A stretch of 64,000 nt of DNA from Roseivivax halotolerans (GTDB lineage: Bacteria > Pseudomonadota > Alphaproteobacteria > Rhodobacterales > Rhodobacteraceae), in NCBI RefSeq assembly GCF_900115815.1, contig NZ_FOXV01000001.1, forward strand, positions 434,001 through 498,000. The letters run 5' to 3'. Below the pieces are notes generated by a model that ran no database searches, was not told the DNA's origin, and was given only the letters and a program-made list of their open reading frames with translations. Position numbers and translations under genes: made by a program. Shown piece by piece: positions 1 to 64,000 of this stretch. Position 1 is the stretch's first letter; every line of letters begins with the position of its first letter.

Positions 1-1
1 T

Positions 2-130
2 GGATACGATCCGATTTTTCAGCCGACAGGTTTTGATGTGACGTTCGGCGAGATGGATCGCTGGAAAAAGAACGAGATCAGCCATCGCGCGGATGCGATG
101 CGCAAGTTCCTGGACGGGTGTTTTGGCTGA
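2..130 (+). CDS. rdgB: Non-canonical purine NTP pyrophosphatase (XTP/dITP diphosphatase), C-terminal end only
   Basis: The reading frame is open from base 2 to a TGA at 128-130 and encodes the last 42 residues of a protein cut by the window edge. It begins GYDPIFQP and contains FGEM and SHRADAM, which match the C-terminal signature of the HAM1/RdgB family (GYDP.F.P, then SHR.RA). The family removes deaminated purine nucleotides such as XTP and dITP from the precursor pool. It is followed with a short overlap by hemW, a pairing common in alphaproteobacteria. Only the C-terminus can be judged. Confidence 0.8.
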
Positions 131-1298
131 GAACTGGGAGACAGGCGGTTTCGGGCTCTATGTCCACTGGCCGTTCTGTGAGGCCAAGTGCCCGTATTGC
201 GATTTCAATTCCCACGTTACCCGCAGCGTCGATATAGAACGGTGGCGTGCCGCATTTATAGCTGAGTTGCACCGGTGCTTTGAAGCGGTCGGGCCGCGCA
301 GGCTGAACTCGATCTTCTTCGGAGGCGGCACGCCGAGCTTGATGGATCCCGGCCTTGTCGCAGATATTATCGACACCGCGACCGGCTTCTGGCAGCCGAT
401 GCCGGACATCGAGATCACTCTGGAGGCAAACCCTCGATCGGTAGAAGCCGCGCGCTTTTCGGATTTTCGATCTGCAGGCGTCAATCGCGTGTCGATGGGG
501 ATTCAAGCTCTCAACGACCGAGATCTCGCGCGGCTGGGGCGGCTGCATTCCGTCGACGAGTCCTTGAGGGCGTTGGGCACTGCAAGAGAGGTGTTCGAAC
601 GTGTGAGCTTTGATCTCATCTATGCGCGGCAGGATCAGAGCCTTGATGACTGGCGGAATGAGCTGCGACGCGCCATGGATCTTGCCGGAGATCATGTGTC
701 GCTCTATCAACTGACCATCGAACGCGGCACGGCGTTCTGGGAGCGGCAGAGGCGCGGCGCACTGCAGGGCTTGCCCGATGACGACAGAGCGGCGGACATG
801 TTCGACGCGACCGATGAGATTTGCACGGCGCATGGGTTGAAACGCTACGAAGTCTCGAACCATGCAGTTCCAGGCGGAGAATCGCGTCATAACCTCGTCT
901 ATTGGCGCTATGGAGACTACATCGGGGTCGGTCCCGGAGCGCATGGCCGGCTGACGCTCAATGGCACACGGTATGCGACTGAGGCCTGGCGCAATCCCGG
1001 AGCTTGGCTGGACGCCGTAGAGCGAGGAGACGGAACACGAGTTTTGGACCGCCTATCGGGCTGGGATCAAGCTCTCGAATACCTTATGTTGGGTCTGAGG
1101 ATCCAAGAAGGTATAGATATGGATCGTTTGCACAAATTTGATCCGCAGATCGCTACTCCCGAATTGTGCACGCCACTGAAAGATGCCGGGCTTCTTTGGC
1201 AAAGCGGTCAAAGGATCGGAGTGACCGATAGCGGTCAGCTCCTTCTGAATTCCGTCCTCGCGGAGCTTGTCCCGGACCAGGTCACCGAGACTGGCTGA
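123..1298 (+). CDS. hemW: HemW-like radical SAM protein (heme chaperone, formerly 'HemN-like')
   Basis: The protein has a radical SAM cluster motif CEAKCPYC at residues 19-26 (CX3CX2C) preceded by GLYVHWPF, then GGGTPSLM. These are typical of HemW rather than of true HemN. HemW binds heme and a 4Fe-4S cluster and acts in heme delivery; coproporphyrinogen oxidase activity is usually absent in this subfamily. I chose the TTG at 123 as start. It gives the family's short N-terminus and an 8-base overlap with the rdgB stop, whereas an ATG at 93 would add ten residues encoded deep inside rdgB. Length is 391 aa. It converges on parB, with 17 bases of 3' overlap. Confidence 0.85.
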
Positions 1299-2190
1299 GG
1301 ATTGCGCAGAGCGCGTCAAGCTGCTCGAGAGTGTCGTAAGAAATCGTAAGCCGACCCGCTTCCGCCCCAGGCTTATGGTCGATCGCGACCTTCATACCGA
1401 GCGCCGCCGCGAGATCACCTTCAAGCGCGCGCGTATCGGCATCCTTCTCGAAGCCCATATCATCGGATCGCGTCTTGCGACGCGTCGTTCGCGTCTCGTC
1501 TTCCTTCGCAAGCGCTTCAGCTGCGCGCACCGAGAGGCCTTTGGATATGATGGTGCGTGCGAGTCCCGACGGATCATTCGCCGTAATCAGGGCGCGCGCG
1601 TGCCCGGCTGACAACTTGCCCTCGGACACGAAGGACTGAACATCCTCGGGCAGGTTCAAAAGCCGCATCAGGTTTGCAATGTGGCTTCGGCTTTTCCCAA
1701 GTGCCTCGGCCAATTGCTCCTGAGTATGGCCGAACTTGAACATCAGCTGACGATAGCCGGCCGCCTCTTCGATCGCATTGAGATCTGCGCGCTGGATGTT
1801 CTCGATGATCGCGATTTCGAGAACTTCAGTGTCGTTCAGCTCGCGAATTAGAACCGGCATCTCGTGAAGCTTGGCAATCTGAGCCGCTCGCCACCGCCGC
1901 TCGCCAGCAACGATTTCGTAGCGACCCGGCGCGTCGTTTTTCTCACGGACGATGATCGGTTGAATAATGCCCTTCGAACGAATCGAATTGGCAAGCTCCT
2001 GCAGCTGCTCATCGGTGAAGGATCGACGTGGCTGCTCGGGATTGGGCTCGATTTGCTCTATCGGGATCAGGCGGTCCGGTTGGCGAGGAGAAGGGGATTC
2101 CTGCGGGCCCGCCACGGACTGGGGTTCGACATCCGCCATCAGAGCGGACAGACCGCGACCCAGGCCCCGTTTTTCGCGTTTCTCTGCCAT
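1282..2190 (-). CDS. parB: Chromosome partitioning protein ParB
   Basis: 302 aa. The N-terminus (MAEKREKRGLGRGLSALMAD) is the usual chromosomal ParB opening. The ParB/Srx domain follows with NPEQPRRSF and the CTPase/clamp motif GERRWRAAQ, then a helix-turn-helix around GHTQEQLAEALGKSRSHIANLMR that reads parS. ParB loads at parS and slides as a CTP-dependent clamp to organise the origin region. It lies 11 bases downstream of parA in the same operon, and three parS-like palindromes are present within about 8 kb of it. Confidence 0.95.
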   Translation of the reverse strand: MAEKREKRGLGRGLSALMADVEPQSVAGPQESPSPRQPDRLIPIEQIEPNPEQPRRSFTDEQLQELANSIRSKGIIQPIIVREKNDAPGRYEIVAGERRWRAAQIAKLHEMPVLIRELNDTEVLEIAIIENIQRADLNAIEEAAGYRQLMFKFGHTQEQLAEALGKSRSHIANLMRLLNLPEDVQSFVSEGKLSAGHARALITANDPSGLARTIISKGLSVRAAEALAKEDETRTTRRKTRSDDMGFEKDADTRALEGDLAAALGMKVAIDHKPGAEAGRLTISYDTLEQLDALCAILSQSR

Positions 2191-2201
2191 GCGAGCTCTC
2201 C

Positions 2202-3020
2202 TCAGGCCGCGTTTCTTTTCTTGGTGGACATCAGCTCGCGCGCCAAGGCGCGGTAGGCGGCTGCGCCTTTAGACTGGCTGTCATAGGTCAGGACCGGCAT
2301 CGCATAGGACGGGGCTTCACTGACCCGGACGTTGCGAGGAATGACTGTACGAAATACGAGTTCGCCGAGATTGCTGCGCGCATCGTCTTCGACTTGCTGC
2401 GATAGATTGTTCCGCGCGTCGTACATCGTCAGCACGATTCCTTCGATGCGCAGGTTCGGATTTGCACTTTGGCGGACTTCACGAATCGTCATCATCAGCT
2501 GCGACAAACCTTCCAGTGCGAAGAATTCGCTCTGGAGCGGCACGAGCACGGAATGAGAGGCAACCATGGCGTTGACTGTCAAAAGGTTCAGGGATGGCGG
2601 ACAGTCGATCAAAATGAGGTCGAAGCCGAATTGATCGATATCTTTCTGTCGCAGGGCATCATGCAGCAGAAAGCTTCTTTTCTCATTGGAGATAAGCTCG
2701 ATGTCTGCGGAACTGAGGTCCACCGTTGCGGGGATGAGCGACAGGTTTTCGATCTCGGTGGTCTGCACCACCTCTTCCAGTGGGATATCATCGAGCAGGA
2801 GCTCGTAGCTCGTATATTCACGATCCGTCGGTTCGATACCCAGGCCGGTCGACGCATTGCCTTGGGGGTCGAGGTCCACGACCAGAATCCGCTGGCCCTG
2901 CTCTGCCAGCGCGGCGCCGAGATTGATGGTTGTCGTCGTTTTTCCGACCCCGCCTTTCTGGTTGGCGATAGCTATGATCTTGGGGCTTTTCGGGCGCGTG
3001 AGATCAGACACGACGAGCAT
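2202..3020 (-). CDS. parA: Chromosome partitioning ATPase ParA
   Basis: 272 aa from the ATG at 3020. The deviant Walker A motif KGGVGKTT is at residues 22-29, followed by DLDPQGNAS and LILIDCPPSLN, all typical of chromosomal ParA/Soj. It is the ATPase that moves ParB-parS complexes. The open frame runs further upstream, to 3176, but that extension lies inside rsmG and is basic, low-complexity sequence, so I reject it. The chosen start overlaps the 3' end of rsmG by 17 bases, consistent with translational coupling in mnmE-mnmG-rsmG-parA-parB. Confidence 0.95.
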   Translation of the reverse strand: MLVVSDLTRPKSPKIIAIANQKGGVGKTTTTINLGAALAEQGQRILVVDLDPQGNASTGLGIEPTDREYTSYELLLDDIPLEEVVQTTEIENLSLIPATVDLSSADIELISNEKRSFLLHDALRQKDIDQFGFDLILIDCPPSLNLLTVNAMVASHSVLVPLQSEFFALEGLSQLMMTIREVRQSANPNLRIEGIVLTMYDARNNLSQQVEDDARSNLGELVFRTVIPRNVRVSEAPSYAMPVLTYDSQSKGAAAYRALARELMSTKKRNAA

Positions 3021-3615
3021 CTCCGATGATGACGATGGCGGATGAGGGGTCTGTCTTGCTTGTAACGGCCTCGTAGGTGAATGACCACGTCTGGGACGCT
3101 TCTTCGATCTCTTTTTGCCAGTTGGCACCTTTGGGAAACACCATCTTGCCCGCATTTGAAAGGTGGGGCGCGGCATAGTCGAGAAGAGATGAAATGCTTG
3201 CCAATGCGCGTGCGCTCACGGTGTCAGCACTTTGAGGTTCGAGCGCTTCGATGCGAGAAGCTTTCACCTGCGCGTTGAGCCCGTGCTCACGGATTGCGGT
3301 TCTCAGAAAAGCTGCTTTTCGATGATCACTTTCAACGAGGACGAAGCGCAATTTCGGGACGTGCGTCTTCGCTGCGATCGCCAAGACAATAGCGGGATAG
3401 CCGCCGCCACTTCCGATATCGAGCCAACGACCCTCGCTTGGAAGACACGGGACAAGCTGAAGGGAATCGAGGATGTGACGTTCCCAGATATGAGCTTCAG
3501 AGCTCTTGGAAATGAGATTGATACGCTGTGTCCATTTTTTCGAAAGCGCCTCGAAGCGCTCTAGCTCTTGCAATGTTTCACGTGAAACATCGCCGACACT
3601 CGCAAACGCGCTCAT
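3004..3615 (-). CDS. rsmG: 16S rRNA (guanine527-N7)-methyltransferase RsmG
   Basis: 203 aa. The SAM-binding motif [17 protein letters not shown] and the later VSARALAS are hallmarks of RsmG (GidB), which methylates G527 of 16S rRNA. The start overlaps the mnmG stop by 4 bases. Codons near the N-terminus, read as VSRET, are written with a perfect 16-bp parS palindrome (3574-3589), so this stretch carries both protein and partitioning information. Confidence 0.95.
3574..3589. other. parS site (perfect), inside rsmG
   Basis: TGTTTCACGTGAAACA is a perfect 16-bp palindrome identical to the widely conserved parS consensus bound by ParB. It is written into rsmG codons for VSRET near the N-terminus and lies about 1.4 kb upstream of parB. 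Confidence 0.9.
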
Positions 3616-5489
3616 GCCGTTTTTACGCGTTGAGCCTGTCTCAGCTTGGCAAGAATTAAGCCGAGAGCCGCCGGCGTCACCCCCTCGATTCGGCTTGCCT
3701 GACCCAAGCTGGCTGGACGCGCCGCCGAGAGCTTGGCCTTCAATTCATTCGACAATCCGTCGAGGCTTCCAAAGTTGAAATCTACCGGGATGAGTGCGTC
3801 TTCATCCTTCTTCATAGCCGCAACATCACGTTCCTGCCTTTTTATATAATTCGCATAAAGCGCCTCACGTTCAAGCTGGGCGCGACACTCGGCATCAATG
3901 TCAGATAGCTCAGGCGCGACGTTGATTAGAGTGTCGAAATTGACCTCTGGAAAGGCAAGGAGCTCGAAAGCGTCTCTTTTATGTCCATCTTTTCCTGCAG
4001 CCACACCGTTGTCCCTCAACTCAGACGGCCGCAGAGAATGGGTCTTCAGGCGCGATGTGGCACTCGCGAGGCGTCTCGACTTGTCCTCGAAAACCTCACG
4101 CCGCTCTCTACCGACCAAACCCCATTCTACGCCTTTCGGCGTCAGGCGCTGGTCCGCATTGTCGGCACGGAGGAACAGCCTGAACTCTGCGCGCGACGTA
4201 AACATGCGGTAAGGCTCCATCACACCGCGTGACGTCAAATCATCAATCATCACACCGATATAGCTATCGGTGCGCGAGAAGGTGACATGCGGTTCCGCAC
4301 GCGACGTCCGGGCAGCATTCAGACCGGCAACCAGACCTTGAGCGGCGGCCTCTTCGTACCCGGTTGTTCCGTTGATCTGCCCAGCGAGAAAGAGACCGGG
4401 AACATCCTTCACAGCCAAAGAAAGGGTCAAGGCCCGTGGATCGACGTAGTCGTATTCAATTGCATAGCCTGGCTGCAGAATTTCAGCACTCTCAAGACCC
4501 ACGATGCTATGAATGTAATCAGCCTGGATATCTGCGGGCAACGAGGTCGAAATTCCGTTGGGATAGACCGTGGTGTCATTCAGACATTCCGGCTCAAGGA
4601 AGATCTGGTGCGAGTCCTTCTCGGGAAAACGAACAACTTTGTCCTCGATCGACGGGCAGTATCGCGGGCCGACACCGTCAATATGTCCGCCATACATCGC
4701 CGATTTGTTCAGGTTGGCCCGGATGATCTCGTGCGTTTTTCTGTTGGTATGCGTGATGCCACAAGCGATCTGCCTCGCCTTCGGTTTTTGCGAAAGGAAC
4801 GAAAACATTACCGGCTCATCATCGCCCGGCTGCTGTTCGAGCCTGTCCCAATCGATCGTTGCTCCGTTCAACCGAGGCGGGGTACCCGTCTTGAGACGAC
4901 CGAGAGGGAGTTCGAAGCCGTCCATTCGTTCAGCAAGTTTAGTGCTGGCCTGATCGCCCATCCTGCCAGCACTGTAGGATACATCGCCAATATGCACAGT
5001 GCCGCGAAGGAAGGTGCCAGTCGTCAATACAACTGAACCCGACCGCAGAATACGCCCATCGGCTAATTCCACACCACACACGGCTCCATTCTCTACGACA
5101 AGGTCGACGACCTCCGCGAAGATAAGATCGAGATCCGGCTGCTTCGCGAGTTCGGATTTCATGTATGTACGGTAGAGCGCCCGGTCCGCTTGGGCGCGCG
5201 GACCCTGAACGGCCGGCCCCTTGCGGCGGTTCAGGAGACGGAATTGGATTCCGGCGTTGTCCGCCACGCGAGCCATCACACCATCGAGCGCGTCTATCTC
5301 ACGGACGAGATGTCCCTTACCCAGACCACCGATCGCAGGATTGCAAGACATCACCCCGATGTCGTTTTCCCGCATCGTAATCAAAAGAGTGTGCGCGCCA
5401 GCCCGTGCAGACGCATGCGCTGCTTCCGCACCTGCATGACCCGCGCCGATGACTATCACATCCGCATCTCGATGTTTCACGTGAAACAC
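3612..5489 (-). CDS. mnmG: tRNA uridine-5-carboxymethylaminomethyl modification enzyme MnmG
   Basis: 625 aa, the full family length. The FAD-binding motif [21 protein letters not shown] is near residue 11 and the MnmG signature [19 protein letters not shown] follows. With MnmE it installs cmnm5U at the wobble position of certain tRNAs; mnmE lies 2 bases upstream in the same operon. The first six codons encode MFHVKH and coincide with a perfect parS palindrome at 5473-5488, so the start region is fixed by two functions. Neighbours rsmG, parA and parB follow in the order typical of alphaproteobacterial origin regions. Confidence 0.97.
5473..5488. other. parS site (perfect), first codons of mnmG
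   Basis: TGTTTCACGTGAAACA again, here starting at the second base of the mnmG start codon. Read in frame it encodes the opening residues MFHVKH. The mRNA start region is therefore also palindromic and could fold. Confidence 0.9.
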
Positions 5490-5491
5490 TC

Positions 5492-6778
5492 CTACTTTCC
5501 GAGACAGAAGTTCGCGAAGACTTCATCAAGTACAGCCTCCACATCAACTTGACCAATGAGAATTTCAAGCTCTCGGATAGCTGAGCGTAATTCTTCCGCT
5601 GCAAGGTCGTACTGGTCAGTACCAATGTTCAGAAACCTTGCAGAATTTTCGAGCAACACCGTCGCGCGCTCAAGCGCCATCCGATGCCGTTCCCGGGTCA
5701 CCAAGCCCCCATCTGTGCTTCTTTCTTTCAGCCTGTCCTGGATTGCAGTGACAACGCGGTCCACCCCGTGCCCGTTAAGCGCCGATATCGCCGTAGGATC
5801 TTTCGAGAGGTCGCCCTTGGTGGCGAAGACGAGATCACTATCGCGACGCGGTACATCGGGAAACGTGCCGGTATCGGACAAAAAGATCCGAAGGTCCGCT
5901 CTATCGCCACGTTCCAACGCACGCGCAACGCCGAGCGCTTCGACCTCGTCCTCGGTTTCCCTGACACCGGCAGTGTCGATCAATGTCACCGGCAGACCGC
6001 CAAGATCCATCCTCACCTCGATCACGTCGCGGGTCGTCCCGGCTATATGCGAAGTGATCGCCGCATCCCGACCCGCAAGGGCGTTCAGCAACGTCGATTT
6101 ACCCACATTTGGCGCACCAATGATGGCGACGTCAAAACCGAGCCGCAGCCGCTCTGCCGCGCCGCTCTTTTCCAACTCCTCGCCAATTTCTTTCGAGACG
6201 CGCCCAATGAGGTCGGAAACCTCGTCGGACACATCTTCCGGCACCTCTTCATCAGCGAAGTCGATGACAGCCTCGAGAAGCGATGCCGCCCGGATTAAAT
6301 TCACGCGCCATTGACCCACCTTTTCGCCAAAGGCGCCTTCAAACACGCGCAATGCCTGGCGCCGCTGTCCCTCGGTCTCGCTTTCGATAAGATCAGACAG
6401 CGCTTCGACCTGCACAAGATCGAGACGTCCGTTCTCCAAGGCGCGCCGGGTAAATTCGCCCGGCTCCGCGAGCCGAAGCTCCGGCAGCTTGCCGAGCTCG
6501 GCGAGAACAGCGCGGACAATCGCGATGGATCCGTGAAGATGAAGCTCGGCGACACGCTCGCCCGTGAAGCTTTTACCGTCCTCGAACAGAAGGACCAGCG
6601 CCTCATCGAGAACGCCTCCTTCGGAATCCAGGATCTTTCGAAGCGCAGTTTTCCTGGGCGCCGGTAAATCAACCCCCAACGCTGTTACCGCGGACCATGC
6701 CGAAGTCCCGGATATACGTACAACCGCCAGTCCAGATTTCCCCTCGCCCGTTGCGAGGGCGAAGATCGTATCCATCAT
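5492..6778 (-). CDS. mnmE: tRNA modification GTPase MnmE
   Basis: 428 aa. The N-terminal tetrahydrofolate-binding domain opens with [22 protein letters not shown]. The inserted G domain carries [14 protein letters not shown] (G1), a TTRD switch and DTAG (G3). The chain ends in the conserved C-terminal CLGK motif, whose cysteine is catalytic in the family. It partners MnmG, 2 bases downstream. It follows rho on the same strand with a gap of 17 bases. Confidence 0.96.
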
Positions 6779-6795
6779 GACTGCCCGCCTCGTGA

Positions 6796-8067
6796 TTAGG
6801 TATTCATCGAATCGAAGAACTCGGAATTCGTCTTGGTCTGCTTCAACTTGGACAGAAGGAATTCGATCGCGTCCGTCGTCCCCATCGGGTTGAGGATCCG
6901 GCGAAGTACGAAGGTTTTCTGAAGATCGCCCTTGTCGACCAAGAGCTCTTCCTTCCGAGTACCGGACTTCAGAATATCGATGGCCGGGAAGACGCGTTTA
7001 TCTGCGATCTTCCTGTCGAGAACGATCTCCGAGTTGCCCGTCCCCTTGAATTCTTCAAAGATCACTTCGTCCATCCTGCTGCCCGTATCGATCAGCGCGG
7101 TCGAGATAATGGTCAGGGATCCGCCTTCCTCGATATTTCGCGCCGCGCCGAAAAAACGCTTCGGCCGTTGGAGGGCATTGGCATCAACGCCACCGGTCAA
7201 GACTTTCCCCGAAGACGGAACGACCGTGTTGAAGGCCCGGCCCAGACGCGTAATCGAATCGAGAAGTATGACGACGTCGCGCTTGTGTTCGACAAGGCGC
7301 TTGGCTTTCTCGATGACCATTTCGCTGACCGCTACGTGACGCGTCGCCGGTTCGTCAAAGGTGGAGGAGATGACCTCGCCCTTCACGGAGCGCTGCATAT
7401 CCGTGACCTCTTCCGGCCGCTCATCGATCAGAAGGACGATCAGGTAGCACTCGGGATGATTCTTCTCGATAGAACTCGCGATATTCTGCATCAGAACGGT
7501 CTTACCCGTCCTTGGAGGCGCAACGATCAGGGAGCGCTGCCCTTTTCCGATCGGGGCGACGAGATCGATGATCCGGGCAGAACGGTCCTTGATGGTCGGA
7601 TCCTCGATCTCCATTTGTAACCGCTCATCCGGATAAAGCGGCGTGAGGTTGTCGAAGGCAATCTTGTGACGCGCGCGCTCGGGCAGTTCGAAATTGATTT
7701 GCGTGACATCCATCAGCGCGAAATAGCGCTCGTTATCCTCAGGCGCCTTGATCTGGCCCTCGATCGTATCTCCCGTCCTGAGCGAGAATTTACGGATCAT
7801 ATCCGGCGACACATAGATGTCGTCCGGGCCCGGAAGATAATTCGCCTCAGGCGACCGAAGGAAGCCAAACCCGTCTTGGAGCACTTCAAGCACGCCATCG
7901 CCGTAGATATCCCAGCCTTCATCAGCCCGCTCTCGCAGGATCTGGAACATCATCTCGCCCTTACGCATCGTCGACGCGTTCTCGATCTCAAGCTCTTCGG
8001 CGAGCGCAAGAAGATCCTTCGGCGATTGTGCCTTGAGATCGGACAGGTTGAGTTTTTCAAGGTTCAT
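6796..8067 (-). CDS. rho: Transcription termination factor Rho
   Basis: 423 aa from the ATG at 8067, giving the usual N-terminus [20 protein letters not shown]. An N-terminal helical domain and RNA-binding cold-shock-like domain ([21 protein letters not shown]) are followed by an ATPase domain with Walker A APPRTGKT and DSITRLGRA. The hexameric helicase ends Rho-dependent transcripts. It is the first gene of the leftward operon, and a TTGACA-N17-TAGCAG promoter lies at 8152-8180 on this strand. A longer frame to 8103 adds 12 residues without family support. Confidence 0.96.
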
Positions 8068-8129
8068 GCAGACAGCGATGCGTGGCGGTAAGCGCCACAG
8101 CATTCCTTAAGATAGATCATGGGAAGTCC

Positions 8130-8145
8130 TGACCGGGACCGGTCA
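8130..8145. repeat. Perfect inverted repeat in the rho leader
   Basis: TGACCGG-GA-CCGGTCA forms a 7-bp inverted repeat (a hairpin with 5 bp and a 6-nt loop if folded). It lies between the candidate rho promoter and the rho start, so in the rho mRNA it would be a leader hairpin. There is no T-run, and its function is unknown. Confidence 0.45.
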
Positions 8146-8151
8146 GAGACC

Positions 8152-8180
8152 CTGCTAGTCCCGGACGCTGTCCGTGTCAA
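8152..8180 (-). promoter_or_regulatory. Candidate sigma-70-type promoter of rho
   Basis: On the minus strand a perfect -35 hexamer TTGACA (8175-8180) is followed after 17 bases by TAGCAG (8152-8157). It leaves a leader of about 75-80 nt before rho. The leader contains the palindrome at 8130-8145 (TGACCGG, two bases, CCGGTCA). The -10 is only a moderate match. Confidence 0.5.
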
Positions 8181-8410
8181 TCTGCCGAGAGATTGGCTGG
8201 GCTCATGATCAGCACAAATATAATAAGGTATTAAGAAAAGATGAAGTTTGATGAAGGCATCGCATCTAGCTGGGGATACTTGGCTTACCCACCCAATATC
8301 CACGTGATCAAGCTGATGGTACAAAACATTGGAGAAGTAGAGAAAGTTGGAAAGAAGAAGAATATTTATAATGATAACATAGGCTTAAAGGGGATCTACG
8401 TATGGAGTAT

Positions 8411-8419
8411 TGTGGATAA
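8411..8419 (-). other. DnaA box (perfect)
   Basis: TGTGGATAA is the exact reverse complement of TTATCCACA. It lies at the edge of the AT-rich segment of the putative origin. Confidence 0.65.
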
Positions 8420-8594
8420 ACCCGTGCACTAAACGTTTCTTTCACAAGCATGACCTGAGACCGACTTATCCTGCCCCCAACAGGCATGACAGGCCTGAAG
8501 GATCACAAGAACCTTTGAATTCATCCCCGGCTTGAACAAGAAGTACTTTTTGAACAGAAGGATCCGCACGAAGATACATGTCTCTTTCAGACGG

Positions 8595-8603
8595 TTATCC
8601 ACA
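8595..8603 (+). other. DnaA box (perfect)
   Basis: TTATCCACA lies at the right border of the putative origin and shares its last base with the maf start codon, so DnaA bound here would also sit on the maf translation start. Confidence 0.65.
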
Positions 8604-9202
8604 TGCATCGTGACCTCGTTCTGGCCTCTGCCTCCGAAATTCGATCCCGGTTGCTGCACCAGGCGCGTGTGACCCATCGAATCGTGCCCGCGCGGCTTGA
8701 TGAAGATGCGATCCGGGAAAGCCTCGCAGCGGAAGTGGCCCCGGCGCGCGATGTCGCCGACACGCTGGCCGAGATGAAAGCCCGGAAAGCTTCGGATAAG
8801 GAGCCGGACGCGCTTGTTCTGGGGTGCGATCAGGTTCTCACCCACGCGAACACGATATTCGGCAAGCCACAGACCCGCGATGAGGCGCGCTCGCAACTCA
8901 TGGAGCTTCGCGGGAAAACCCACATGCTCCTCTCCGCTGCGGTTCTCTATGACGCGGGTGAGCCTGTCTGGCGTCATATCGGTCAAGTACGCATGACGAT
9001 GCGAAACTTTTCAGATGCGTATCTCGACGAGTATCTTGAGCGAAACTGGGACAGCGCCCGCGACTCGGTCGGCTGCTACAAGCTCGAGGAAGAAGGCGCA
9101 CGGCTCTTCGCGCAGGTGCAGGGCGATTACTTTTCGGTTTTGGGTCTGCCTCTTCTCGAACTCCTGAACTACCTTACGCTCAGAGGAGACCTGCCCGGAT
9201 GA
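8603..9202 (+). CDS. maf: Maf-like nucleotide pyrophosphatase
   Basis: 199 aa. The N-terminal signature [14 protein letters not shown] matches the Maf/YhdE fold (LASxSxxR). The family hydrolyses non-canonical or modified nucleoside triphosphates to monophosphates. Its stop overlaps the aroE start by 4 bases, and it heads the rightward run maf-aroE-coaE-dnaQ. The gene begins directly on the right-hand DnaA box of the putative origin. Confidence 0.88.
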
Positions 9203-10032
9203 CCGCACAGCGCATTCCCCTGGCCGGCGTTATAGGCTCGCCGATCGCGCATTCGCGCTCTCCGCGGCTGCACGGCCATTGGCTTCGCAAGTACGGTATT
9301 CAGGGCCATTACATTCCGATGGATGTGCCGTCAGACAAGCTGGCTGACACGTTGAAACTCCTGCCCCAGCTTGGGTTCGTGGGTTTGAATGTGACTATCC
9401 CCTACAAGGAAAAGGTTCTGGATCTTGCCGATCTCGTGACAGATCGCGCCGCCCTGATCGGAGCCGCAAACACCCTTATCTTTCGGAAAGATGGCCGCAT
9501 CCATGCCGATAACACAGATGGATATGGCTTTCTTGAGAACCTGCGGCAGAATGCGGATGGATGGGTGCCGCAAGCCGGCCCGGCCGTCGTCTTTGGCGCC
9601 GGTGGCGCGGCGCGAGCCGTTCTCGCTTCGCTCCTCGATGCGGGCGTGCCAGAGATCGTCCTGACCAACCGGACCCGCCACCGCGCAGAAGTGCTTGCTC
9701 AAGACCTGGGTACCCGCGTCCGGGTCGTTGACTGGGTCCGGGCTGGCAACGTGCTCGACGATGCGGCGACCGTGGTGAACACGACCTCGCTTGGTATGGT
9801 CGGTCACCCAGAACTGCGCGTGCCTCTCGATGGTCTGAACACAAAATCGCTCGTGACCGATCTCGTTTACGCTCCTCTCGAAACCCGGCTTCTGCGCGTC
9901 GCCTCCGAAATGGGATGCCAGACAGTCGACGGTCTGGGCATGCTTCTGCATCAGGCCGTGCCCGGCTTCGAGCGTTGGTTCGGGCATCGCCCCGAAGTCG
10001 ATGAAGCAACGCGCGCGGCTGTCCTGCGATGA
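9199..10032 (+). CDS. aroE: Shikimate dehydrogenase (NADP+)
   Basis: 277 aa. The substrate-binding motif [15 protein letters not shown] lies at the N-terminus, followed by NVTIPYKE with the catalytic lysine. The Rossmann motif [10 protein letters not shown] and NTTSLGM come later. It reduces 3-dehydroshikimate to shikimate in aromatic amino acid synthesis. It overlaps maf and coaE by 4 bases each, so the three are probably co-translated. Confidence 0.95.
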
Positions 10033-10613
10033 CGTTCAAACTTGGACTGACAGGCTCCATTGGTATGGGCAAGACGACGACGGCTGGCCTTTTCGCTGAG
10101 GCGGGATGCGCAATTTGGGACGCGGATGCAGCCGTCCACCGACTTTATGCCAAAAACGGCGCAGCGGTGGAGGCGATGTCATCCGCTTTTCCGAAAGCGA
10201 TAGAGGATGGAGAGGTCTCCCGAACGGCCTTGCGCTCGATCATCGCCGAGGATCCGTCCGCTCTCGGCCGGATTGAGAGCATCGTGCATCCCTTGGTGCG
10301 TCAGGATCGGGAAAACTTCACGCGCAGAACAGATGCCCGCATCGCCGTTTTCGACATCCCGCTCCTTTTCGAGACTGGCAGCCAAGCCGAGATGGATGCG
10401 ACGGCTTGCGTGTATGTTTCACGTGAAACTCAAAGACGCCGTGTCCTGGAGCGCGGCACGATGAACGACGCGGATTTTGAGGCGATACTCGCCAAGCAGA
10501 TGCCGATCGAGGACAAGCTAGATCGTGCCGACTTCACGATCCGAACCCACGATCTTGAGACCGCGCGACAGGACGTGCAAACTGTCCTCACCGAGATAGA
10601 AAAACGGCTCTGA
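10029..10613 (+). CDS. coaE: Dephospho-CoA kinase
   Basis: 194 aa. The P-loop [16 protein letters not shown] opens the protein, followed by the family's [11 protein letters not shown] and DIPLLFETG. It performs the last step of coenzyme A synthesis, phosphorylating the ribose 3'-OH of dephospho-CoA. The codons for VSRET near residue 130 form a near-perfect parS palindrome. It overlaps aroE and is followed 2 bases later by dnaQ. Confidence 0.95.
10415..10430. other. parS-like site (15 of 16), inside coaE
   Basis: TGTTTCACGTGAAACT differs from the consensus at the last base only. It encodes VSRET in coaE, the same peptide as the rsmG copy. It lies on the opposite side of the putative origin from the other two copies, about 1.8 kb from its right border. 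Confidence 0.8.
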
Positions 10614-10615
10614 CC

Positions 10616-11305
10616 ATGCGCGAAATCGTCCTTGATACCGAGACCACCGGCTTTGACCCGCAATCTGGTGATCGTATCGTCGAGATCGGCGCGGTGGAGC
10701 TTTGGAACCACGTCGCGACCGGCCGAACCTATCATCAATACATCAATCCCGAACGTGGCATGCCGCAGGAAGCGTTCGAGGTTCACGGCCTCGGCGACGA
10801 CTTCCTTCGTGATAAACCGGTCTTCGCCAAGATCGCGGATGATTTCCTCGCCTTCGTGGGCGATGCGAAGCTCGTCATTCACAACGCCGCGTTCGATATG
10901 AAATTTCTCAATGCGGAGCTTGGCTGGGTCAATCGGCCGAAACTGCCGTGGGACCAGGCGATCGACACGCTCGACATCGCGCGGCGAAAATTTCCCGGCA
11001 GCCCGGCTTCCCTCGACGCGCTTTGCCGGCGCTTTGGAATCGACAATGCCTCCCGTACCTTGCACGGCGCGCTGCTCGACAGCGAAATTCTGGCGGAAGT
11101 CTATCTTGAACTGATCGGCGGCAAGCAGCCTGATTTCGGCCTCACCGCCGGACAGGGATCGGGCCCCTCTGTCGCCGCCGAAGCTGATTGGCGGCCCTAT
11201 CGCCGGCCGGATCCCTTGCCGCCCCGGATCACGGACAAAGAAAAGGCGGCACATGCCGCCTTCCTTGAAACACTGGGCGAAAATGCCCTCTGGAACCGCA
11301 GCTGA
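10616..11305 (+). CDS. dnaQ: DNA polymerase III epsilon subunit (3'-5' exonuclease)
   Basis: 229 aa. The exonuclease motifs are visible: [11 protein letters not shown] (Exo I, with the DxE pair near residue 6), a middle [13 protein letters not shown]-type block (Exo II, seen as [12 protein letters not shown]), and [14 protein letters not shown] (Exo III, HxxxxD). It supplies proofreading to the replicative polymerase. It is the last gene of the rightward run from the putative origin and converges on secB. Confidence 0.95.
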
Positions 11306-11308
11306 CGA

Positions 11309-11833
11309 TTACGCCTGACCTTCGGCTGGCTGCGATGCCTGTGCCTGCTGGCGCCGCTGGATTTCCGCGCGGTAGAGCGCGATAAAATCGATCGTTTCGA
11401 GATTCAGCGGCGGAAAGCCCCCGTCCCGCGTCACGTCCGCGACGATCCGGCGCGCGAACGGGAAAAGCATGCGTGGGCATTCGATCAAAAGAAACGGGTG
11501 CAGCTGGTCGTCGGGAACATTTTCGACTTGGAATACGCCAGCATAGTCGAGCTCCAGCAGGAACAGCGTATCGCCGGTCGCCTTGGACTTGTTCGTGATG
11601 TTGAGCTTCATCAGAACTTCGTACTGGTTCTCGGTCTGCCGCTTGCGCGCATCAAGGTTGACCTGAACCTGGATATCCGGCTGCGTTTCTCCGGTCGCGC
11701 CCTTCTGGGCCAGCACGTTCTCGAACGACATATCGCGAATGTACTGGGCGAGCACGTTCATCTTCGGCTGGGCCGGCGGCTGCGCGGCGCCGTTGCCTGT
11801 TCCTTCGTTGGTTGACGCATCGCTCATCGGCAA
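11309..11833 (-). CDS. secB: Protein-export chaperone SecB
   Basis: 174 aa. The core PKMNVLAQYIRDMSFENV and the later FLLELDYAGVFQVENVPDDQLHPFLLIECPRMLFPFARRI are strongly SecB-like. SecB keeps preproteins unfolded and hands them to SecA. The acidic or alanine/glutamine-rich tails before and after the core are usual in alphaproteobacteria. ATGs at codons 1 and 3 are equally possible starts. Confidence 0.93.
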   Translation of the reverse strand: MPMSDASTNEGTGNGAAQPPAQPKMNVLAQYIRDMSFENVLAQKGATGETQPDIQVQVNLDARKRQTENQYEVLMKLNITNKSKATGDTLFLLELDYAGVFQVENVPDDQLHPFLLIECPRMLFPFARRIVADVTRDGGFPPLNLETIDFIALYRAEIQRRQQAQASQPAEGQA

Positions 11834-11893
11834 TGTCCTTTCGCATGACGATCATTGTATCGCGTCACGACCTACCAAGCCGCGAGGTCTAGC

Positions 11894-12403
11894 TCAATGC
11901 TTGGTCCATCCGGACGAACCGGGATGGGTCGGACGCTTCGACGGATCGACCTCGGAATATTCCCCTTCGATCACGTCGTCCCCCTGCTGCGGCCGCCTGG
12001 CGCGCGGATCCCGCGGGTCCGGGCCGGGCCGCCCTCCCCCCATTTCAAAGCGCTGCACCTTCACGTGTTTCCTCGCATATTCAATCGCAGCCTTGCGGAA
12101 GGGCGGCGTCAGCAATGCGAAACCGAACGCGTCGGTGAAGAAACCCGGCGTCAAGAGGAGCGCCCCGGCAAGAAGAATCATCGCGCCATGCGCCAAGGGC
12201 TCGGTCGGATCGCGCAAATCGTTGAACGAGCCGCGTAGGTCCGCGAGCGCCGACGCCCCTTGAGAGCGCACAAGATACGTGCCCAGCATCGCGGTCAGCA
12301 CGACGATAAGCAGCGTTGGCCACAAACCGATCAGCCCTCCGACCTGAATGAACAGCGCGATTTCGATCAGCGGAACCGCAATGAAGGCAATCAGGAGCCA
12401 CAT
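11894..12403 (-). CDS. FxsA family membrane protein
   Basis: 169 aa from the ATG at 12403. The protein opens with hydrophobic segments (MWLLIAFIAVPLIEIALFIQ, then GLWPTLLIVVLTAMLGTYLV) and a third around MILLAGALLLTPGFFTDAFG. The PLxEIxxFxxxG and LLLTPGFxTDxxG motifs define the FxsA (suppressor of F exclusion) family of cytoplasmic-membrane proteins, whose biochemical role is unclear. The tail is hydrophilic and rich in P, R and D. The frame stays open to 12916, but the upstream part has no membrane character. It is divergent from the Tim44-like gene. Confidence 0.85.
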   Translation of the reverse strand: MWLLIAFIAVPLIEIALFIQVGGLIGLWPTLLIVVLTAMLGTYLVRSQGASALADLRGSFNDLRDPTEPLAHGAMILLAGALLLTPGFFTDAFGFALLTPPFRKAAIEYARKHVKVQRFEMGGGRPGPDPRDPRARRPQQGDDVIEGEYSEVDPSKRPTHPGSSGWTKH

Positions 12404-12511
12404 CACAAAAACCTTTCCCCGGGGACCGTCCCGGATTGGTGGACTTGAAGACGTCCACTGCCTACATAGGAACGGAACTTGAACGGTTCTACATCTTACC
12501 CGTGAGGTCAC

Positions 12512-13171
12512 ATGAATTCGCCTATTCTTCAGCTCCTCGTCCTTGCAGGCATCGCGCTGTTCCTGATCCTGCGGTTGAAGAACGTGCTCGGCACCCGCGA
12601 GGGGTTTGAACGGCCGGCATCGGAGCGCAAGTCCGCACCCCAAAACGACCGCCGCGATTTCGAGGTGATCGAGGGCGGGCCCGATCCCGATATCGTCGAT
12701 CATGTGCCGGAAGGGTCTGAAAGCGCCAAGGCTCTGACAGAGATGAAACGGCTCGAGCCGAGCTTTTCCGTCGGTGAGTTCCTGGGCGGTGCGCGTGGCG
12801 CCTACGAGATGATCCTCATGGGCTACGAGACCGGCAAGATCGATGATCTCAAGCCGTTCCTGTCCGACGAGGTTTTCGAAAGCTTCGCTCAAGGCGTCGG
12901 CGCGCGGGAAGAGCAAGGACTGACCGTCGAGGCCGAGTTCGTCGGCGTCCGTGAAACCGCGCTCGAGGAAGCGACCTTCGATCCCGATACCCGAGAGGCC
13001 GAATTGACCGTGCGCTATATCGGCGAGCTGACCTTCGCAGTCTACGATCAGGAGGGCACCTTGGTCGAAGGCAGCCCATCCAAGATCAAAAGGCAGCGCG
13101 ACGTCTGGACGTTTGCACGCGTGATGGGCAGCGACGACCCCAACTGGCAGCTCGTCGCCACGGGCGAATGA
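12512..13171 (+). CDS. Tim44/TimA-like domain protein
   Basis: 219 aa. A short N-terminal membrane segment (ILQLLVLAGIALFLILRLKNVLGTREGF) precedes a disordered linker. The C-terminal half, from about GEFLGGARGAYEMILMGYETG to VWTFARVMGSDDPNWQLVATGE, has the alpha/beta pattern of the Tim44-like domain. The ending D-P-N-W-xL-xA/V-T is typical. In alphaproteobacteria such proteins are anchored in the inner membrane, and an adaptor role is proposed by analogy with mitochondrial Tim44. Its stop overlaps the mltA start by 4 bases. Confidence 0.82.
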   Translation: MNSPILQLLVLAGIALFLILRLKNVLGTREGFERPASERKSAPQNDRRDFEVIEGGPDPDIVDHVPEGSESAKALTEMKRLEPSFSVGEFLGGARGAYEMILMGYETGKIDDLKPFLSDEVFESFAQGVGAREEQGLTVEAEFVGVRETALEEATFDPDTREAELTVRYIGELTFAVYDQEGTLVEGSPSKIKRQRDVWTFARVMGSDDPNWQLVATGE

Positions 13172-14217
13172 TCCGGACGCTGGCCGCGATCGCGCTCGTC
13201 ATGGCCGGCCCGCTTCCCGGTAAAGGCTCTGCCGAGGAGGCGGGGCCGACCTACGACATCATGGAATTCTCTGATCTTGACGGGTGGGAGAATGATGATC
13301 ATGCGAGCGCACTCCAAACGTTCCGCGAGACCTGCCGGGATCTCGACGATCCCGATTGGCGTGCGCTTTGCCGCGCAGCCGGCGACAATCCCGATCCACG
13401 CGCCTTCTTCGAGCTCTTCTTCCGACCCGTTCGGATCACACATGGCTCGGATGAGGCGCTGTTCACCGGCTATTTCGAACCCGAACTCGATGGCTCTACG
13501 CGGCCGTCTCCCCGGTTTCGGTGGCCCCTTTATCGTATGCCGCGCGAAGCCGAGGAAACCCGGCCCTGGCTCACGCGCCGCGATATCCTGACCGGTGATG
13601 CCATGACCGGGCGCGGATTGGAGATCGCGTGGGTCGACGATCCGGTGGAGTTGTTCTTCCTGCAGGTACAGGGGTCAGGCCGCATCCGTCTGCAAGATGG
13701 ACGCACGATCCGGGTCGGCTATGGCGGTGCGAATGGTCACGAATACCGGTCCATCGGTCTCGAACTGATCCGCCGCGGAACCTTTTCCGAGCATGAGGTC
13801 TCCGCCGACCGCATCAAGAAGTGGGTTCGCGAGAATCCTCTCCAAGGCGAAGAACTGCTTCTGCACAACCCATCCTACGTCTTTTTTCGGGAAGTCAGCG
13901 AAGTCCCCGCGGACAAAGGGCCGCTCGGCGCGATGAACCGCTCCATCACGCCCATGCGCAGCATCGCGGTGGACCCGGCCTATACCCCGCTTGGCGCGCC
14001 GGTCTGGATCGAGAAGGACGGGCGCGATGTCATGCGCCGCCTGATGGTCGCCCAAGATACCGGATCGGCGATAAAGGGCGCGCAGCGCGCGGACATCTTC
14101 GCGGGGACCGGCGCCGAGGCGGGCCAGTGGGCCGGTAGTCTCAAGGATCCTGGCCGGATGTTCGTGCTCTTGCCGATCCAGCGCGCTTATGCGCTTTTGC
14201 CGGATCCGACTTTATGA
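13168..14217 (+). CDS. mltA: MltA family membrane-bound lytic murein transglycosylase
   Basis: 349 aa. An N-terminal hydrophobic signal segment (IRTLAAIALVMAGPLPG) is followed by the MltA domain (FTGYFEPELDGS, then WVDDPVELFFLQVQGSGRI). The C-terminal 3D domain, around LMVAQDTGSAIKGAQRADIFAGTG, contains the catalytic aspartate region. It cleaves peptidoglycan glycan strands, forming 1,6-anhydro ends. No lipobox cysteine is apparent, so it may be periplasmic rather than a lipoprotein. It is coupled to the Tim44-like and Smr genes by 4-base overlaps. Confidence 0.9.
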   Translation: MIRTLAAIALVMAGPLPGKGSAEEAGPTYDIMEFSDLDGWENDDHASALQTFRETCRDLDDPDWRALCRAAGDNPDPRAFFELFFRPVRITHGSDEALFTGYFEPELDGSTRPSPRFRWPLYRMPREAEETRPWLTRRDILTGDAMTGRGLEIAWVDDPVELFFLQVQGSGRIRLQDGRTIRVGYGGANGHEYRSIGLELIRRGTFSEHEVSADRIKKWVRENPLQGEELLLHNPSYVFFREVSEVPADKGPLGAMNRSITPMRSIAVDPAYTPLGAPVWIEKDGRDVMRRLMVAQDTGSAIKGAQRADIFAGTGAEAGQWAGSLKDPGRMFVLLPIQRAYALLPDPTL

Positions 14218-14807
14218 GCCGACGGAAGGTCCGGCCTGAAGAGCTCGAGCTTTGGGGAAAGGTGGCGCGGTCCGCCAATCGGCTCGACACGCAAGGTAAA
14301 TTCGCCCGCAAGGACGACACCCCTAAGCCGAGGCGCGCGCCTCCGGCGCAGACCAGCCCTTCTCCCCTGCCCGATTTTCAAATCGGCCAGAAAGGGAGTG
14401 GGTCGCCCCAGACCTGGAGTCCGCCCGACACAACGACATCGCGCCTCGACCGCGACCCGGTACAGATGGATTCCAAGGCCTTCACGCGGATGAAGCGCGG
14501 CAAGCTCAAACCCGATGCCCGGCTCGACTTGCATGGCATGACTCTCGACCGGGCGCATCCCGCGCTTACGCGCTTCATTTTCGCGTCCCAGGCGCGCGGG
14601 CACCGCCTCGTTCTCGTGATAACCGGTAAGGGCCAACGGGAAGATCCTTACGATCCGGCGCCGCGCCGTCGCGGCGTTCTAAAAACGCAGGTGCCGCAAT
14701 GGCTACGGATGCCGCCTCTGGTGACGGCCGTGCTCCAGATCAGCGAGGCCCATATCCGCCATGGCGGCGGCGGCGCATACTACGTCTACCTACGCCGTCT
14801 CCGCTGA
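14214..14807 (+). CDS. Smr/MutS2 C-terminal domain protein
   Basis: 197 aa. The N-terminal half is low-complexity and charged. The C-terminal half carries the Smr nuclease-type signature LDLHGMTLDRAHPALTRFI (LDLHG), then VLVITGKG and HGGGGAYYVYLRR. Stand-alone Smr proteins are putative nucleases with unclear substrate. It is the last gene of the Tim44-like/mltA/Smr operon and converges on the MFS gene, overlapping it by 18 bases. Confidence 0.88.
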   Translation: MSRRKVRPEELELWGKVARSANRLDTQGKFARKDDTPKPRRAPPAQTSPSPLPDFQIGQKGSGSPQTWSPPDTTTSRLDRDPVQMDSKAFTRMKRGKLKPDARLDLHGMTLDRAHPALTRFIFASQARGHRLVLVITGKGQREDPYDPAPRRRGVLKTQVPQWLRMPPLVTAVLQISEAHIRHGGGGAYYVYLRRLR

Positions 14808-16025
14808 GCTCGGAGTTTCCGTCCGGAACCGTGCAAGACCGAGGATCATGATTCCCGTCGCGCCGAGGAAATAGACCGCCATTGCAAGATATTGGGTCTC
14901 GATGCCGACGCCCAAATCGATCAGATAGCCTGTGACGCCCGGTCCGATCGCAGTGCCGAAAACCATCACGGCGGCACCCATTGCCTTGATCGCCCCGATA
15001 TGCCGCGTTCCGTAGAATTCCGCCCAGAATGCGGCCGGAAGTGTCGATTGGGCTCCTTGCGTCATGCCGAGAAGGACAAGCCCGAGGCCAACGTGAAGCG
15101 GGTCGGCGGCGGTTGCAAAGACGAAGAAGGCCGCAACGGAGGGCAAGAGCGCCGTCGGATACACCTTCGCGACGCCGAAGCGGTCGATCGCCCACCCAGA
15201 GGCGAGCATCGCGCCCACGGTCACCGCGGTAAAAAGGGGCAGCCACGAAACAATCGCGATGAGCGGCCAGTCTTTGACCTCCGCATAATGTACCTGTTGG
15301 AAAAAGAACGCAGTGCCCCATGCCGGCGGGCCCAGCAGCGCGGGAACCATCAACCAGAACAGCGGATGACGGAGCGCTTCGAGCCGCGTCCAATGCCGGG
15401 CACCCATTCCGAATGCCCCGGCGCTTTCTGCCGCGAAGGATTGCGGCGTGCGTTCCGTCCGCAGCAACGTCAGCAGCAGCGGCACGCCCAAAAGCGCGAT
15501 GGCTGCCGCGATCATCCACAGTGCTCTCCAATCGAACACCGCCATAAGTGCAACGAACGCGATCGGCAGCAGCGCATTTCCGACAGTAACGCCGAGACCG
15601 GCTATGCTGAGTGCCCGCCCCCGCGTGGCTATGAACCAACGAGACATCGCCGCCATCGCGATATGCGACGTCATACCCTGCCCAGCGAATCTCAGCGCGA
15701 AAATCGCGAATGGCAGCAGCGCAGCAGCGGTGTTTACCGCCATGAAGAGGCACGAGGCCGCCAGCGCAACGAGGATGGCCGCGCCGAGCGCCCGGCTTCT
15801 GAACCTGTCCGTCAGACCCCCGGCCCAGACCATCGCCACTGCGGAAGCTGTCGTACCGGCGGCATAGATCGCGCCCCAGCTCGAGTGGCTCAGATCGAAC
15901 GCCTCCCGGATATCGCCGGCGAAGATCGAAATGAAGAATGTCTGCCCGAAACTCGACAGGAAGGTGAGCATCGCGCCTGCCGCGAGCCAGGGCGCGTTCC
16001 CGCGCAGGAATGAAACCAGAGACAT
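14790..16025 (-). CDS. MFS transporter, substrate unknown
   Basis: 411 aa with about 12 hydrophobic segments in a typical major facilitator layout. The loop-2 motif appears as GGLTDRFRSRALG. No residue pattern identifies a substrate. It lies between the housekeeping block and bchO and is on the same strand as bchODI, but 32 bases separate it from bchO and it is not a known member of the photosynthesis cluster. Co-transcription with bchO is possible. Confidence 0.8.
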   Translation of the reverse strand: MSLVSFLRGNAPWLAAGAMLTFLSSFGQTFFISIFAGDIREAFDLSHSSWGAIYAAGTTASAVAMVWAGGLTDRFRSRALGAAILVALAASCLFMAVNTAAALLPFAIFALRFAGQGMTSHIAMAAMSRWFIATRGRALSIAGLGVTVGNALLPIAFVALMAVFDWRALWMIAAAIALLGVPLLLTLLRTERTPQSFAAESAGAFGMGARHWTRLEALRHPLFWLMVPALLGPPAWGTAFFFQQVHYAEVKDWPLIAIVSWLPLFTAVTVGAMLASGWAIDRFGVAKVYPTALLPSVAAFFVFATAADPLHVGLGLVLLGMTQGAQSTLPAAFWAEFYGTRHIGAIKAMGAAVMVFGTAIGPGVTGYLIDLGVGIETQYLAMAVYFLGATGIMILGLARFRTETPSSAETA

Positions 16026-16057
16026 GAATGATCACATGCGGTAAGGATGCGCCGGCT

Positions 16058-16918
16058 TCAAGCGGGATCGCTCAGAAACGCTTCGATCCGCCGAGCTACG
16101 TCCTCCGGGGCTTCCTCGTTTGCGAGATGCCCGAGACCGTCGAGGCTTTCGACCTGTGCGTCCCGCATCCTGGCCGCCGCTTGCACCGCGCTTATGGGCG
16201 GAACCGTGCGATCATTTGCGCCGGTCAGAAGCAGAGCTCGCGTTTCCAGTTTCGGCAGATCCGCCAGAAGCCCGTCCAAGGACCATTGCGCCATCATCAG
16301 AAGCGCACCTTCGACATGGCTTCTCTCGCGGAGAAGACGGGCATACAGCGCAACGCCCTTCGCGTCGATTTTAGAGCCTGTTCCAGCCAGAAGTTGCCGT
16401 GCGCGCTCAGGTGCGACAAGGGTCCTGCGAATGATATCGACAGCGAATGGCATAGTCGCAATCGTGCGCGCCGCCATTGGAAACAGCAGCCCTGCTACAC
16501 CATCGAACGGTTGAAGCGCGGGGTTAATCGCGACGACGGGTGGCGTGCCCGGCAGCTTTGTCGACAAACGCAGCGCGACCGCGCCGCCTGCGGAATGGCC
16601 GACGATCCCCCGGATGTCCCATCCCTCCTTCGCAGCGAGCTGCGCGATATCTTCCGCCATGCATTCGAGTGATGATCTCTGCCGCGCGCCAAGCCTCGTG
16701 AACCCGTGTCCCGGCAAATCGATCGCGATGCCGCGATGCGTCTTGAGCGCAGGAAGAACGTCGCGCCAAGTGTGGGTCGATCCGCCTGCGCCATGCAGGA
16801 ACAACAAAGTTGGCCCATCGCCCACGTCTTGAACATGCCAGGCATGTGGGCGTGACCGGACGAAACGTGACGCGTGGCGAAGCGGCCAATCTGCAGGCAG
16901 TTCAGGATCGGAGCGCAT
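16058..16918 (-). CDS. bchO: BchO, alpha/beta hydrolase of the Mg-chelatase operon
   Basis: 286 aa. The oxyanion region LLFLHGAGGSTHTWRDV and the nucleophile elbow GHSAGGA around residue 104 define an alpha/beta hydrolase, and GANDRTVPP supplies the acid region. It is encoded directly after bchD with a 17-base overlap, which is the conserved position of bchO in purple bacteria. The chemical role of BchO in bacteriochlorophyll synthesis is not settled. Confidence 0.93.
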   Translation of the reverse strand: MRSDPELPADWPLRHASRFVRSRPHAWHVQDVGDGPTLLFLHGAGGSTHTWRDVLPALKTHRGIAIDLPGHGFTRLGARQRSSLECMAEDIAQLAAKEGWDIRGIVGHSAGGAVALRLSTKLPGTPPVVAINPALQPFDGVAGLLFPMAARTIATMPFAVDIIRRTLVAPERARQLLAGTGSKIDAKGVALYARLLRERSHVEGALLMMAQWSLDGLLADLPKLETRALLLTGANDRTVPPISAVQAAARMRDAQVESLDGLGHLANEEAPEDVARRIEAFLSDPA

Positions 16919-18575
16919 CTGTCACGGATTTCGAGATACTTGCGGAATCCGCCCGCGGGAGCGGCATGTAGGTCGCACCCATCTGCCGCGCGAGGTCCGA
17001 CAAGTCCGATTTCGCACGCGTATTTGTGTCGAGCACGAGTGCAGGCAGCGCCATAGCTGCGATCCTCCGAGCCATCAGTGCCGCATCGGTCATCGCCGCC
17101 TTCCGGCCCTCGCCCTCGAGACCGATATTTGCTCGCCCGTCCGTCATCACCGCGATTGACGGCGAGAGCCCCTGCCCTCGCGCACGTTCAGCCACGTCGG
17201 CCGCGACCTTGAGGCCTGATGCCAGGGGCGTTCCGCCCCCGCCCGGCAAACCGCCGAGCGCCCGTTTCGCCTGGACCAGAGACCGGGTCGGGGGCAGGAG
17301 AAGCTGGGCATCCCTTCCGCGAAACGAGACGAGCGCGACGTGATCGCGACTCGCATATGCGTTTGCCAACAGGGTCTCGACCGCGCCCTTTGCTTCAGCC
17401 AACCGGGTCATCGCGGAAGATCCCGAGGCATCGACAACGAAGATGATGAGCCGGTCCGAACGTTCCTCGTATCGCTTTACCCGGAAATCGGACCGACTCA
17501 GGATCAGGCCGGATCGTTCCGGCTCTGCTGCCCGGCGCATCTTCTGCCATGGCGCGGCTGCTCGAAGCGTTGCCACGAGATCGAGCCGGCTGTCTGACGA
17601 GGGCATTCCCGCAATCGATGGAAGCGGCCGACCACGCCGGTTGCCCTTGCGGCGATATCCTGCGCCGCCTGCGCCCTGGCCAGACCTTTGTGCGCCCTGC
17701 CCGCTCAGTGCGGAAAGCGCCCCCTCTGGAAGAACCGCGCGCACAGCATCGATCAACAAGTCGTCGGGGATGCCAGTCTCGCGGCTGTCGCTTTCGTCCT
17801 GCTCTTCGGGCGTGGCCGGATCCTCCTCGGGGGTGTCCGTTTCGAAGTCGTCCTCCGGCATCATCGTGGCGCGATGTGCGTAGACGAGCTGAACTGCGGC
17901 GATCAGATCATCCTCCATCACGGAGTTCCGCCGATACAGAGCCGCATGCGCCCGTGCGGCGGCCAAGGCAAAAAGTGGCGCACGCAGCGATGCGATCCCG
18001 TAGCGCGCGGCGGTCACGACGAGGTCTGTCAGCGTCTCGTCCGGCAGCGTAATCTTCTCGAGGCGTTCGCGCGCCGCAGAAATATCGGCGGCTCCAAGGG
18101 CAAGCTCGCCCAGATCCACCGTTCTGACGCCATCGAGGTCGATCTCGAACGCAAGTCGATCGCAGAGCGCCATTGGCGCAGCCTCGCCGTCGATCCCTTC
18201 GTCAAGAAGAAGCGTCGCGTCGGACGGGCGCGCATCCATCACCTGCGCCAAACGAGTCGCCCGTCCGCGCGAGAGCCTTTCGGACATGGTCACAAGGCGC
18301 GTGCCGGATTGTGCAATCACACCCTTCCTCACCACCAATCGCCCTTGCGAGAGGCTTTCGGCGATATCGGTCCCGCCGAACAACGCCTCGTCGGCCATGG
18401 CCGGTGTGATACGCAAAAACGGTCGCAGCATGTCGGGCGCTGCATCCAGAAACGCATCTCGCACAGGCGAGGCGCGCGCACGCAACCGCAACCCGCCGAG
18501 TCCCGCCGGGTCGACCGCAAGGAGGGACAGCGCCAGATGTCCGGCGATCCATGCCTCGGTGCGGTCCTGCTTCAT
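16902..18575 (-). CDS. bchD: Magnesium chelatase subunit D
   Basis: 557 aa. An N-terminal AAA-like domain without an obvious Walker A precedes an acidic, proline-rich linker (DDFETDTPEEDPATPEEQDESD). The C-terminal von Willebrand A domain has the metal-binding VVDASGSSAM (MIDAS DxSxS). With BchI and BchH it inserts Mg2+ into protoporphyrin IX, the entry step to bacteriochlorophyll. It overlaps bchI by 4 bases upstream and bchO downstream. Confidence 0.95.
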   Translation of the reverse strand: MKQDRTEAWIAGHLALSLLAVDPAGLGGLRLRARASPVRDAFLDAAPDMLRPFLRITPAMADEALFGGTDIAESLSQGRLVVRKGVIAQSGTRLVTMSERLSRGRATRLAQVMDARPSDATLLLDEGIDGEAAPMALCDRLAFEIDLDGVRTVDLGELALGAADISAARERLEKITLPDETLTDLVVTAARYGIASLRAPLFALAAARAHAALYRRNSVMEDDLIAAVQLVYAHRATMMPEDDFETDTPEEDPATPEEQDESDSRETGIPDDLLIDAVRAVLPEGALSALSGQGAQRSGQGAGGAGYRRKGNRRGRPLPSIAGMPSSDSRLDLVATLRAAAPWQKMRRAAEPERSGLILSRSDFRVKRYEERSDRLIIFVVDASGSSAMTRLAEAKGAVETLLANAYASRDHVALVSFRGRDAQLLLPPTRSLVQAKRALGGLPGGGGTPLASGLKVAADVAERARGQGLSPSIAVMTDGRANIGLEGEGRKAAMTDAALMARRIAAMALPALVLDTNTRAKSDLSDLARQMGATYMPLPRADSASISKSVTDALRS

Positions 18576-19576
18576 GCCAGAACGTCGTGCAATAACCGTT
18601 CAACCCGTGCCGTGGAGCCAGCTTCGTCCAGAGGATCGCGCCGCAGGCGATGCGATAGAGCCATCGGCGCGACGTCCCGAAGATGCTTCCGTGTCACCTC
18701 GCCATCGTCTTCGAGGGCTGCAAGTGCTCGGGCGGTCCGCAGAAGCGTCAGCTCCCCTCTGAGACCGTCAGAACCCAGCGCCAGACACAATTCGGCACAG
18801 TCGCGCAAGGCAGGCGTTCCGGTTTCGACATCGCCCAGAGCTTTCCGAGCGCGGAGAATATCGTCGCGGATTGCAGCATCGTCCCCAGCCCATTTCGAGA
18901 CGAACGCTTCGGGATTGCTTTCAAACGCGGCGCGCCGCCTGATGACCTCGATCCGCTCTTCGATATCGGAGGGCGAGCGCACTTCGACCGAGAGACCGAA
19001 CCGATCCAGAAGCTGTGGCCTGAGCTCTCCCTCCTCAGGATTGCCGGAGCCGACGAAGACGAAACGCGCGTCGTGGCGCACGGACAAGCCTTCACGCTCG
19101 ATGACGTTTTCGCCCGACTGTGCCACGTCCAACAGAAGATCGACGATGTGGTCCTCCAAAAGATTAACCTCGTCGATATAGAGATACCCGCGGTTGGCAC
19201 GAGCAAGGAGGCCGGGCTCGAAGGCCTTTTCGCCGTGGGTGATCGCCCGCTCGATATCGAGCGCGCCGACGACACGATCCTCGGTCGCCCCGAGGGGCAG
19301 ATCGATGACCGGGGTCGGCTTATCCACCATCTCGGTTCCTGCCATGCGGTCCCACTCGGCCACATCCTCGGGCGATTCTGCGTTCGTCGCACTTCCTTCG
19401 ACTGCTTGAATTGGCGGAAGAAGCGCTGCCAGTGCACGTACGGCCGTCGATTTTCCTGTGCCGCGATCCCCGAAGACGAGGACACCGCCGATGCCCGGAT
19501 CGACCGCCGTCAGGATCATCGCCTGTTTCATGCGATGCTGACCGACAATGGCCGAGAATGGGAATGCGTATCTCAT
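18572..19576 (-). CDS. bchI: Magnesium chelatase ATPase subunit I
   Basis: 334 aa. The AAA+ Walker A GDRGTGKST is near residue 36, the Walker B-like YLYIDEVNLLEDHIVD follows, and FVFVGSGNPEEGELRPQLLDRFG covers sensor 1 and the arginine finger region. BchI hexamers drive Mg insertion together with BchD. It overlaps crtA by 4 bases, making a leftward crtA-bchI-bchD-bchO operon that would be read from the PpsR-flanked promoter region at about 20.3 kb. Confidence 0.96.
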   Translation of the reverse strand: MRYAFPFSAIVGQHRMKQAMILTAVDPGIGGVLVFGDRGTGKSTAVRALAALLPPIQAVEGSATNAESPEDVAEWDRMAGTEMVDKPTPVIDLPLGATEDRVVGALDIERAITHGEKAFEPGLLARANRGYLYIDEVNLLEDHIVDLLLDVAQSGENVIEREGLSVRHDARFVFVGSGNPEEGELRPQLLDRFGLSVEVRSPSDIEERIEVIRRRAAFESNPEAFVSKWAGDDAAIRDDILRARKALGDVETGTPALRDCAELCLALGSDGLRGELTLLRTARALAALEDDGEVTRKHLRDVAPMALSHRLRRDPLDEAGSTARVERLLHDVLA

Positions 19577-20307
19577 ATGGTGGCCTCCAAGGGGGCTGGA
19601 TCAGGTGCGAGCCGGGCGTCGATACCGGGCCAACGACCCATCTCTCCGACGATACGAAACCTCGCATAAAGTTCTTCGCGAAACCACGCACCGGTCCGCA
19701 CGGCCCTGATTGCGTCGGAATGCGGTCCACCGTTTCGCGCGAATTGTGCCATACTCTCCGCGTCCGGCCAGACCGAGAACGTGATCTGATGCAAAAGCGG
19801 CACCTCGCCGATCCCGATCTTGAACAGGACGTTGGGATCTGAACCGATCACTTCGCTGATATCCGGAACGCGCTGCCAGAACCGCGCCGCGACCGATGGT
19901 TTGATCGTGGCGCGGGTGAGCGCAGCGATGGGCCCGTCACCGCTATCTTCTGCGATGCGGAACGGAGCCTCGCCGGACCAGGCACCACGGGCGGAAATCG
20001 GTCGAAGGAACAGAGTCCAATCTTCGCTGGCGCGTGAACGGAAGAGCCGCCAGGCCCGTGCCGTCTTCGTCGCCTCTCGCGCTGCCGAATCGCTCTCGAA
20101 AGCGCCAAGCACGGCGTAAACGGCGGTATTGGGAAACGGGGTGAAGCCCTCGCCAGTACCGGATCCGCAGAGCTTCCAGAACCTCAGCCCCGGGACGCGG
20201 GCCATGGACGGACGTGCGGCACCCATCATCGCAAAAGCCCAGGACCGGGCCGCGACGCCGTCGAAACGGAACAGGGAAAGGCTGACGCACTGCATCGTGG
20301 ATTCCAT
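19573..20307 (-). CDS. crtA: Spheroidene monooxygenase
   Basis: 244 aa from the ATG at 20307; an ATG four codons later, at 20295, is equally plausible. The N-terminal CVSLSLFRFDGVAARSWAFAMMG and the middle GSDPNVLFKIGIGEVPLLHQITFSVWPDAESM match CrtA, the oxygen-dependent enzyme that makes spheroidenone from spheroidene. It is the first gene of the crtA-bchIDO operon. A perfect TGT-N12-ACA operator lies at 20311-20328, only 3 bases upstream of the ATG at 20307. Binding there would block the promoter or the early transcript region. Confidence 0.93.
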   Translation of the reverse strand: MESTMQCVSLSLFRFDGVAARSWAFAMMGAARPSMARVPGLRFWKLCGSGTGEGFTPFPNTAVYAVLGAFESDSAAREATKTARAWRLFRSRASEDWTLFLRPISARGAWSGEAPFRIAEDSGDGPIAALTRATIKPSVAARFWQRVPDISEVIGSDPNVLFKIGIGEVPLLHQITFSVWPDAESMAQFARNGGPHSDAIRAVRTGAWFREELYARFRIVGEMGRWPGIDARLAPDPAPLEATI

Positions 20308-20310
20308 GAC

Positions 20311-20328
20311 TGTAAACTCAGCCTGACA
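20311..20328. promoter_or_regulatory. PpsR/CrtJ operator upstream of crtA
   Basis: TGTAAACTCAGCCTGACA is an exact TGT-N12-ACA match immediately before the crtA start, in the 111-bp crtA/crtI divergent intergenic region. Confidence 0.8.
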
Positions 20329-20384
20329 CAGTTTGCACGGATAGGAAAGATCTTCGGCAGCTCGCCACCTCTGACGGTTTGTAT

Positions 20385-20402
20385 TGTCAGCTAAAGTTTA
20401 CA
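20385..20402. promoter_or_regulatory. PpsR/CrtJ operator upstream of crtI
   Basis: TGTCAGCTAAAGTTTACA is an exact TGT-N12-ACA match 16 bases before the crtI start. It fills most of a candidate promoter TTGTCA (20384-20389), N17, TAGTCT (20407-20412), so bound repressor would occlude RNA polymerase. Confidence 0.8.
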
Positions 20403-20418
20403 CCTATAGTCTGCATTC

Positions 20419-21966
20419 ATGACACGGATCGATCCGACCCTCGCTACCGCGGCGCGACTGACGAATGCCCCGCACGCGGTTGTCATCGGCGCCGGCCTTG
20501 GCGGGCTGGCCTCGGCGATGCGGCTTGGTGCGATGGGCTACAGGCTGAGCGTGTTCGACAAGCTCGATGTGCCGGGCGGACGCGGCTCCGCGATTTGGAA
20601 AGACGGGCATCGCTTCGATCTGGGACCGACCATCGTGACCGTGCCGCAGGTCTTTCGCGCGCTTTGGGCTGCATGTGGCCGCAAGTTCGACGACGATATC
20701 GACCTGCGTTCGCTCGATCCATTTTACGAAATCCGTTGGCCTGATGGATCGCACTTTTCGGCATCCGGGGATACCGACCGCATGGTCGAGGAAATCCGTC
20801 GCCTGTCGCCCTCCGATGTCGATGGATACTACAAGTTCCTGTCCGACAGCGCGGCGCGATACTGGTTCGGGTTCGAAGACCTCGGACGCCGGTCGCTGCA
20901 TCGCTTTCGCGACCTTGTCGCCGTTCTTCCGACCTTTGCCCGGATGCGCGCCGACCGATCCGTTTACGCCCATGCCGCGCGCCGGGTGAAGGATGAGCGG
21001 TTGCGCATGGCGCTTTCCTTCCACCCGCTCTTTATCGGCGGCGATCCGTTCAACGTCACCTCGATGTATATTCTCGTCAGCCATCTCGAAAAGGAATTCG
21101 GCGTGCATTACGCGATGGGCGGCGTGGCCGAAATCGCGCGGGTCATGGCCGAGATCATCCATTCGCAAGGCGGCATCGTGCGTATGGGCCAGGAAGTGGA
21201 CGAGATCCTCTTCAAAGGTGATCGTGCCTCAGGAGTGCGGCTTGCGGGTGGCGAGATCGTCTCTGCCGATCTCGTCGTCTCGAATGCGGATGCCGGCTGG
21301 ACCTATTCCCACCTTTTGCGAAACCGCCCCCGCAAGCGCTGGACCGATTCCAAGCTTGATCGCTCGCGCTGGTCAATGGGTCTGTTCGTCTGGTATTTCG
21401 GCACCAAGGGTACGCGCGGAACGTGGCGCGATGTCGGCCACCACACGATCCTTAACGGGCCGCGATACAAGGGTCTCGTGCAAGATATCTTCCTGAACGG
21501 TAAACTCTCTGATGACATGTCGCTTTACGTGCATCGGCCGAGTGCGACCGATCCGAGTGCCGCACCAGAAGGCGACGACACGTTTTACGTCCTTTCTCCG
21601 GTGCCGCACCTTGGTCACGACAACGGTGTCGATTGGACTGTCGAGCGGGACCGCTATCGCAAAAAGATGCTGGACGTTCTCGAGGCACAGCTTCTTCCCG
21701 GATTGTCCGAACATCTCGGACCTGAAGAAATCCTGACGCCAGTCGATTTCAAGGACCGCTATAATGCGCCTTTCGGCACGGGCTTCTCGATCGAGCCACG
21801 CATCCTGCAAAGCGCCTGGTTCCGCCCGCACAATATCAGCGAGGAGGCCGAGAACCTGTTCCTCGTCGGGGCGGGGACGCATCCGGGCGCGGGGCTGCCT
21901 GGCGTGATGTCCTCTGCAGAGGTGCTGGAGCAGTTGGTGCCGATGCCGCACGAGGTGCCGAGGTGA
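20419..21966 (+). CDS. crtI: Phytoene desaturase (neurosporene-forming type)
   Basis: 515 aa. The FAD-binding motif VVIGAGLGGLASAMRLGAMGY starts near residue 21 and is followed by DVPGGRGSAIWKDGHRFDLGPTIVTVP. The C-terminal VGAGTHPGAGLPGVMSSAEV is the carotenoid desaturase signature. CrtI desaturates phytoene stepwise, to neurosporene in the spheroidene pathway. Its stop overlaps the crtB start by 4 bases. Two PpsR sites lie upstream. Confidence 0.96.
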   Translation: MTRIDPTLATAARLTNAPHAVVIGAGLGGLASAMRLGAMGYRLSVFDKLDVPGGRGSAIWKDGHRFDLGPTIVTVPQVFRALWAACGRKFDDDIDLRSLDPFYEIRWPDGSHFSASGDTDRMVEEIRRLSPSDVDGYYKFLSDSAARYWFGFEDLGRRSLHRFRDLVAVLPTFARMRADRSVYAHAARRVKDERLRMALSFHPLFIGGDPFNVTSMYILVSHLEKEFGVHYAMGGVAEIARVMAEIIHSQGGIVRMGQEVDEILFKGDRASGVRLAGGEIVSADLVVSNADAGWTYSHLLRNRPRKRWTDSKLDRSRWSMGLFVWYFGTKGTRGTWRDVGHHTILNGPRYKGLVQDIFLNGKLSDDMSLYVHRPSATDPSAAPEGDDTFYVLSPVPHLGHDNGVDWTVERDRYRKKMLDVLEAQLLPGLSEHLGPEEILTPVDFKDRYNAPFGTGFSIEPRILQSAWFRPHNISEEAENLFLVGAGTHPGAGLPGVMSSAEVLEQLVPMPHEVPR

Positions 21967-23000
21967 TAGCAGAGCGTGACATGGCCGCCTGCCGCGAAGC
22001 CATACGGCATGGTTCGCTTTCATTTCATGCAGCGTCCCGGCTTCTGCCGTCCCGCGTGCGTGACCCGGCACTCGCACTCTATGCCTTCTGCAGACTTGCG
22101 GACGACGCGGTCGACCTGAATGAGCACAAGGCCGATGCGGTCTTGCGGCTGCGCGATCGGCTGGATCGCGTCTATGCCGGCCGCCCGGAAAATGCCGCGC
22201 CCGACCGGGCTTTCGCCGCGGTGGTCGAGGATTTCGACATGCCGCGTGCCGTTCCCGAGGCGCTGCTCGAAGGTCTGGGCTGGGATGCGACGGGCCGGCG
22301 CTACGCGACCCTGTCTGATCTACGAGCCTATTCCGCCCGTGTCGCCGCGACCGTTGGCGTGATGATGTGCGTGCTCATGCGCGTCCGCGACCCACACGCG
22401 CTGGCGCGTGCTGCGGATTTGGGCGTTGCGATGCAGCTCACGAATATCTCGCGGGATGTGGGTGAAGATGCACGGGCCGGGCGGCTGTATCTGCCGACGG
22501 ACTGGCTCACCGCGCAAGGCATCGACCCGGAACTTTTTCTTTCCAACCCCGATGCCAACGCGGGCACCCGCCGCATAGTGAAGCGGCTTTTGGCCGAGGC
22601 CACGCGCCTCTATCACCGGGCTGAAGCAGGTATTGGTGTTCTCCCGCTCGATTGCCGCGCCGGCATCTTCGCGGCACGTCATATCTATGACGGTATCGGG
22701 GGCCGGCTCGCGAGCACGGGCTTCGACAGTATCTCGACACGCGCACGCACGACACGCGCGCAGAAGTCGGCGTGGCTGTGCTTGTCCGCGGGCCGCACAC
22801 TTTTGTCGTCGGTCTCTCCCCGTTCGCCGGTCCTGTTCGCGCGCCCTCTCGACGAGACACGCTTTCTGGTGGAGGCCGCAGCGCGGCGCAGTCACGTATG
22901 GTCCCGGTCGGATCAGCTCTTCGCGACTCTCTCGGATCTCGCTGAAAACGATAGGGCGCGTCAGGCAGCCTTGATTGCGGGGACCGCGCGTCCTAACTGA
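21963..23000 (+). CDS. crtB: Phytoene synthase
   Basis: 345 aa. The squalene/phytoene synthase fold is shown by the first aspartate-rich region YAFCRLADDAVDLNE and the second, LTNISRDVGEDARAGRLYLP. It condenses two geranylgeranyl diphosphates to phytoene, the first committed carotenoid step. It is coupled to crtI and followed 5 bases later by tspO. Confidence 0.96.
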   Translation: MIAERDMAACREAIRHGSLSFHAASRLLPSRVRDPALALYAFCRLADDAVDLNEHKADAVLRLRDRLDRVYAGRPENAAPDRAFAAVVEDFDMPRAVPEALLEGLGWDATGRRYATLSDLRAYSARVAATVGVMMCVLMRVRDPHALARAADLGVAMQLTNISRDVGEDARAGRLYLPTDWLTAQGIDPELFLSNPDANAGTRRIVKRLLAEATRLYHRAEAGIGVLPLDCRAGIFAARHIYDGIGGRLASTGFDSISTRARTTRAQKSAWLCLSAGRTLLSSVSPRSPVLFARPLDETRFLVEAAARRSHVWSRSDQLFATLSDLAENDRARQAALIAGTARPN

Positions 23001-23005
23001 CGCGA

Positions 23006-23488
23006 ATGTTCTGGATCCTGTTCCTCATCTTTCTCGGTGCCTGCTTTGCGGCTGGTACGACCGGCGCAATCTTCCCGCCAGGCCCGTGGTATCGGGATCT
23101 CGACAAGCCGACTTGGACGCCGCCCGACTGGGCTTTTCCGGTTGTCTGGACGACGCTTTACATTTTCCTGTCGATTGCCGGTGCGCGGCTTGCCCTGTCC
23201 GACGGAAACGGAATGGCGATGGCGCTTTGGGCGCTACAGATCGCGCTGAACGGCCTCTGGACACCTGTCTTCTTCGGCCTGAAGCGAATTCGGGGCGGGA
23301 TGCTTGTCTTATCGCTGCTCTGGCTGTCGGTCGCCGCGTCGGTCTACGTATTCTGGGGCGTCGATTGGATCGCGGGACTGCTCTTTATCCCGTATCTGCT
23401 ATGGGTCAGCGTCGCGGGTGCCCTGAACCTGTCGGTCTGGCGCCGCAATCCCGATGTCGCCGCGAACCCGCCGGTGCAATCACGCTGA
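23006..23488 (+). CDS. tspO: TspO/MBR family tryptophan-rich sensory protein (CrtK)
   Basis: 160 aa with five hydrophobic segments and many tryptophans. The signatures GAIFPPGPWYRDLDKPTWTPPDWAFPVVW and the later ALNGLWTPVFFGLKR are diagnostic of TspO. In Rhodobacter the homologue CrtK/TspO sits in the outer membrane and dampens photosynthesis gene expression in response to oxygen and tetrapyrroles. It lies in the conserved place after crtIB, and its 3' end overlaps that of crtC by 9 bases. Confidence 0.94.
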   Translation: MFWILFLIFLGACFAAGTTGAIFPPGPWYRDLDKPTWTPPDWAFPVVWTTLYIFLSIAGARLALSDGNGMAMALWALQIALNGLWTPVFFGLKRIRGGMLVLSLLWLSVAASVYVFWGVDWIAGLLFIPYLLWVSVAGALNLSVWRRNPDVAANPPVQSR

Positions 23489-24430
23489 TTGATCGCTGTC
23501 GAAACGCCAACCCGGACGGCGCGGCACCCGCAAAGCGATCATCGGCTTGAGCCACGGCTTGGAAAAGCGTCTGAGATCGAGCGCCTCATGCACGCCTATC
23601 ACGTCCTCCGCATCTAGCCGCGTTTTCATGACCGAGCGGGAATAAAACGGCGCGTCCAGCATGTTCATGATCTGTTTCGGATGCGAGGCGTCATCGCCGC
23701 GCGTCTCGCGCTTCACTTGCCACAGTGACTTGCCGATCTTCCGGCGGGGAGGTGGTTCAATGTCCGACACATCGCCAGAGGCGTCAAATCTCGCGGCCTG
23801 CGCCAATGTGCTCCCGTCCCGACGCACAGCATCGTAAAAACACGTTGTCCCATCCCGCGTGGGATACCGACCCCATGTCCAGTAGGAGAAATCTTCCTCT
23901 AGCGACCGAATTCCGAAATTGGCATCAAAATATCCATGCCCTGCCCACTGCCAACCCGGGGCTTCCATATCGACCTCGATCTGCGCGATCGGCGCGAAGG
24001 GTCGCCAGACATGGGCACCGTCTTCGGTCAATGGCAATTCCTGATCGGTGATCGCACTGGGTGTGAGCCGGACCGTGCCACGCACTCGGGCGAATTGCGG
24101 TGGCGCCGTGATTTCGTCGATCTCCACGACGAGATGCTTTCCGTTCCAGCCCATCTTGGACGGACCGATGCGGAGCATATCCTTGGTCTGACGCAGAGCG
24201 CTGCGTCCGCGATCTGTCATTGTGAACCGTCCGCCGGGTCCGTAGGTCGCAACATTCATGCAGACATGATTTTCGGGATCGCGCCGACCGGACCATCGGT
24301 ACCAAGGTGAAAAAACCGATCCTATGAAGGCGATGACCGAGATGGCACGTTGCCCGTCCGCGCTGATCCCGTCGACGTACCACCACGCATAGCCATTGGG
24401 TGGGACCGCGATGTTGAAGTTTGGTCCTGC
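23480..24430 (-). CDS. crtC: Hydroxyneurosporene synthase (carotenoid 1,2-hydratase), start uncertain
   Basis: Family similarity begins near 24430, with PNFNIAVPPNGYAWWYVDG, then GSVFSPWYRWSGRRDPENHVC and MTDRGRSALRQ. CrtC adds water across the C1,2 double bond of neurosporene or derivatives. The conserved N-terminus overlaps the 3' end of crtD (stop at 24322) in another frame by about 109 bases. I find no ATG, GTG or TTG in frame between an ATG at 24712, deep inside crtD, and an ATG at 24259, which would delete conserved sequence. The coordinate given is the limit of family similarity, not a start codon. Translation may begin at a non-standard codon or by coupling or frameshift from crtD. 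Confidence 0.85.
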   Translation of the reverse strand, partial: AGPNFNIAVPPNGYAWWYVDGISADGQRAISVIAFIGSVFSPWYRWSGRRDPENHVCMNVATYGPGGRFTMTDRGRSALRQTKDMLRIGPSKMGWNGKHLVVEIDEITAPPQFARVRGTVRLTPSAITDQELPLTEDGAHVWRPFAPIAQIEVDMEAPGWQWAGHGYFDANFGIRSLEEDFSYWTWGRYPTRDGTTCFYDAVRRDGSTLAQAARFDASGDVSDIEPPPRRKIGKSLWQVKRETRGDDASHPKQIMNMLDAPFYSRSVMKTRLDAEDVIGVHEALDLRRFSKPWLKPMIALRVPRRPGWRFDSDQSA

Positions 24431-25908
24431 ATGATCGCCCCGGCCGCGTGCGTCCCGGAAAGTGCTGCCATTGGAACGCCCGGCCCCGGATGGACCCCGC
24501 CCCCGCAGAGATAAAGCCCCGGTATCCGGCTGCGGGCTGTCGGCCGGGACAGCGCCGATGTGAACCCGTGTGGGCTCTGCCCGTAGAGCGAACCGAGGCT
24601 CGCGGGAAACAAGGTCTCGAACTCCGCTTGGGTCGTGAGCGCGCTGGCCGGCGGCGCTCGATCGAAGCTCACGTCGAAAGCCCGAAGCGTTTCGAATGTC
24701 CGTGTCAGACATTGGGCAAAATCCTCTGTATCAGGAGGCTGGGATGAAAGCGGAGGCGCGTTGATGATGATTTCGAAGCGCTCGCGTGCCGGCGGTGGAA
24801 GAGTCCCGCCACGATCCTCGGCACAAACGTAGAGAGTTGGATCGAAGGTTGCGCGCCCGGAGGCGATATCGGCGAATTCCGGACCAGGATCGCTGCGAAA
24901 GAACACGTTGTGATGGCAGATTGGCGGACCCTCGACTTTAGCCGAGAATGCCCAGACACGCGCCGAAAGGGAGCGTGGTTTTTCGGCCAGCCGCCCGACC
25001 GCGGAGCGGACGGAATTGCCCAGCGCACCAACCGCGAGCGCGCGGGGATCTCCGTTGAAGATGACGCGGGATGCCTTGATACGCGAGTCGTCATGCAATC
25101 GCACACCGGAGGCAGCGTGCCCGTCAGTCTCTATTTCAGCGACAGTCGCGTCATATCGGATCTCTCCACCGCACGCCTCGATCTGACGGGACATTGCCGC
25201 TGCCAGGGCCGACAATCCACCGTCGACCGCCCAGACGCCTTGCTCTTCCGCGTGCCAGATAAGAGCGTAAAGCGCCGGGGTCTTGCTTGGATCGCCGCCG
25301 ACATAGGTTGCGTAACGTCCGAAGAGTTGCCGCAGGCGCGGGTCGGTAAAACTGTTCCGCAGAAGGCCCTCAAGGCTCCGGCCCAATCCCATGTCGCGCA
25401 TGAGGCGCGGCTGAGCCAGAACGGTCGAGACCAGGCGCGGCAAGCTTGGCCTGGGCGTCAGCATCATTGGACCGAGAAACGCATCGAACAGACGGCGCGC
25501 ACGGTCAGAGAATGCGCGGAATTCACGCGCGCCCTGATCGCCGGACGTCTCCCGGATTGCTTGCGCGCTTTTGTCTGGATCGGCGAATAGGTCGAGGACA
25601 GTACCATCGCGCCAGAAATGCCGCGCGAGAACCTCTTGCCGCGTCAGCCTCACATGATCCGACAGACGTGTTCCTGCTTTGGCGAAGATCTCCTCGAACA
25701 CCCAGGCAAGTGTCAGAACGGTCGGCCCAGCATCGACTCCGTCGACCTGACGCATCTTGCCGCCGGGCTGCGCTTCCTTTTCGAGAACGAGCACACGCTC
25801 ACCCGCCGCTGCGAGGGACAACGCGGCGGACAGTCCACCTACACCGGCACCGATCACGACAATCGGATCAGAGCGGCGTGAGGCACATTTGTCGGATGAA
25901 GGCATCAC
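24322..25908 (-). CDS. crtD: Methoxyneurosporene (hydroxyneurosporene) dehydrogenase
   Basis: 528 aa. The FAD motif IVVIGAGVGGLSAALSLAAAGE is followed by EAQPGGKMRQVDGVDAGPTVLT. The C-terminal YLCGGGVHPGPGVPMAALSG is the carotenoid oxidoreductase signature. CrtD introduces the C3,4 double bond in the spheroidene branch. Its last 36 or so codons overlap the conserved start of crtC in another frame and read as low-complexity S/T/G/R sequence, so the CrtD tail may be under constraint from crtC. A codon-2 ATG at 25905 is an alternative start. Confidence 0.93.
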   Translation of the reverse strand: MMPSSDKCASRRSDPIVVIGAGVGGLSAALSLAAAGERVLVLEKEAQPGGKMRQVDGVDAGPTVLTLAWVFEEIFAKAGTRLSDHVRLTRQEVLARHFWRDGTVLDLFADPDKSAQAIRETSGDQGAREFRAFSDRARRLFDAFLGPMMLTPRPSLPRLVSTVLAQPRLMRDMGLGRSLEGLLRNSFTDPRLRQLFGRYATYVGGDPSKTPALYALIWHAEEQGVWAVDGGLSALAAAMSRQIEACGGEIRYDATVAEIETDGHAASGVRLHDDSRIKASRVIFNGDPRALAVGALGNSVRSAVGRLAEKPRSLSARVWAFSAKVEGPPICHHNVFFRSDPGPEFADIASGRATFDPTLYVCAEDRGGTLPPPARERFEIIINAPPLSSQPPDTEDFAQCLTRTFETLRAFDVSFDRAPPASALTTQAEFETLFPASLGSLYGQSPHGFTSALSRPTARSRIPGLYLCGGGVHPGPGVPMAALSGTHAAGAIMQDQTSTSRSHPMAMRGGTSTGSARTGNVPSRSSPS

Positions 25909-25938
25909 AGGTGGAATTGTTGACTCGATCCATGAATG

Positions 25939-25956
25939 TGTCCAGTGTGGTTTACA
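25939..25956. promoter_or_regulatory. PpsR/CrtJ operator between crtD and crtE
   Basis: TGTCCAGTGTGGTTTACA is an exact TGT-N12-ACA match in the divergent crtD/crtE region. A second, near-match TGT-N12-TCA lies at 25963-25980. The pair is spaced 6 bp apart, which would suit cooperative binding. Confidence 0.75.
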
Positions 25957-26005
25957 GTAAGGTGTAAATCGTGATCGTCAGATCGCCGGAAGGAGCGCCC
26001 GCAAC

Positions 26006-26875
26006 ATGGACATCCACCAACGGATCGACACCGCGATCATGGCGACATTGGCGCGGGGGCAGGGCGGGCTTGCCGCCCCCCGGCAGCTCTCCGAGGCCTT
26101 GGTTTATGCCTGCACGCCGGGCGGCGCCCGGATCCGGCCGACGATCCTTGTCTCCGTGGCGCTCGCTTGCGGGGACGATCAGCCAGCCGCCACGGATGCT
26201 GCTGCAACCGCCCTCGAACTCATTCACTGTGCCAGCCTCGTTCATGACGATCTGCCGTGTTTTGACGATGCGGATCTCCGGCGTGGCAAGCCCACGGTCC
26301 ACAAGGCTTATTCCGAACCGCTCGCGGTCCTTACCGGCGATTCGCTCATCGTGATGGCGTTCGAAACGCTCGCCCGCGTCGCACCTAAAGCGCCGGACCG
26401 GGTAGCGCCGCTTGTGACCGCGCTCGCCCGCCGGACGGGGATGCCACACGGCATTTGTGCCGGGCAGGGGTGGGAGAGCGAACCCGAGATCGACCTCGAC
26501 GCTTACCACCTCTCCAAAACGGGCGCGCTCTTCATCGCTGCGACGCAGATGGGCGCGCTTGCAGCTGGGCAGGAGGCCGAGCCGTGGTACGAGCTTGGCG
26601 CCCGGATCGGGGCGGCCTTCCAGGTTGCCGACGATCTGCGGGACGCGCTTGGTAGCGAGGCGAGCCTCGGCAAGCCCGCACATCAGGATGAGCTGCACAA
26701 CCGTCCGAACGCGGTTCGCGAATTGGGCGTCGACGGTGCGGTGCGCCGTCTTGGCGACATTCTATCCGGCGCGATTGCCTCCATCCCGTCTTGTCCCGGC
26801 GAGGCATCCCTGGCGCATATGGTGCGGATGCAGGCCGAACGCCTGACACCCGGCCTGAACCCGGTGCGGGTCTGA
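26006..26875 (+). CDS. crtE: Geranylgeranyl diphosphate synthase
   Basis: 289 aa. The first aspartate-rich motif LVHDDLPCFDDADLRRG and the second FQVADDLRDA are those of trans-prenyl diphosphate synthases. GGPP feeds both carotenoids (via CrtB) and the bacteriochlorophyll tail (via BchG and BchP). crtF follows 4 bases later in the same operon. Confidence 0.95.
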   Translation: MDIHQRIDTAIMATLARGQGGLAAPRQLSEALVYACTPGGARIRPTILVSVALACGDDQPAATDAAATALELIHCASLVHDDLPCFDDADLRRGKPTVHKAYSEPLAVLTGDSLIVMAFETLARVAPKAPDRVAPLVTALARRTGMPHGICAGQGWESEPEIDLDAYHLSKTGALFIAATQMGALAAGQEAEPWYELGARIGAAFQVADDLRDALGSEASLGKPAHQDELHNRPNAVRELGVDGAVRRLGDILSGAIASIPSCPGEASLAHMVRMQAERLTPGLNPVRV

Positions 26876-26879
26876 CACA

Positions 26880-27992
26880 ATGACTGCCACGGCCGAAGAC
26901 CCCGTGCGCCGCAAAGGCGGGCCGGATCTTCGTACCCGCTTGGCGAGATTGGCGGCGAAGCCCGGCTTTCAGCTATGGGCGGCGCGAATTCCGGGCGTTC
27001 GAGGCCATGTGCGTCAGGAAGGTGCGGCGCTCTTCGATCTCGTTCAGGGTTTCGTTGCGAGCCAGGTGCTTCGGGCGGTCGTCGAGCTTGAGATCCTTCA
27101 CCACGCGATGGAAGGTCCCTTGGTTGCGTCCGAACTGTCCCGCCGGATCAATGTGCCCCTCGGTCGGACGGAGATCCTTTTGCAGGCCGCGGCGGCGCTG
27201 GGCCTTCTCGACCGGAAGCGCGACACCTTTCGTATCACGACACGGGGCGCGGCGCTTACCGGCGTTCCGGGACTCGAGGGGATGATCCGTCATCACGACG
27301 CGTTCTATCGCGACATGTCCGATCCGGTCGCGCTGTTGCGAGGGGAGGTCGATACGGAACTGGCAAGGTTCTGGCCCTATGTTTTCGGAGGTGCGGGCGG
27401 CGATGCGGCCAGCGCGCGCTATTACTCCACGCTGATGTCCGACAGCCAGGCGCTCGTCGCCGAAGATACCCTGGCGACGGTCTCTCTGAAGGGGCAAAAG
27501 CGGCTTCTGGACATTGGTGGAGGCCACGGAGCTTTTGCGCGGGCCGTTCGCGAGCGTCGTAGCAAACTCGAGATAGGTGTGTTCGACCTTCCCGAAGTCA
27601 TTGCCGATGCGCCGCAATCGGACGGCATCGAGTTCATCGCGGGCTCCTTTCGATCCGACCCGCTGCCCGAGGGGTTCGATACGATGTCTCTCGTGCGCGT
27701 GCTCTATGACCATGAAGATGCGACGGTGCGCGATCTGCTCGCCAAGGCATTCGATGCGCTGCCGCCTGGCGGGCAGCTGCTCGTCTCCGAACCGATGTCG
27801 GGCGGGCAGAGACCGGACCGGCACGGCGATGTCTATTTCGCATTCTACACGATGGCCATGCAGACCGGGCGCGCCCGCAGTGCGGAGCGAATCATCACGC
27901 TTCTGACAGAAGCCGGTTTTGCGGGAATCACCGCTCACAGGCCCATACGTCCCTATGTGACAGCGGTCGTCACAGCGTGGAAACCGGCTTGA
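26880..27992 (+). CDS. crtF: Demethylspheroidene / hydroxyneurosporene O-methyltransferase
   Basis: 370 aa. The N-terminal dimerisation helices include FVASQVLRAVVELEIL. The SAM-binding motif is LLDIGGGHGAFARAV, followed by FDLPEVI and the late MSLVRVLYDHEDATVRDLL, as in plant-type O-methyltransferases and CrtF. It methylates the C1 hydroxyl made by CrtC. It lies directly upstream of the bchC promoter region. Confidence 0.94.
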   Translation: MTATAEDPVRRKGGPDLRTRLARLAAKPGFQLWAARIPGVRGHVRQEGAALFDLVQGFVASQVLRAVVELEILHHAMEGPLVASELSRRINVPLGRTEILLQAAAALGLLDRKRDTFRITTRGAALTGVPGLEGMIRHHDAFYRDMSDPVALLRGEVDTELARFWPYVFGGAGGDAASARYYSTLMSDSQALVAEDTLATVSLKGQKRLLDIGGGHGAFARAVRERRSKLEIGVFDLPEVIADAPQSDGIEFIAGSFRSDPLPEGFDTMSLVRVLYDHEDATVRDLLAKAFDALPPGGQLLVSEPMSGGQRPDRHGDVYFAFYTMAMQTGRARSAERIITLLTEAGFAGITAHRPIRPYVTAVVTAWKPA

Positions 27993-28003
27993 AATGCCAA
28001 AAC

Positions 28004-28021
28004 TGTCTATTACAGTTGACA
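28004..28021. promoter_or_regulatory. PpsR/CrtJ operator 1 of bchC promoter
   Basis: TGTCTATTACAGTTGACA is an exact TGT-N12-ACA match. Its right half contains a consensus -35 hexamer TTGACA (28016-28021); 16 bases downstream lies TAGTCT (28038-28043), the same -10-like hexamer seen before crtI. Confidence 0.85.
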
Positions 28022-28029
28022 CTTTCTGC

Positions 28030-28047
28030 TGTATCTTTAGTCTGACA
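28030..28047. promoter_or_regulatory. PpsR/CrtJ operator 2 of bchC promoter
   Basis: TGTATCTTTAGTCTGACA is an exact TGT-N12-ACA match 8 bp after operator 1. It covers the candidate -10 of the bchC promoter. Two palindromes 8 bp apart over the -35 and -10 is the arrangement described for bchC in Rhodobacter capsulatus. Confidence 0.85.
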
Positions 28048-28054
28048 TGAAAGG

Positions 28055-28072
28055 TGTCAGAGTCGTCTGACA
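28055..28072. promoter_or_regulatory. PpsR/CrtJ operator 3 of bchC promoter
   Basis: TGTCAGAGTCGTCTGACA is an exact TGT-N12-ACA match and close to a full palindrome (TGTCAGA...TCTGACA). It lies 7 bp after operator 2, downstream of the candidate -10, hence probably within the transcribed leader. Confidence 0.8.
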
Positions 28073-28130
28073 GATAGACGCCGGGGCGTCTGCCGCGATG
28101 CCCCGTCTATTAGGAACAGGGAGGCGCGAC

Positions 28131-29072
28131 ATGCAGACAAAAGCTGTACTGCTCGACAGTCCCAGAACACTCGGCCTGTCCGACGTGTCGCTGGTTCCTC
28201 CCGGTCCGGGTGATCTGGTGGTCGACATCCGCCATTCCGGCATTTCCACCGGCACCGAGAAGCTTTTCTATACCGGCGAGATGCCTCCGTTCCCTGGCAT
28301 GGGCTACCCGCTCGTCCCTGGCTACGAGGCGATGGGTGAGGTGGTCGAAGCCGGCGGCAATACCGGATACCGAGTCGGCGAAATCGTCTTCGTACCGGGC
28401 GCATCCTGCTTTGAAGATGCGCACGGCCTCTTCGGTGGCGCCGCGACGCGCCTTGTCACCCCAAGCGATCGCGTGACCCGGCTTGATGCCGGTATGGGCG
28501 AGACTGGCGCGCTTCTTGCGCTGGCCGCAACGGCACGCCATGCACTTGCCGGATATCGCTGCGATCTGCCGGAACTCATCGTCGGCCACGGCGTTCTCGG
28601 CCGGCTCCTGGCGCGCCTGACCGTGGCAGCAGGCGGCAAAACCCCGACCGTGTGGGAAATCGATCCTGCTCGGATGGGCGGTGCCGAAGGCTACGAGGTC
28701 GTGCGCCCGGAAGACGATCCGCGCCGCAACTACGCAAGCATCTACGACGCTTCGGGCAATGGCGCGATCCTGAACGATCTCGTGGGCCGCATCGTCAAGG
28801 GCGGGGAGATCGTGCTCGCGGGCTTCTACGCACAGCCGCTCTCTTTCGCCTTTCCGCCGGCCTTCATGAAGGAAGCCCGGTTCCGCGTCGCCGCCGAATG
28901 GACGCGCGACGACCTGTTCGCCACACGCAGCCTGATCGAAACCGGGGCTCTCTCGCTCGACGGGCTGGTGACGCACCGCTCAAGCCGGTCGGACGTCGCC
29001 GCGGCTTACGAGACCGCGTTCGACGATCCGACCTGCCTGAAAATGATCATTGATTGGAAGGAAGCCGCATGA
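28131..29072 (+). CDS. bchC: Bacteriochlorophyllide a dehydrogenase (3-hydroxyethyl dehydrogenase)
   Basis: 313 aa from the ATG at 28131, which has GGGAGG 6 bases upstream and gives the family start [16 protein letters not shown]. The medium-chain dehydrogenase-like fold is shown by [21 protein letters not shown] and [16 protein letters not shown]. It oxidises the 3-hydroxyethyl group to acetyl late in bacteriochlorophyll a synthesis. It heads the bchCXYZ-pufQBALMC run behind three PpsR sites and overlaps bchX by 4 bases. Confidence 0.96.
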
Positions 29073-30070
29073 AGGACGACGTCCCTAACCTTAAGGACTT
29101 CGACCAGCGACTGCGCGACGAGGCGCACGAGGATCTCGCCGACATCGTGACCGAGGAGCCCAAGAGCAAGACGCAGATCATCGCGATCTACGGCAAGGGC
29201 GGCATCGGCAAGTCCTTCACGCTCGCCAATCTCAGCCACATGATGGCCGAGCAGGGAAAGCGGGTGCTTCTGATCGGCTGCGATCCCAAGTCCGATACAA
29301 CGTCGCTCCTGTTCGGGGGCAAGGCGTGCCCGACGATCATCGAGACCTCGACCAAGAAGAAGCTCGCCGGTGAGGAAGTCGCCATCGGGGATGTCTGCTT
29401 CAAGTCGGGCGGCGTTTTCGCGATGGAGCTCGGCGGACCCGAGGTCGGTCGCGGCTGCGGAGGACGTGGCATCATCCACGGCTTCGAGCTGCTCGAAAAG
29501 CTGGGCTTTCATGATTGGGACTTTGACTACGTCCTTCTCGATTTCCTCGGCGACGTCGTATGCGGAGGCTTCGGCCTGCCGATCGCCCGCGACATGGCGC
29601 AGAAGGTGATCCTCGTCGGCTCGAACGACCTGCAATCCCTTTATGTTGCGAACAACGTCTGCTCCGCGGTCGAATACTTCCGCAAGCTCGGCGGCAATGT
29701 CGGTGTGGCGGGACTCGTGATCAATAAGGACGACGGGTCGGGCGAGGCGCAAGCCTTCGCGGAGGCCGCAGGCATTCCTGTTCTCGCGGCAATCCCGCAG
29801 GACGACGATCTGCGAAAGAAATCTGCGAACTATCAGATCGTCGGATCCTCCAAATCCCAGTGGGGCAGCCTCTTTGCAGGCCTCGCAGAGCAGGTCTCGG
29901 ATGCACCGCCCGTGCGGCCGACCCCGCTCGACCAGGACGGCCTTCTGAACCTCTTCGACGGATCGGATGTCGGTGCGGGTGTCGTGCTCGAGCCCGCGAC
30001 CGATGACGACATGCGCGGCCAGTATGCCGCGCCGAAGAAGAGCCTCGAAGTGATCTACGACGAAGCCTGA
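29069..30070 (+). CDS. bchX: Chlorophyllide a reductase iron protein subunit X
   Basis: 333 aa from the ATG at 29069 that overlaps the bchC stop. The NifH-like P-loop [15 protein letters not shown] is followed by [11 protein letters not shown]. Cluster cysteines appear in GRGCGGRG and DVVCGGFG. It is the ATP-dependent electron donor to BchYZ, reducing the C7-C8 bond of chlorophyllide. It is paralogous to BchL further along the window. Confidence 0.96.
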
Positions 30071-30120
30071 GCCAAAGCCGCACGTCCGGCGCCATTGATA
30101 CCGAAGAGACAGGGGTCGCC

Positions 30121-31638
30121 TTGACCGACGAGACCGAACATAACGCCAACGGAACCGCCCCTGCAGAGGGGATGGGCTGCCATTCGGGGGCCGAGCTGGA
30201 ACGCGCGGCCCGCGAGGCCGGCGCATCCGAGGTGCTCGACCGGTACGCCGAGGATTATCCGCAAGGGCCGCACGACAAGCCGCAAAGCATGTGTCCGGCT
30301 TTCGGCTCTCTGCGCGTCGGGCTCCGTATGAAGCGGGTTGCGACCGTTCTGTCGGGATCGGCCTGCTGCGTTTACGGGCTGACCTTCGTCTCGCATTTCT
30401 ACGGCGCTCGGCGTTCGGTCGGTTACGTGCCGTTCTCCTCGGAGACGCTGGTCACCGGCAAGCTCTTCGAAGATATCCGCGACTCCGTTCACGAGATGGC
30501 CGATCCGGACAAGTTCGACGCGATCGTCGTGACGAACCTGTGCGTTCCAACTGCCTCGGGTGTCCCGCTCCGCCTTCTGCCGAAAGAGATAAACGGTGTG
30601 CGGATCGTCGGGATCGACGTGCCGGGCTTCGGAATTCCGACGCATGCCGAAGCAAAGGACGTCCTTGCCGGTGCGATGCTGGCGTATGCCCGCGAGGAAG
30701 TGGCCGCTGGACCGGTCCCGGCCCCCGAGGCACGCGTGACGGATCGCCCGACGCTGACCCTTCTGGGTGAGATGTTCCCGGCAGACCCGATGTCCATCGG
30801 TGCGCTGCTTGCGCCCATGGGCATCGCCGCCGGGCCAGTCGTGCCCTGCCGAGAGTGGCGGGAGCTGTATTCTGCGCTCGACTGCACCGCGGTCGCCGCA
30901 ATCCATCCGTTCTACACCGCTGCAATCCGCGAATTCGAGACAGCGGGACGTCCCGTTCTCGGCTCAGCACCCGTGGGCCGCGACGGAACCGAAGCGTGGC
31001 TCGAGGCTGTGGGCGCGACGTTCGAGATTCCGCAGGACAAGATCGACGCCGCGAAAGATGCCGCGCTTCCGGCTATCGAAGCCGCGCTCAAGGCCAACCC
31101 GGTGAACGGCAAGATCACCCTGTCGGGCTATGAAGGCTCCGAGCTTCTGGTGGCGCGCCTTCTGATCGAGAGCGGCGCTGATGTGCCTTATGTCGGCACC
31201 GCCTGTCCCAAGACGCGGTTCTCAAAAGCCGATGCCGAATGGCTCGAAGCGCATGGATGCCAGGTCAAGTACCGCGCGTCGCTCGAAGACGATCTTGCCG
31301 CGATGGACAAACACAAGCCGGACCTCGCCATCGGCACGACGCCCGTCGTCCAGAAGGCGAAGGAGTTGGGCGTGCCCGGTCTTTATTACACGAACCTGAT
31401 CTCTGCGCGCCCGCTCATGGGCGTGGCCGGTGCCGGATCCCTGGCCGAAGTGGTCAATGCCGCGATTGCAGGCAAAGGCCGGATGGACCGGATGAAAGAA
31501 TTCTTCGAAGGCGTCGGCAACGGCGACACAGCCGGTGTCTGGGAGGGCGCGCCGAACCTGCGTCCCGACTTCCGGGCGCAGCAGCAGAAGAAACTCGACA
31601 AGGCTGCCAAGCGCGCCGAAGCGGAGCGTATGATATGA
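30121..31638 (+). CDS. bchY: Chlorophyllide a reductase subunit Y
   Basis: 505 aa, starting at TTG 30121. NifD/BchN-like features are [29 protein letters not shown] with a cluster cysteine and [14 protein letters not shown]. With BchZ it forms the catalytic component of chlorophyllide reductase. It lies 50 bases after bchX and 34 bases before bchZ. Confidence 0.95.
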
Positions 31639-31672
31639 GGCTCTGTTTCGGCATAACTCCGGGGGGCTTGGC

Positions 31673-33136
31673 ATGTTGATCCAGGACCACGACCGCGCTG
31701 GCGGCTACTGGGGTGCCGTCTATGCCTTCTGCGCCGTGAAGGGTTTGCAGGTGGTGATCGACGGCCCGGTGGGTTGCGAGAACCTGCCGGTGACGTCCGT
31801 CTTGCACTACACCGACGCGCTGCCGCCGCACGAATTGCCCATCGTGGTGACCGGGCTTGGCGAGGAAGAGATGGGCCGCGGGACCGAGGAAGCGATGGAG
31901 CGCGCCTGGAAGGTGCTCGATCCGGCGCTGCCGGCCGTCGTCGTCACCGGGTCCATCGCCGAGATGATCGGTGGCGGCGTGACACCGCAAGGCACCAATA
32001 TTCAGCGGTTCCTGCCACGCACGATCGACGAAGATCAGTGGCAGGCCGCCGACCGCGCGATGACGTGGCTCTTCACCGAATTCGGCATGACCAAGGGCCG
32101 GATGCCGCCCGAAAAGAAACGCGAGGACGGCGCAAAACCTCGCGTGAACATCCTCGGGCCAATGTACGGCACGTTCAACATGCCCTCCGACCTCGCGGAA
32201 ATCCGGCGTCTCATCGAAGGGATCGGCGCCGACGTGAACATGGTGATGCCTTTGGGCGCGCACCTGGCCGAGATGCGGAACCTCGTGAACGCCGACGCCA
32301 ATGTCGTGATGTATCGCGAGTTTGGTCGCGGCCTCGCCGAGGTACTCGACAAGCCTTACCTGCAAGCGCCGATCGGGATGGAATCGACGACCCTGTTCCT
32401 GCGTAAACTCGGCGAGATGCTGGGCCTCGATCCCGAGCCATTCATCGAGCGCGAAAAGCATTCGACGCTGAAGCCGGTCTGGGATCTTTGGCGTTCGGTC
32501 ACTCAGGATTTCTTTGCGACAGCGAATTTCGCGATCGTCGCGAACGAGACCTATACACGCGGTATCCGCAATTACCTCGAAGGCGATCTGGGTTTGCCCT
32601 GCGCGCTCGCGGTGGAGCGGAAGGCCGGGTCAAAGACTGACAACGACCACGTGCGGGACACACTGCATGGCGCGCGACCCATCGTCGTGCTCGGTTCGAT
32701 TAATGAGAAGATGTACCTCGCCGAAATGAGCTCTGGGCACGGACCGAAGCCGGCCTTCATCCCGGCAAGCTTCCCCGGTGCCGCAATCCGCAGGCATACC
32801 GGCACACCCTTCATGGGATATGCGGGAGCCGCGTATCTTTTGCAGGAGATTTGCAACGGGCTCTTCGACGCGCTCTTCCACATCCTGCCGCTGGGCGCGG
32901 CGATGGATGCGGGCGAGGCGACGCCCACGCCCCTCAGACGCGACTTTCCCTGGGATCCCGACGCGCAGGCCGAGCTTGACCGCATCGTCGCGTCGCACCC
33001 GGTGCTCACCCGAATTTCCGCAGCCAAGACGTTGCGCGACGCCGCAGAGGCAGAAGCGCTCCGCAAGGGGTCCGACCGTGTCGTTCTCGAAACGGTTCAG
33101 GCCCTCGATCCATCCACAGGAGGTATCAATCCATGA
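31673..33136 (+). CDS. bchZ: Chlorophyllide a reductase subunit Z
   Basis: 487 aa. The N-terminal block [44 protein letters not shown] carries the conserved cysteines and glycines of BchZ, a NifK/BchB relative. Its stop overlaps the pufQ start by 4 bases, so bacteriochlorophyll enzymes and photosynthetic complex genes form one transcriptional run. Confidence 0.96.
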
Positions 33137-33348
33137 CCGACTTCACCTCGAACCCGCCTCGGGCGCGCTCGAAGCGCGGAACGGAATTCCTTCTCTATTT
33201 CAGCTTGATCTTCGTTCTCGCGATCCCTTTCGCGACGGCGTTCTGGCTGCTCGACGTGTTCCAGAAGCAGACGCTCAACCTGCACGGGCCGCTGGCCCGG
33301 GCCTGGGCCGAAGCGGACCGGATCACGCCGCTCATCTTTTCGGCCTGA
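33133..33348 (+). CDS. pufQ: PufQ, small membrane protein of the puf operon
   Basis: 71 aa with one hydrophobic segment ([23 protein letters not shown]) after a basic N-terminus. Size, position between bchZ and pufB, and the [20 protein letters not shown] core fit PufQ. In Rhodobacter it supports bacteriochlorophyll supply during complex formation. The coding overlap with bchZ suggests translational coupling. Confidence 0.9.
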
Positions 33349-33399
33349 GAGGGCCGTACCGAGACTGGCCGCCTCGCTCGTCGGGGCGGACAGGCCCAG

Positions 33400-33453
33400 C
33401 GGAGTCTACTCCGAGGGGACCCGGCCGTGAGGGTGTCACGGCGTCAGCGTGAC
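33400..33453 (+). other. Hairpins in the pufQ-pufB leader
   Basis: In the 122-bp gap between pufQ and pufB two inverted repeats are visible: CGGAGT-CT-ACTCCG at 33400-33413 and GTCACG-N7-CGTGAC at 33435-33453, the latter 5 bases before the pufB Shine-Dalgarno GGAGG (33459-33463). In Rhodobacter, 5' hairpins protect the abundant pufBA mRNA segment; the same role here is inferred. Confidence 0.55.
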
Positions 33454-33470
33454 GTTCCGGAGGAAAGTTA

Positions 33471-33620
33471 ATGGCTGATAATACCGACCTGTCGTTCACA
33501 GGTCTCACCGACGAGCAGGCGCAGGAACTGCATTCCGTCTACATGAGCGGCCTCTGGCTGTTCTCGGCGGTTGCCGTGGTCGCACATTTGGCGACCTTCA
33601 TCTGGCGTCCGTGGTTCTGA
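33471..33620 (+). CDS. pufB: Light-harvesting complex 1 beta polypeptide
   Basis: 49 aa, preceded by GGAGG 7 bases before the ATG. One hydrophobic helix ([19 protein letters not shown]) contains His39, the expected axial ligand of the bacteriochlorophyll, and His21 lies at the conserved outer position. The ending WRPWF is typical of LH1 beta chains. It pairs with PufA around the reaction centre. pufA follows 13 bases later. Confidence 0.95.
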
Positions 33621-33633
33621 GGAGGGCTGAAGC

Positions 33634-33795
33634 ATGGCAAAATTCTATAAGATTTGGCTCATCTTCGACCCCCGCCGCGTCTTCGTGGCCCAGGGTGTCT
33701 TCCTCTTCCTGCTCGCAGCGATGATCCACTTGGTCGTTCTCTCGAACGGCATCAACTGGTTCGAAACTGCAGCTGCCGCGGGCGCTTCCGAGTGA
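33634..33795 (+). CDS. pufA: Light-harvesting complex 1 alpha polypeptide
   Basis: 53 aa. The opening [21 protein letters not shown] is the classic LH1 alpha N-terminus. The helix [16 protein letters not shown] carries His32, the bacteriochlorophyll ligand. The Shine-Dalgarno GGAGG lies between pufB and this start. It is followed by hairpins that separate it from pufL. Confidence 0.95.
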
Positions 33796-33807
33796 GCCTG
33801 CGTGGTG

Positions 33808-33886
33808 CGCGGGCTCCGCGTGCCGCCAGAAGGTGACAAAGACAAAGCTGTGGGCGGGCACCGGCCTCTGACGCCCGTCCGCCCAC
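33808..33886 (+). other. Intercistronic hairpins between pufA and pufL
   Basis: Two inverted repeats fill the 167-bp gap: CGCGG-GCT-CCGCG at 33808-33820 and a larger one with GTGGGCGG (33850-33857) pairing with CCGCCCAC (33879-33886). No T-run follows. In Rhodobacter a hairpin at this place stabilises the pufBA mRNA so that LH1 is made in excess over the reaction centre; I infer the same here. Confidence 0.65.
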
Positions 33887-33962
33887 GGCAAACAAGACAC
33901 GGTATCGACGGCACACGCCCCCGACGGGTCGGACGATGCCGCCACTAGCGGAGACCAAGACG

Positions 33963-34793
33963 ATGGCAATGCTCAGCTTCGAAAAGAAGTATCGCGTCCG
34001 CGGAGGGACGCTGATCGGCGGCGATCTGTTCGACTTCTGGGTGGGCCCTTTCTACGTGGGCTTCTTCGGCGTCACGACCGCCTTTTTCTCGCTTCTAGGG
34101 ACAATCTTGATCCTGTGGGGCGCCGCACATCAGGGCACGTTCAACCCCTGGCTAATCAACATCGAGCCGCCCGACCTCAGCTACGGTCTGGGCGCCGCGC
34201 CGCTCATGGAAGGCGGGCTTTGGCAGATCATCACCATCTGTGCGACCGGGGCTTTCATCTCCTGGGCGCTGCGCGAGGTCGAGATCTGTCGCAAGCTTGG
34301 CATCGGCTACCATGTTCCGATCGCCTTCGGCTTCGCGATCTTCGCCTATGTAACGCTCGAGATTTTCCGTCCGGTTCTGCTTGGAGCCTGGGGTCATGCG
34401 TTTCCCTACGGCATCTTCAGCCACCTCGATTGGGTCTCGAACACGGGCTACGCCTACCTGCACTTCCACTACAACCCGGCGCACATGCTCGCGGTGACGC
34501 TGTTCTTCACCACCACGCTCGCCTTGGCGCTGCATGGCGGCCTGATCCTCTCGGCGGCGAACCCCGAGAAGGGCGAGGACATGAAGACGCCCGATCACGA
34601 AGACACGTTCTTCCGGGATTTCATCGGCTACTCGGTCGGTACGCTCGGCATTCACCGTCTTGGCTGGCTGCTGGCGATCAACGCGGGGTTCTGGTCGGCG
34701 ATCTGCATCATCATCTCCGGGCCCGTTTGGACCAAAGGCTGGCCGGAATGGTGGAACTGGTGGCTCGAACTGCCGATCTGGGGCCAGCTCTGA
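33963..34793 (+). CDS. pufL: Photosynthetic reaction centre L subunit
   Basis: 276 aa from the ATG at 33963, giving [36 protein letters not shown], the standard L opening. Five transmembrane helices are visible. Histidines expected to bind bacteriochlorophyll and iron occur in [22 protein letters not shown] and in helices D/E. It is 13 bases before pufM. An open frame to 33936 adds nine residues outside the family. Confidence 0.97.
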
Positions 34794-34806
34794 GGGAGGA
34801 TGAAAC

Positions 34807-35802
34807 ATGCCAATGATTGAGTATCAGAACATCTTCACCCAGGTGCAGGTCCAAGGGACCCCCGAGATGGGGATGAACGACAACGGCCGGATGATGGAGG
34901 AGCGGACCAAGAACCCGTTCTTCTCCACCCTCGCAGGCTTTCTCGGAAACGCGCAGATCGGTCCGATCTACCTCGGCTGGACAGGGCTCGTGTCCCTCTT
35001 CACCGGCATTCTGGCCCTGAACATCATCGGGCTCAACATGCTGGCCCAGGTGGACTGGTCGATCCCGGAATTCATCCGGCAGGGCTTCTGGCTTGCACTC
35101 GAGCCGCCAAGCCCGGAATACGGTCTGACCATTCCGCCGCTCTATGACGGTGGCTGGTACATCATCGCGAGCTTCTTCCTTCTCATCTCGGTGATGAGCT
35201 GGTGGGCGCGCTCCTGGCTTCTGGCCAAGGAACAGAAGATGGGCAAGCATGTCTTCTGGGCCTTCGGATCGGCGATCTGGCTGTTCCTCGTTCTCGGCCT
35301 TTTCCGGCCGATCCTGATGGGGTCGTGGTCCGAGGCGGTGCCTTACGGCATCTTCCCGCACCTCGATTGGACGACAGCGTTCTCGATCCGGTACGGCAAC
35401 CTCTACTACAACCCGTTTCACTGTCTCTCGATCGTGTTCCTCTACGGTTCGGTGCTTCTCTTCGCCATGCATGGCGGCACGATCCTCGCGGTCACACGCT
35501 ACGGCGGTGACCGGGAACTCGAGCAGATCGTCGATCGGGGTACGGCCACCGAACGCGCTGCGCTCTTCTGGCGCTGGACGATGGGCTTCAACGCAACGAT
35601 GGAGGGCATCCATCGTTGGGCCTGGTGGTTCGCGGTACTGACTCCGATAACCGGCGGCATCGGCATCCTCTTGACCGGCACCGTCGTCGACAACTGGTTC
35701 ATCTGGGCACAGGAGCATCACTTCGCGCCGGCCTATGACGGCAGCTACGGCTACGAAGCTTACGGCCAGACCTATCAGTCCTTCATCGGCGGAGGTGAGT
35801 GA
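34807..35802 (+). CDS. pufM: Photosynthetic reaction centre M subunit
   Basis: 331 aa. The N-terminus [16 protein letters not shown] and the block [29 protein letters not shown] are typical of M. Five membrane helices and [18 protein letters not shown] near the end are seen. It pairs with L to hold the special pair and quinones. The C-terminus runs to [19 protein letters not shown], and pufC begins 1 base after its stop. Confidence 0.97.
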
Positions 35803-35803
35803 G

Positions 35804-36919
35804 ATGCTACCCTGGTTCAAGAACTGGAATAAGGACAACCCGACCGACATCTACGGTCCGGCGATCCTGGTGGGAGTGCTTGGAGTAGCGGTGATCGTGG
35901 CGGCCTTCGTGGTCGTCGTCGGTCAGCCCTTCGCAACCAAGTCGTTGCAGACGGGTCCGCGAGGCACCGGGATGGTCCAGACGGAGTTCGTGTCCGAGAT
36001 CGAGAACGAGGATCCGACCCTGGCGGCCTACTACACCGAAGAGCCCTATGTTCCCGAGGACGGGGACCGGCTCGCCTCTGAGGTCTATGAGAACGTCCAG
36101 GTCCTCGGCAACGTGACCGAGGACAACTTCAACCGCATCATGCTGGCGATGACGCAATGGGTCTCGCCCGAGCAGGGCTGCGCCTACTGCCATGTCGGCG
36201 CGGCGGACGGCAACTACGCCAATGACGAGCTTTACACGATGAAGGTCGCGCGGCGCATGATCCAGATGACCCAGAACCTCAACGAAGGCTGGGCTGGCCA
36301 CGTGAACGCCAACCAGGAGGTCGGTGTGAACTGCTACACCTGCCACCGCGGGGAGAACGTGCCGTCGGATATCTGGTTCAGGATCACCCCCGTCAACGAG
36401 GCCGCCGAAGGCTGGGCCGCGGTGCAGAACCGCGTCACCATGCAATCGCAATATACCTCGCTGCCGTCTGATGCTCTCGAGACGTATCTTCTCGAGGACG
36501 AGCCGATCGGCGTGCACGACTTCGCAAGCCACGTGGACAGCGATCCGACGGATCCGAACACCGCAACGTGGCAGGATGCGGAGCGGACCTACTCGCTGAT
36601 GAACTACGTCTCCAACTCGCTCGGCGTGAACTGCACGTTCTGCCACAACACGCGCGCCTTCTACGACGGCACGCAGGTGACGCCGCAATGGGCAACAGAG
36701 TCGCTCGGCATCGCGATGGTGAAGGAGATGAACCAGGACTACCTTGTCCCGCTCGAGGGCGAGTATCCCGAAAATCGTCTCGGTCCAGTCTATGGCGACG
36801 CGCCGAAGGCAGCGTGCAAGACCTGCCACAAGGGCTACCAGCAGCCGCTTCAGGGTCTGAACGTGATTGCGGATTGGCCCGAACTGGCAACGACTTCGGG
36901 TGAATATAGCTACGAATGA
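35804..36919 (+). CDS. pufC: Reaction-centre tetraheme cytochrome c subunit
   Basis: 371 aa from the ATG at 35804 (MLPWFKNWNKDNPTD). A membrane anchor follows (GPAILVGVLGVAVIVAAFVVVVG). Four CXXCH heme motifs are present: CAYCH, CYTCH, CTFCH and CKTCH. I see no lipobox cysteine, so it appears anchored by the N-terminal helix rather than by lipid. It donates electrons to the photo-oxidised special pair. It takes the place occupied by pufX in Rhodobacter sphaeroides and capsulatus. Confidence 0.96.
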   Translation: MLPWFKNWNKDNPTDIYGPAILVGVLGVAVIVAAFVVVVGQPFATKSLQTGPRGTGMVQTEFVSEIENEDPTLAAYYTEEPYVPEDGDRLASEVYENVQVLGNVTEDNFNRIMLAMTQWVSPEQGCAYCHVGAADGNYANDELYTMKVARRMIQMTQNLNEGWAGHVNANQEVGVNCYTCHRGENVPSDIWFRITPVNEAAEGWAAVQNRVTMQSQYTSLPSDALETYLLEDEPIGVHDFASHVDSDPTDPNTATWQDAERTYSLMNYVSNSLGVNCTFCHNTRAFYDGTQVTPQWATESLGIAMVKEMNQDYLVPLEGEYPENRLGPVYGDAPKAACKTCHKGYQQPLQGLNVIADWPELATTSGEYSYE

Positions 36920-36968
36920 GATGCGCGGGTCCGGCCGGGGTGATCCTGGCCGGGCCCCGCCGCCAGGT

Positions 36969-37019
36969 CCGCTCGTCTGACTTTCCCTGGACGAGCGGAT
37001 AACGAGGGCCCAGCCCTCG
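36969..37019 (+). terminator. Hairpin pair after pufC
   Basis: Two perfect hairpins follow the operon: CCGCTCGTC (36969-36977) with GACGAGCGG (36990-36998), and CGAGGG-N5-CCCTCG at 37003-37019. Neither is followed by a clear T-run, so they are more likely mRNA 3'-end stabilisers or Rho-associated structures than simple terminators. Confidence 0.5.
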
Positions 37020-37047
37020 GTTCCCTTCCTGTTGGCTACAGGAGCTG

Positions 37048-37095
37048 GCGCCGCGCCGGACAGAACCCACGTTTTGCAAGGCGCGGCGCTTTTTC
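37048..37095 (+). terminator. Rho-independent terminator-like hairpin before dxs
   Basis: GCGCCGCGCC (37048-37057) pairs perfectly with GGCGCGGCGC (37080-37089) across a 22-nt loop, followed at once by TTTTT (37090-37094). It ends 17 bases before the dxs ATG and has the form of an intrinsic terminator or attenuator of read-through from puf into dxs. Confidence 0.7.
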
Positions 37096-37111
37096 TTCGG
37101 GAGGAGCTGCC

Positions 37112-39031
37112 ATGACACGACCCGACACCCCCATTCTCGACCATATCGCCGGACCTGCGGATCTGCGCCAGATGGACGGGCGCACGCTCGCGAAACTGTC
37201 GCAGGAAGTGCGCGCCGAGGTGGTCTCCGCCGTCTCCGAGACAGGCGGCCATCTTGGATCGTCGCTCGGCGTGGTCGAATTGACGGTGGCCATTCATGCC
37301 GTGTTCAACACGCCCTCCGACAAGCTCATCTTCGATGTCGGCCATCAATGCTACCCGCACAAGGTGCTCACCGGGCGGCGCGACCGCATTCGTACCTTGC
37401 GCCAGAAGGACGGCCTGTCGGGGTTCACCAAGCGCTCGGAAAGCGAATACGATCCGTTCGGCGCGGCCCACAGCTCCACGTCGATCTCCGCCGCGCTCGG
37501 CTTCACCATCGGTCGCGACATGGGCAAGCCCACGGGCGATGCGATCGCGGTGATCGGTGACGGCGCGATTTCCGCCGGCATGGCTTACGAGGCGCTGAAC
37601 AATGCCGGGGCGGAGGGGCGCCGGCTTTTCGTGATCCTGAATGACAACGAGATGTCCATTGCGCCGCCGGTTGGTGCGATGTCTGCCTACCTATCCTCGC
37701 TCTACGCTCAGGAACCGTTCCAGAAGATGCGCGCGCTGGCAGAGGGCTTCGAGAGCGCCTTGCCGGGGCCGATGCGCGACGGCGCGCGCCGCGCCCGCCA
37801 GATCGTGACGGGGCAGGGGGGCGAGACGGGCTCGCTCTTCGAGGCACTGGGTTTCGACTATGTCGGTCCCATCGACGGGCATGATATGGGCCAGCTTCTC
37901 AGCGTCCTGCGCTCCGCGAAGGCGCGGGCGACGGGGCCGGTACTCATTCATTGCTGCACGGTCAAGGGCAAGGGGTATGCCCCCGCCGAGAAAGCCGCCG
38001 ATTGCGGGCATGGCGTGTCGAAATTCGACCCTGTTACAGGCGAACAGGCAAAATCCAAGCCCACTGCCCCAGCTTACACCAAGGTCTTCGGCCAGGCATT
38101 GGCAGATGCGGCGGCGCGCGATCCCGATGTCGTGGCCATCACGGCTGCGATGCCCTCCGGCACCGGCGTCAACATCATGGCGGAGCGCTACCCGAACCGC
38201 GTCTTCGATGTCGGCATTGCAGAGCAGCACGGCGTCACCTTCGCCGCGGGCATGGCCGCTTCCGGTCTCAAGCCGTTCGCGGCGATCTATTCCACCTTCC
38301 TGCAACGAGGCTACGATCAGATCGTGCACGACGTGGCGCTGCAGAACCTGCCTGTCCGCTTCGCGATTGATCGGGCCGGTCTCGTGGGCGCGGACGGTGC
38401 GACCCATGCCGGAGCCTTCGATATCGGCTACCTCAGCGCGTTGCCGAATATGACCGTCATGGCGGCGAGCGACGAAGCCGAGCTTGTCCACATGGTTGAA
38501 ACGGCGCGCGTCCATGACAGTGGCCCTATCGCCTTCCGCTATCCTCGCGGCAATGGTGTTGGCGTGGCACTTCCAGAGATGCCTCAACCATTCGAGATCG
38601 GGAAAGGCCGTGTGGTCGAGGAAGGCTCTGACGTCGCCTTTCTTTCATTCGGCGCACATCTCGGCGTCGTGCGCGAAGCGACGGCGCTTCTGGCGTCGCA
38701 GGGCGTCTCGGCGACCATCGCGGATGCCCGCTTCGCCAAGCCCCTCGACCTCGATCTCATCCACCAGCTCGCCCGCCATCACGGCGCGCTTCTGACCGTG
38801 GAGCAGGGCGCTCGAGGCGGGTTTGGCGCGCAAGTGCTGCATGCGCTGGCCGCGTCGGGCGCGTTCGACAAGGGCCTCGCGATCCGCACGCTGACGCTGC
38901 CCGACCGGTTCATCGACCAGGCGAGCCCAGCCGAGATGTACGAAGAGGCCGGCCTGACTGCCGCCGATCTGGCGAAAAGCGCGATGCAGGCGCTCGGTCG
39001 CGAGACAAAGGTGGTGCCGCTCAGGGCTTGA
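37112..39031 (+). CDS. dxs: 1-deoxy-D-xylulose-5-phosphate synthase
   Basis: 639 aa. The thiamine diphosphate motif [18 protein letters not shown] and the N-terminal [14 protein letters not shown] are DXS signatures; [16 protein letters not shown] lies in the pyrimidine domain. It starts the MEP isoprenoid pathway, which supplies carotenoids and the phytyl tail. The Shine-Dalgarno GGGAGGAG lies 7 bases upstream, just after the terminator-like hairpin. It converges on idi with only 4 bases between them. Confidence 0.96.
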
Positions 39032-39035
39032 GCCT

Positions 39036-39557
39036 TCAGGCGGTCTCGAAGATCCGCTCGGCGTGTTCGCTCAGGTAGATCCGGAGCCAGGGCGTGAACT
39101 CGCCCGGCGCCTCGTTGATCCAGGTGCGAAGCGCAGATAGCGGCACCCAGGCTGTATCCATGACTTCCGCAGGATCAGGGTCGATTTTCATGTCCCGTGA
39201 GGCCTCGGCGGTGAAAAGATCGACCACCTCGTGCTCGATGAGCCCATCGCCGACATCGGCTCGATATTCGATCCGGTCACGGTAGCTCAGCGTGAGGCCG
39301 GAGATCCCCAGCTCTTCGTCGAGACGCCGCGCCGCTGTCTCGGCAGGATCTTCATCCCAATGCGGATGCGTGCAGCACGTGTTCGCCCACAGCCCTGGCG
39401 TGTGATATTTCCCCATTGCCCGACGCTGCAAAAGCACCTCGTCGCCCCGCATCACGAAAACCGAGATCGCCTTGTGCTTGAGACCGCGCTCGTGAACCTC
39501 GAGCTTTTCGACCGGCACCAGCTCTCCATCCTGCCATGCGGGGATCATAAGCGTCAT
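39036..39557 (-). CDS. idi: Isopentenyl-diphosphate delta-isomerase, type 1
   Basis: 173 aa from the ATG at 39557. The signature GLWANTCCTHPHWDEDPAETAARRLDEELGI contains the catalytic cysteine (TCCTHP) and a Nudix-like helix. It interconverts IPP and DMAPP to balance prenyl supply. It overlaps the bchP stop by 4 bases, so it is co-transcribed with bchP. A frame open to 39698 is inside bchP and is rejected. Confidence 0.93.
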   Translation of the reverse strand: MTLMIPAWQDGELVPVEKLEVHERGLKHKAISVFVMRGDEVLLQRRAMGKYHTPGLWANTCCTHPHWDEDPAETAARRLDEELGISGLTLSYRDRIEYRADVGDGLIEHEVVDLFTAEASRDMKIDPDPAEVMDTAWVPLSALRTWINEAPGEFTPWLRIYLSEHAERIFETA

Positions 39558-40735
39558 ACATGCGTCTCCGGGACCAATCCGGTTAGATGGCGCAGATTCT
39601 TGAAGCCGATCTTCAGATGCGCCATCGGCCGCGCCTTCACGAGCTTCTTGTTCATGTAGGCCTCGAAGGTCAATCGCTGCACGTCGATATCGTGACAAAG
39701 CGAGACAAAGCGCTCCCGGCGCGAGTCGGATCGATAATACGCGTTCTGCATGGAGGCCAGCACGCGGAAAACGGTCTTGTGTTCCCGCATGAAGAGCTTC
39801 CGCGCGAGTTTCAGCGCGCTCGGTTTGCCGCTCAGCAGGAAGGCCGAGGCCGCGCTCGCGGCGACCCGCCCGCCCGTCATGGCGTAGTAGATCCCCTCGC
39901 CCGACGACGGCGCGACCACGCCAGCGGCATCGCCCGCCAGAATGAGATCCTTACCGTTGTCCCACCGCTCGAGTGGTTTCAGAGGGATCGGCGCGCCTTC
40001 GCGACGGAGGGTTTCGCATTGGGCCAGATGCGAAGACAGGCGCAGATCCGCCGTTGCCTGCTTGAGATTCACGTTCGCGTCTTCGGAGCCCATGCCCACA
40101 GAGACGGTATCGCCATGCGGAAACACCCAACCGTAGAAATCGGGGGAGATGCGCCCGTCATAGATCACGTCGCAGCGCTCCGGATCGTAATGATCCGACG
40201 TCATCGGGGCAGAGATGATCTCGTGATAGGCGAAGACGAGCGGTATGCGGTCCGCGCCGGGAACCTCGCCGCGCGCGACACGACTCTTTGCGCCATCCGC
40301 CCCGATGACCAGCCGGGTGACGATCTGGCTCTCTTCGCCGCTTGCCTTGTCGCGATAGACGACCCGCGGCCAACCGCGGCTGCGGTCGATCCTGAGAAAT
40401 GTCCCGGTGAACCGCTCGGCCCCGGCCGCGACCGCGCGGTCACGCAGCCAGGGGTCGAAATCCTTGCGGTCCACCATGCCAACGAACCCGTTCTCCACCG
40501 GAATATCGACATGGCGACCGGTCGGAGAGATCATTCGCGCGGTGGTGATCTTCGTCAGAAGCTGCTCTTCGCCGATATCGAAATCCTGCATGAGGCGCGG
40601 CGGTATCGCGCCGCCACAGGGCTTGATGCGCCCCTCCCGGTCGAGGAGGGCGACCTTGTGCCCGCTCAGCGCAAGATCATGGGCGGCGGTTGCTCCTGAT
40701 GGGCCTCCTCCGACGACGACAACATCATAGACCAT
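39554..40735 (-). CDS. bchP: Geranylgeranyl diphosphate/bacteriochlorophyll reductase
   Basis: 393 aa. The FAD-binding motif YDVVVVGGGPSGATAAHDLALSG is at the N-terminus, with REGRIKPCGGAIPPRL and the later ILAGDAAGVVAPSSGEGIYYAM of the geranylgeranyl reductase family. It reduces the geranylgeranyl tail of bacteriochlorophyll to phytyl. It lies between the PucC-like gene and idi in a leftward bchG operon. Confidence 0.95.
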   Translation of the reverse strand: MVYDVVVVGGGPSGATAAHDLALSGHKVALLDREGRIKPCGGAIPPRLMQDFDIGEEQLLTKITTARMISPTGRHVDIPVENGFVGMVDRKDFDPWLRDRAVAAGAERFTGTFLRIDRSRGWPRVVYRDKASGEESQIVTRLVIGADGAKSRVARGEVPGADRIPLVFAYHEIISAPMTSDHYDPERCDVIYDGRISPDFYGWVFPHGDTVSVGMGSEDANVNLKQATADLRLSSHLAQCETLRREGAPIPLKPLERWDNGKDLILAGDAAGVVAPSSGEGIYYAMTGGRVAASAASAFLLSGKPSALKLARKLFMREHKTVFRVLASMQNAYYRSDSRRERFVSLCHDIDVQRLTFEAYMNKKLVKARPMAHLKIGFKNLRHLTGLVPETHV

Positions 40736-40738
40736 GGT

Positions 40739-42019
40739 TCATTCTCCCGGTTGCAGGGACGCCAGAGGCGGATCGGATGCCATGACCCGTCGCGCCATCC
40801 AGGCAGCGGAGAGGAACAGGGCAGCTTCGAACAGGAAAACAGAGCCGAATGCACTGGCATCGGCGGTGAACTGACGGGCAATATCGGCCAGGGCCGCACC
40901 CAGAAGACCGCCAAATCCTGCGGCAATGGCTTGCGCCGCGCCCCAAAGGCCCATGCGTGTGCCTTCTCGCGCTTCACGGCCCTCTCCGGCCAGCTTCATC
41001 ATGGAGCCGATGGCGGCGACCGCGAACATGCCGTTGAAAAATCCAAGGGCGATGACCGCAGGCAAAAGCGGCGCAGTCGGCCCGGCCTGACCCAGAAGAG
41101 CAATGGACGTCAGCGCCGCGGCAGATCCGCCGCATCCCGCGATCACCCATGCGCGCAAGCTTCCGCGGCGAAAACCCGTAGCGATCACGCCGACTGCGAC
41201 CATGCCGAGAAAAACGCCGCCATTCTGCGCGCCCGAAAGCTGTGTCGACTGTCCCGGCGTGAAGTTGAAGACGAGACCAGCGTAAGGTTCAAGAATGAGC
41301 TCCTGCATGAAATAAGCGGTCATGGACAGGAACACGAACAGCGTGAAGGCGCGGGCCTTGGGCTCTGCCCATATCTCGGCCAGACCTTCGCGGAAGGGCA
41401 TCGGATCAGGCTCCGTCCGTGCGACGACATTTGCCTCGACGCGCCATGTCGCGAGCAACGTCAGGAGGACCGCAACCCCACCGACGATGGCGACGATGGT
41501 CAGAAGGCGCGAGGCGGAGTAGGGGTCCAGCAAGCTGCCCACGACGCCTGCTGTCATCGCGATGCCGAAGATCATCATAAGCCAGGTGATCGTCGCTGCG
41601 GCGGCCCGGCGCGTCGGCGCCGTCGCGGTCGCGAGAAGTGCCAGAAGCGATGTGCCGGATGCGCCGACACCGAGGCCGATCAACGCATAAGACAGGATTG
41701 CGACCGAAAGACCGAGCGCGAATGAGGTCTCCAGCAGCACAACGCTCGCCGCAGCGCCCCATCCGCCAAGCGCCAGAGCGATCATGCCGCTGACGATCCA
41801 AAAGGTTCGATGACCGCCGGTATCCGACAGGAATCCCCAGGATGGACGGGTAATCTGGATGCCGTAATGCAGGGCGACAAGCAGGCCGGGCAGCACGGCC
41901 GGCAGCGCCAGCTCAACCACCATGAGGCGATTCAGGGTCGATGTCGTCAGGACCACGATGGCGCCGAGACACATCTGAACGAGTCCAAGCCGGACGATGG
42001 AAAGCCAGGAAAGGGTCAT
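40739..42019 (-). CDS. PucC/LhaA-family (BCD) MFS protein between bchP and bchG
   Basis: 426 aa from the ATG at 42019, which overlaps the bchG stop by 4 bases. About 12 hydrophobic segments are seen, and the opening RLGLVQMCLGAIVVLTTSTLNRLMVVELALPA is the hallmark of the bacteriochlorophyll-delivery (BCD) group that includes PucC and LhaA. Its position between bchG and bchP is conserved in purple bacteria (ORF428/bch2). A role in pigment handling or complex assembly is inferred. It is paralogous to lhaA at 54 kb. Confidence 0.9.
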   Translation of the reverse strand: MTLSWLSIVRLGLVQMCLGAIVVLTTSTLNRLMVVELALPAVLPGLLVALHYGIQITRPSWGFLSDTGGHRTFWIVSGMIALALGGWGAAASVVLLETSFALGLSVAILSYALIGLGVGASGTSLLALLATATAPTRRAAAATITWLMMIFGIAMTAGVVGSLLDPYSASRLLTIVAIVGGVAVLLTLLATWRVEANVVARTEPDPMPFREGLAEIWAEPKARAFTLFVFLSMTAYFMQELILEPYAGLVFNFTPGQSTQLSGAQNGGVFLGMVAVGVIATGFRRGSLRAWVIAGCGGSAAALTSIALLGQAGPTAPLLPAVIALGFFNGMFAVAAIGSMMKLAGEGREAREGTRMGLWGAAQAIAAGFGGLLGAALADIARQFTADASAFGSVFLFEAALFLSAAWMARRVMASDPPLASLQPGE

Positions 42020-42924
42020 GGGGTCGCTCCCGTCCCGGCCAATGCAAAGGCCGAGATCATCATGCCGGAGACGTAAAGGACGATGCCTGTGCCGTTGTAC
42101 CACGGGGCCTTGCCTTTGGGATCGCGCAGCAAGACACGCATCGCAGCCAGCTGCGCCAGGATGACAACGCCCACCGCTCCCGCGTGCCAGGCGGCGCTGA
42201 GCGAAAGCAGCACAGCGATCACGCCGAGTTGTGGCACGATCATTGCCCAACAGGCGACGCGTGCTGCCCGTTCGGGTCCAAGGATGACGGGCAGGGAATT
42301 GACGCCGGTCTGGCGGTCGCCTTCGAGCGCCTTGAAATCATTGAGCGTCATGATCCCGTGCGCGCCGATACCGTACAGGAGTGCAACGAGGATCACCGGC
42401 CCGCTTGGCAAGCCCTGCGCGAGTATTGCCGCGCCGGTGAACCAGGGAAGCGTTTCATAAGACAAGCCGACGAGACCTGGACCCCACCAGCCCGACCGCT
42501 TCAGTCGCAACGGCTCGGCGGAGTAGGCCCATGCGGCGGCGACACCGGCGCACGTGGCGAGAAAGCCCCAGAGGCCAAGTAGCGCGCCGACTCCGAGCGA
42601 CAGGGCGGACATGGCAAGCGCGACCCATAAACCCCAGCGGCCGGGCACTCGGCCTGACGGGATCGGTCGGTCCGGCTCGTTGATCGCATCAACATGTCTG
42701 TCGCACCAATCGTTGGCGGCCTGGCTCATGCCGCAGACGATGGGACCAGCCAAAACGATGCCGAGAACGACGAGAAAGGGTTCGGACCAGAGCGCGACTC
42801 CTGAAGAAACCGCACCGCAAAGATAGGCCCACATCGGCGGAAACCATGTAACCGGCTTGATGAGCCTCAGAAGGGCCGCCGGTTCGGGATAGCGTCGAGG
42901 CTGTAAACTTAGGCTGACACTCAT
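42016..42924 (-). CDS. bchG: Bacteriochlorophyll synthase (prenyl/geranylgeranyl transferase)
   Basis: 302 aa. The UbiA-type prenyltransferase motif NDWCDRHVDAINEPDRPIPSG (NDxxDxxxD) is present, with several membrane helices. It esterifies bacteriochlorophyllide a with GGPP or phytyl diphosphate. The start MSVSLSLQPRR agrees with the family. Its first codons overlap a perfect PpsR operator at 42902-42919. It heads the bchG-(PucC-like)-bchP-idi operon. Confidence 0.96.
   Translation of the reverse strand: MSVSLSLQPRRYPEPAALLRLIKPVTWFPPMWAYLCGAVSSGVALWSEPFLVVLGIVLAGPIVCGMSQAANDWCDRHVDAINEPDRPIPSGRVPGRWGLWVALAMSALSLGVGALLGLWGFLATCAGVAAAWAYSAEPLRLKRSGWWGPGLVGLSYETLPWFTGAAILAQGLPSGPVILVALLYGIGAHGIMTLNDFKALEGDRQTGVNSLPVILGPERAARVACWAMIVPQLGVIAVLLSLSAAWHAGAVGVVILAQLAAMRVLLRDPKGKAPWYNGTGIVLYVSGMMISAFALAGTGATP
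42902..42919. promoter_or_regulatory. PpsR/CrtJ operator inside the start of bchG
   Basis: TGTAAACTTAGGCTGACA is an exact TGT-N12-ACA match overlapping roughly codons 2-8 of bchG. A near-match CGT-N12-ACA lies 6 bp away at 42926-42943, upstream of the start codon, so the pair straddles the ATG. Confidence 0.75.
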
Positions 42925-43005
42925 ACGTCAGTTAGACACGACAGAACGAGTCGGCGCAAGAGGTCAGGTGCGGAGGTGTCGGTTCAGACGGGGCATAGCC
43001 CGGTC

Positions 43006-44406
43006 CTAGTCCTTGTCGGACCCGTCCCGGCTCAGAAGATCGTACTTACGCAGCTTCACGTAAAGCGATTGCCGCGACAGACCGAGCATCTCGGCGGCGG
43101 CCACGCGATTATTGCGCGTCAGATTGACTGCCGTTTCGATACACATTTTCTCGACAACGTCAGTCGTTTCGGCGACGATCTCTTTCAGAGTGGCGGAGCC
43201 GACGAGTTCCATCACGTTGCGGCTCGATTCCTCTGAGGCGTGCATCTGCGTGCGGCGCATCGACTCGATGCGGCTGGTGTCGCGAATGACGAAACCGATC
43301 TGAGCGTCCGGATCCTTGGAGATCAAGGTTGCCGACATCTCCACCGATGTCTCGGCGCCATATTCGTTGATCGCTTTGGTTGAGTAGAAGCGCATCTTGC
43401 CCGCCCGACGGGCGTTCTCGATCAGCACGTTCAGATCGACCTGCCCGCGGCTGAGAAACTCGCCAAGCTTCCGGCCCTTTACGTCCGTGAAATGAGCAGC
43501 GTCGACCATCTCAAGGAAGGCGTCATTCGCGCTCTGGATCGTGCCGGTTGCAGAGGTGATGACCATCGCATCCGCGGCATTGGCAAAAAGCCCGCCGAGA
43601 TCGCCCCTGACCGCTTGAGCCCCGTCACCGGCAGTCGCCGACCCGCCGTGGCGGCCAAGCCTCAGGATCAGAACGCGTTCACCCGAAGCCCTGAAAACCT
43701 GCGGCTCGAAGCTGATTTCGGACTGGTCTCGCCGCGTCTCTGCGACGAGGTCGTCCGCGTTCTCGGAAATTGCCGCATTCACGAGCATTTCCACGAATTC
43801 CTCGCGGCCGCGATTGGTGAACTCGTTGGCGAAGATCGCGCCAACCAAGTCTTCCCGCGACGAGCCGAGGAGAGTGGCTGCCGGATCGTTCAGATCCTTA
43901 ATGCGTCCGTCACTCACGGAAACGAAGACCACCGGGTCCGCGACCGTCCGCAAGAGAAGACGATACCGGGCGTCGAATTCGCGCCGCGCTTCGTATCCCT
44001 GCTCGAGCGACATCTGCGCTTGAACAAGCTGCGCCTGCGTCTCCGCCACGAGGCTGAGATCGCGACCTAGCAGCAGGGTCTCTCCTTCCTGCAGGCCCGG
44101 ATACACATCGTAGCGGACAGGAAATTCCCAGGTCTTTCCATCTTCATGGTTAAGCTCGACCGGCCGCCGGATCTGTCCGGTCTTGCGGAATGTCTCAAGA
44201 GCCGCGTCGAGTTTCGGGCGGCTTTCGACCGTGAGTACGTCGCTGATCGGTGAGCCGATCCAGTGCTGAAGGGAACTACCAAGGGGTGCCCCCGCGACGC
44301 TCGTCACGATGCCATTGCTGTCAATGCAGACTGCAAGGTCGCACGCCGCCGAAAGGAGACCGTCTATGTAGGACCGATTCGCAACCCCATCGGGTAGCGC
44401 TCTCAT
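43006..44406 (-). CDS. ppsR: PpsR/CrtJ, redox-responsive repressor of photosynthesis genes
   Basis: 466 aa from the ATG at 44406, which overlaps the ppaA stop in an ATGA. PAS-type domains (for example DLAVCIDSNGIVTSVAG and ADAMVITSATGTIQSANDAFLEM) precede a FIS-type helix-turn-helix (NNRVAAAEMLGLSRQSLYVKLRKYDLL). Cys422, in MCIETA just before the helix-turn-helix, corresponds to the redox cysteine there in Rhodobacter. The only other cysteines are two near residues 22-27, so the second redox cysteine near position 250 is absent. It would bind the TGT-N12-ACA sites in this cluster. Confidence 0.95.
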   Translation of the reverse strand: MRALPDGVANRSYIDGLLSAACDLAVCIDSNGIVTSVAGAPLGSSLQHWIGSPISDVLTVESRPKLDAALETFRKTGQIRRPVELNHEDGKTWEFPVRYDVYPGLQEGETLLLGRDLSLVAETQAQLVQAQMSLEQGYEARREFDARYRLLLRTVADPVVFVSVSDGRIKDLNDPAATLLGSSREDLVGAIFANEFTNRGREEFVEMLVNAAISENADDLVAETRRDQSEISFEPQVFRASGERVLILRLGRHGGSATAGDGAQAVRGDLGGLFANAADAMVITSATGTIQSANDAFLEMVDAAHFTDVKGRKLGEFLSRGQVDLNVLIENARRAGKMRFYSTKAINEYGAETSVEMSATLISKDPDAQIGFVIRDTSRIESMRRTQMHASEESSRNVMELVGSATLKEIVAETTDVVEKMCIETAVNLTRNNRVAAAEMLGLSRQSLYVKLRKYDLLSRDGSDKD

Positions 44407-45206
44407 ATCCTTGGCCCTGTCTCCCGGCATTTTTTCGATCCGTACCCAGCGTTTAATCTAATCAAGCAATACCTCAACGCTTCGACAGCGTCATTCGTTG
44501 CCAGGTCGGCACCGGCGAGTTCGTTCGGGTTCGGGACGAGATCGAGCACCAACCCACCCAAGATAGTCGGCGGCGCCACGGGAAGCGAGTGCTTAAGTGA
44601 AGAAATCATTTTGCCAATGCCACTTAGCGTCTGCGGCCGCGAACAGGAAAACAACACGCCATCGTAAGGATCGGCGCGCAGTGCGTCACCAAGCATGTCA
44701 GTGCTCGGTGCGAACAGCATCTGAACGGATGCAGCGCGACGGCGCAGCTGCGCCCCGACCACGTGCGGCCCGAGGGTGTGCGTGTCGCCTTCCGGGATCA
44801 CCAGCAGCAGCGACGGATTGCGAATATCGTTGTTTTCGTTGTGAAGGGGCGGGGCGAGGACCGATAGAAGACCCTGAAGCCGCGCCGATCCGATCGTGAC
44901 ATCCGCGAAGCTCAGATCGTCCTCGCACCAGGCGGCACCGAGGCTGCGCGCGGCAATCGGGATGCACCGGTCAACGATATCGTCACGGTTCAAGCCCATG
45001 AGCAATGCTTCCGCAACCGTGTCCTCCGAAGAAAACATGCCTTTTTGAAGGACGCGACGTTCGAGCATCTCAGCCACTTCAAGAATACGACGTTCGCCAC
45101 GAAAGCGGTTTGAATCGCGCAGCATCGAAACCACGCTCCCCGCCAGGGCCGAGACGTCGGGTCGATCCTCTGGGGAAGTGGTCGGGCTTGTCAGGAAGTC
45201 GGACAT
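44403..45206 (-). CDS. ppaA: PpaA/AerR, cobalamin-binding antirepressor
   Basis: 267 aa from ATG 45206; a GTG two codons upstream (45212) is an alternative. In Rhodobacter capsulatus AerR is made in long and short forms from different starts. The vitamin B12-binding domain shows GDTHTLGPHVVGAQLR, which keeps the DxHxxG cobalamin motif, then PYDGVLFSCSR and PTILGGLV. The protein modulates PpsR/CrtJ in response to light through B12. The 4-base overlap with ppsR suggests co-translation of the regulator pair. Confidence 0.92.
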   Translation of the reverse strand: MSDFLTSPTTSPEDRPDVSALAGSVVSMLRDSNRFRGERRILEVAEMLERRVLQKGMFSSEDTVAEALLMGLNRDDIVDRCIPIAARSLGAAWCEDDLSFADVTIGSARLQGLLSVLAPPLHNENNDIRNPSLLLVIPEGDTHTLGPHVVGAQLRRRAASVQMLFAPSTDMLGDALRADPYDGVLFSCSRPQTLSGIGKMISSLKHSLPVAPPTILGGLVLDLVPNPNELAGADLATNDAVEALRYCLIRLNAGYGSKKCRETGPRI

Positions 45207-45275
45207 AGTCACTCGGACAATCGCTTGGCGCTGGAGAATACCAACTATTCAAGTGTGAGGGCGCGGTCGGCCTGT

Positions 45276-45293
45276 TGTCAAATGAAACTGACA
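45276..45293. promoter_or_regulatory. PpsR/CrtJ operator (ppaA side)
   Basis: TGTCAAATGAAACTGACA, exact TGT-N12-ACA, 70 bases upstream of the ppaA ATG. It suggests autoregulation of the ppaA-ppsR operon. Confidence 0.75.
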
Positions 45294-45359
45294 TACAGAC
45301 GTAGATCGCGGCGCCAGACCAGCCGAAATCCGAGGATCTGTCTGGATCACGAGCTTGAA

Positions 45360-45377
45360 TGTCGCTTGAAGCTGACA
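45360..45377. promoter_or_regulatory. PpsR/CrtJ operator (middle of ppaA/bchF region)
   Basis: TGTCGCTTGAAGCTGACA, exact TGT-N12-ACA, in the centre of the divergent ppaA/bchF region. Confidence 0.75.
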
Positions 45378-45412
45378 ATTCGCGGGGAGCCGCCAGGGTT
45401 CCGAACTTCGAC

Positions 45413-45430
45413 TGTAAGTTTGAATTGACA
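45413..45430. promoter_or_regulatory. PpsR/CrtJ operator and -35 of bchF promoter
   Basis: TGTAAGTTTGAATTGACA, exact TGT-N12-ACA. Its right half supplies a perfect -35 TTGACA (45425-45430), as in operator 1 of bchC. It lies 30 bases before the bchF ATG. Confidence 0.8.
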
Positions 45431-45460
45431 CTTTTTGGCTCTGACAGATACGCTGGCGGT

Positions 45461-53391
<7,931 letters not shown>

Positions 53392-53392
<1 letters not shown>

Positions 53393-54048
53393 TGAGCTAC
53401 GAGCTGACCCGCGCCCGCGTCGAGACTTATTTCGACCGCACCGCCACTCGCACCTGGGAGGCGCTGACCTCTGATGCGCCGGTCAGCCGTATTCGCGAAA
53501 CCGTGCGTAAAGGCCGGGACGAAATGCGGGAGACACTGCTGTCCGCATTGCCAACGGATCTGAGCGGCGCGCGCGTGCTCGATGCCGGATGCGGGGCAGG
53601 GCAGATGAGCCTCGAGCTCGCCAAGCGTGGGGCGCAGGTCACCGCTGTCGATATCTCGCCGGAGCTTTTGAAGATCGCTGCGCGCCGGATGCCAGAGCAC
53701 CTTGCGGATCGAGTCGAGTTTCGCGCGAGCGACATGCTCGATGCGGGGCTCGGGCAGTTCGATCACGTGGTCGCGATGGACAGCCTGATCTACTATACAC
53801 AAGGCGATCTCGACCTCGCTCTGAGCAGTCTGAAATCGCGGGCGGACCAGGTGGTCTTCACAGTCGCGCCGCGCACCCCGCTCCTCATGGCGATGTGGCA
53901 GGCCGGAAAGCTCTTTCCGCGATCGGACCGCTCGCCGGTGATGGTGCCCCATGCGCCCGGAGGGATCGTCCGGCGGCATGGCGGGCGTGACCTCGGCCGA
54001 GTGTCGGTCGGCTTCTACATCAGCCACGCATTTGAGGTCGCTGCATGA
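53392..54048 (+). CDS. bchM: Magnesium-protoporphyrin IX O-methyltransferase
   Basis: 218 aa. The SAM motif VLDAGCGAGQMSLELAKRGAQVTAVDIS is central, and the N-terminal YFDRTATRTWEALTSDAPVSRIRETVRKGR is typical of BchM. It methylates the 13-propionate of Mg-protoporphyrin, the substrate for AcsF. It overlaps bchL by one base and lhaA by 4. Confidence 0.96.
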
Positions 54049-55469
54049 GCCAGCCGCGCCTCATAAAGCTGACACAGCGCTTTCTGCCCTTCGCCGATGC
54101 GGCGTCGGAGCATCTGCCGCTGTCGCAGCTTCTGCGGCTGTCGCTCTTCCAGGTGTCGGTCGGCATGGCGACGGTCATGCTTCTTGGTACGCTCAACCGC
54201 GTGATGATCGTCGAGCTTTCAGTGCCGGCGACCATCGTCGCGGTGATGATCGCGCTGCCGGTTCTGATCGCGCCGTTCCGTGCATTGCTGGGCTTCCGAT
54301 CCGACACCCACCGCTCCGCCCTTGGCTGGAAGAGGGTGCCTTATCTGTGGTTCGGCTCACTCTGGCAGATGGGCGGGCTTGCGGTCATGCCCTTCGCGCT
54401 TTTGGTGTTGGGCGGCGACGTGGTGCACGAGGTGCCCTTCGCCGGAGAGGTGCTGGCCGCGCTCGCCTTCCTGATGACGGGTCTCGGACTGCACATGACG
54501 CAGACCGCGGGCCTTGCCCTCGCCGCGGATCGCGCCACCGAAGAGACGCGCCCACGCGTCGTCGCGCTTCTCTACGTGATGTTCCTCGTTGGCATGGGGA
54601 TCTCGGCCATCGTGATCGGCTGGCTCTTGCGGGACTTCACGCCGCTCAAGCTCATTCGCGTCGTGCAAGGCGCGGCGGTGGTGGGCCTTGCGCTCAACCT
54701 CGTCGCGCTCTGGAAGCAGGAGAAAGTGCGCCCGATGTCTGCGGCAGAGCGCGCCGAACCGCGTCCGAGCTTCCGCGACGCGTGGGCGGATTTTGCCAAA
54801 GGGGGTGTCGCCGGGCGGCTCTTGGCCGTGGTTTTTGTCGGCACGATGGGCTTCAACATGCAGGACGTGTTGCTCGAGCCCTACGGCGGCGAGATCCTGG
54901 GGCTGTCGGTGTCCACCACGACGCTTCTCACAGCTATGTGGGCGGCGGGTGCGCTCGTCGGCTTTGCTTTGGCTGGCCGTATCCTGGCGCGGAACGGCAA
55001 TCCCTATCGCATGTCCGCCGTGGGTGTCCTGATCGGCGTGATGGCGTTCTCGGTCGTGATCTTCGCCGCGCCTATGAATTCCTCCGCACTTTTCTTTGCA
55101 GGGGCCGGCCTTATCGGCCTTGGCGGCGGCTACTTCGCCGTGTCCACGCTCATGGCGGCGATGACCATGCCGGCCGAAGGGGTTGCGGGACGCGGGCTCG
55201 CGCTTGGCGCGTGGGGCGCGGCGCAGGCGACGGCGGCGGGCCTGTCGACGGCGGTCGGCGGCGGCCTGCGGGACTGGGTCAACATTCACGCGATGGCGGG
55301 CGATCTCGGCCCGGCCCTCGCATCCACCGCGACGGGATATTCCGTCGTCTACCACCTCGAAATCGGTCTTCTCTTCGTGACGCTGGCGGTTCTCGGTCCG
55401 CTCGTGACGCGGATGCGGCGGCCGAATGTCGGCCCGGCGAAGTTCGGTCTCGCCGATTTCCCGACCTGA
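54045..55469 (+). CDS. lhaA: LhaA, LH1 assembly factor (PucC/BCD family)
   Basis: 474 aa, about 12 membrane segments. The motif RLSLFQVSVGMATVMLLGTLNRVMIVELSVPA near residue 29 is the BCD-family hallmark, and GMGFNMQDVLLEPYGGEILGLSV-type sequence is typical of PucC/LhaA. Position between bchM and puhA marks it as LhaA, which helps deliver bacteriochlorophyll to LH1. It is a paralogue of the gene between bchP and bchG. Confidence 0.93.
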   Translation: MSQPRLIKLTQRFLPFADAASEHLPLSQLLRLSLFQVSVGMATVMLLGTLNRVMIVELSVPATIVAVMIALPVLIAPFRALLGFRSDTHRSALGWKRVPYLWFGSLWQMGGLAVMPFALLVLGGDVVHEVPFAGEVLAALAFLMTGLGLHMTQTAGLALAADRATEETRPRVVALLYVMFLVGMGISAIVIGWLLRDFTPLKLIRVVQGAAVVGLALNLVALWKQEKVRPMSAAERAEPRPSFRDAWADFAKGGVAGRLLAVVFVGTMGFNMQDVLLEPYGGEILGLSVSTTTLLTAMWAAGALVGFALAGRILARNGNPYRMSAVGVLIGVMAFSVVIFAAPMNSSALFFAGAGLIGLGGGYFAVSTLMAAMTMPAEGVAGRGLALGAWGAAQATAAGLSTAVGGGLRDWVNIHAMAGDLGPALASTATGYSVVYHLEIGLLFVTLAVLGPLVTRMRRPNVGPAKFGLADFPT

Positions 55470-55493
55470 GCATCATGATGGAGGATCCAAGCC

Positions 55494-56267
55494 ATGATCA
55501 ACGACTATCCATTCGGTAACCTCGACCTGGCGAGTCTCTCGCTGTGGCTCTTCTTCATCTTCTTCGTCGGTCTCGTGATCTGGATTCAGCGTGAGAACCA
55601 GCGCGAAGGCTATCCGCTTGTCGATGAAGACGGCAGCCAGGCCGATGCCGGTTCTGTCTGGCCCAATCCGGCGGACAAGACCTTCGTCCTGCCGCATGGA
55701 CGCGGCACGTTGACTGTCCCCTCGGGTCAGCCTGCTGATCGCGACGATTTCCACGGCAATCTCACACGTGAGTTCGCTTCCGGGGGGTTCCCTTACGATC
55801 CGACCGGCAATCCGCTTGAACAGGGGGTCGGCCCCGCAGCTTGGGCAAACCGTCGTGACGAGCCGGAACTTGACGGTCACGGCAATCCCAAGATCGTTCC
55901 GATGAAGGGAGACGCGCACTTCACCGTGGCTGCCGGCAACGATCCTCGCGGTCTTCCGGTACGCGCCGGTGACAAGAAGATCGTCGGCATGGTCTCGGAC
56001 ATGTGGGTCGATGAGCCGGAGCAGCTCGTCCGTTATCTCGAGATCGAGCTTGAGGGCGGCGCCGGAACACGGCTCGTCCCGATGACGCTCTGCCGGATCT
56101 GGCGGAACACCGTCGATGTGAAGACGCTCTTCGGCGAGCATTTCGCAGGGGTGCCGAAGACGGCGAAGCCCGATGTCGTGACAAAGCTCGAAGAGGACAA
56201 GATCTCTGCCTATTACGGCGGCGGTGTCCTCTACGCGTCAAAGGCGCGGCTCGATCCGCAGCTCTGA
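55494..56267 (+). CDS. puhA: Photosynthetic reaction centre H subunit
   Basis: 257 aa. A single N-terminal transmembrane helix (LASLSLWLFFIFFVGLVIWIQRENQREGYPL) is followed by a cytoplasmic PRC-barrel domain with AAGNDPRGLPVRAGDKKIVGMVSDMWVDEPEQ. H caps the L/M core and tunes the quinone site. The gene starts 24 bases after lhaA with GGAGG upstream. The long 3' frame of puhB overlaps it but the true puhB starts later. Confidence 0.96.
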   Translation: MINDYPFGNLDLASLSLWLFFIFFVGLVIWIQRENQREGYPLVDEDGSQADAGSVWPNPADKTFVLPHGRGTLTVPSGQPADRDDFHGNLTREFASGGFPYDPTGNPLEQGVGPAAWANRRDEPELDGHGNPKIVPMKGDAHFTVAAGNDPRGLPVRAGDKKIVGMVSDMWVDEPEQLVRYLEIELEGGAGTRLVPMTLCRIWRNTVDVKTLFGEHFAGVPKTAKPDVVTKLEEDKISAYYGGGVLYASKARLDPQL

Positions 56268-56301
56268 GCGGCGCTTCGGGACAGGGAAAGGGAGGCACCA
56301 G

Positions 56302-56940
56302 ATGTCACACGATGATTTCGCAACAGAGCCGGTCAACGGTCTGCCGGAGCGTCCCCCGCAAGGGGAGCACATTCTCTGGCAGGGTCGCCCGAACACCTGG
56401 GCGCTCGCCAAGGAGGCGTTGAGCCTGCCTTGGGTGGCTGGCTACTTCCTCGTGCTTGCGCTCTGGCGGTTCATCGCAGTGAGTGATCTGGTGCCGTTCG
56501 GCGAGGCCTTTGGATCGGCGATGCCGTTTCTGATCCTTGGTGGCATCACCCTGACGCTGCTGTGGCTGATCGCGCTCGTCCAGGCGCGGGCCACGGTCTA
56601 CACCGTCACCAACCGCCGGGTTGCGATGCGGATCGGCGCGGCACTGACAGTGACGCTGAACTTGCCGTACACGCAGATCGGGTCTGCCGATCTTGCGCGG
56701 CGCAAGGACGGGACGGGTACGATCTCGTTCACCACGCTAGGTGAAACGCGCCTTTCCTACCTTGTCTGCTGGCCGCATGTCCGGCCCTGGAAAATGAACC
56801 CGACCCGTCCCGCCTTGCGCTGCATTCCAGATGCCGAGACGGTCGCGCGTCTGATCGGCGAGGCCGCCCAGACCCGGATCACCGAGCCGCGCCTTGCGCG
56901 CCAGCCCGACCCGGCTGCCGCAGCCGTCGCCGCGGAATAG
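56302..56940 (+). CDS. puhB: PuhB, reaction-centre assembly protein
   Basis: 212 aa from the ATG at 56302, with GGGAGG upstream. The N-terminal GLPERPPQGEHILWQGRPNTWALAKEAL leads into a bPH-2-type membrane domain with three hydrophobic segments and TVTNRRVAMRIGAALTVTLNLPYTQIGSADL. PuhB assists reaction-centre assembly in Rhodobacter. It is followed 9 bases later by puhC. Confidence 0.92.
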   Translation: MSHDDFATEPVNGLPERPPQGEHILWQGRPNTWALAKEALSLPWVAGYFLVLALWRFIAVSDLVPFGEAFGSAMPFLILGGITLTLLWLIALVQARATVYTVTNRRVAMRIGAALTVTLNLPYTQIGSADLARRKDGTGTISFTTLGETRLSYLVCWPHVRPWKMNPTRPALRCIPDAETVARLIGEAAQTRITEPRLARQPDPAAAAVAAE

Positions 56941-56949
56941 GAGGAGACC

Positions 56950-57414
56950 ATGTCCAGTCGAACCGCACCGCGTTACCGCCACGAAGAGCCGGACCTCGTG
57001 CCTGTCGCCCTCGTCCGCGCGATGTCGGCCCTCGTTGCGGTCGTACTCGCGCTGACGGCGTTTTGGGTCTGGACGGGTCGCCCCCTCGAGGCGACGCCGC
57101 CGGAAAGCCCGGTCGCCGAGGAACGTATTCTCTATCTCAAGGGCGAGCTGTCCGGTGCCGCGCAGGTGCGTGACGCCGAGGGAGCACTCGTCGCTGAATA
57201 CGGGCCTGACGAGGGCGGCTTCATCGCCGGCGTCTATAGGGTCCTCGAACGCGAGCGCATCAATGCCCGCGTCGCAACGGATGGGCCTGTTCGGCTCGTC
57301 GCCTACGAGAACGGCCGGTTGGCGATCTTCGATCCGTCGACCGATTGGCGCGCCGACCTGATGGGGTTCGGCGCAGATAACGCAGCAGCCTTCGCCACGT
57401 TGCTGCGTGACTAA
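56950..57414 (+). CDS. puhC: PuhC, photosynthetic complex assembly protein
   Basis: 154 aa with one N-terminal membrane segment (LVPVALVRAMSALVAVVLALTAFWVWTGRP) and a periplasmic part with the conserved block GGFIAGVYRVLERERINARV. Position after puhAB and this block identify PuhC, required for efficient LH1/reaction-centre formation. A Shine-Dalgarno AGGAGG lies 5 bases upstream. Confidence 0.92.
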   Translation: MSSRTAPRYRHEEPDLVPVALVRAMSALVAVVLALTAFWVWTGRPLEATPPESPVAEERILYLKGELSGAAQVRDAEGALVAEYGPDEGGFIAGVYRVLERERINARVATDGPVRLVAYENGRLAIFDPSTDWRADLMGFGADNAAAFATLLRD

Positions 57415-57436
57415 CTCGGACAAAGGGAGCCGAAAC

Positions 57437-57733
57437 ATGGGACTTCTGACACGCGATATCGAACGGGCGCCATGCACCGTCGAGATCAGCCACAAATTCG
57501 AAAGCCTGCACGCACATGTGCGGTTCAACAACGGAGCCGTCATCCATCCCGGTGACGAAGTGACCGTTCAGGGGCCCGAGATCATGGCTCCTTTCGGTGA
57601 AATCGTCAGCGAAGACCGCGAAGCGATCATTGTCCGAGCTTCGAAGCTCGAACAGCTCTGGACGCGTCTTACGGGCGATATCGAGGTGATGGAGCTCTGC
57701 GAATTCTCCTTCTCCGAGGAGGTGCGGCTATGA
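57437..57733 (+). CDS. bciE: Small conserved protein between puhC and acsF, probable BciE cyclase subunit
   Basis: 98 aa from the ATG at 57437 (GGGAGC upstream); an open frame back to 57407 overlaps puhC. There is no membrane segment or signal. The sequence has CTVEISHKFESLHAHVRFNNG and PGDEVTVQGPEIMAPFGEI, a beta-rich pattern. Alphaproteobacterial AcsF-type cyclases need an extra small subunit named BciE, encoded next to acsF. Size, position and 4-base overlap with acsF fit that protein, but I identify it from context, not from remembered sequence. The alternative is another uncharacterised puh-operon protein. Confidence 0.7.
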   Translation: MGLLTRDIERAPCTVEISHKFESLHAHVRFNNGAVIHPGDEVTVQGPEIMAPFGEIVSEDREAIIVRASKLEQLWTRLTGDIEVMELCEFSFSEEVRL

Positions 57734-58854
57734 ACGTTCAGACACCGCATACCGCCGACATCACCAATGTCGATGAGAGCCTCGCTGTTCAGCAGGAACA
57801 GTCCCGCATGGACAGCAAGGCGGCTACCGATGTCGCGATGCAGAACACGCTTCTGACGCCGCGCTTTTACACCACCGATTTCGATCAGCTCGATGCGATC
57901 GACGTCACCCCGGTGCGCCGGGATTGGGACGCGCTCATCGCGGAGATGGAAGCAGATCCCAACAAGGGTCACTTCAAGAAGAACGAGGACTGGGACCATG
58001 TCGACTGGGACGGCATGGAGCCTGAGCTCAAGAAGGAATTCATCGACTTCCTGATCTCCTCCTGCACCGCCGAGTTCTCGGGCTGCGTTCTCTACAAGGA
58101 GATGAAGCGGCGCGGCAAGAACGGCGATATCGTTCAGCTGTTCCAGCTCATGGCGCGCGACGAGGCGCGGCATGCGGGCTTTATCAATGACGCGCTGCGC
58201 GAGGCAGGTGTCGCGGTGAATCTCGGTTTTCTGACCCAGAAGAAGAAGTACACCTTCTTTCAGCCGAAATTCATCTACTACGCGACCTACCTCTCCGAAA
58301 AGATCGGCTACGCGCGGTACATCACCATCTTCCGCCATCTCGAGAAACATCCCGAGCATCGCTTCCACCCGATCTTCAAATGGTTCGAGGAATGGTGTGG
58401 CGACGAGTTCCGGCATGGCGAAGCCTTCGCGCTTCTGATGAAGACCGACCCGAAGCTGACGCAGGGCAAGAACGTGCTCTGGATCAAGTTCTTCCTGACG
58501 GCGGTCTATGCGACGATGTATGTCCGCGATCATCAGCGTCCGGCCTTCCATGACGCTCTTGGCGTCGACCCGGACTGGTACGCGCATGAAGTCTTCACCA
58601 AGACGTCGAAGCTTACCGAACAGATCTTCCCGATCACGCTCGATATCGAGCATCCGCGCTGGCAGCCGACGCTCGAACGCCTACACCGCGCGAATGTCGC
58701 GATTGCCGAAGGCAAGAAGCAGGGCGGCGCCGGTGGCAAGCTGAAGGAATGGGCCAACTCAGCAAAGGCGGCCTTCTGCTTCGTCAGTCTCTATACGATC
58801 CCGGCGGTGAAGCATCGGGTGCCCGAGAGCACACGGCTGGAGCCGGCGTATTGA
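57730..58854 (+). CDS. acsF: Aerobic Mg-protoporphyrin IX monomethyl ester (oxidative) cyclase
   Basis: 374 aa. The diiron ferritin-like pattern appears as SCTAEFSGCVLYKEMKRR, ARDEARHAGF and CGDEFRHGEAFALL (ExxH motifs). It forms the fifth ring of the macrocycle using O2. Together with the lack of bchE in the window this points to aerobic pigment synthesis. It overlaps the bciE-like gene by 4 bases, and its stop overlaps a small open frame that ends at the puhE start. Confidence 0.96.
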   Translation: MNVQTPHTADITNVDESLAVQQEQSRMDSKAATDVAMQNTLLTPRFYTTDFDQLDAIDVTPVRRDWDALIAEMEADPNKGHFKKNEDWDHVDWDGMEPELKKEFIDFLISSCTAEFSGCVLYKEMKRRGKNGDIVQLFQLMARDEARHAGFINDALREAGVAVNLGFLTQKKKYTFFQPKFIYYATYLSEKIGYARYITIFRHLEKHPEHRFHPIFKWFEEWCGDEFRHGEAFALLMKTDPKLTQGKNVLWIKFFLTAVYATMYVRDHQRPAFHDALGVDPDWYAHEVFTKTSKLTEQIFPITLDIEHPRWQPTLERLHRANVAIAEGKKQGGAGGKLKEWANSAKAAFCFVSLYTIPAVKHRVPESTRLEPAY

Positions 58855-58937
58855 TCGACGCCGCCACATATCTCGATCCCGAGGGCGCCCTGCGCCCCGG
58901 GCAAGACCCGTTTGATGGCATGGAGCGGATCTGTTGA
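58851..58937 (+). CDS. Possible 28-aa peptide bridging acsF and puhE
   Basis: A TTG at 58851 overlaps the acsF stop (TTGA), and the frame ends in a TGA at 58935-58937 that overlaps the puhE TTG start in another TTGA. The peptide would be 28 aa with no membrane segment, containing TYLDPEGALRPGQDPFDGM. The two stop/start overlaps are what one expects of a translationally coupled small gene, but nothing else proves it is made. It may instead be only a spacer. Confidence 0.35.
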   Translation: MIDAATYLDPEGALRPGQDPFDGMERIC

Positions 58938-59737
58938 CCTCGGAAAGCTGGATCGCCGCGCTGTTCGCGCTCTTCGTCTGGTGGTTCTCCACCGGGGCGA
59001 TCCTTCTCGCCGTCCGTAAGGCACAGAGCCCGGTCGCCCGGCTGGCGCTGACGCTAGGTACCGCGCCGCTCCTCGCGCTGGCGGTCTTTGCCGTCCACCG
59101 GGCCAGCGCCGTCGACGATCTCGCCGGTGTCTATTTCGGCTTTCTCGGCGCCATCGCCCTTTGGGGATGGATCGAGCTCGCCTTCCTGACCGGTATCGTG
59201 ACGGGGCCGAACCTGCATGTCTGCCCGAAAGGCCGGCCGGGATGGGAGCGTTTCCTGCGCGCCTGGGGCACGATCGCCTATCACGAAATGGCGCTTGTCG
59301 CTGCGCTGATCGTGCTTGGCCTGCACGCGCAGAGCGCTGCGAATTCGGTCGCCTTCTGGACGTTCGCCGTTCTTTTCTTCGCGCGGCTCTCCGCCAAGCT
59401 GAATCTCTTTCTCGGCGTGCCGAAAATCAACGTCGAATTCCTGCCCGCACAGCTTGCTCATCTTCCGAGCCATTTCCGCATCGCGCCGATGAACGCATTG
59501 TTCCCGATCTCTGTGACGGGGCTGTCCTTTGCGGTGGCTTGCTGGCTGGAACGTCTCTTTTCTGCCGGATCGCCTGCTGAGGCGGCCGGATTCTCGCTTG
59601 TCGCCGCGCTGACCGCGCTGGCCCTCCTTGAACACTGGTTCATGGTGCTGCCGCTGCCCGACGAGAAGCTCTGGCGCTGGGCTCTGCCCGCGCCCAAAAC
59701 CGCGACCGAACCGAGGGAGGACGCCCATGGACTTTGA
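58934..59737 (+). CDS. puhE: PuhE, photosynthetic complex assembly membrane protein
   Basis: 267 aa from the TTG at 58934. In this frame a TGA lies a few codons upstream, so this is the only reasonable start. About seven hydrophobic segments are visible. The core [32 protein letters not shown] and [24 protein letters not shown] is conserved in PuhE (ORF274 family). The family is a membrane protein that restrains bacteriochlorophyll production in Rhodobacter. Its 3' end overlaps hemA by 11 bases. Confidence 0.92.
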
Positions 59738-60941
59738 CGCCCTTTTCGATGCCGAGCTCGACAGCCTGCGCGCCGATGGAAACTACCGCATCTTCGCAGA
59801 GCTCGAACGGAAGTGCGGGGCCTTCCCCAAAGCGCGGAGCTTCGATGAAGACGCGCCCGACGAGGTGACGGTCTGGTGCTCCAACGACTATCTAGGCATG
59901 GGCCAGCATCCGAAGGTGATGACGGCCATGCAGGACGCTATCGCCGCGCATGGCTGCGGCGCGGGCGGGACGCGCAACATCTCCGGCAATACCCACCAGC
60001 ATCGCCTTCTCGAAGCAGAGCTCGCGGATTTGCACGGAAAGGACGCGGCGCTGCTCTTCACCTCGGGCTACGTTTCGAACTGGGCGGCGCTTTCGACGCT
60101 GGGCTCGAAGCTTCCTGACGCGGTGATCCTGTCAGACGAGAAGAACCACGCCTCGATGATCGAGGGAATTCGCCATTCGAAGGCCGACAAGGTGATCTGG
60201 AAGCACAACGATCCCGAAGATCTCGACCGCAAGCTTGCCGCGCTTCCCTCGAACGCGACCAAGATCGTCGCCTTCGAGTCGGTCTATTCGATGGACGGCG
60301 ATATCTGCCCGATGGAAGAGATCATCGAGGTCGCCGAAAAGCACGGCGCGATGACCTATCTCGACGAGGTCCATGCGGTCGGCATGTACGGCCAGCGCGG
60401 CGGTGGCGTTTCTGAGGAACTCGGTCTCGCGCACCGCATCACGCTGATCGAAGGGACGCTCGGAAAGGCCTACGGTGTGGTCGGTGGCTATATCACCGGC
60501 TCGGTGGCGCTTTGCGATTTCATCCGCTCCTTTGCGTCCGGGTTCATCTTCACGACCGCCCTGCCGCCAGCCGTGGCCGCGGCGGCGCGCACCTCCATCG
60601 CGCATCTGAAGGAAAGCGGAATCGAACGCGCGCGCCAGCGCCAGCAGGTCGCCAAACTCCGCCGCCGTCTCGACGCCTTGGGCATTCCGCATCTGCCGAA
60701 TCCGAGCCACATCATCCCGGTGATGATCAAGGATCCGGTGAAGTGCCGGCAGCTCGCCGATATCCTGATGCAGGACTTCGGGATCTATGTTCAGCCGATC
60801 AATTATCCGACCGTCCCGAAAGGCACGGAGCGGCTGCGCTTCACGCCGGGCCCGCTGCATTCCGACGAGGATATCGAACGGCTCGTACAGGCGCTCTCGA
60901 CTCTTTGGAAGCGCTGCGCGATCGCCCACGCAGTCGCGTAA
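59727..60941 (+). CDS. hemA: 5-aminolevulinate synthase
   Basis: 404 aa from the ATG at 59727 ([28 protein letters not shown]). Alpha-oxoamine synthase features are [45 protein letters not shown] and the PLP lysine in [14 protein letters not shown]. It condenses glycine and succinyl-CoA, the first step to heme and bacteriochlorophyll in alphaproteobacteria. GGGAGG lies upstream inside puhE. It closes the bchF-to-hemA run. Confidence 0.97.
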
Positions 60942-60990
60942 CTGTGTCTTTCTTGTAGATGCCTTGGCATGTCTGACGGTTTATGGTGAT

Positions 60991-61005
60991 CCGAGACGAT
61001 CTCGG
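60991..61005 (+). terminator. Small hairpin between hemA and the cytochrome gene
   Basis: CCGAGA-CGA-TCTCGG is a perfect 6-bp hairpin with a 3-nt loop, 50 bases after hemA and 9 bases before the next ATG. No T-run follows. It occupies the place where a Shine-Dalgarno would be for the cytochrome gene, so it may affect that gene's translation rather than end transcription. Confidence 0.4.
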
Positions 61006-61014
61006 TGCCATTTC

Positions 61015-61416
61015 ATGACGTTCAGACATTTCATCATCGGAGCGGTTGTGTGCCTCGCCACGCCCGTCAAGTCACAGGATGGGGCACGCCTGTTTGAGCC
61101 TTGTGCAGCGTGTCACAGCGTCACCGCGCCGGACGGCACCGTGCTTGTTCAGGGCGGGCGTGCCGGTCCGGATCTCTACGGTGTCGTGGGGCGCACCGTC
61201 GCGGGCAAGCCGGGGTTCAATTACTCAAGCTCCATGCAAGAGGCGCGCGGGCGAGGTCTGGTCTGGTCGGAGCCGAATTTCACCGCCTATATGCGAAATC
61301 CAAACCTCTTTCTGCAGGAATGGCTGGGCGATCCTTCCGCCAGGGCCCGCATGGCCTTCCGGATCGAGAGCGGCGCGCCGGCGATATATCGCTATCTGCA
61401 ATCGCTGGAACGCTGA
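61015..61416 (+). CDS. Small periplasmic class I c-type cytochrome
   Basis: 133 aa from the ATG at 61015. A signal peptide (MTFRHFIIGAVVCLATPVKSQ) precedes a single heme motif CAACH near residue 31; a methionine in RARMAFRI could be the sixth ligand. GRAGPDLYGVVGRTVAGKPGFNYS is typical of the cytochrome c2 group. It could carry electrons to PufC, but a role in photosynthesis is only inferred from being next to hemA. No Shine-Dalgarno is seen before the start. Confidence 0.88.
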   Translation: MTFRHFIIGAVVCLATPVKSQDGARLFEPCAACHSVTAPDGTVLVQGGRAGPDLYGVVGRTVAGKPGFNYSSSMQEARGRGLVWSEPNFTAYMRNPNLFLQEWLGDPSARARMAFRIESGAPAIYRYLQSLER

Positions 61417-61527
61417 CGCGACTGCGCCAAAATCGAGCCAAATCCGAACCACTCGCAAGGCTGCCGATAACGCATCGTCAAGACTTGGCGCGGCATCCTC
61501 ATCTCGGGTGAGTAGGAGTGTGGTGAG

Positions 61528-62361
61528 ATGCCGAAAGGTGCCTCGGGCAGCAATGCTGCGCCGGTCATTATCAAACGCAAGAAGGTGGTCGCCGGCGGTG
61601 GCCACCATGGCGGTGCCTGGAAGGTCGCCTACGCCGATTTCGTCACGGCGATGATGGCATTTTTCATGCTGATGTGGCTTCTGAACGCCACGACTGAAAA
61701 ACAGCGCAAGGGGCTCGCGGATTACTTCGCGCCCACGATCTCGATCAGCCGCGTTTCGGGCGGTGGCTCGGGCACCATGCAGGGCGAGTCCGTTTTCGCG
61801 CAGGATGCGCTGCCGCAGAACGGAACGGGCGCGACCAGCTTCATGCCCGAATCCCGGATAAGCCGTGACGATGTCTCGCAGGATGCAGGCCAAGACGCCG
61901 AGATGGACGCGACGCTCGCCGATATAGAACGGGTCTTTCTCGAACGCGTGGTCGAGAGCGCGAATGGCAATGCCCTGATGGCGCATCTGGCGACCCGCGT
62001 AACCGACGAAGGCCTCGTGCTTACCCTTTCGGACCTGCCCGACGCGCCCCTCTTCACCGGATTGGCCGAGCCCACTGCCACCGTCGAAACCCTGCTGACA
62101 CTGATGGGCGAGCTTGCCGGTCTAGCCGACAATGACCTCGCCATCGCCGCGCATGTTCGCCGCGTGCCGATCGTTGTAGCGAAGGATCCCGTGTGGGACG
62201 AAACCGAAGGTCGCGTGCGGGTCGCACGAGAAATATTGATCTCATCGGGGCTATCCACGCGCCGTGTGCAGCGGGTCGTTGCCCATGCGGATAGCAAGGC
62301 TGACGTGACCGCACCGACCCATGCCCGCAACAACCGGCTTGAGATCATCTTCCTGCGATAG
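61528..62361 (+). CDS. motB: Flagellar motor stator protein MotB
   Basis: 277 aa. The N-terminal GGGHHGGAWKVAYADFVTAMMAFFMLMWLL holds the single membrane helix with the proton-binding aspartate (YADFVTAM). The C-terminal part ends in the peptidoglycan-binding OmpA-like pattern RVVAHADSKADVTAPTHARNNRLEIIFL. It would anchor the stator to the wall. A GCCGATAA string at 61463-61470 resembles a sigma-28 -10 element, without a good -35. motA is not in the window. Confidence 0.88.
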   Translation: MPKGASGSNAAPVIIKRKKVVAGGGHHGGAWKVAYADFVTAMMAFFMLMWLLNATTEKQRKGLADYFAPTISISRVSGGGSGTMQGESVFAQDALPQNGTGATSFMPESRISRDDVSQDAGQDAEMDATLADIERVFLERVVESANGNALMAHLATRVTDEGLVLTLSDLPDAPLFTGLAEPTATVETLLTLMGELAGLADNDLAIAAHVRRVPIVVAKDPVWDETEGRVRVAREILISSGLSTRRVQRVVAHADSKADVTAPTHARNNRLEIIFLR

Positions 62362-62455
62362 GCGCGCGCAGGAAACTGAGCATTTTAGGAATTAGGGAGG
62401 CATTAAGCCGCCGTGCGATAGGAAGCAGTCATCCGAGCAGCAAAAGGGCGCGCCG

Positions 62456-63868
62456 ATGACGATTTCCTCTTCACTCAACGCCGGTGTCGCCGGACTTGCC
62501 GCCAATGCCAGTCAGCTTGGCACGATCTCCGACAACATCGCGAATTCCGAGACCTTCGGTTACAAGCAGGCCAAGACCGACTTCCATTCCATCGTTATGT
62601 CGAGTGCGGGCGGCGGCTACACAGCCGGCGGCGTGCGGACCTCGACCTCCTATGAGATCGATCAAAACGGCTCGCTTGTCACCACGTCGAACGCAACGGA
62701 CCTTGCCGTACGCGGCCGGGGCTTCCTGCCTGTCGCGGAAAGCAGTGATGTCCAGGCGGGCAATGGCGACCCGCAGATGCTGTTGACGACGACGGGCTCG
62801 TTCACGACCGACGAGAACGGTTATCTCGTTACCAGCACGGGCTTGATGCTTCTGGGCTGGCCTGCGAACCCGGACGGGACGATCGGCACGTACCCGCGCG
62901 ATACATCGGACGGGCTCGAGCCGGTGCAGATCAACGTCAACCAGTTCTCCGGAGAGCCGACAACGCGGATCACGCTCGGCCTGAACTTGCCGGCGACAGA
63001 AACCTTGGCAACCGCCTCTGGCGATGCGCTGACGCTGTCCGTGGAATATTACGACAATCTCGGCGTGTCAGAGAACATCGAGGTGACCTTCACGCCGACC
63101 ATTCCGGCATCGGGCGCGTCCAATACCTGGAACATGGTGATCGAGGACAGCGCCAATCCCGGCACGATCATCGGTGAATACGAGATGACCTTCGACGACT
63201 CGCGGTCGAGCGGCGGGACATTGGCCTCCGTGACGACGATCTCGGGCGGTGCGTACGATCCCGCGACCGGATCGATGACGGTCAATGTCGTCGGTGGCCC
63301 GATAGAGATCACCGTCGGTGAAATCGGCGCAAGCAACGGCATCACCCAACTCTCCGATAGTTTCGCGCCCCTCAATATCTCGAAGGACGGCTCCCCTGTC
63401 GGAAACATGACCTCGGTCGAGATCGATGAAAACGGCATGGTCCATGCCTATTTCGACACCGGTATCACGCGAACGATCTATCAGGTGCCGCTCGTCGATG
63501 TACCGAACCCCAACGGTCTCACGCCGCTCGACAATCAGGTCTACGCACCGTCCTTCGAAAGCGGCAGTTTTTTCCTTTGGGATGCGGCGGACGGGCCGAC
63601 CGGTGACATAGTCGCCTTCGCCCGGGAGGAATCCACGACCGATGTCGCCGCGGAGCTGACCCAGCTGATCCAGACGCAGCGGGCATATTCGTCCAACGCG
63701 AAGGTCATCCAGACGGTCGCATTATCGCGGGAATTAGCAACCGATTTCCCGGTTGAGATTTGGCTTTGCGTATCGGCGAGATCGCGGTTGATAGACTTTA
63801 GCGTCTGCAGCGCCACCATGGCGCCGTTATTCGTCAGAATGCTAGACATGAGTATTTATCCTCATTGA
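62456..63868 (+). CDS. flgE: Flagellar hook protein FlgE with C-terminus replaced at a junction
   Basis: Up to about 63718 the frame encodes a normal hook protein: SSSLNAGVAGLAANASQLGTISDNIANSETFGYKQ at the N-terminus, and AELTQLIQTQRAYSSNAKVIQTV near the C-terminus. The family should then end within about a dozen residues (a helix such as DEMLQETTNIKR). Instead the frame runs on for about 49 codons of sequence that is the reverse complement of a flagellin gene start. The native C-terminal helix, which packs against the N-terminus in the hook, is therefore missing. The product is probably impaired. Confidence 0.85.
   Translation: MTISSSLNAGVAGLAANASQLGTISDNIANSETFGYKQAKTDFHSIVMSSAGGGYTAGGVRTSTSYEIDQNGSLVTTSNATDLAVRGRGFLPVAESSDVQAGNGDPQMLLTTTGSFTTDENGYLVTSTGLMLLGWPANPDGTIGTYPRDTSDGLEPVQINVNQFSGEPTTRITLGLNLPATETLATASGDALTLSVEYYDNLGVSENIEVTFTPTIPASGASNTWNMVIEDSANPGTIIGEYEMTFDDSRSSGGTLASVTTISGGAYDPATGSMTVNVVGGPIEITVGEIGASNGITQLSDSFAPLNISKDGSPVGNMTSVEIDENGMVHAYFDTGITRTIYQVPLVDVPNPNGLTPLDNQVYAPSFESGSFFLWDAADGPTGDIVAFAREESTTDVAAELTQLIQTQRAYSSNAKVIQTVALSRELATDFPVEIWLCVSARSRLIDFSVCSATMAPLFVRMLDMSIYPH
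63541..63849 (-). pseudogene. fliC: Flagellin N-terminal fragment
   Basis: From the ATG at 63849 (GAGGA upstream) the frame encodes SSILTNNGAMVALQTLKSINRDLADTQSQISTGK and then SVANSRDNATVW, the conserved flagellin N-terminus, as far as about codon 47. From about 63708 leftward the frame is antisense to flgE and has no flagellin character, and it ends at 63541. Most of the flagellin gene is therefore absent from this place. The switch falls at the same bases where flgE loses its own C-terminus. Confidence 0.85.
63709..63720. other. Rearrangement junction between flgE and the flagellin gene
   Basis: The 12 bases CCAGACGGTCGC fit both genes: read forward they continue the flgE codons for Q-T-V, read backward they continue the flagellin codons A-T-V-W. 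Each gene is intact up to this block and foreign beyond it, which marks short shared sequence as the likely joining point. Confidence 0.75.
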
Positions 63869-64000
63869 CGATTTTCATCGTATCTGGTTTCAAATTTTAG
63901 CCATTCTGACTTTTCACATTCGAAAATGTGGCGCTTTTTGGCGTGCTCCAGGGATACAAGGCGACTCTTAAGGAATCATTTAAGTGAGACCGTGATTTGA
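63850..64000. other. Leader region of the flagellin fragment
   Basis: No gene is seen. The region is AT-richer than its surroundings and contains a hairpin CACATT-CGAA-AATGTG at 63915-63930 in what would be the flagellin 5' leader. A ribosome-binding sequence GAGGA lies a few bases before the ATG on the minus strand. No promoter could be assigned with confidence. Confidence 0.4.

Follow-up and report, generated by a model that had tools for sequence, protein, structure and literature searches.

A flgE–fliC deletion joint shared by a non-monophyletic set of Rhodobacterales genomes

Introduction

In Roseivivax halotolerans, a reading frame that begins as the hook gene flgE runs on into the antisense strand of the flagellin gene fliC, which raises the question of what joined the two genes, and whether it did so at these bases only once. 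The locus lies in a 64,000-nucleotide stretch of DNA that was analysed as a whole (the window; positions 434001-498000 of contig C32 of genome G000), from a 3.77-Mb assembly of 45 contigs that is 99.8% complete. A preliminary description of the window had reported the fusion and offered a deletion between convergent genes, an inversion or an assembly misjoin as its origin. Losses of flagella are usually scored as presence or absence. For the fla1 flagellar cluster of Rhodobacterales, Tomasch et al. 2025 (PMC12363192) describe sporadic, independent losses, in 7/50, 8/35 and 3/50 genomes of three clades, against a background of strictly vertical inheritance.

Results

The fusion at the window was delimited by profile matches and by comparison with relatives. 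The forward frame matched the FlgE domains, with the Flg_bbr_C match ending at profile position 36 of 46, while the opposite frame matched Flagellin_N over the start of its 139 positions only, at 25.1 bits against a curated cut-off of 26.6, a score that is expected of a stub. The last flgE codon, V421, occupies 63716-63718 and the last fliC codon 63720-63718, and the joint therefore falls within the three bases given in Table 1. To the right of 63718 the DNA reads as antisense fliC, running from codon 44 back to codon 1 and ending with the flagellin ATG at 63849. The fusion is real, as had been described. The flgE remnant (flgE') shares 71-79% amino acid identity with the first 20 of the 80 relatives listed.

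Table 1 Features at the fusion (window coordinates)
Feature	Position	Strand	Description
motB	61528..62361	+	intact; left neighbour surviving the deletion; Pfam MotB_plug 2.5e-19
flgE'	62456..63718	+	codons 1-421 of ~433; frame open; last ~12 codons gone
deletion joint	63718..63720	.	flgE codon 421 / antisense fliC codon 44; 2-3 bp ambiguity
fliC stub	63718..63849	-	flagellin codons 1-44 counted from ATG; Flagellin_N positions 1-45
chimeric ORF	62456..63868	+	470 aa; flgE' plus tail read from antisense fliC
reverse chimeric ORF	63541..63849	-	fliC stub plus antisense flgE; 102 aa in R. halotolerans

The order motB-flgE at the window is that of intact relatives, and just beyond its right edge lie fliK and flgD, followed by ubiB, ubiE, mutM and dnaA. 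Overall, motB-flgE on the left and fliC-fliK-flgD on the right, beside ubiB/dnaA, make up the remnant of a fla1-type cluster in fla1 order, the gene order of P. inhibens (PMC12363192, Table 1) serving as reference. Pfam matches support the names flgE, fliC, motB, flgK, flgL (by Flagellin_C), flgI, motA, flhA, fliK, flgD, flgN, flgJ-like, ubiB (ABC1), ubiE, mutM, dnaA and ech. The names acsF and hemA (with matches to broader families only), puhE, and cycA (with no Pfam match) are ones that we assume; on such names, the region from 36000 to 61000, directly to the left of the flagellar scar, is presumably a photosynthesis gene cluster. The genes acsF and hemA also adjoin motB in two congeners, G004 and G007.

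Intact relatives carry motB-flgE-flgK-flgL-flgI, with flhA further along in several of them; the intact congeners G001 and G007 additionally show antisense fliC, flgD and ubiB thereafter, whereas fused genomes have the order motB-flgE'-fliC'-flgD. In these two congeners flgE and fliC are convergent, at a distance of 20.2 kb in G007 and 19.3 kb in G001. Convergent fliC on the same contig as flgE was found in at least 15 of the 30 named relatives searched (elsewhere or not found in the others), with spans between about 20 kb, in Thalassococcus, and 33 kb, in Lentibacter. The preliminary description had proposed a search for the missing 3' parts. In the whole R. halotolerans genome, no Flagellin_N match (E <= 0.001) was obtained except at the scar, the FlgE/F/G C-terminal model gave a single match, also at the scar, and FlhA gave none. 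Based on the convergent intact layout and on the 3' parts not being found in this genome, the scar is a deletion of a fla1-type cluster, a region extending from the flgE 3' end across the body of fliC and spanning about 19-20 kb in the intact congeners. Inversion is ruled out by the same absence. A misjoin would give an identical picture in any one genome, but the fusion is interior to a 555-kb contig (C32, 555,392 bp) and other, independent assemblies show the same joint, among them that of G004, on a 3.79-Mb contig, and the one-contig assemblies G173, G301 and G400; with the missing parts not found either, a misjoin or an inversion is so improbable as to be negligible. Hook and filament genes are both broken, as the preliminary description had held, although it had missed the loss of the whole cluster that lies behind this damage.

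Loss has gone further in R. halotolerans, in which FlgN and FlgJ of the congener G002 had no match in the stretch, though they matched G004, and the fliK frame starts about 260 bp after the fliC start. Between flgJ and fliK of G004 (L116:7951-9900) there is a 436-aa ORF without a Pfam match, in a stretch that does not align with G007.

The joint was then found in other genomes. A 700-bp DNA query matched G004 straight across it (81% over 545 bp), and of 394 family genomes from 393 genera, 13 matched a joint-spanning 86-aa peptide over its length (residues 1-84, 85 or 86), R. halotolerans among them. It was also present in six of 80 named flgE loci, namely those of Sulfitobacter sp. 2-538A (L044), Marinibacterium sp. 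HXMU1420-2 (L051), Rhodobacteraceae MSM9 (L061), Rhodobacteraceae N326-Z (L064), Silicimonas sp. MASabin.3 (L079) and Silicimonas sp. SS_bin_34 (L082). Three of these (L044, L061 and L079) were new, while L051, L064 and L082 were counted as the same genomes as G421, G172 and G190, giving, with G004, 17 fused genomes in total. Partial matches with flgK after flgE were dropped (G130, G240 and G359 from the peptide search; L008, L015 and L045 from the named loci, the first two corresponding to G130 and G359), as was L095, a 49% partial match with no fliC match. Among plasmids, 118 records matched and none covered at least 80% of the query.

All 17 joints coincide within 2-3 bp, with substitutions just to the right widening that of G421 by a few bases, and all 17 carry the flgE T of codon 421. 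None of the 14 fused genomes of the G series, to which the FlhA counts apply (L044, L061 and L079, known as contigs only, stand outside them), has a fla1-type FlhA. FlhA is missing altogether from 11, and G139, G421 and G136 have one of another type: measured against the fla1 FlhA of Thalassococcus halodurans, its identity is 34-39%, and that of five fla1-type copies 63-68%. The same scar is present in at least 17 Rhodobacterales genomes, which do not form one clade, a recurrence across genera that had gone unnoticed in the single-genome view of the preliminary description. Since the whole chimera is present in other genomes, its origin by chance is excluded. The chimeric ORF probably has no selected product, as its tail length and stops vary among genomes; the reverse chimeric ORF of G004 meets a stop right after the joint.

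Two trees bear on the independence of these events. In a flgE protein tree of 119 rows, from which L163 (G301) was left out as too short owing to a frameshift, placing the 16 fused rows takes 15 changes, of which starred branches force 10. In a tree of 29 rows built from four flanking genes outside the flagellar set, the 13 fused genomes need nine changes, seven of them forced, and form one clade in 0% of 200 bootstrap trees. This second tree covers the stretches in which the four genes were found, thus omitting the fused L044, L079, G173 and G421 and seven of the 23 chosen non-fused stretches (L231-L236 and L246), and G068, which has a fliC match and no FlhA, entered it as non-fused. Fused and intact genomes are sisters at 100/100 in four cases: G004 with G007, MSM9 with Seohaeicola, G400 with G019 and G139 with G026. 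Within the window genus, where only two of nine genomes have a fla1-type FlhA, fused G004 is thus sister to intact G007 and fused R. halotolerans lies outside both. If loss is irreversible, this pattern of fused and intact sisters means separate events at one joint, as a microhomology hotspot would produce, and such multiple, tree-separated losses agree with the vertical inheritance and sporadic loss of fla1 described previously (PMC12363192). That G007 reacquired the cluster from an outside source was considered and is unsupported: its flgK-flgL-flgI genes group with T. halodurans, as does its flgE, more deeply, and the tree of the former gives no foreign origin. The identical loss thus seems to have been repeated across genera whose relatives still keep flagellar genes, and we hold the fusion, the deletion and the recurrence with high confidence.

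The preliminary description had placed a shared 12-bp block at the joint. Some match does exist there, but its length was overstated: in 31 intact relatives the uninterrupted match is 0-8 bp with a median of 5, or 2-8 bp when L052, whose sole flagellin match is of a different kind, is set aside. We scored all position pairs between 216 nt of the flgE 3' end and the first 180 nt of fliC, read antisense. Averaged over 27 intact genomes, the joint has the highest 12-nt identity of all these pairs (8.5/12, rank 1 of 34,645); some of the 27 are without the convergent single-contig layout, and with only the 17 that have it the joint again ranks first. When the whole of flgE is used it ranks second of 229,264. 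The joint thus lies inside sequence common to both ends, and its rank across intact genomes implies that it sits on a repeat held in place by conserved codons. The T in CAGACGG[T]C at the joint comes from flgE. A fliC form carrying that T, which would encode Thr and lengthen the repeat, was found in none of 394 genomes with a pattern that covers only about half of fliC genes (Ala form in 14/27 and Thr form in 0/27 intact fliC).

Single genomes give a different picture. In the intact congeners G007 and G001 the joint pair scores 6, the best score at most tested offsets being higher, up to 17 and 18, and the rank of the joint within flgE x fliC over the 27 genomes has a median of 208 by exact match and 96 with wobble. 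The joint is hence not the best shared sequence of the genome concerned, as G007, G001 and most of the 27 intact relatives, which here stand in for the pre-deletion sequences of the fused lineages, hold many better pairs. A long perfect repeat at the joint is ruled out by the 0-8 bp matches and by the low scores in G007 and G001. Seohaeicola, the sister of fused MSM9, has AALW in its fliC and ranks the joint at 5,451 or 930; judging from that sister sequence, homology at the joint was probably poor in MSM9 as well. Some other conserved pairs, scored on 11, 17 or 28 genomes, match equally well or better (flgE-ubiB, motB-ubiB, flgI-ubiB, motB-flgD and one other flgE-fliC pair), and none of these is used in the few other scars read. 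Furthermore, 17 of 17 crossovers fall on the same side of the mismatch, a uniformity that exceeds what plain microhomology repair predicts. Given the short uninterrupted matches, the longer repeats and poor ranks in single genomes and the other conserved pairs, homology is probably involved but insufficient, and explains the precision of the joint only in part. A single old event could likewise have used this repeat.

The remnants retain signs of coding constraint. Between R. halotolerans and G004, flgE' differs with a dN of 0.09 and a dS of 1.19, and 25 of 32 differences in the fliC stub fall at third positions of the fliC frame, so that most of the divergence of both remnants arose under constraint; between genera, third positions are near saturation. 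Over its length flgE' is stop-free in 16 of 17 genomes and carries one frameshift in G301. Across 139 conserved flgE columns there is a slight excess of changes in fused (16) relative to intact (102) rows (Mann-Whitney p=0.002), which, together with the frameshift, fits a loss of function following the deletion. The remnants overall fit deletions that are young relative to the genera, with some use of the stubs being possible. Codons 281-421 of flgE are unusually diverged in G007 (L119), with 77-81% identity to the fused congeners, which share 97% and 90% identity with one another there; hemA and ubiE rows, being out of frame, were left out of this comparison.

Other scars were found in the genus and family. 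In G002, G006, G008 and G003 (L256, L257, L258 and L259, respectively), one clade (97/99) of the window genus, motB is cut near codon 30, after KVA, and the stub meets fliC at its start codon or just beyond it. Pairwise differences among these motB stubs fall at third positions in 71 of 115 cases, and the stubs still look coding-constrained. The same genomes retain flgN, a flgJ-like gene, fliK and flgD beside ubiB (L256:9639-13475 and equivalents); flgN and flgD are stop-free, and three of the four genomes are without any FlhA. In G005 the distance between cycA and ubiB is about 1 kb, and none of the query genes has a match within it. A comparison by eye of peptide matches and FlhA over the 394 genomes gave 26 that match the chimera peptide yet have no FlhA: 10 are fused, G068 and G354 match on the fliC side only, and 14 keep flgE without the joint. 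Scars were read in five of these 14, the other nine including incomplete assemblies. G147 has a flgK/ubiB joint and G249 a flgI/flgD joint, while in G102, G290 and G381 fliK-flgD follows about 10 kb after flgI, flgK being also truncated in G102. L069 and L081 have flagellar deletions whose joints differ from the one in the window, at flgK159/ubiB and flgI61/flgD45.

Discussion

Our best reading of these data is a deletion hotspot that has been used repeatedly, at an imperfect repeat imposed by codons, and we hold it with barely more confidence than doubt. We propose that the conserved codons for VIQTVD in flgE and for DN[A/S]AVW in antisense fliC would impose a short imperfect direct repeat, about CCAGACSGYSGM, across species. 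Annealing of strands, or a template switch, from the flgE copy to that in fliC would then delete everything in between, and the flgE T in every joint would fit a primer strand derived from flgE whose G:T mismatch was tolerated. The non-motile state might subsequently be fixed where swimming gives no payoff.

The main rival, which we consider unlikely though by no means far-fetched, is a single old deletion allele, formed once and either kept as a non-motile morph within many species or passed between them, in which flgE' and the fliC stub are renewed again and again, as far as the joint, by homologous recombination with intact alleles. One formation would account for the joint and flgE T shared by 17 of 17 genomes, and for poor microhomology in some lineages; the remnants are also little decayed and resemble the genes of their own species. 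Over flgE codons 281-350 the fused congeners are 97% identical, with only 80-81% to G007, which is placed between them, and near the joint (flgE nt 1180-1221) mean identity is 0.755 among fused and 0.730 among intact genomes. However, elsewhere the fused-fused and intact-intact values differ by up to 0.026 and in the last flgE segment they are 0.836 and 0.829, and no foreign or shared patch stands out near the joint. The fused rows do not form one flgE clade, nor was a clear donor patch found beside the joint, a search of weak power at such third-position saturation. The fliC codon at the joint is Ala or Ser among fused genomes, even between the sisters G190 and G301, and the strictly vertical inheritance of fla1 according to Tomasch et al. 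(PMC12363192) and the lack of a foreign origin in the G007 flgK-flgL-flgI tree count against this rival. A polymorphism would also have to be maintained across genera. In its fullest form, which we regard as doubtful, the ancient allele would be a balanced non-motile morph in many Rhodobacterales, its flanks refreshed by recombination and possibly by gene transfer agents, such that one joint survives across genera while its surroundings look young.

Two further explanations are improbable. In a site-specific or programmed excision, an enzyme would cut and rejoin at sites in flgE and fliC as a one-way motility switch, which would suit both the precision of all 17 joints and their independence. 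The sites have no invariant core, though: wobble bases differ from genome to genome, in the fused and the intact alike, and such variation should defeat an enzyme that recognises a specific sequence. The portions of the P. inhibens gene table (PMC12363192) drawn on here contain no recombinase. Alternatively, FlgE(1-421) or FliC(1-44) might be useful without a flagellum, so that only deletions here survive, an account to which we likewise give little credence. The stop-free flgE' frames, the third-position bias in the fliC stub and a similar bias in the motB stubs of a sister clade with another deletion speak for it. Against it stand the varying tails and stops, the frameshift in G301 and the slight relaxation of conserved columns, and selection on a product alone would not pin the joint to a few bases.

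We return to the hotspot reading for comparison with known systems. The study of Tomasch et al. concerns the same cluster, its vertical inheritance and scattered independent losses; it gives presence/absence counts, and breakpoints, remnants or a shared joint are not described in the parts of it considered here (PMC12363192). The joint was not found described in the literature searched, including the parts consulted of PMC12363192 and PMC4149021. Here the scars themselves are readable and show the same deletion arising repeatedly, at identical bases, in distinct lineages; they offer a testable case of the extent to which mutation bias, and not only selection, steers parallel gene loss. Trans-species polymorphism would account for one joint in many species; we know of no such case for a bacterial gene-cluster deletion. 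Were the old allele the true explanation, a deletion allele would have outlived species. In classical work on lacI in E. coli, large deletions recurred at one pair of short imperfect repeats. The likeness lies in repeated large deletions at a single such pair, whereas the pair described here owes its existence to conserved codons in two unrelated genes, lies about 20 kb apart and has been used across genera rather than within one strain.
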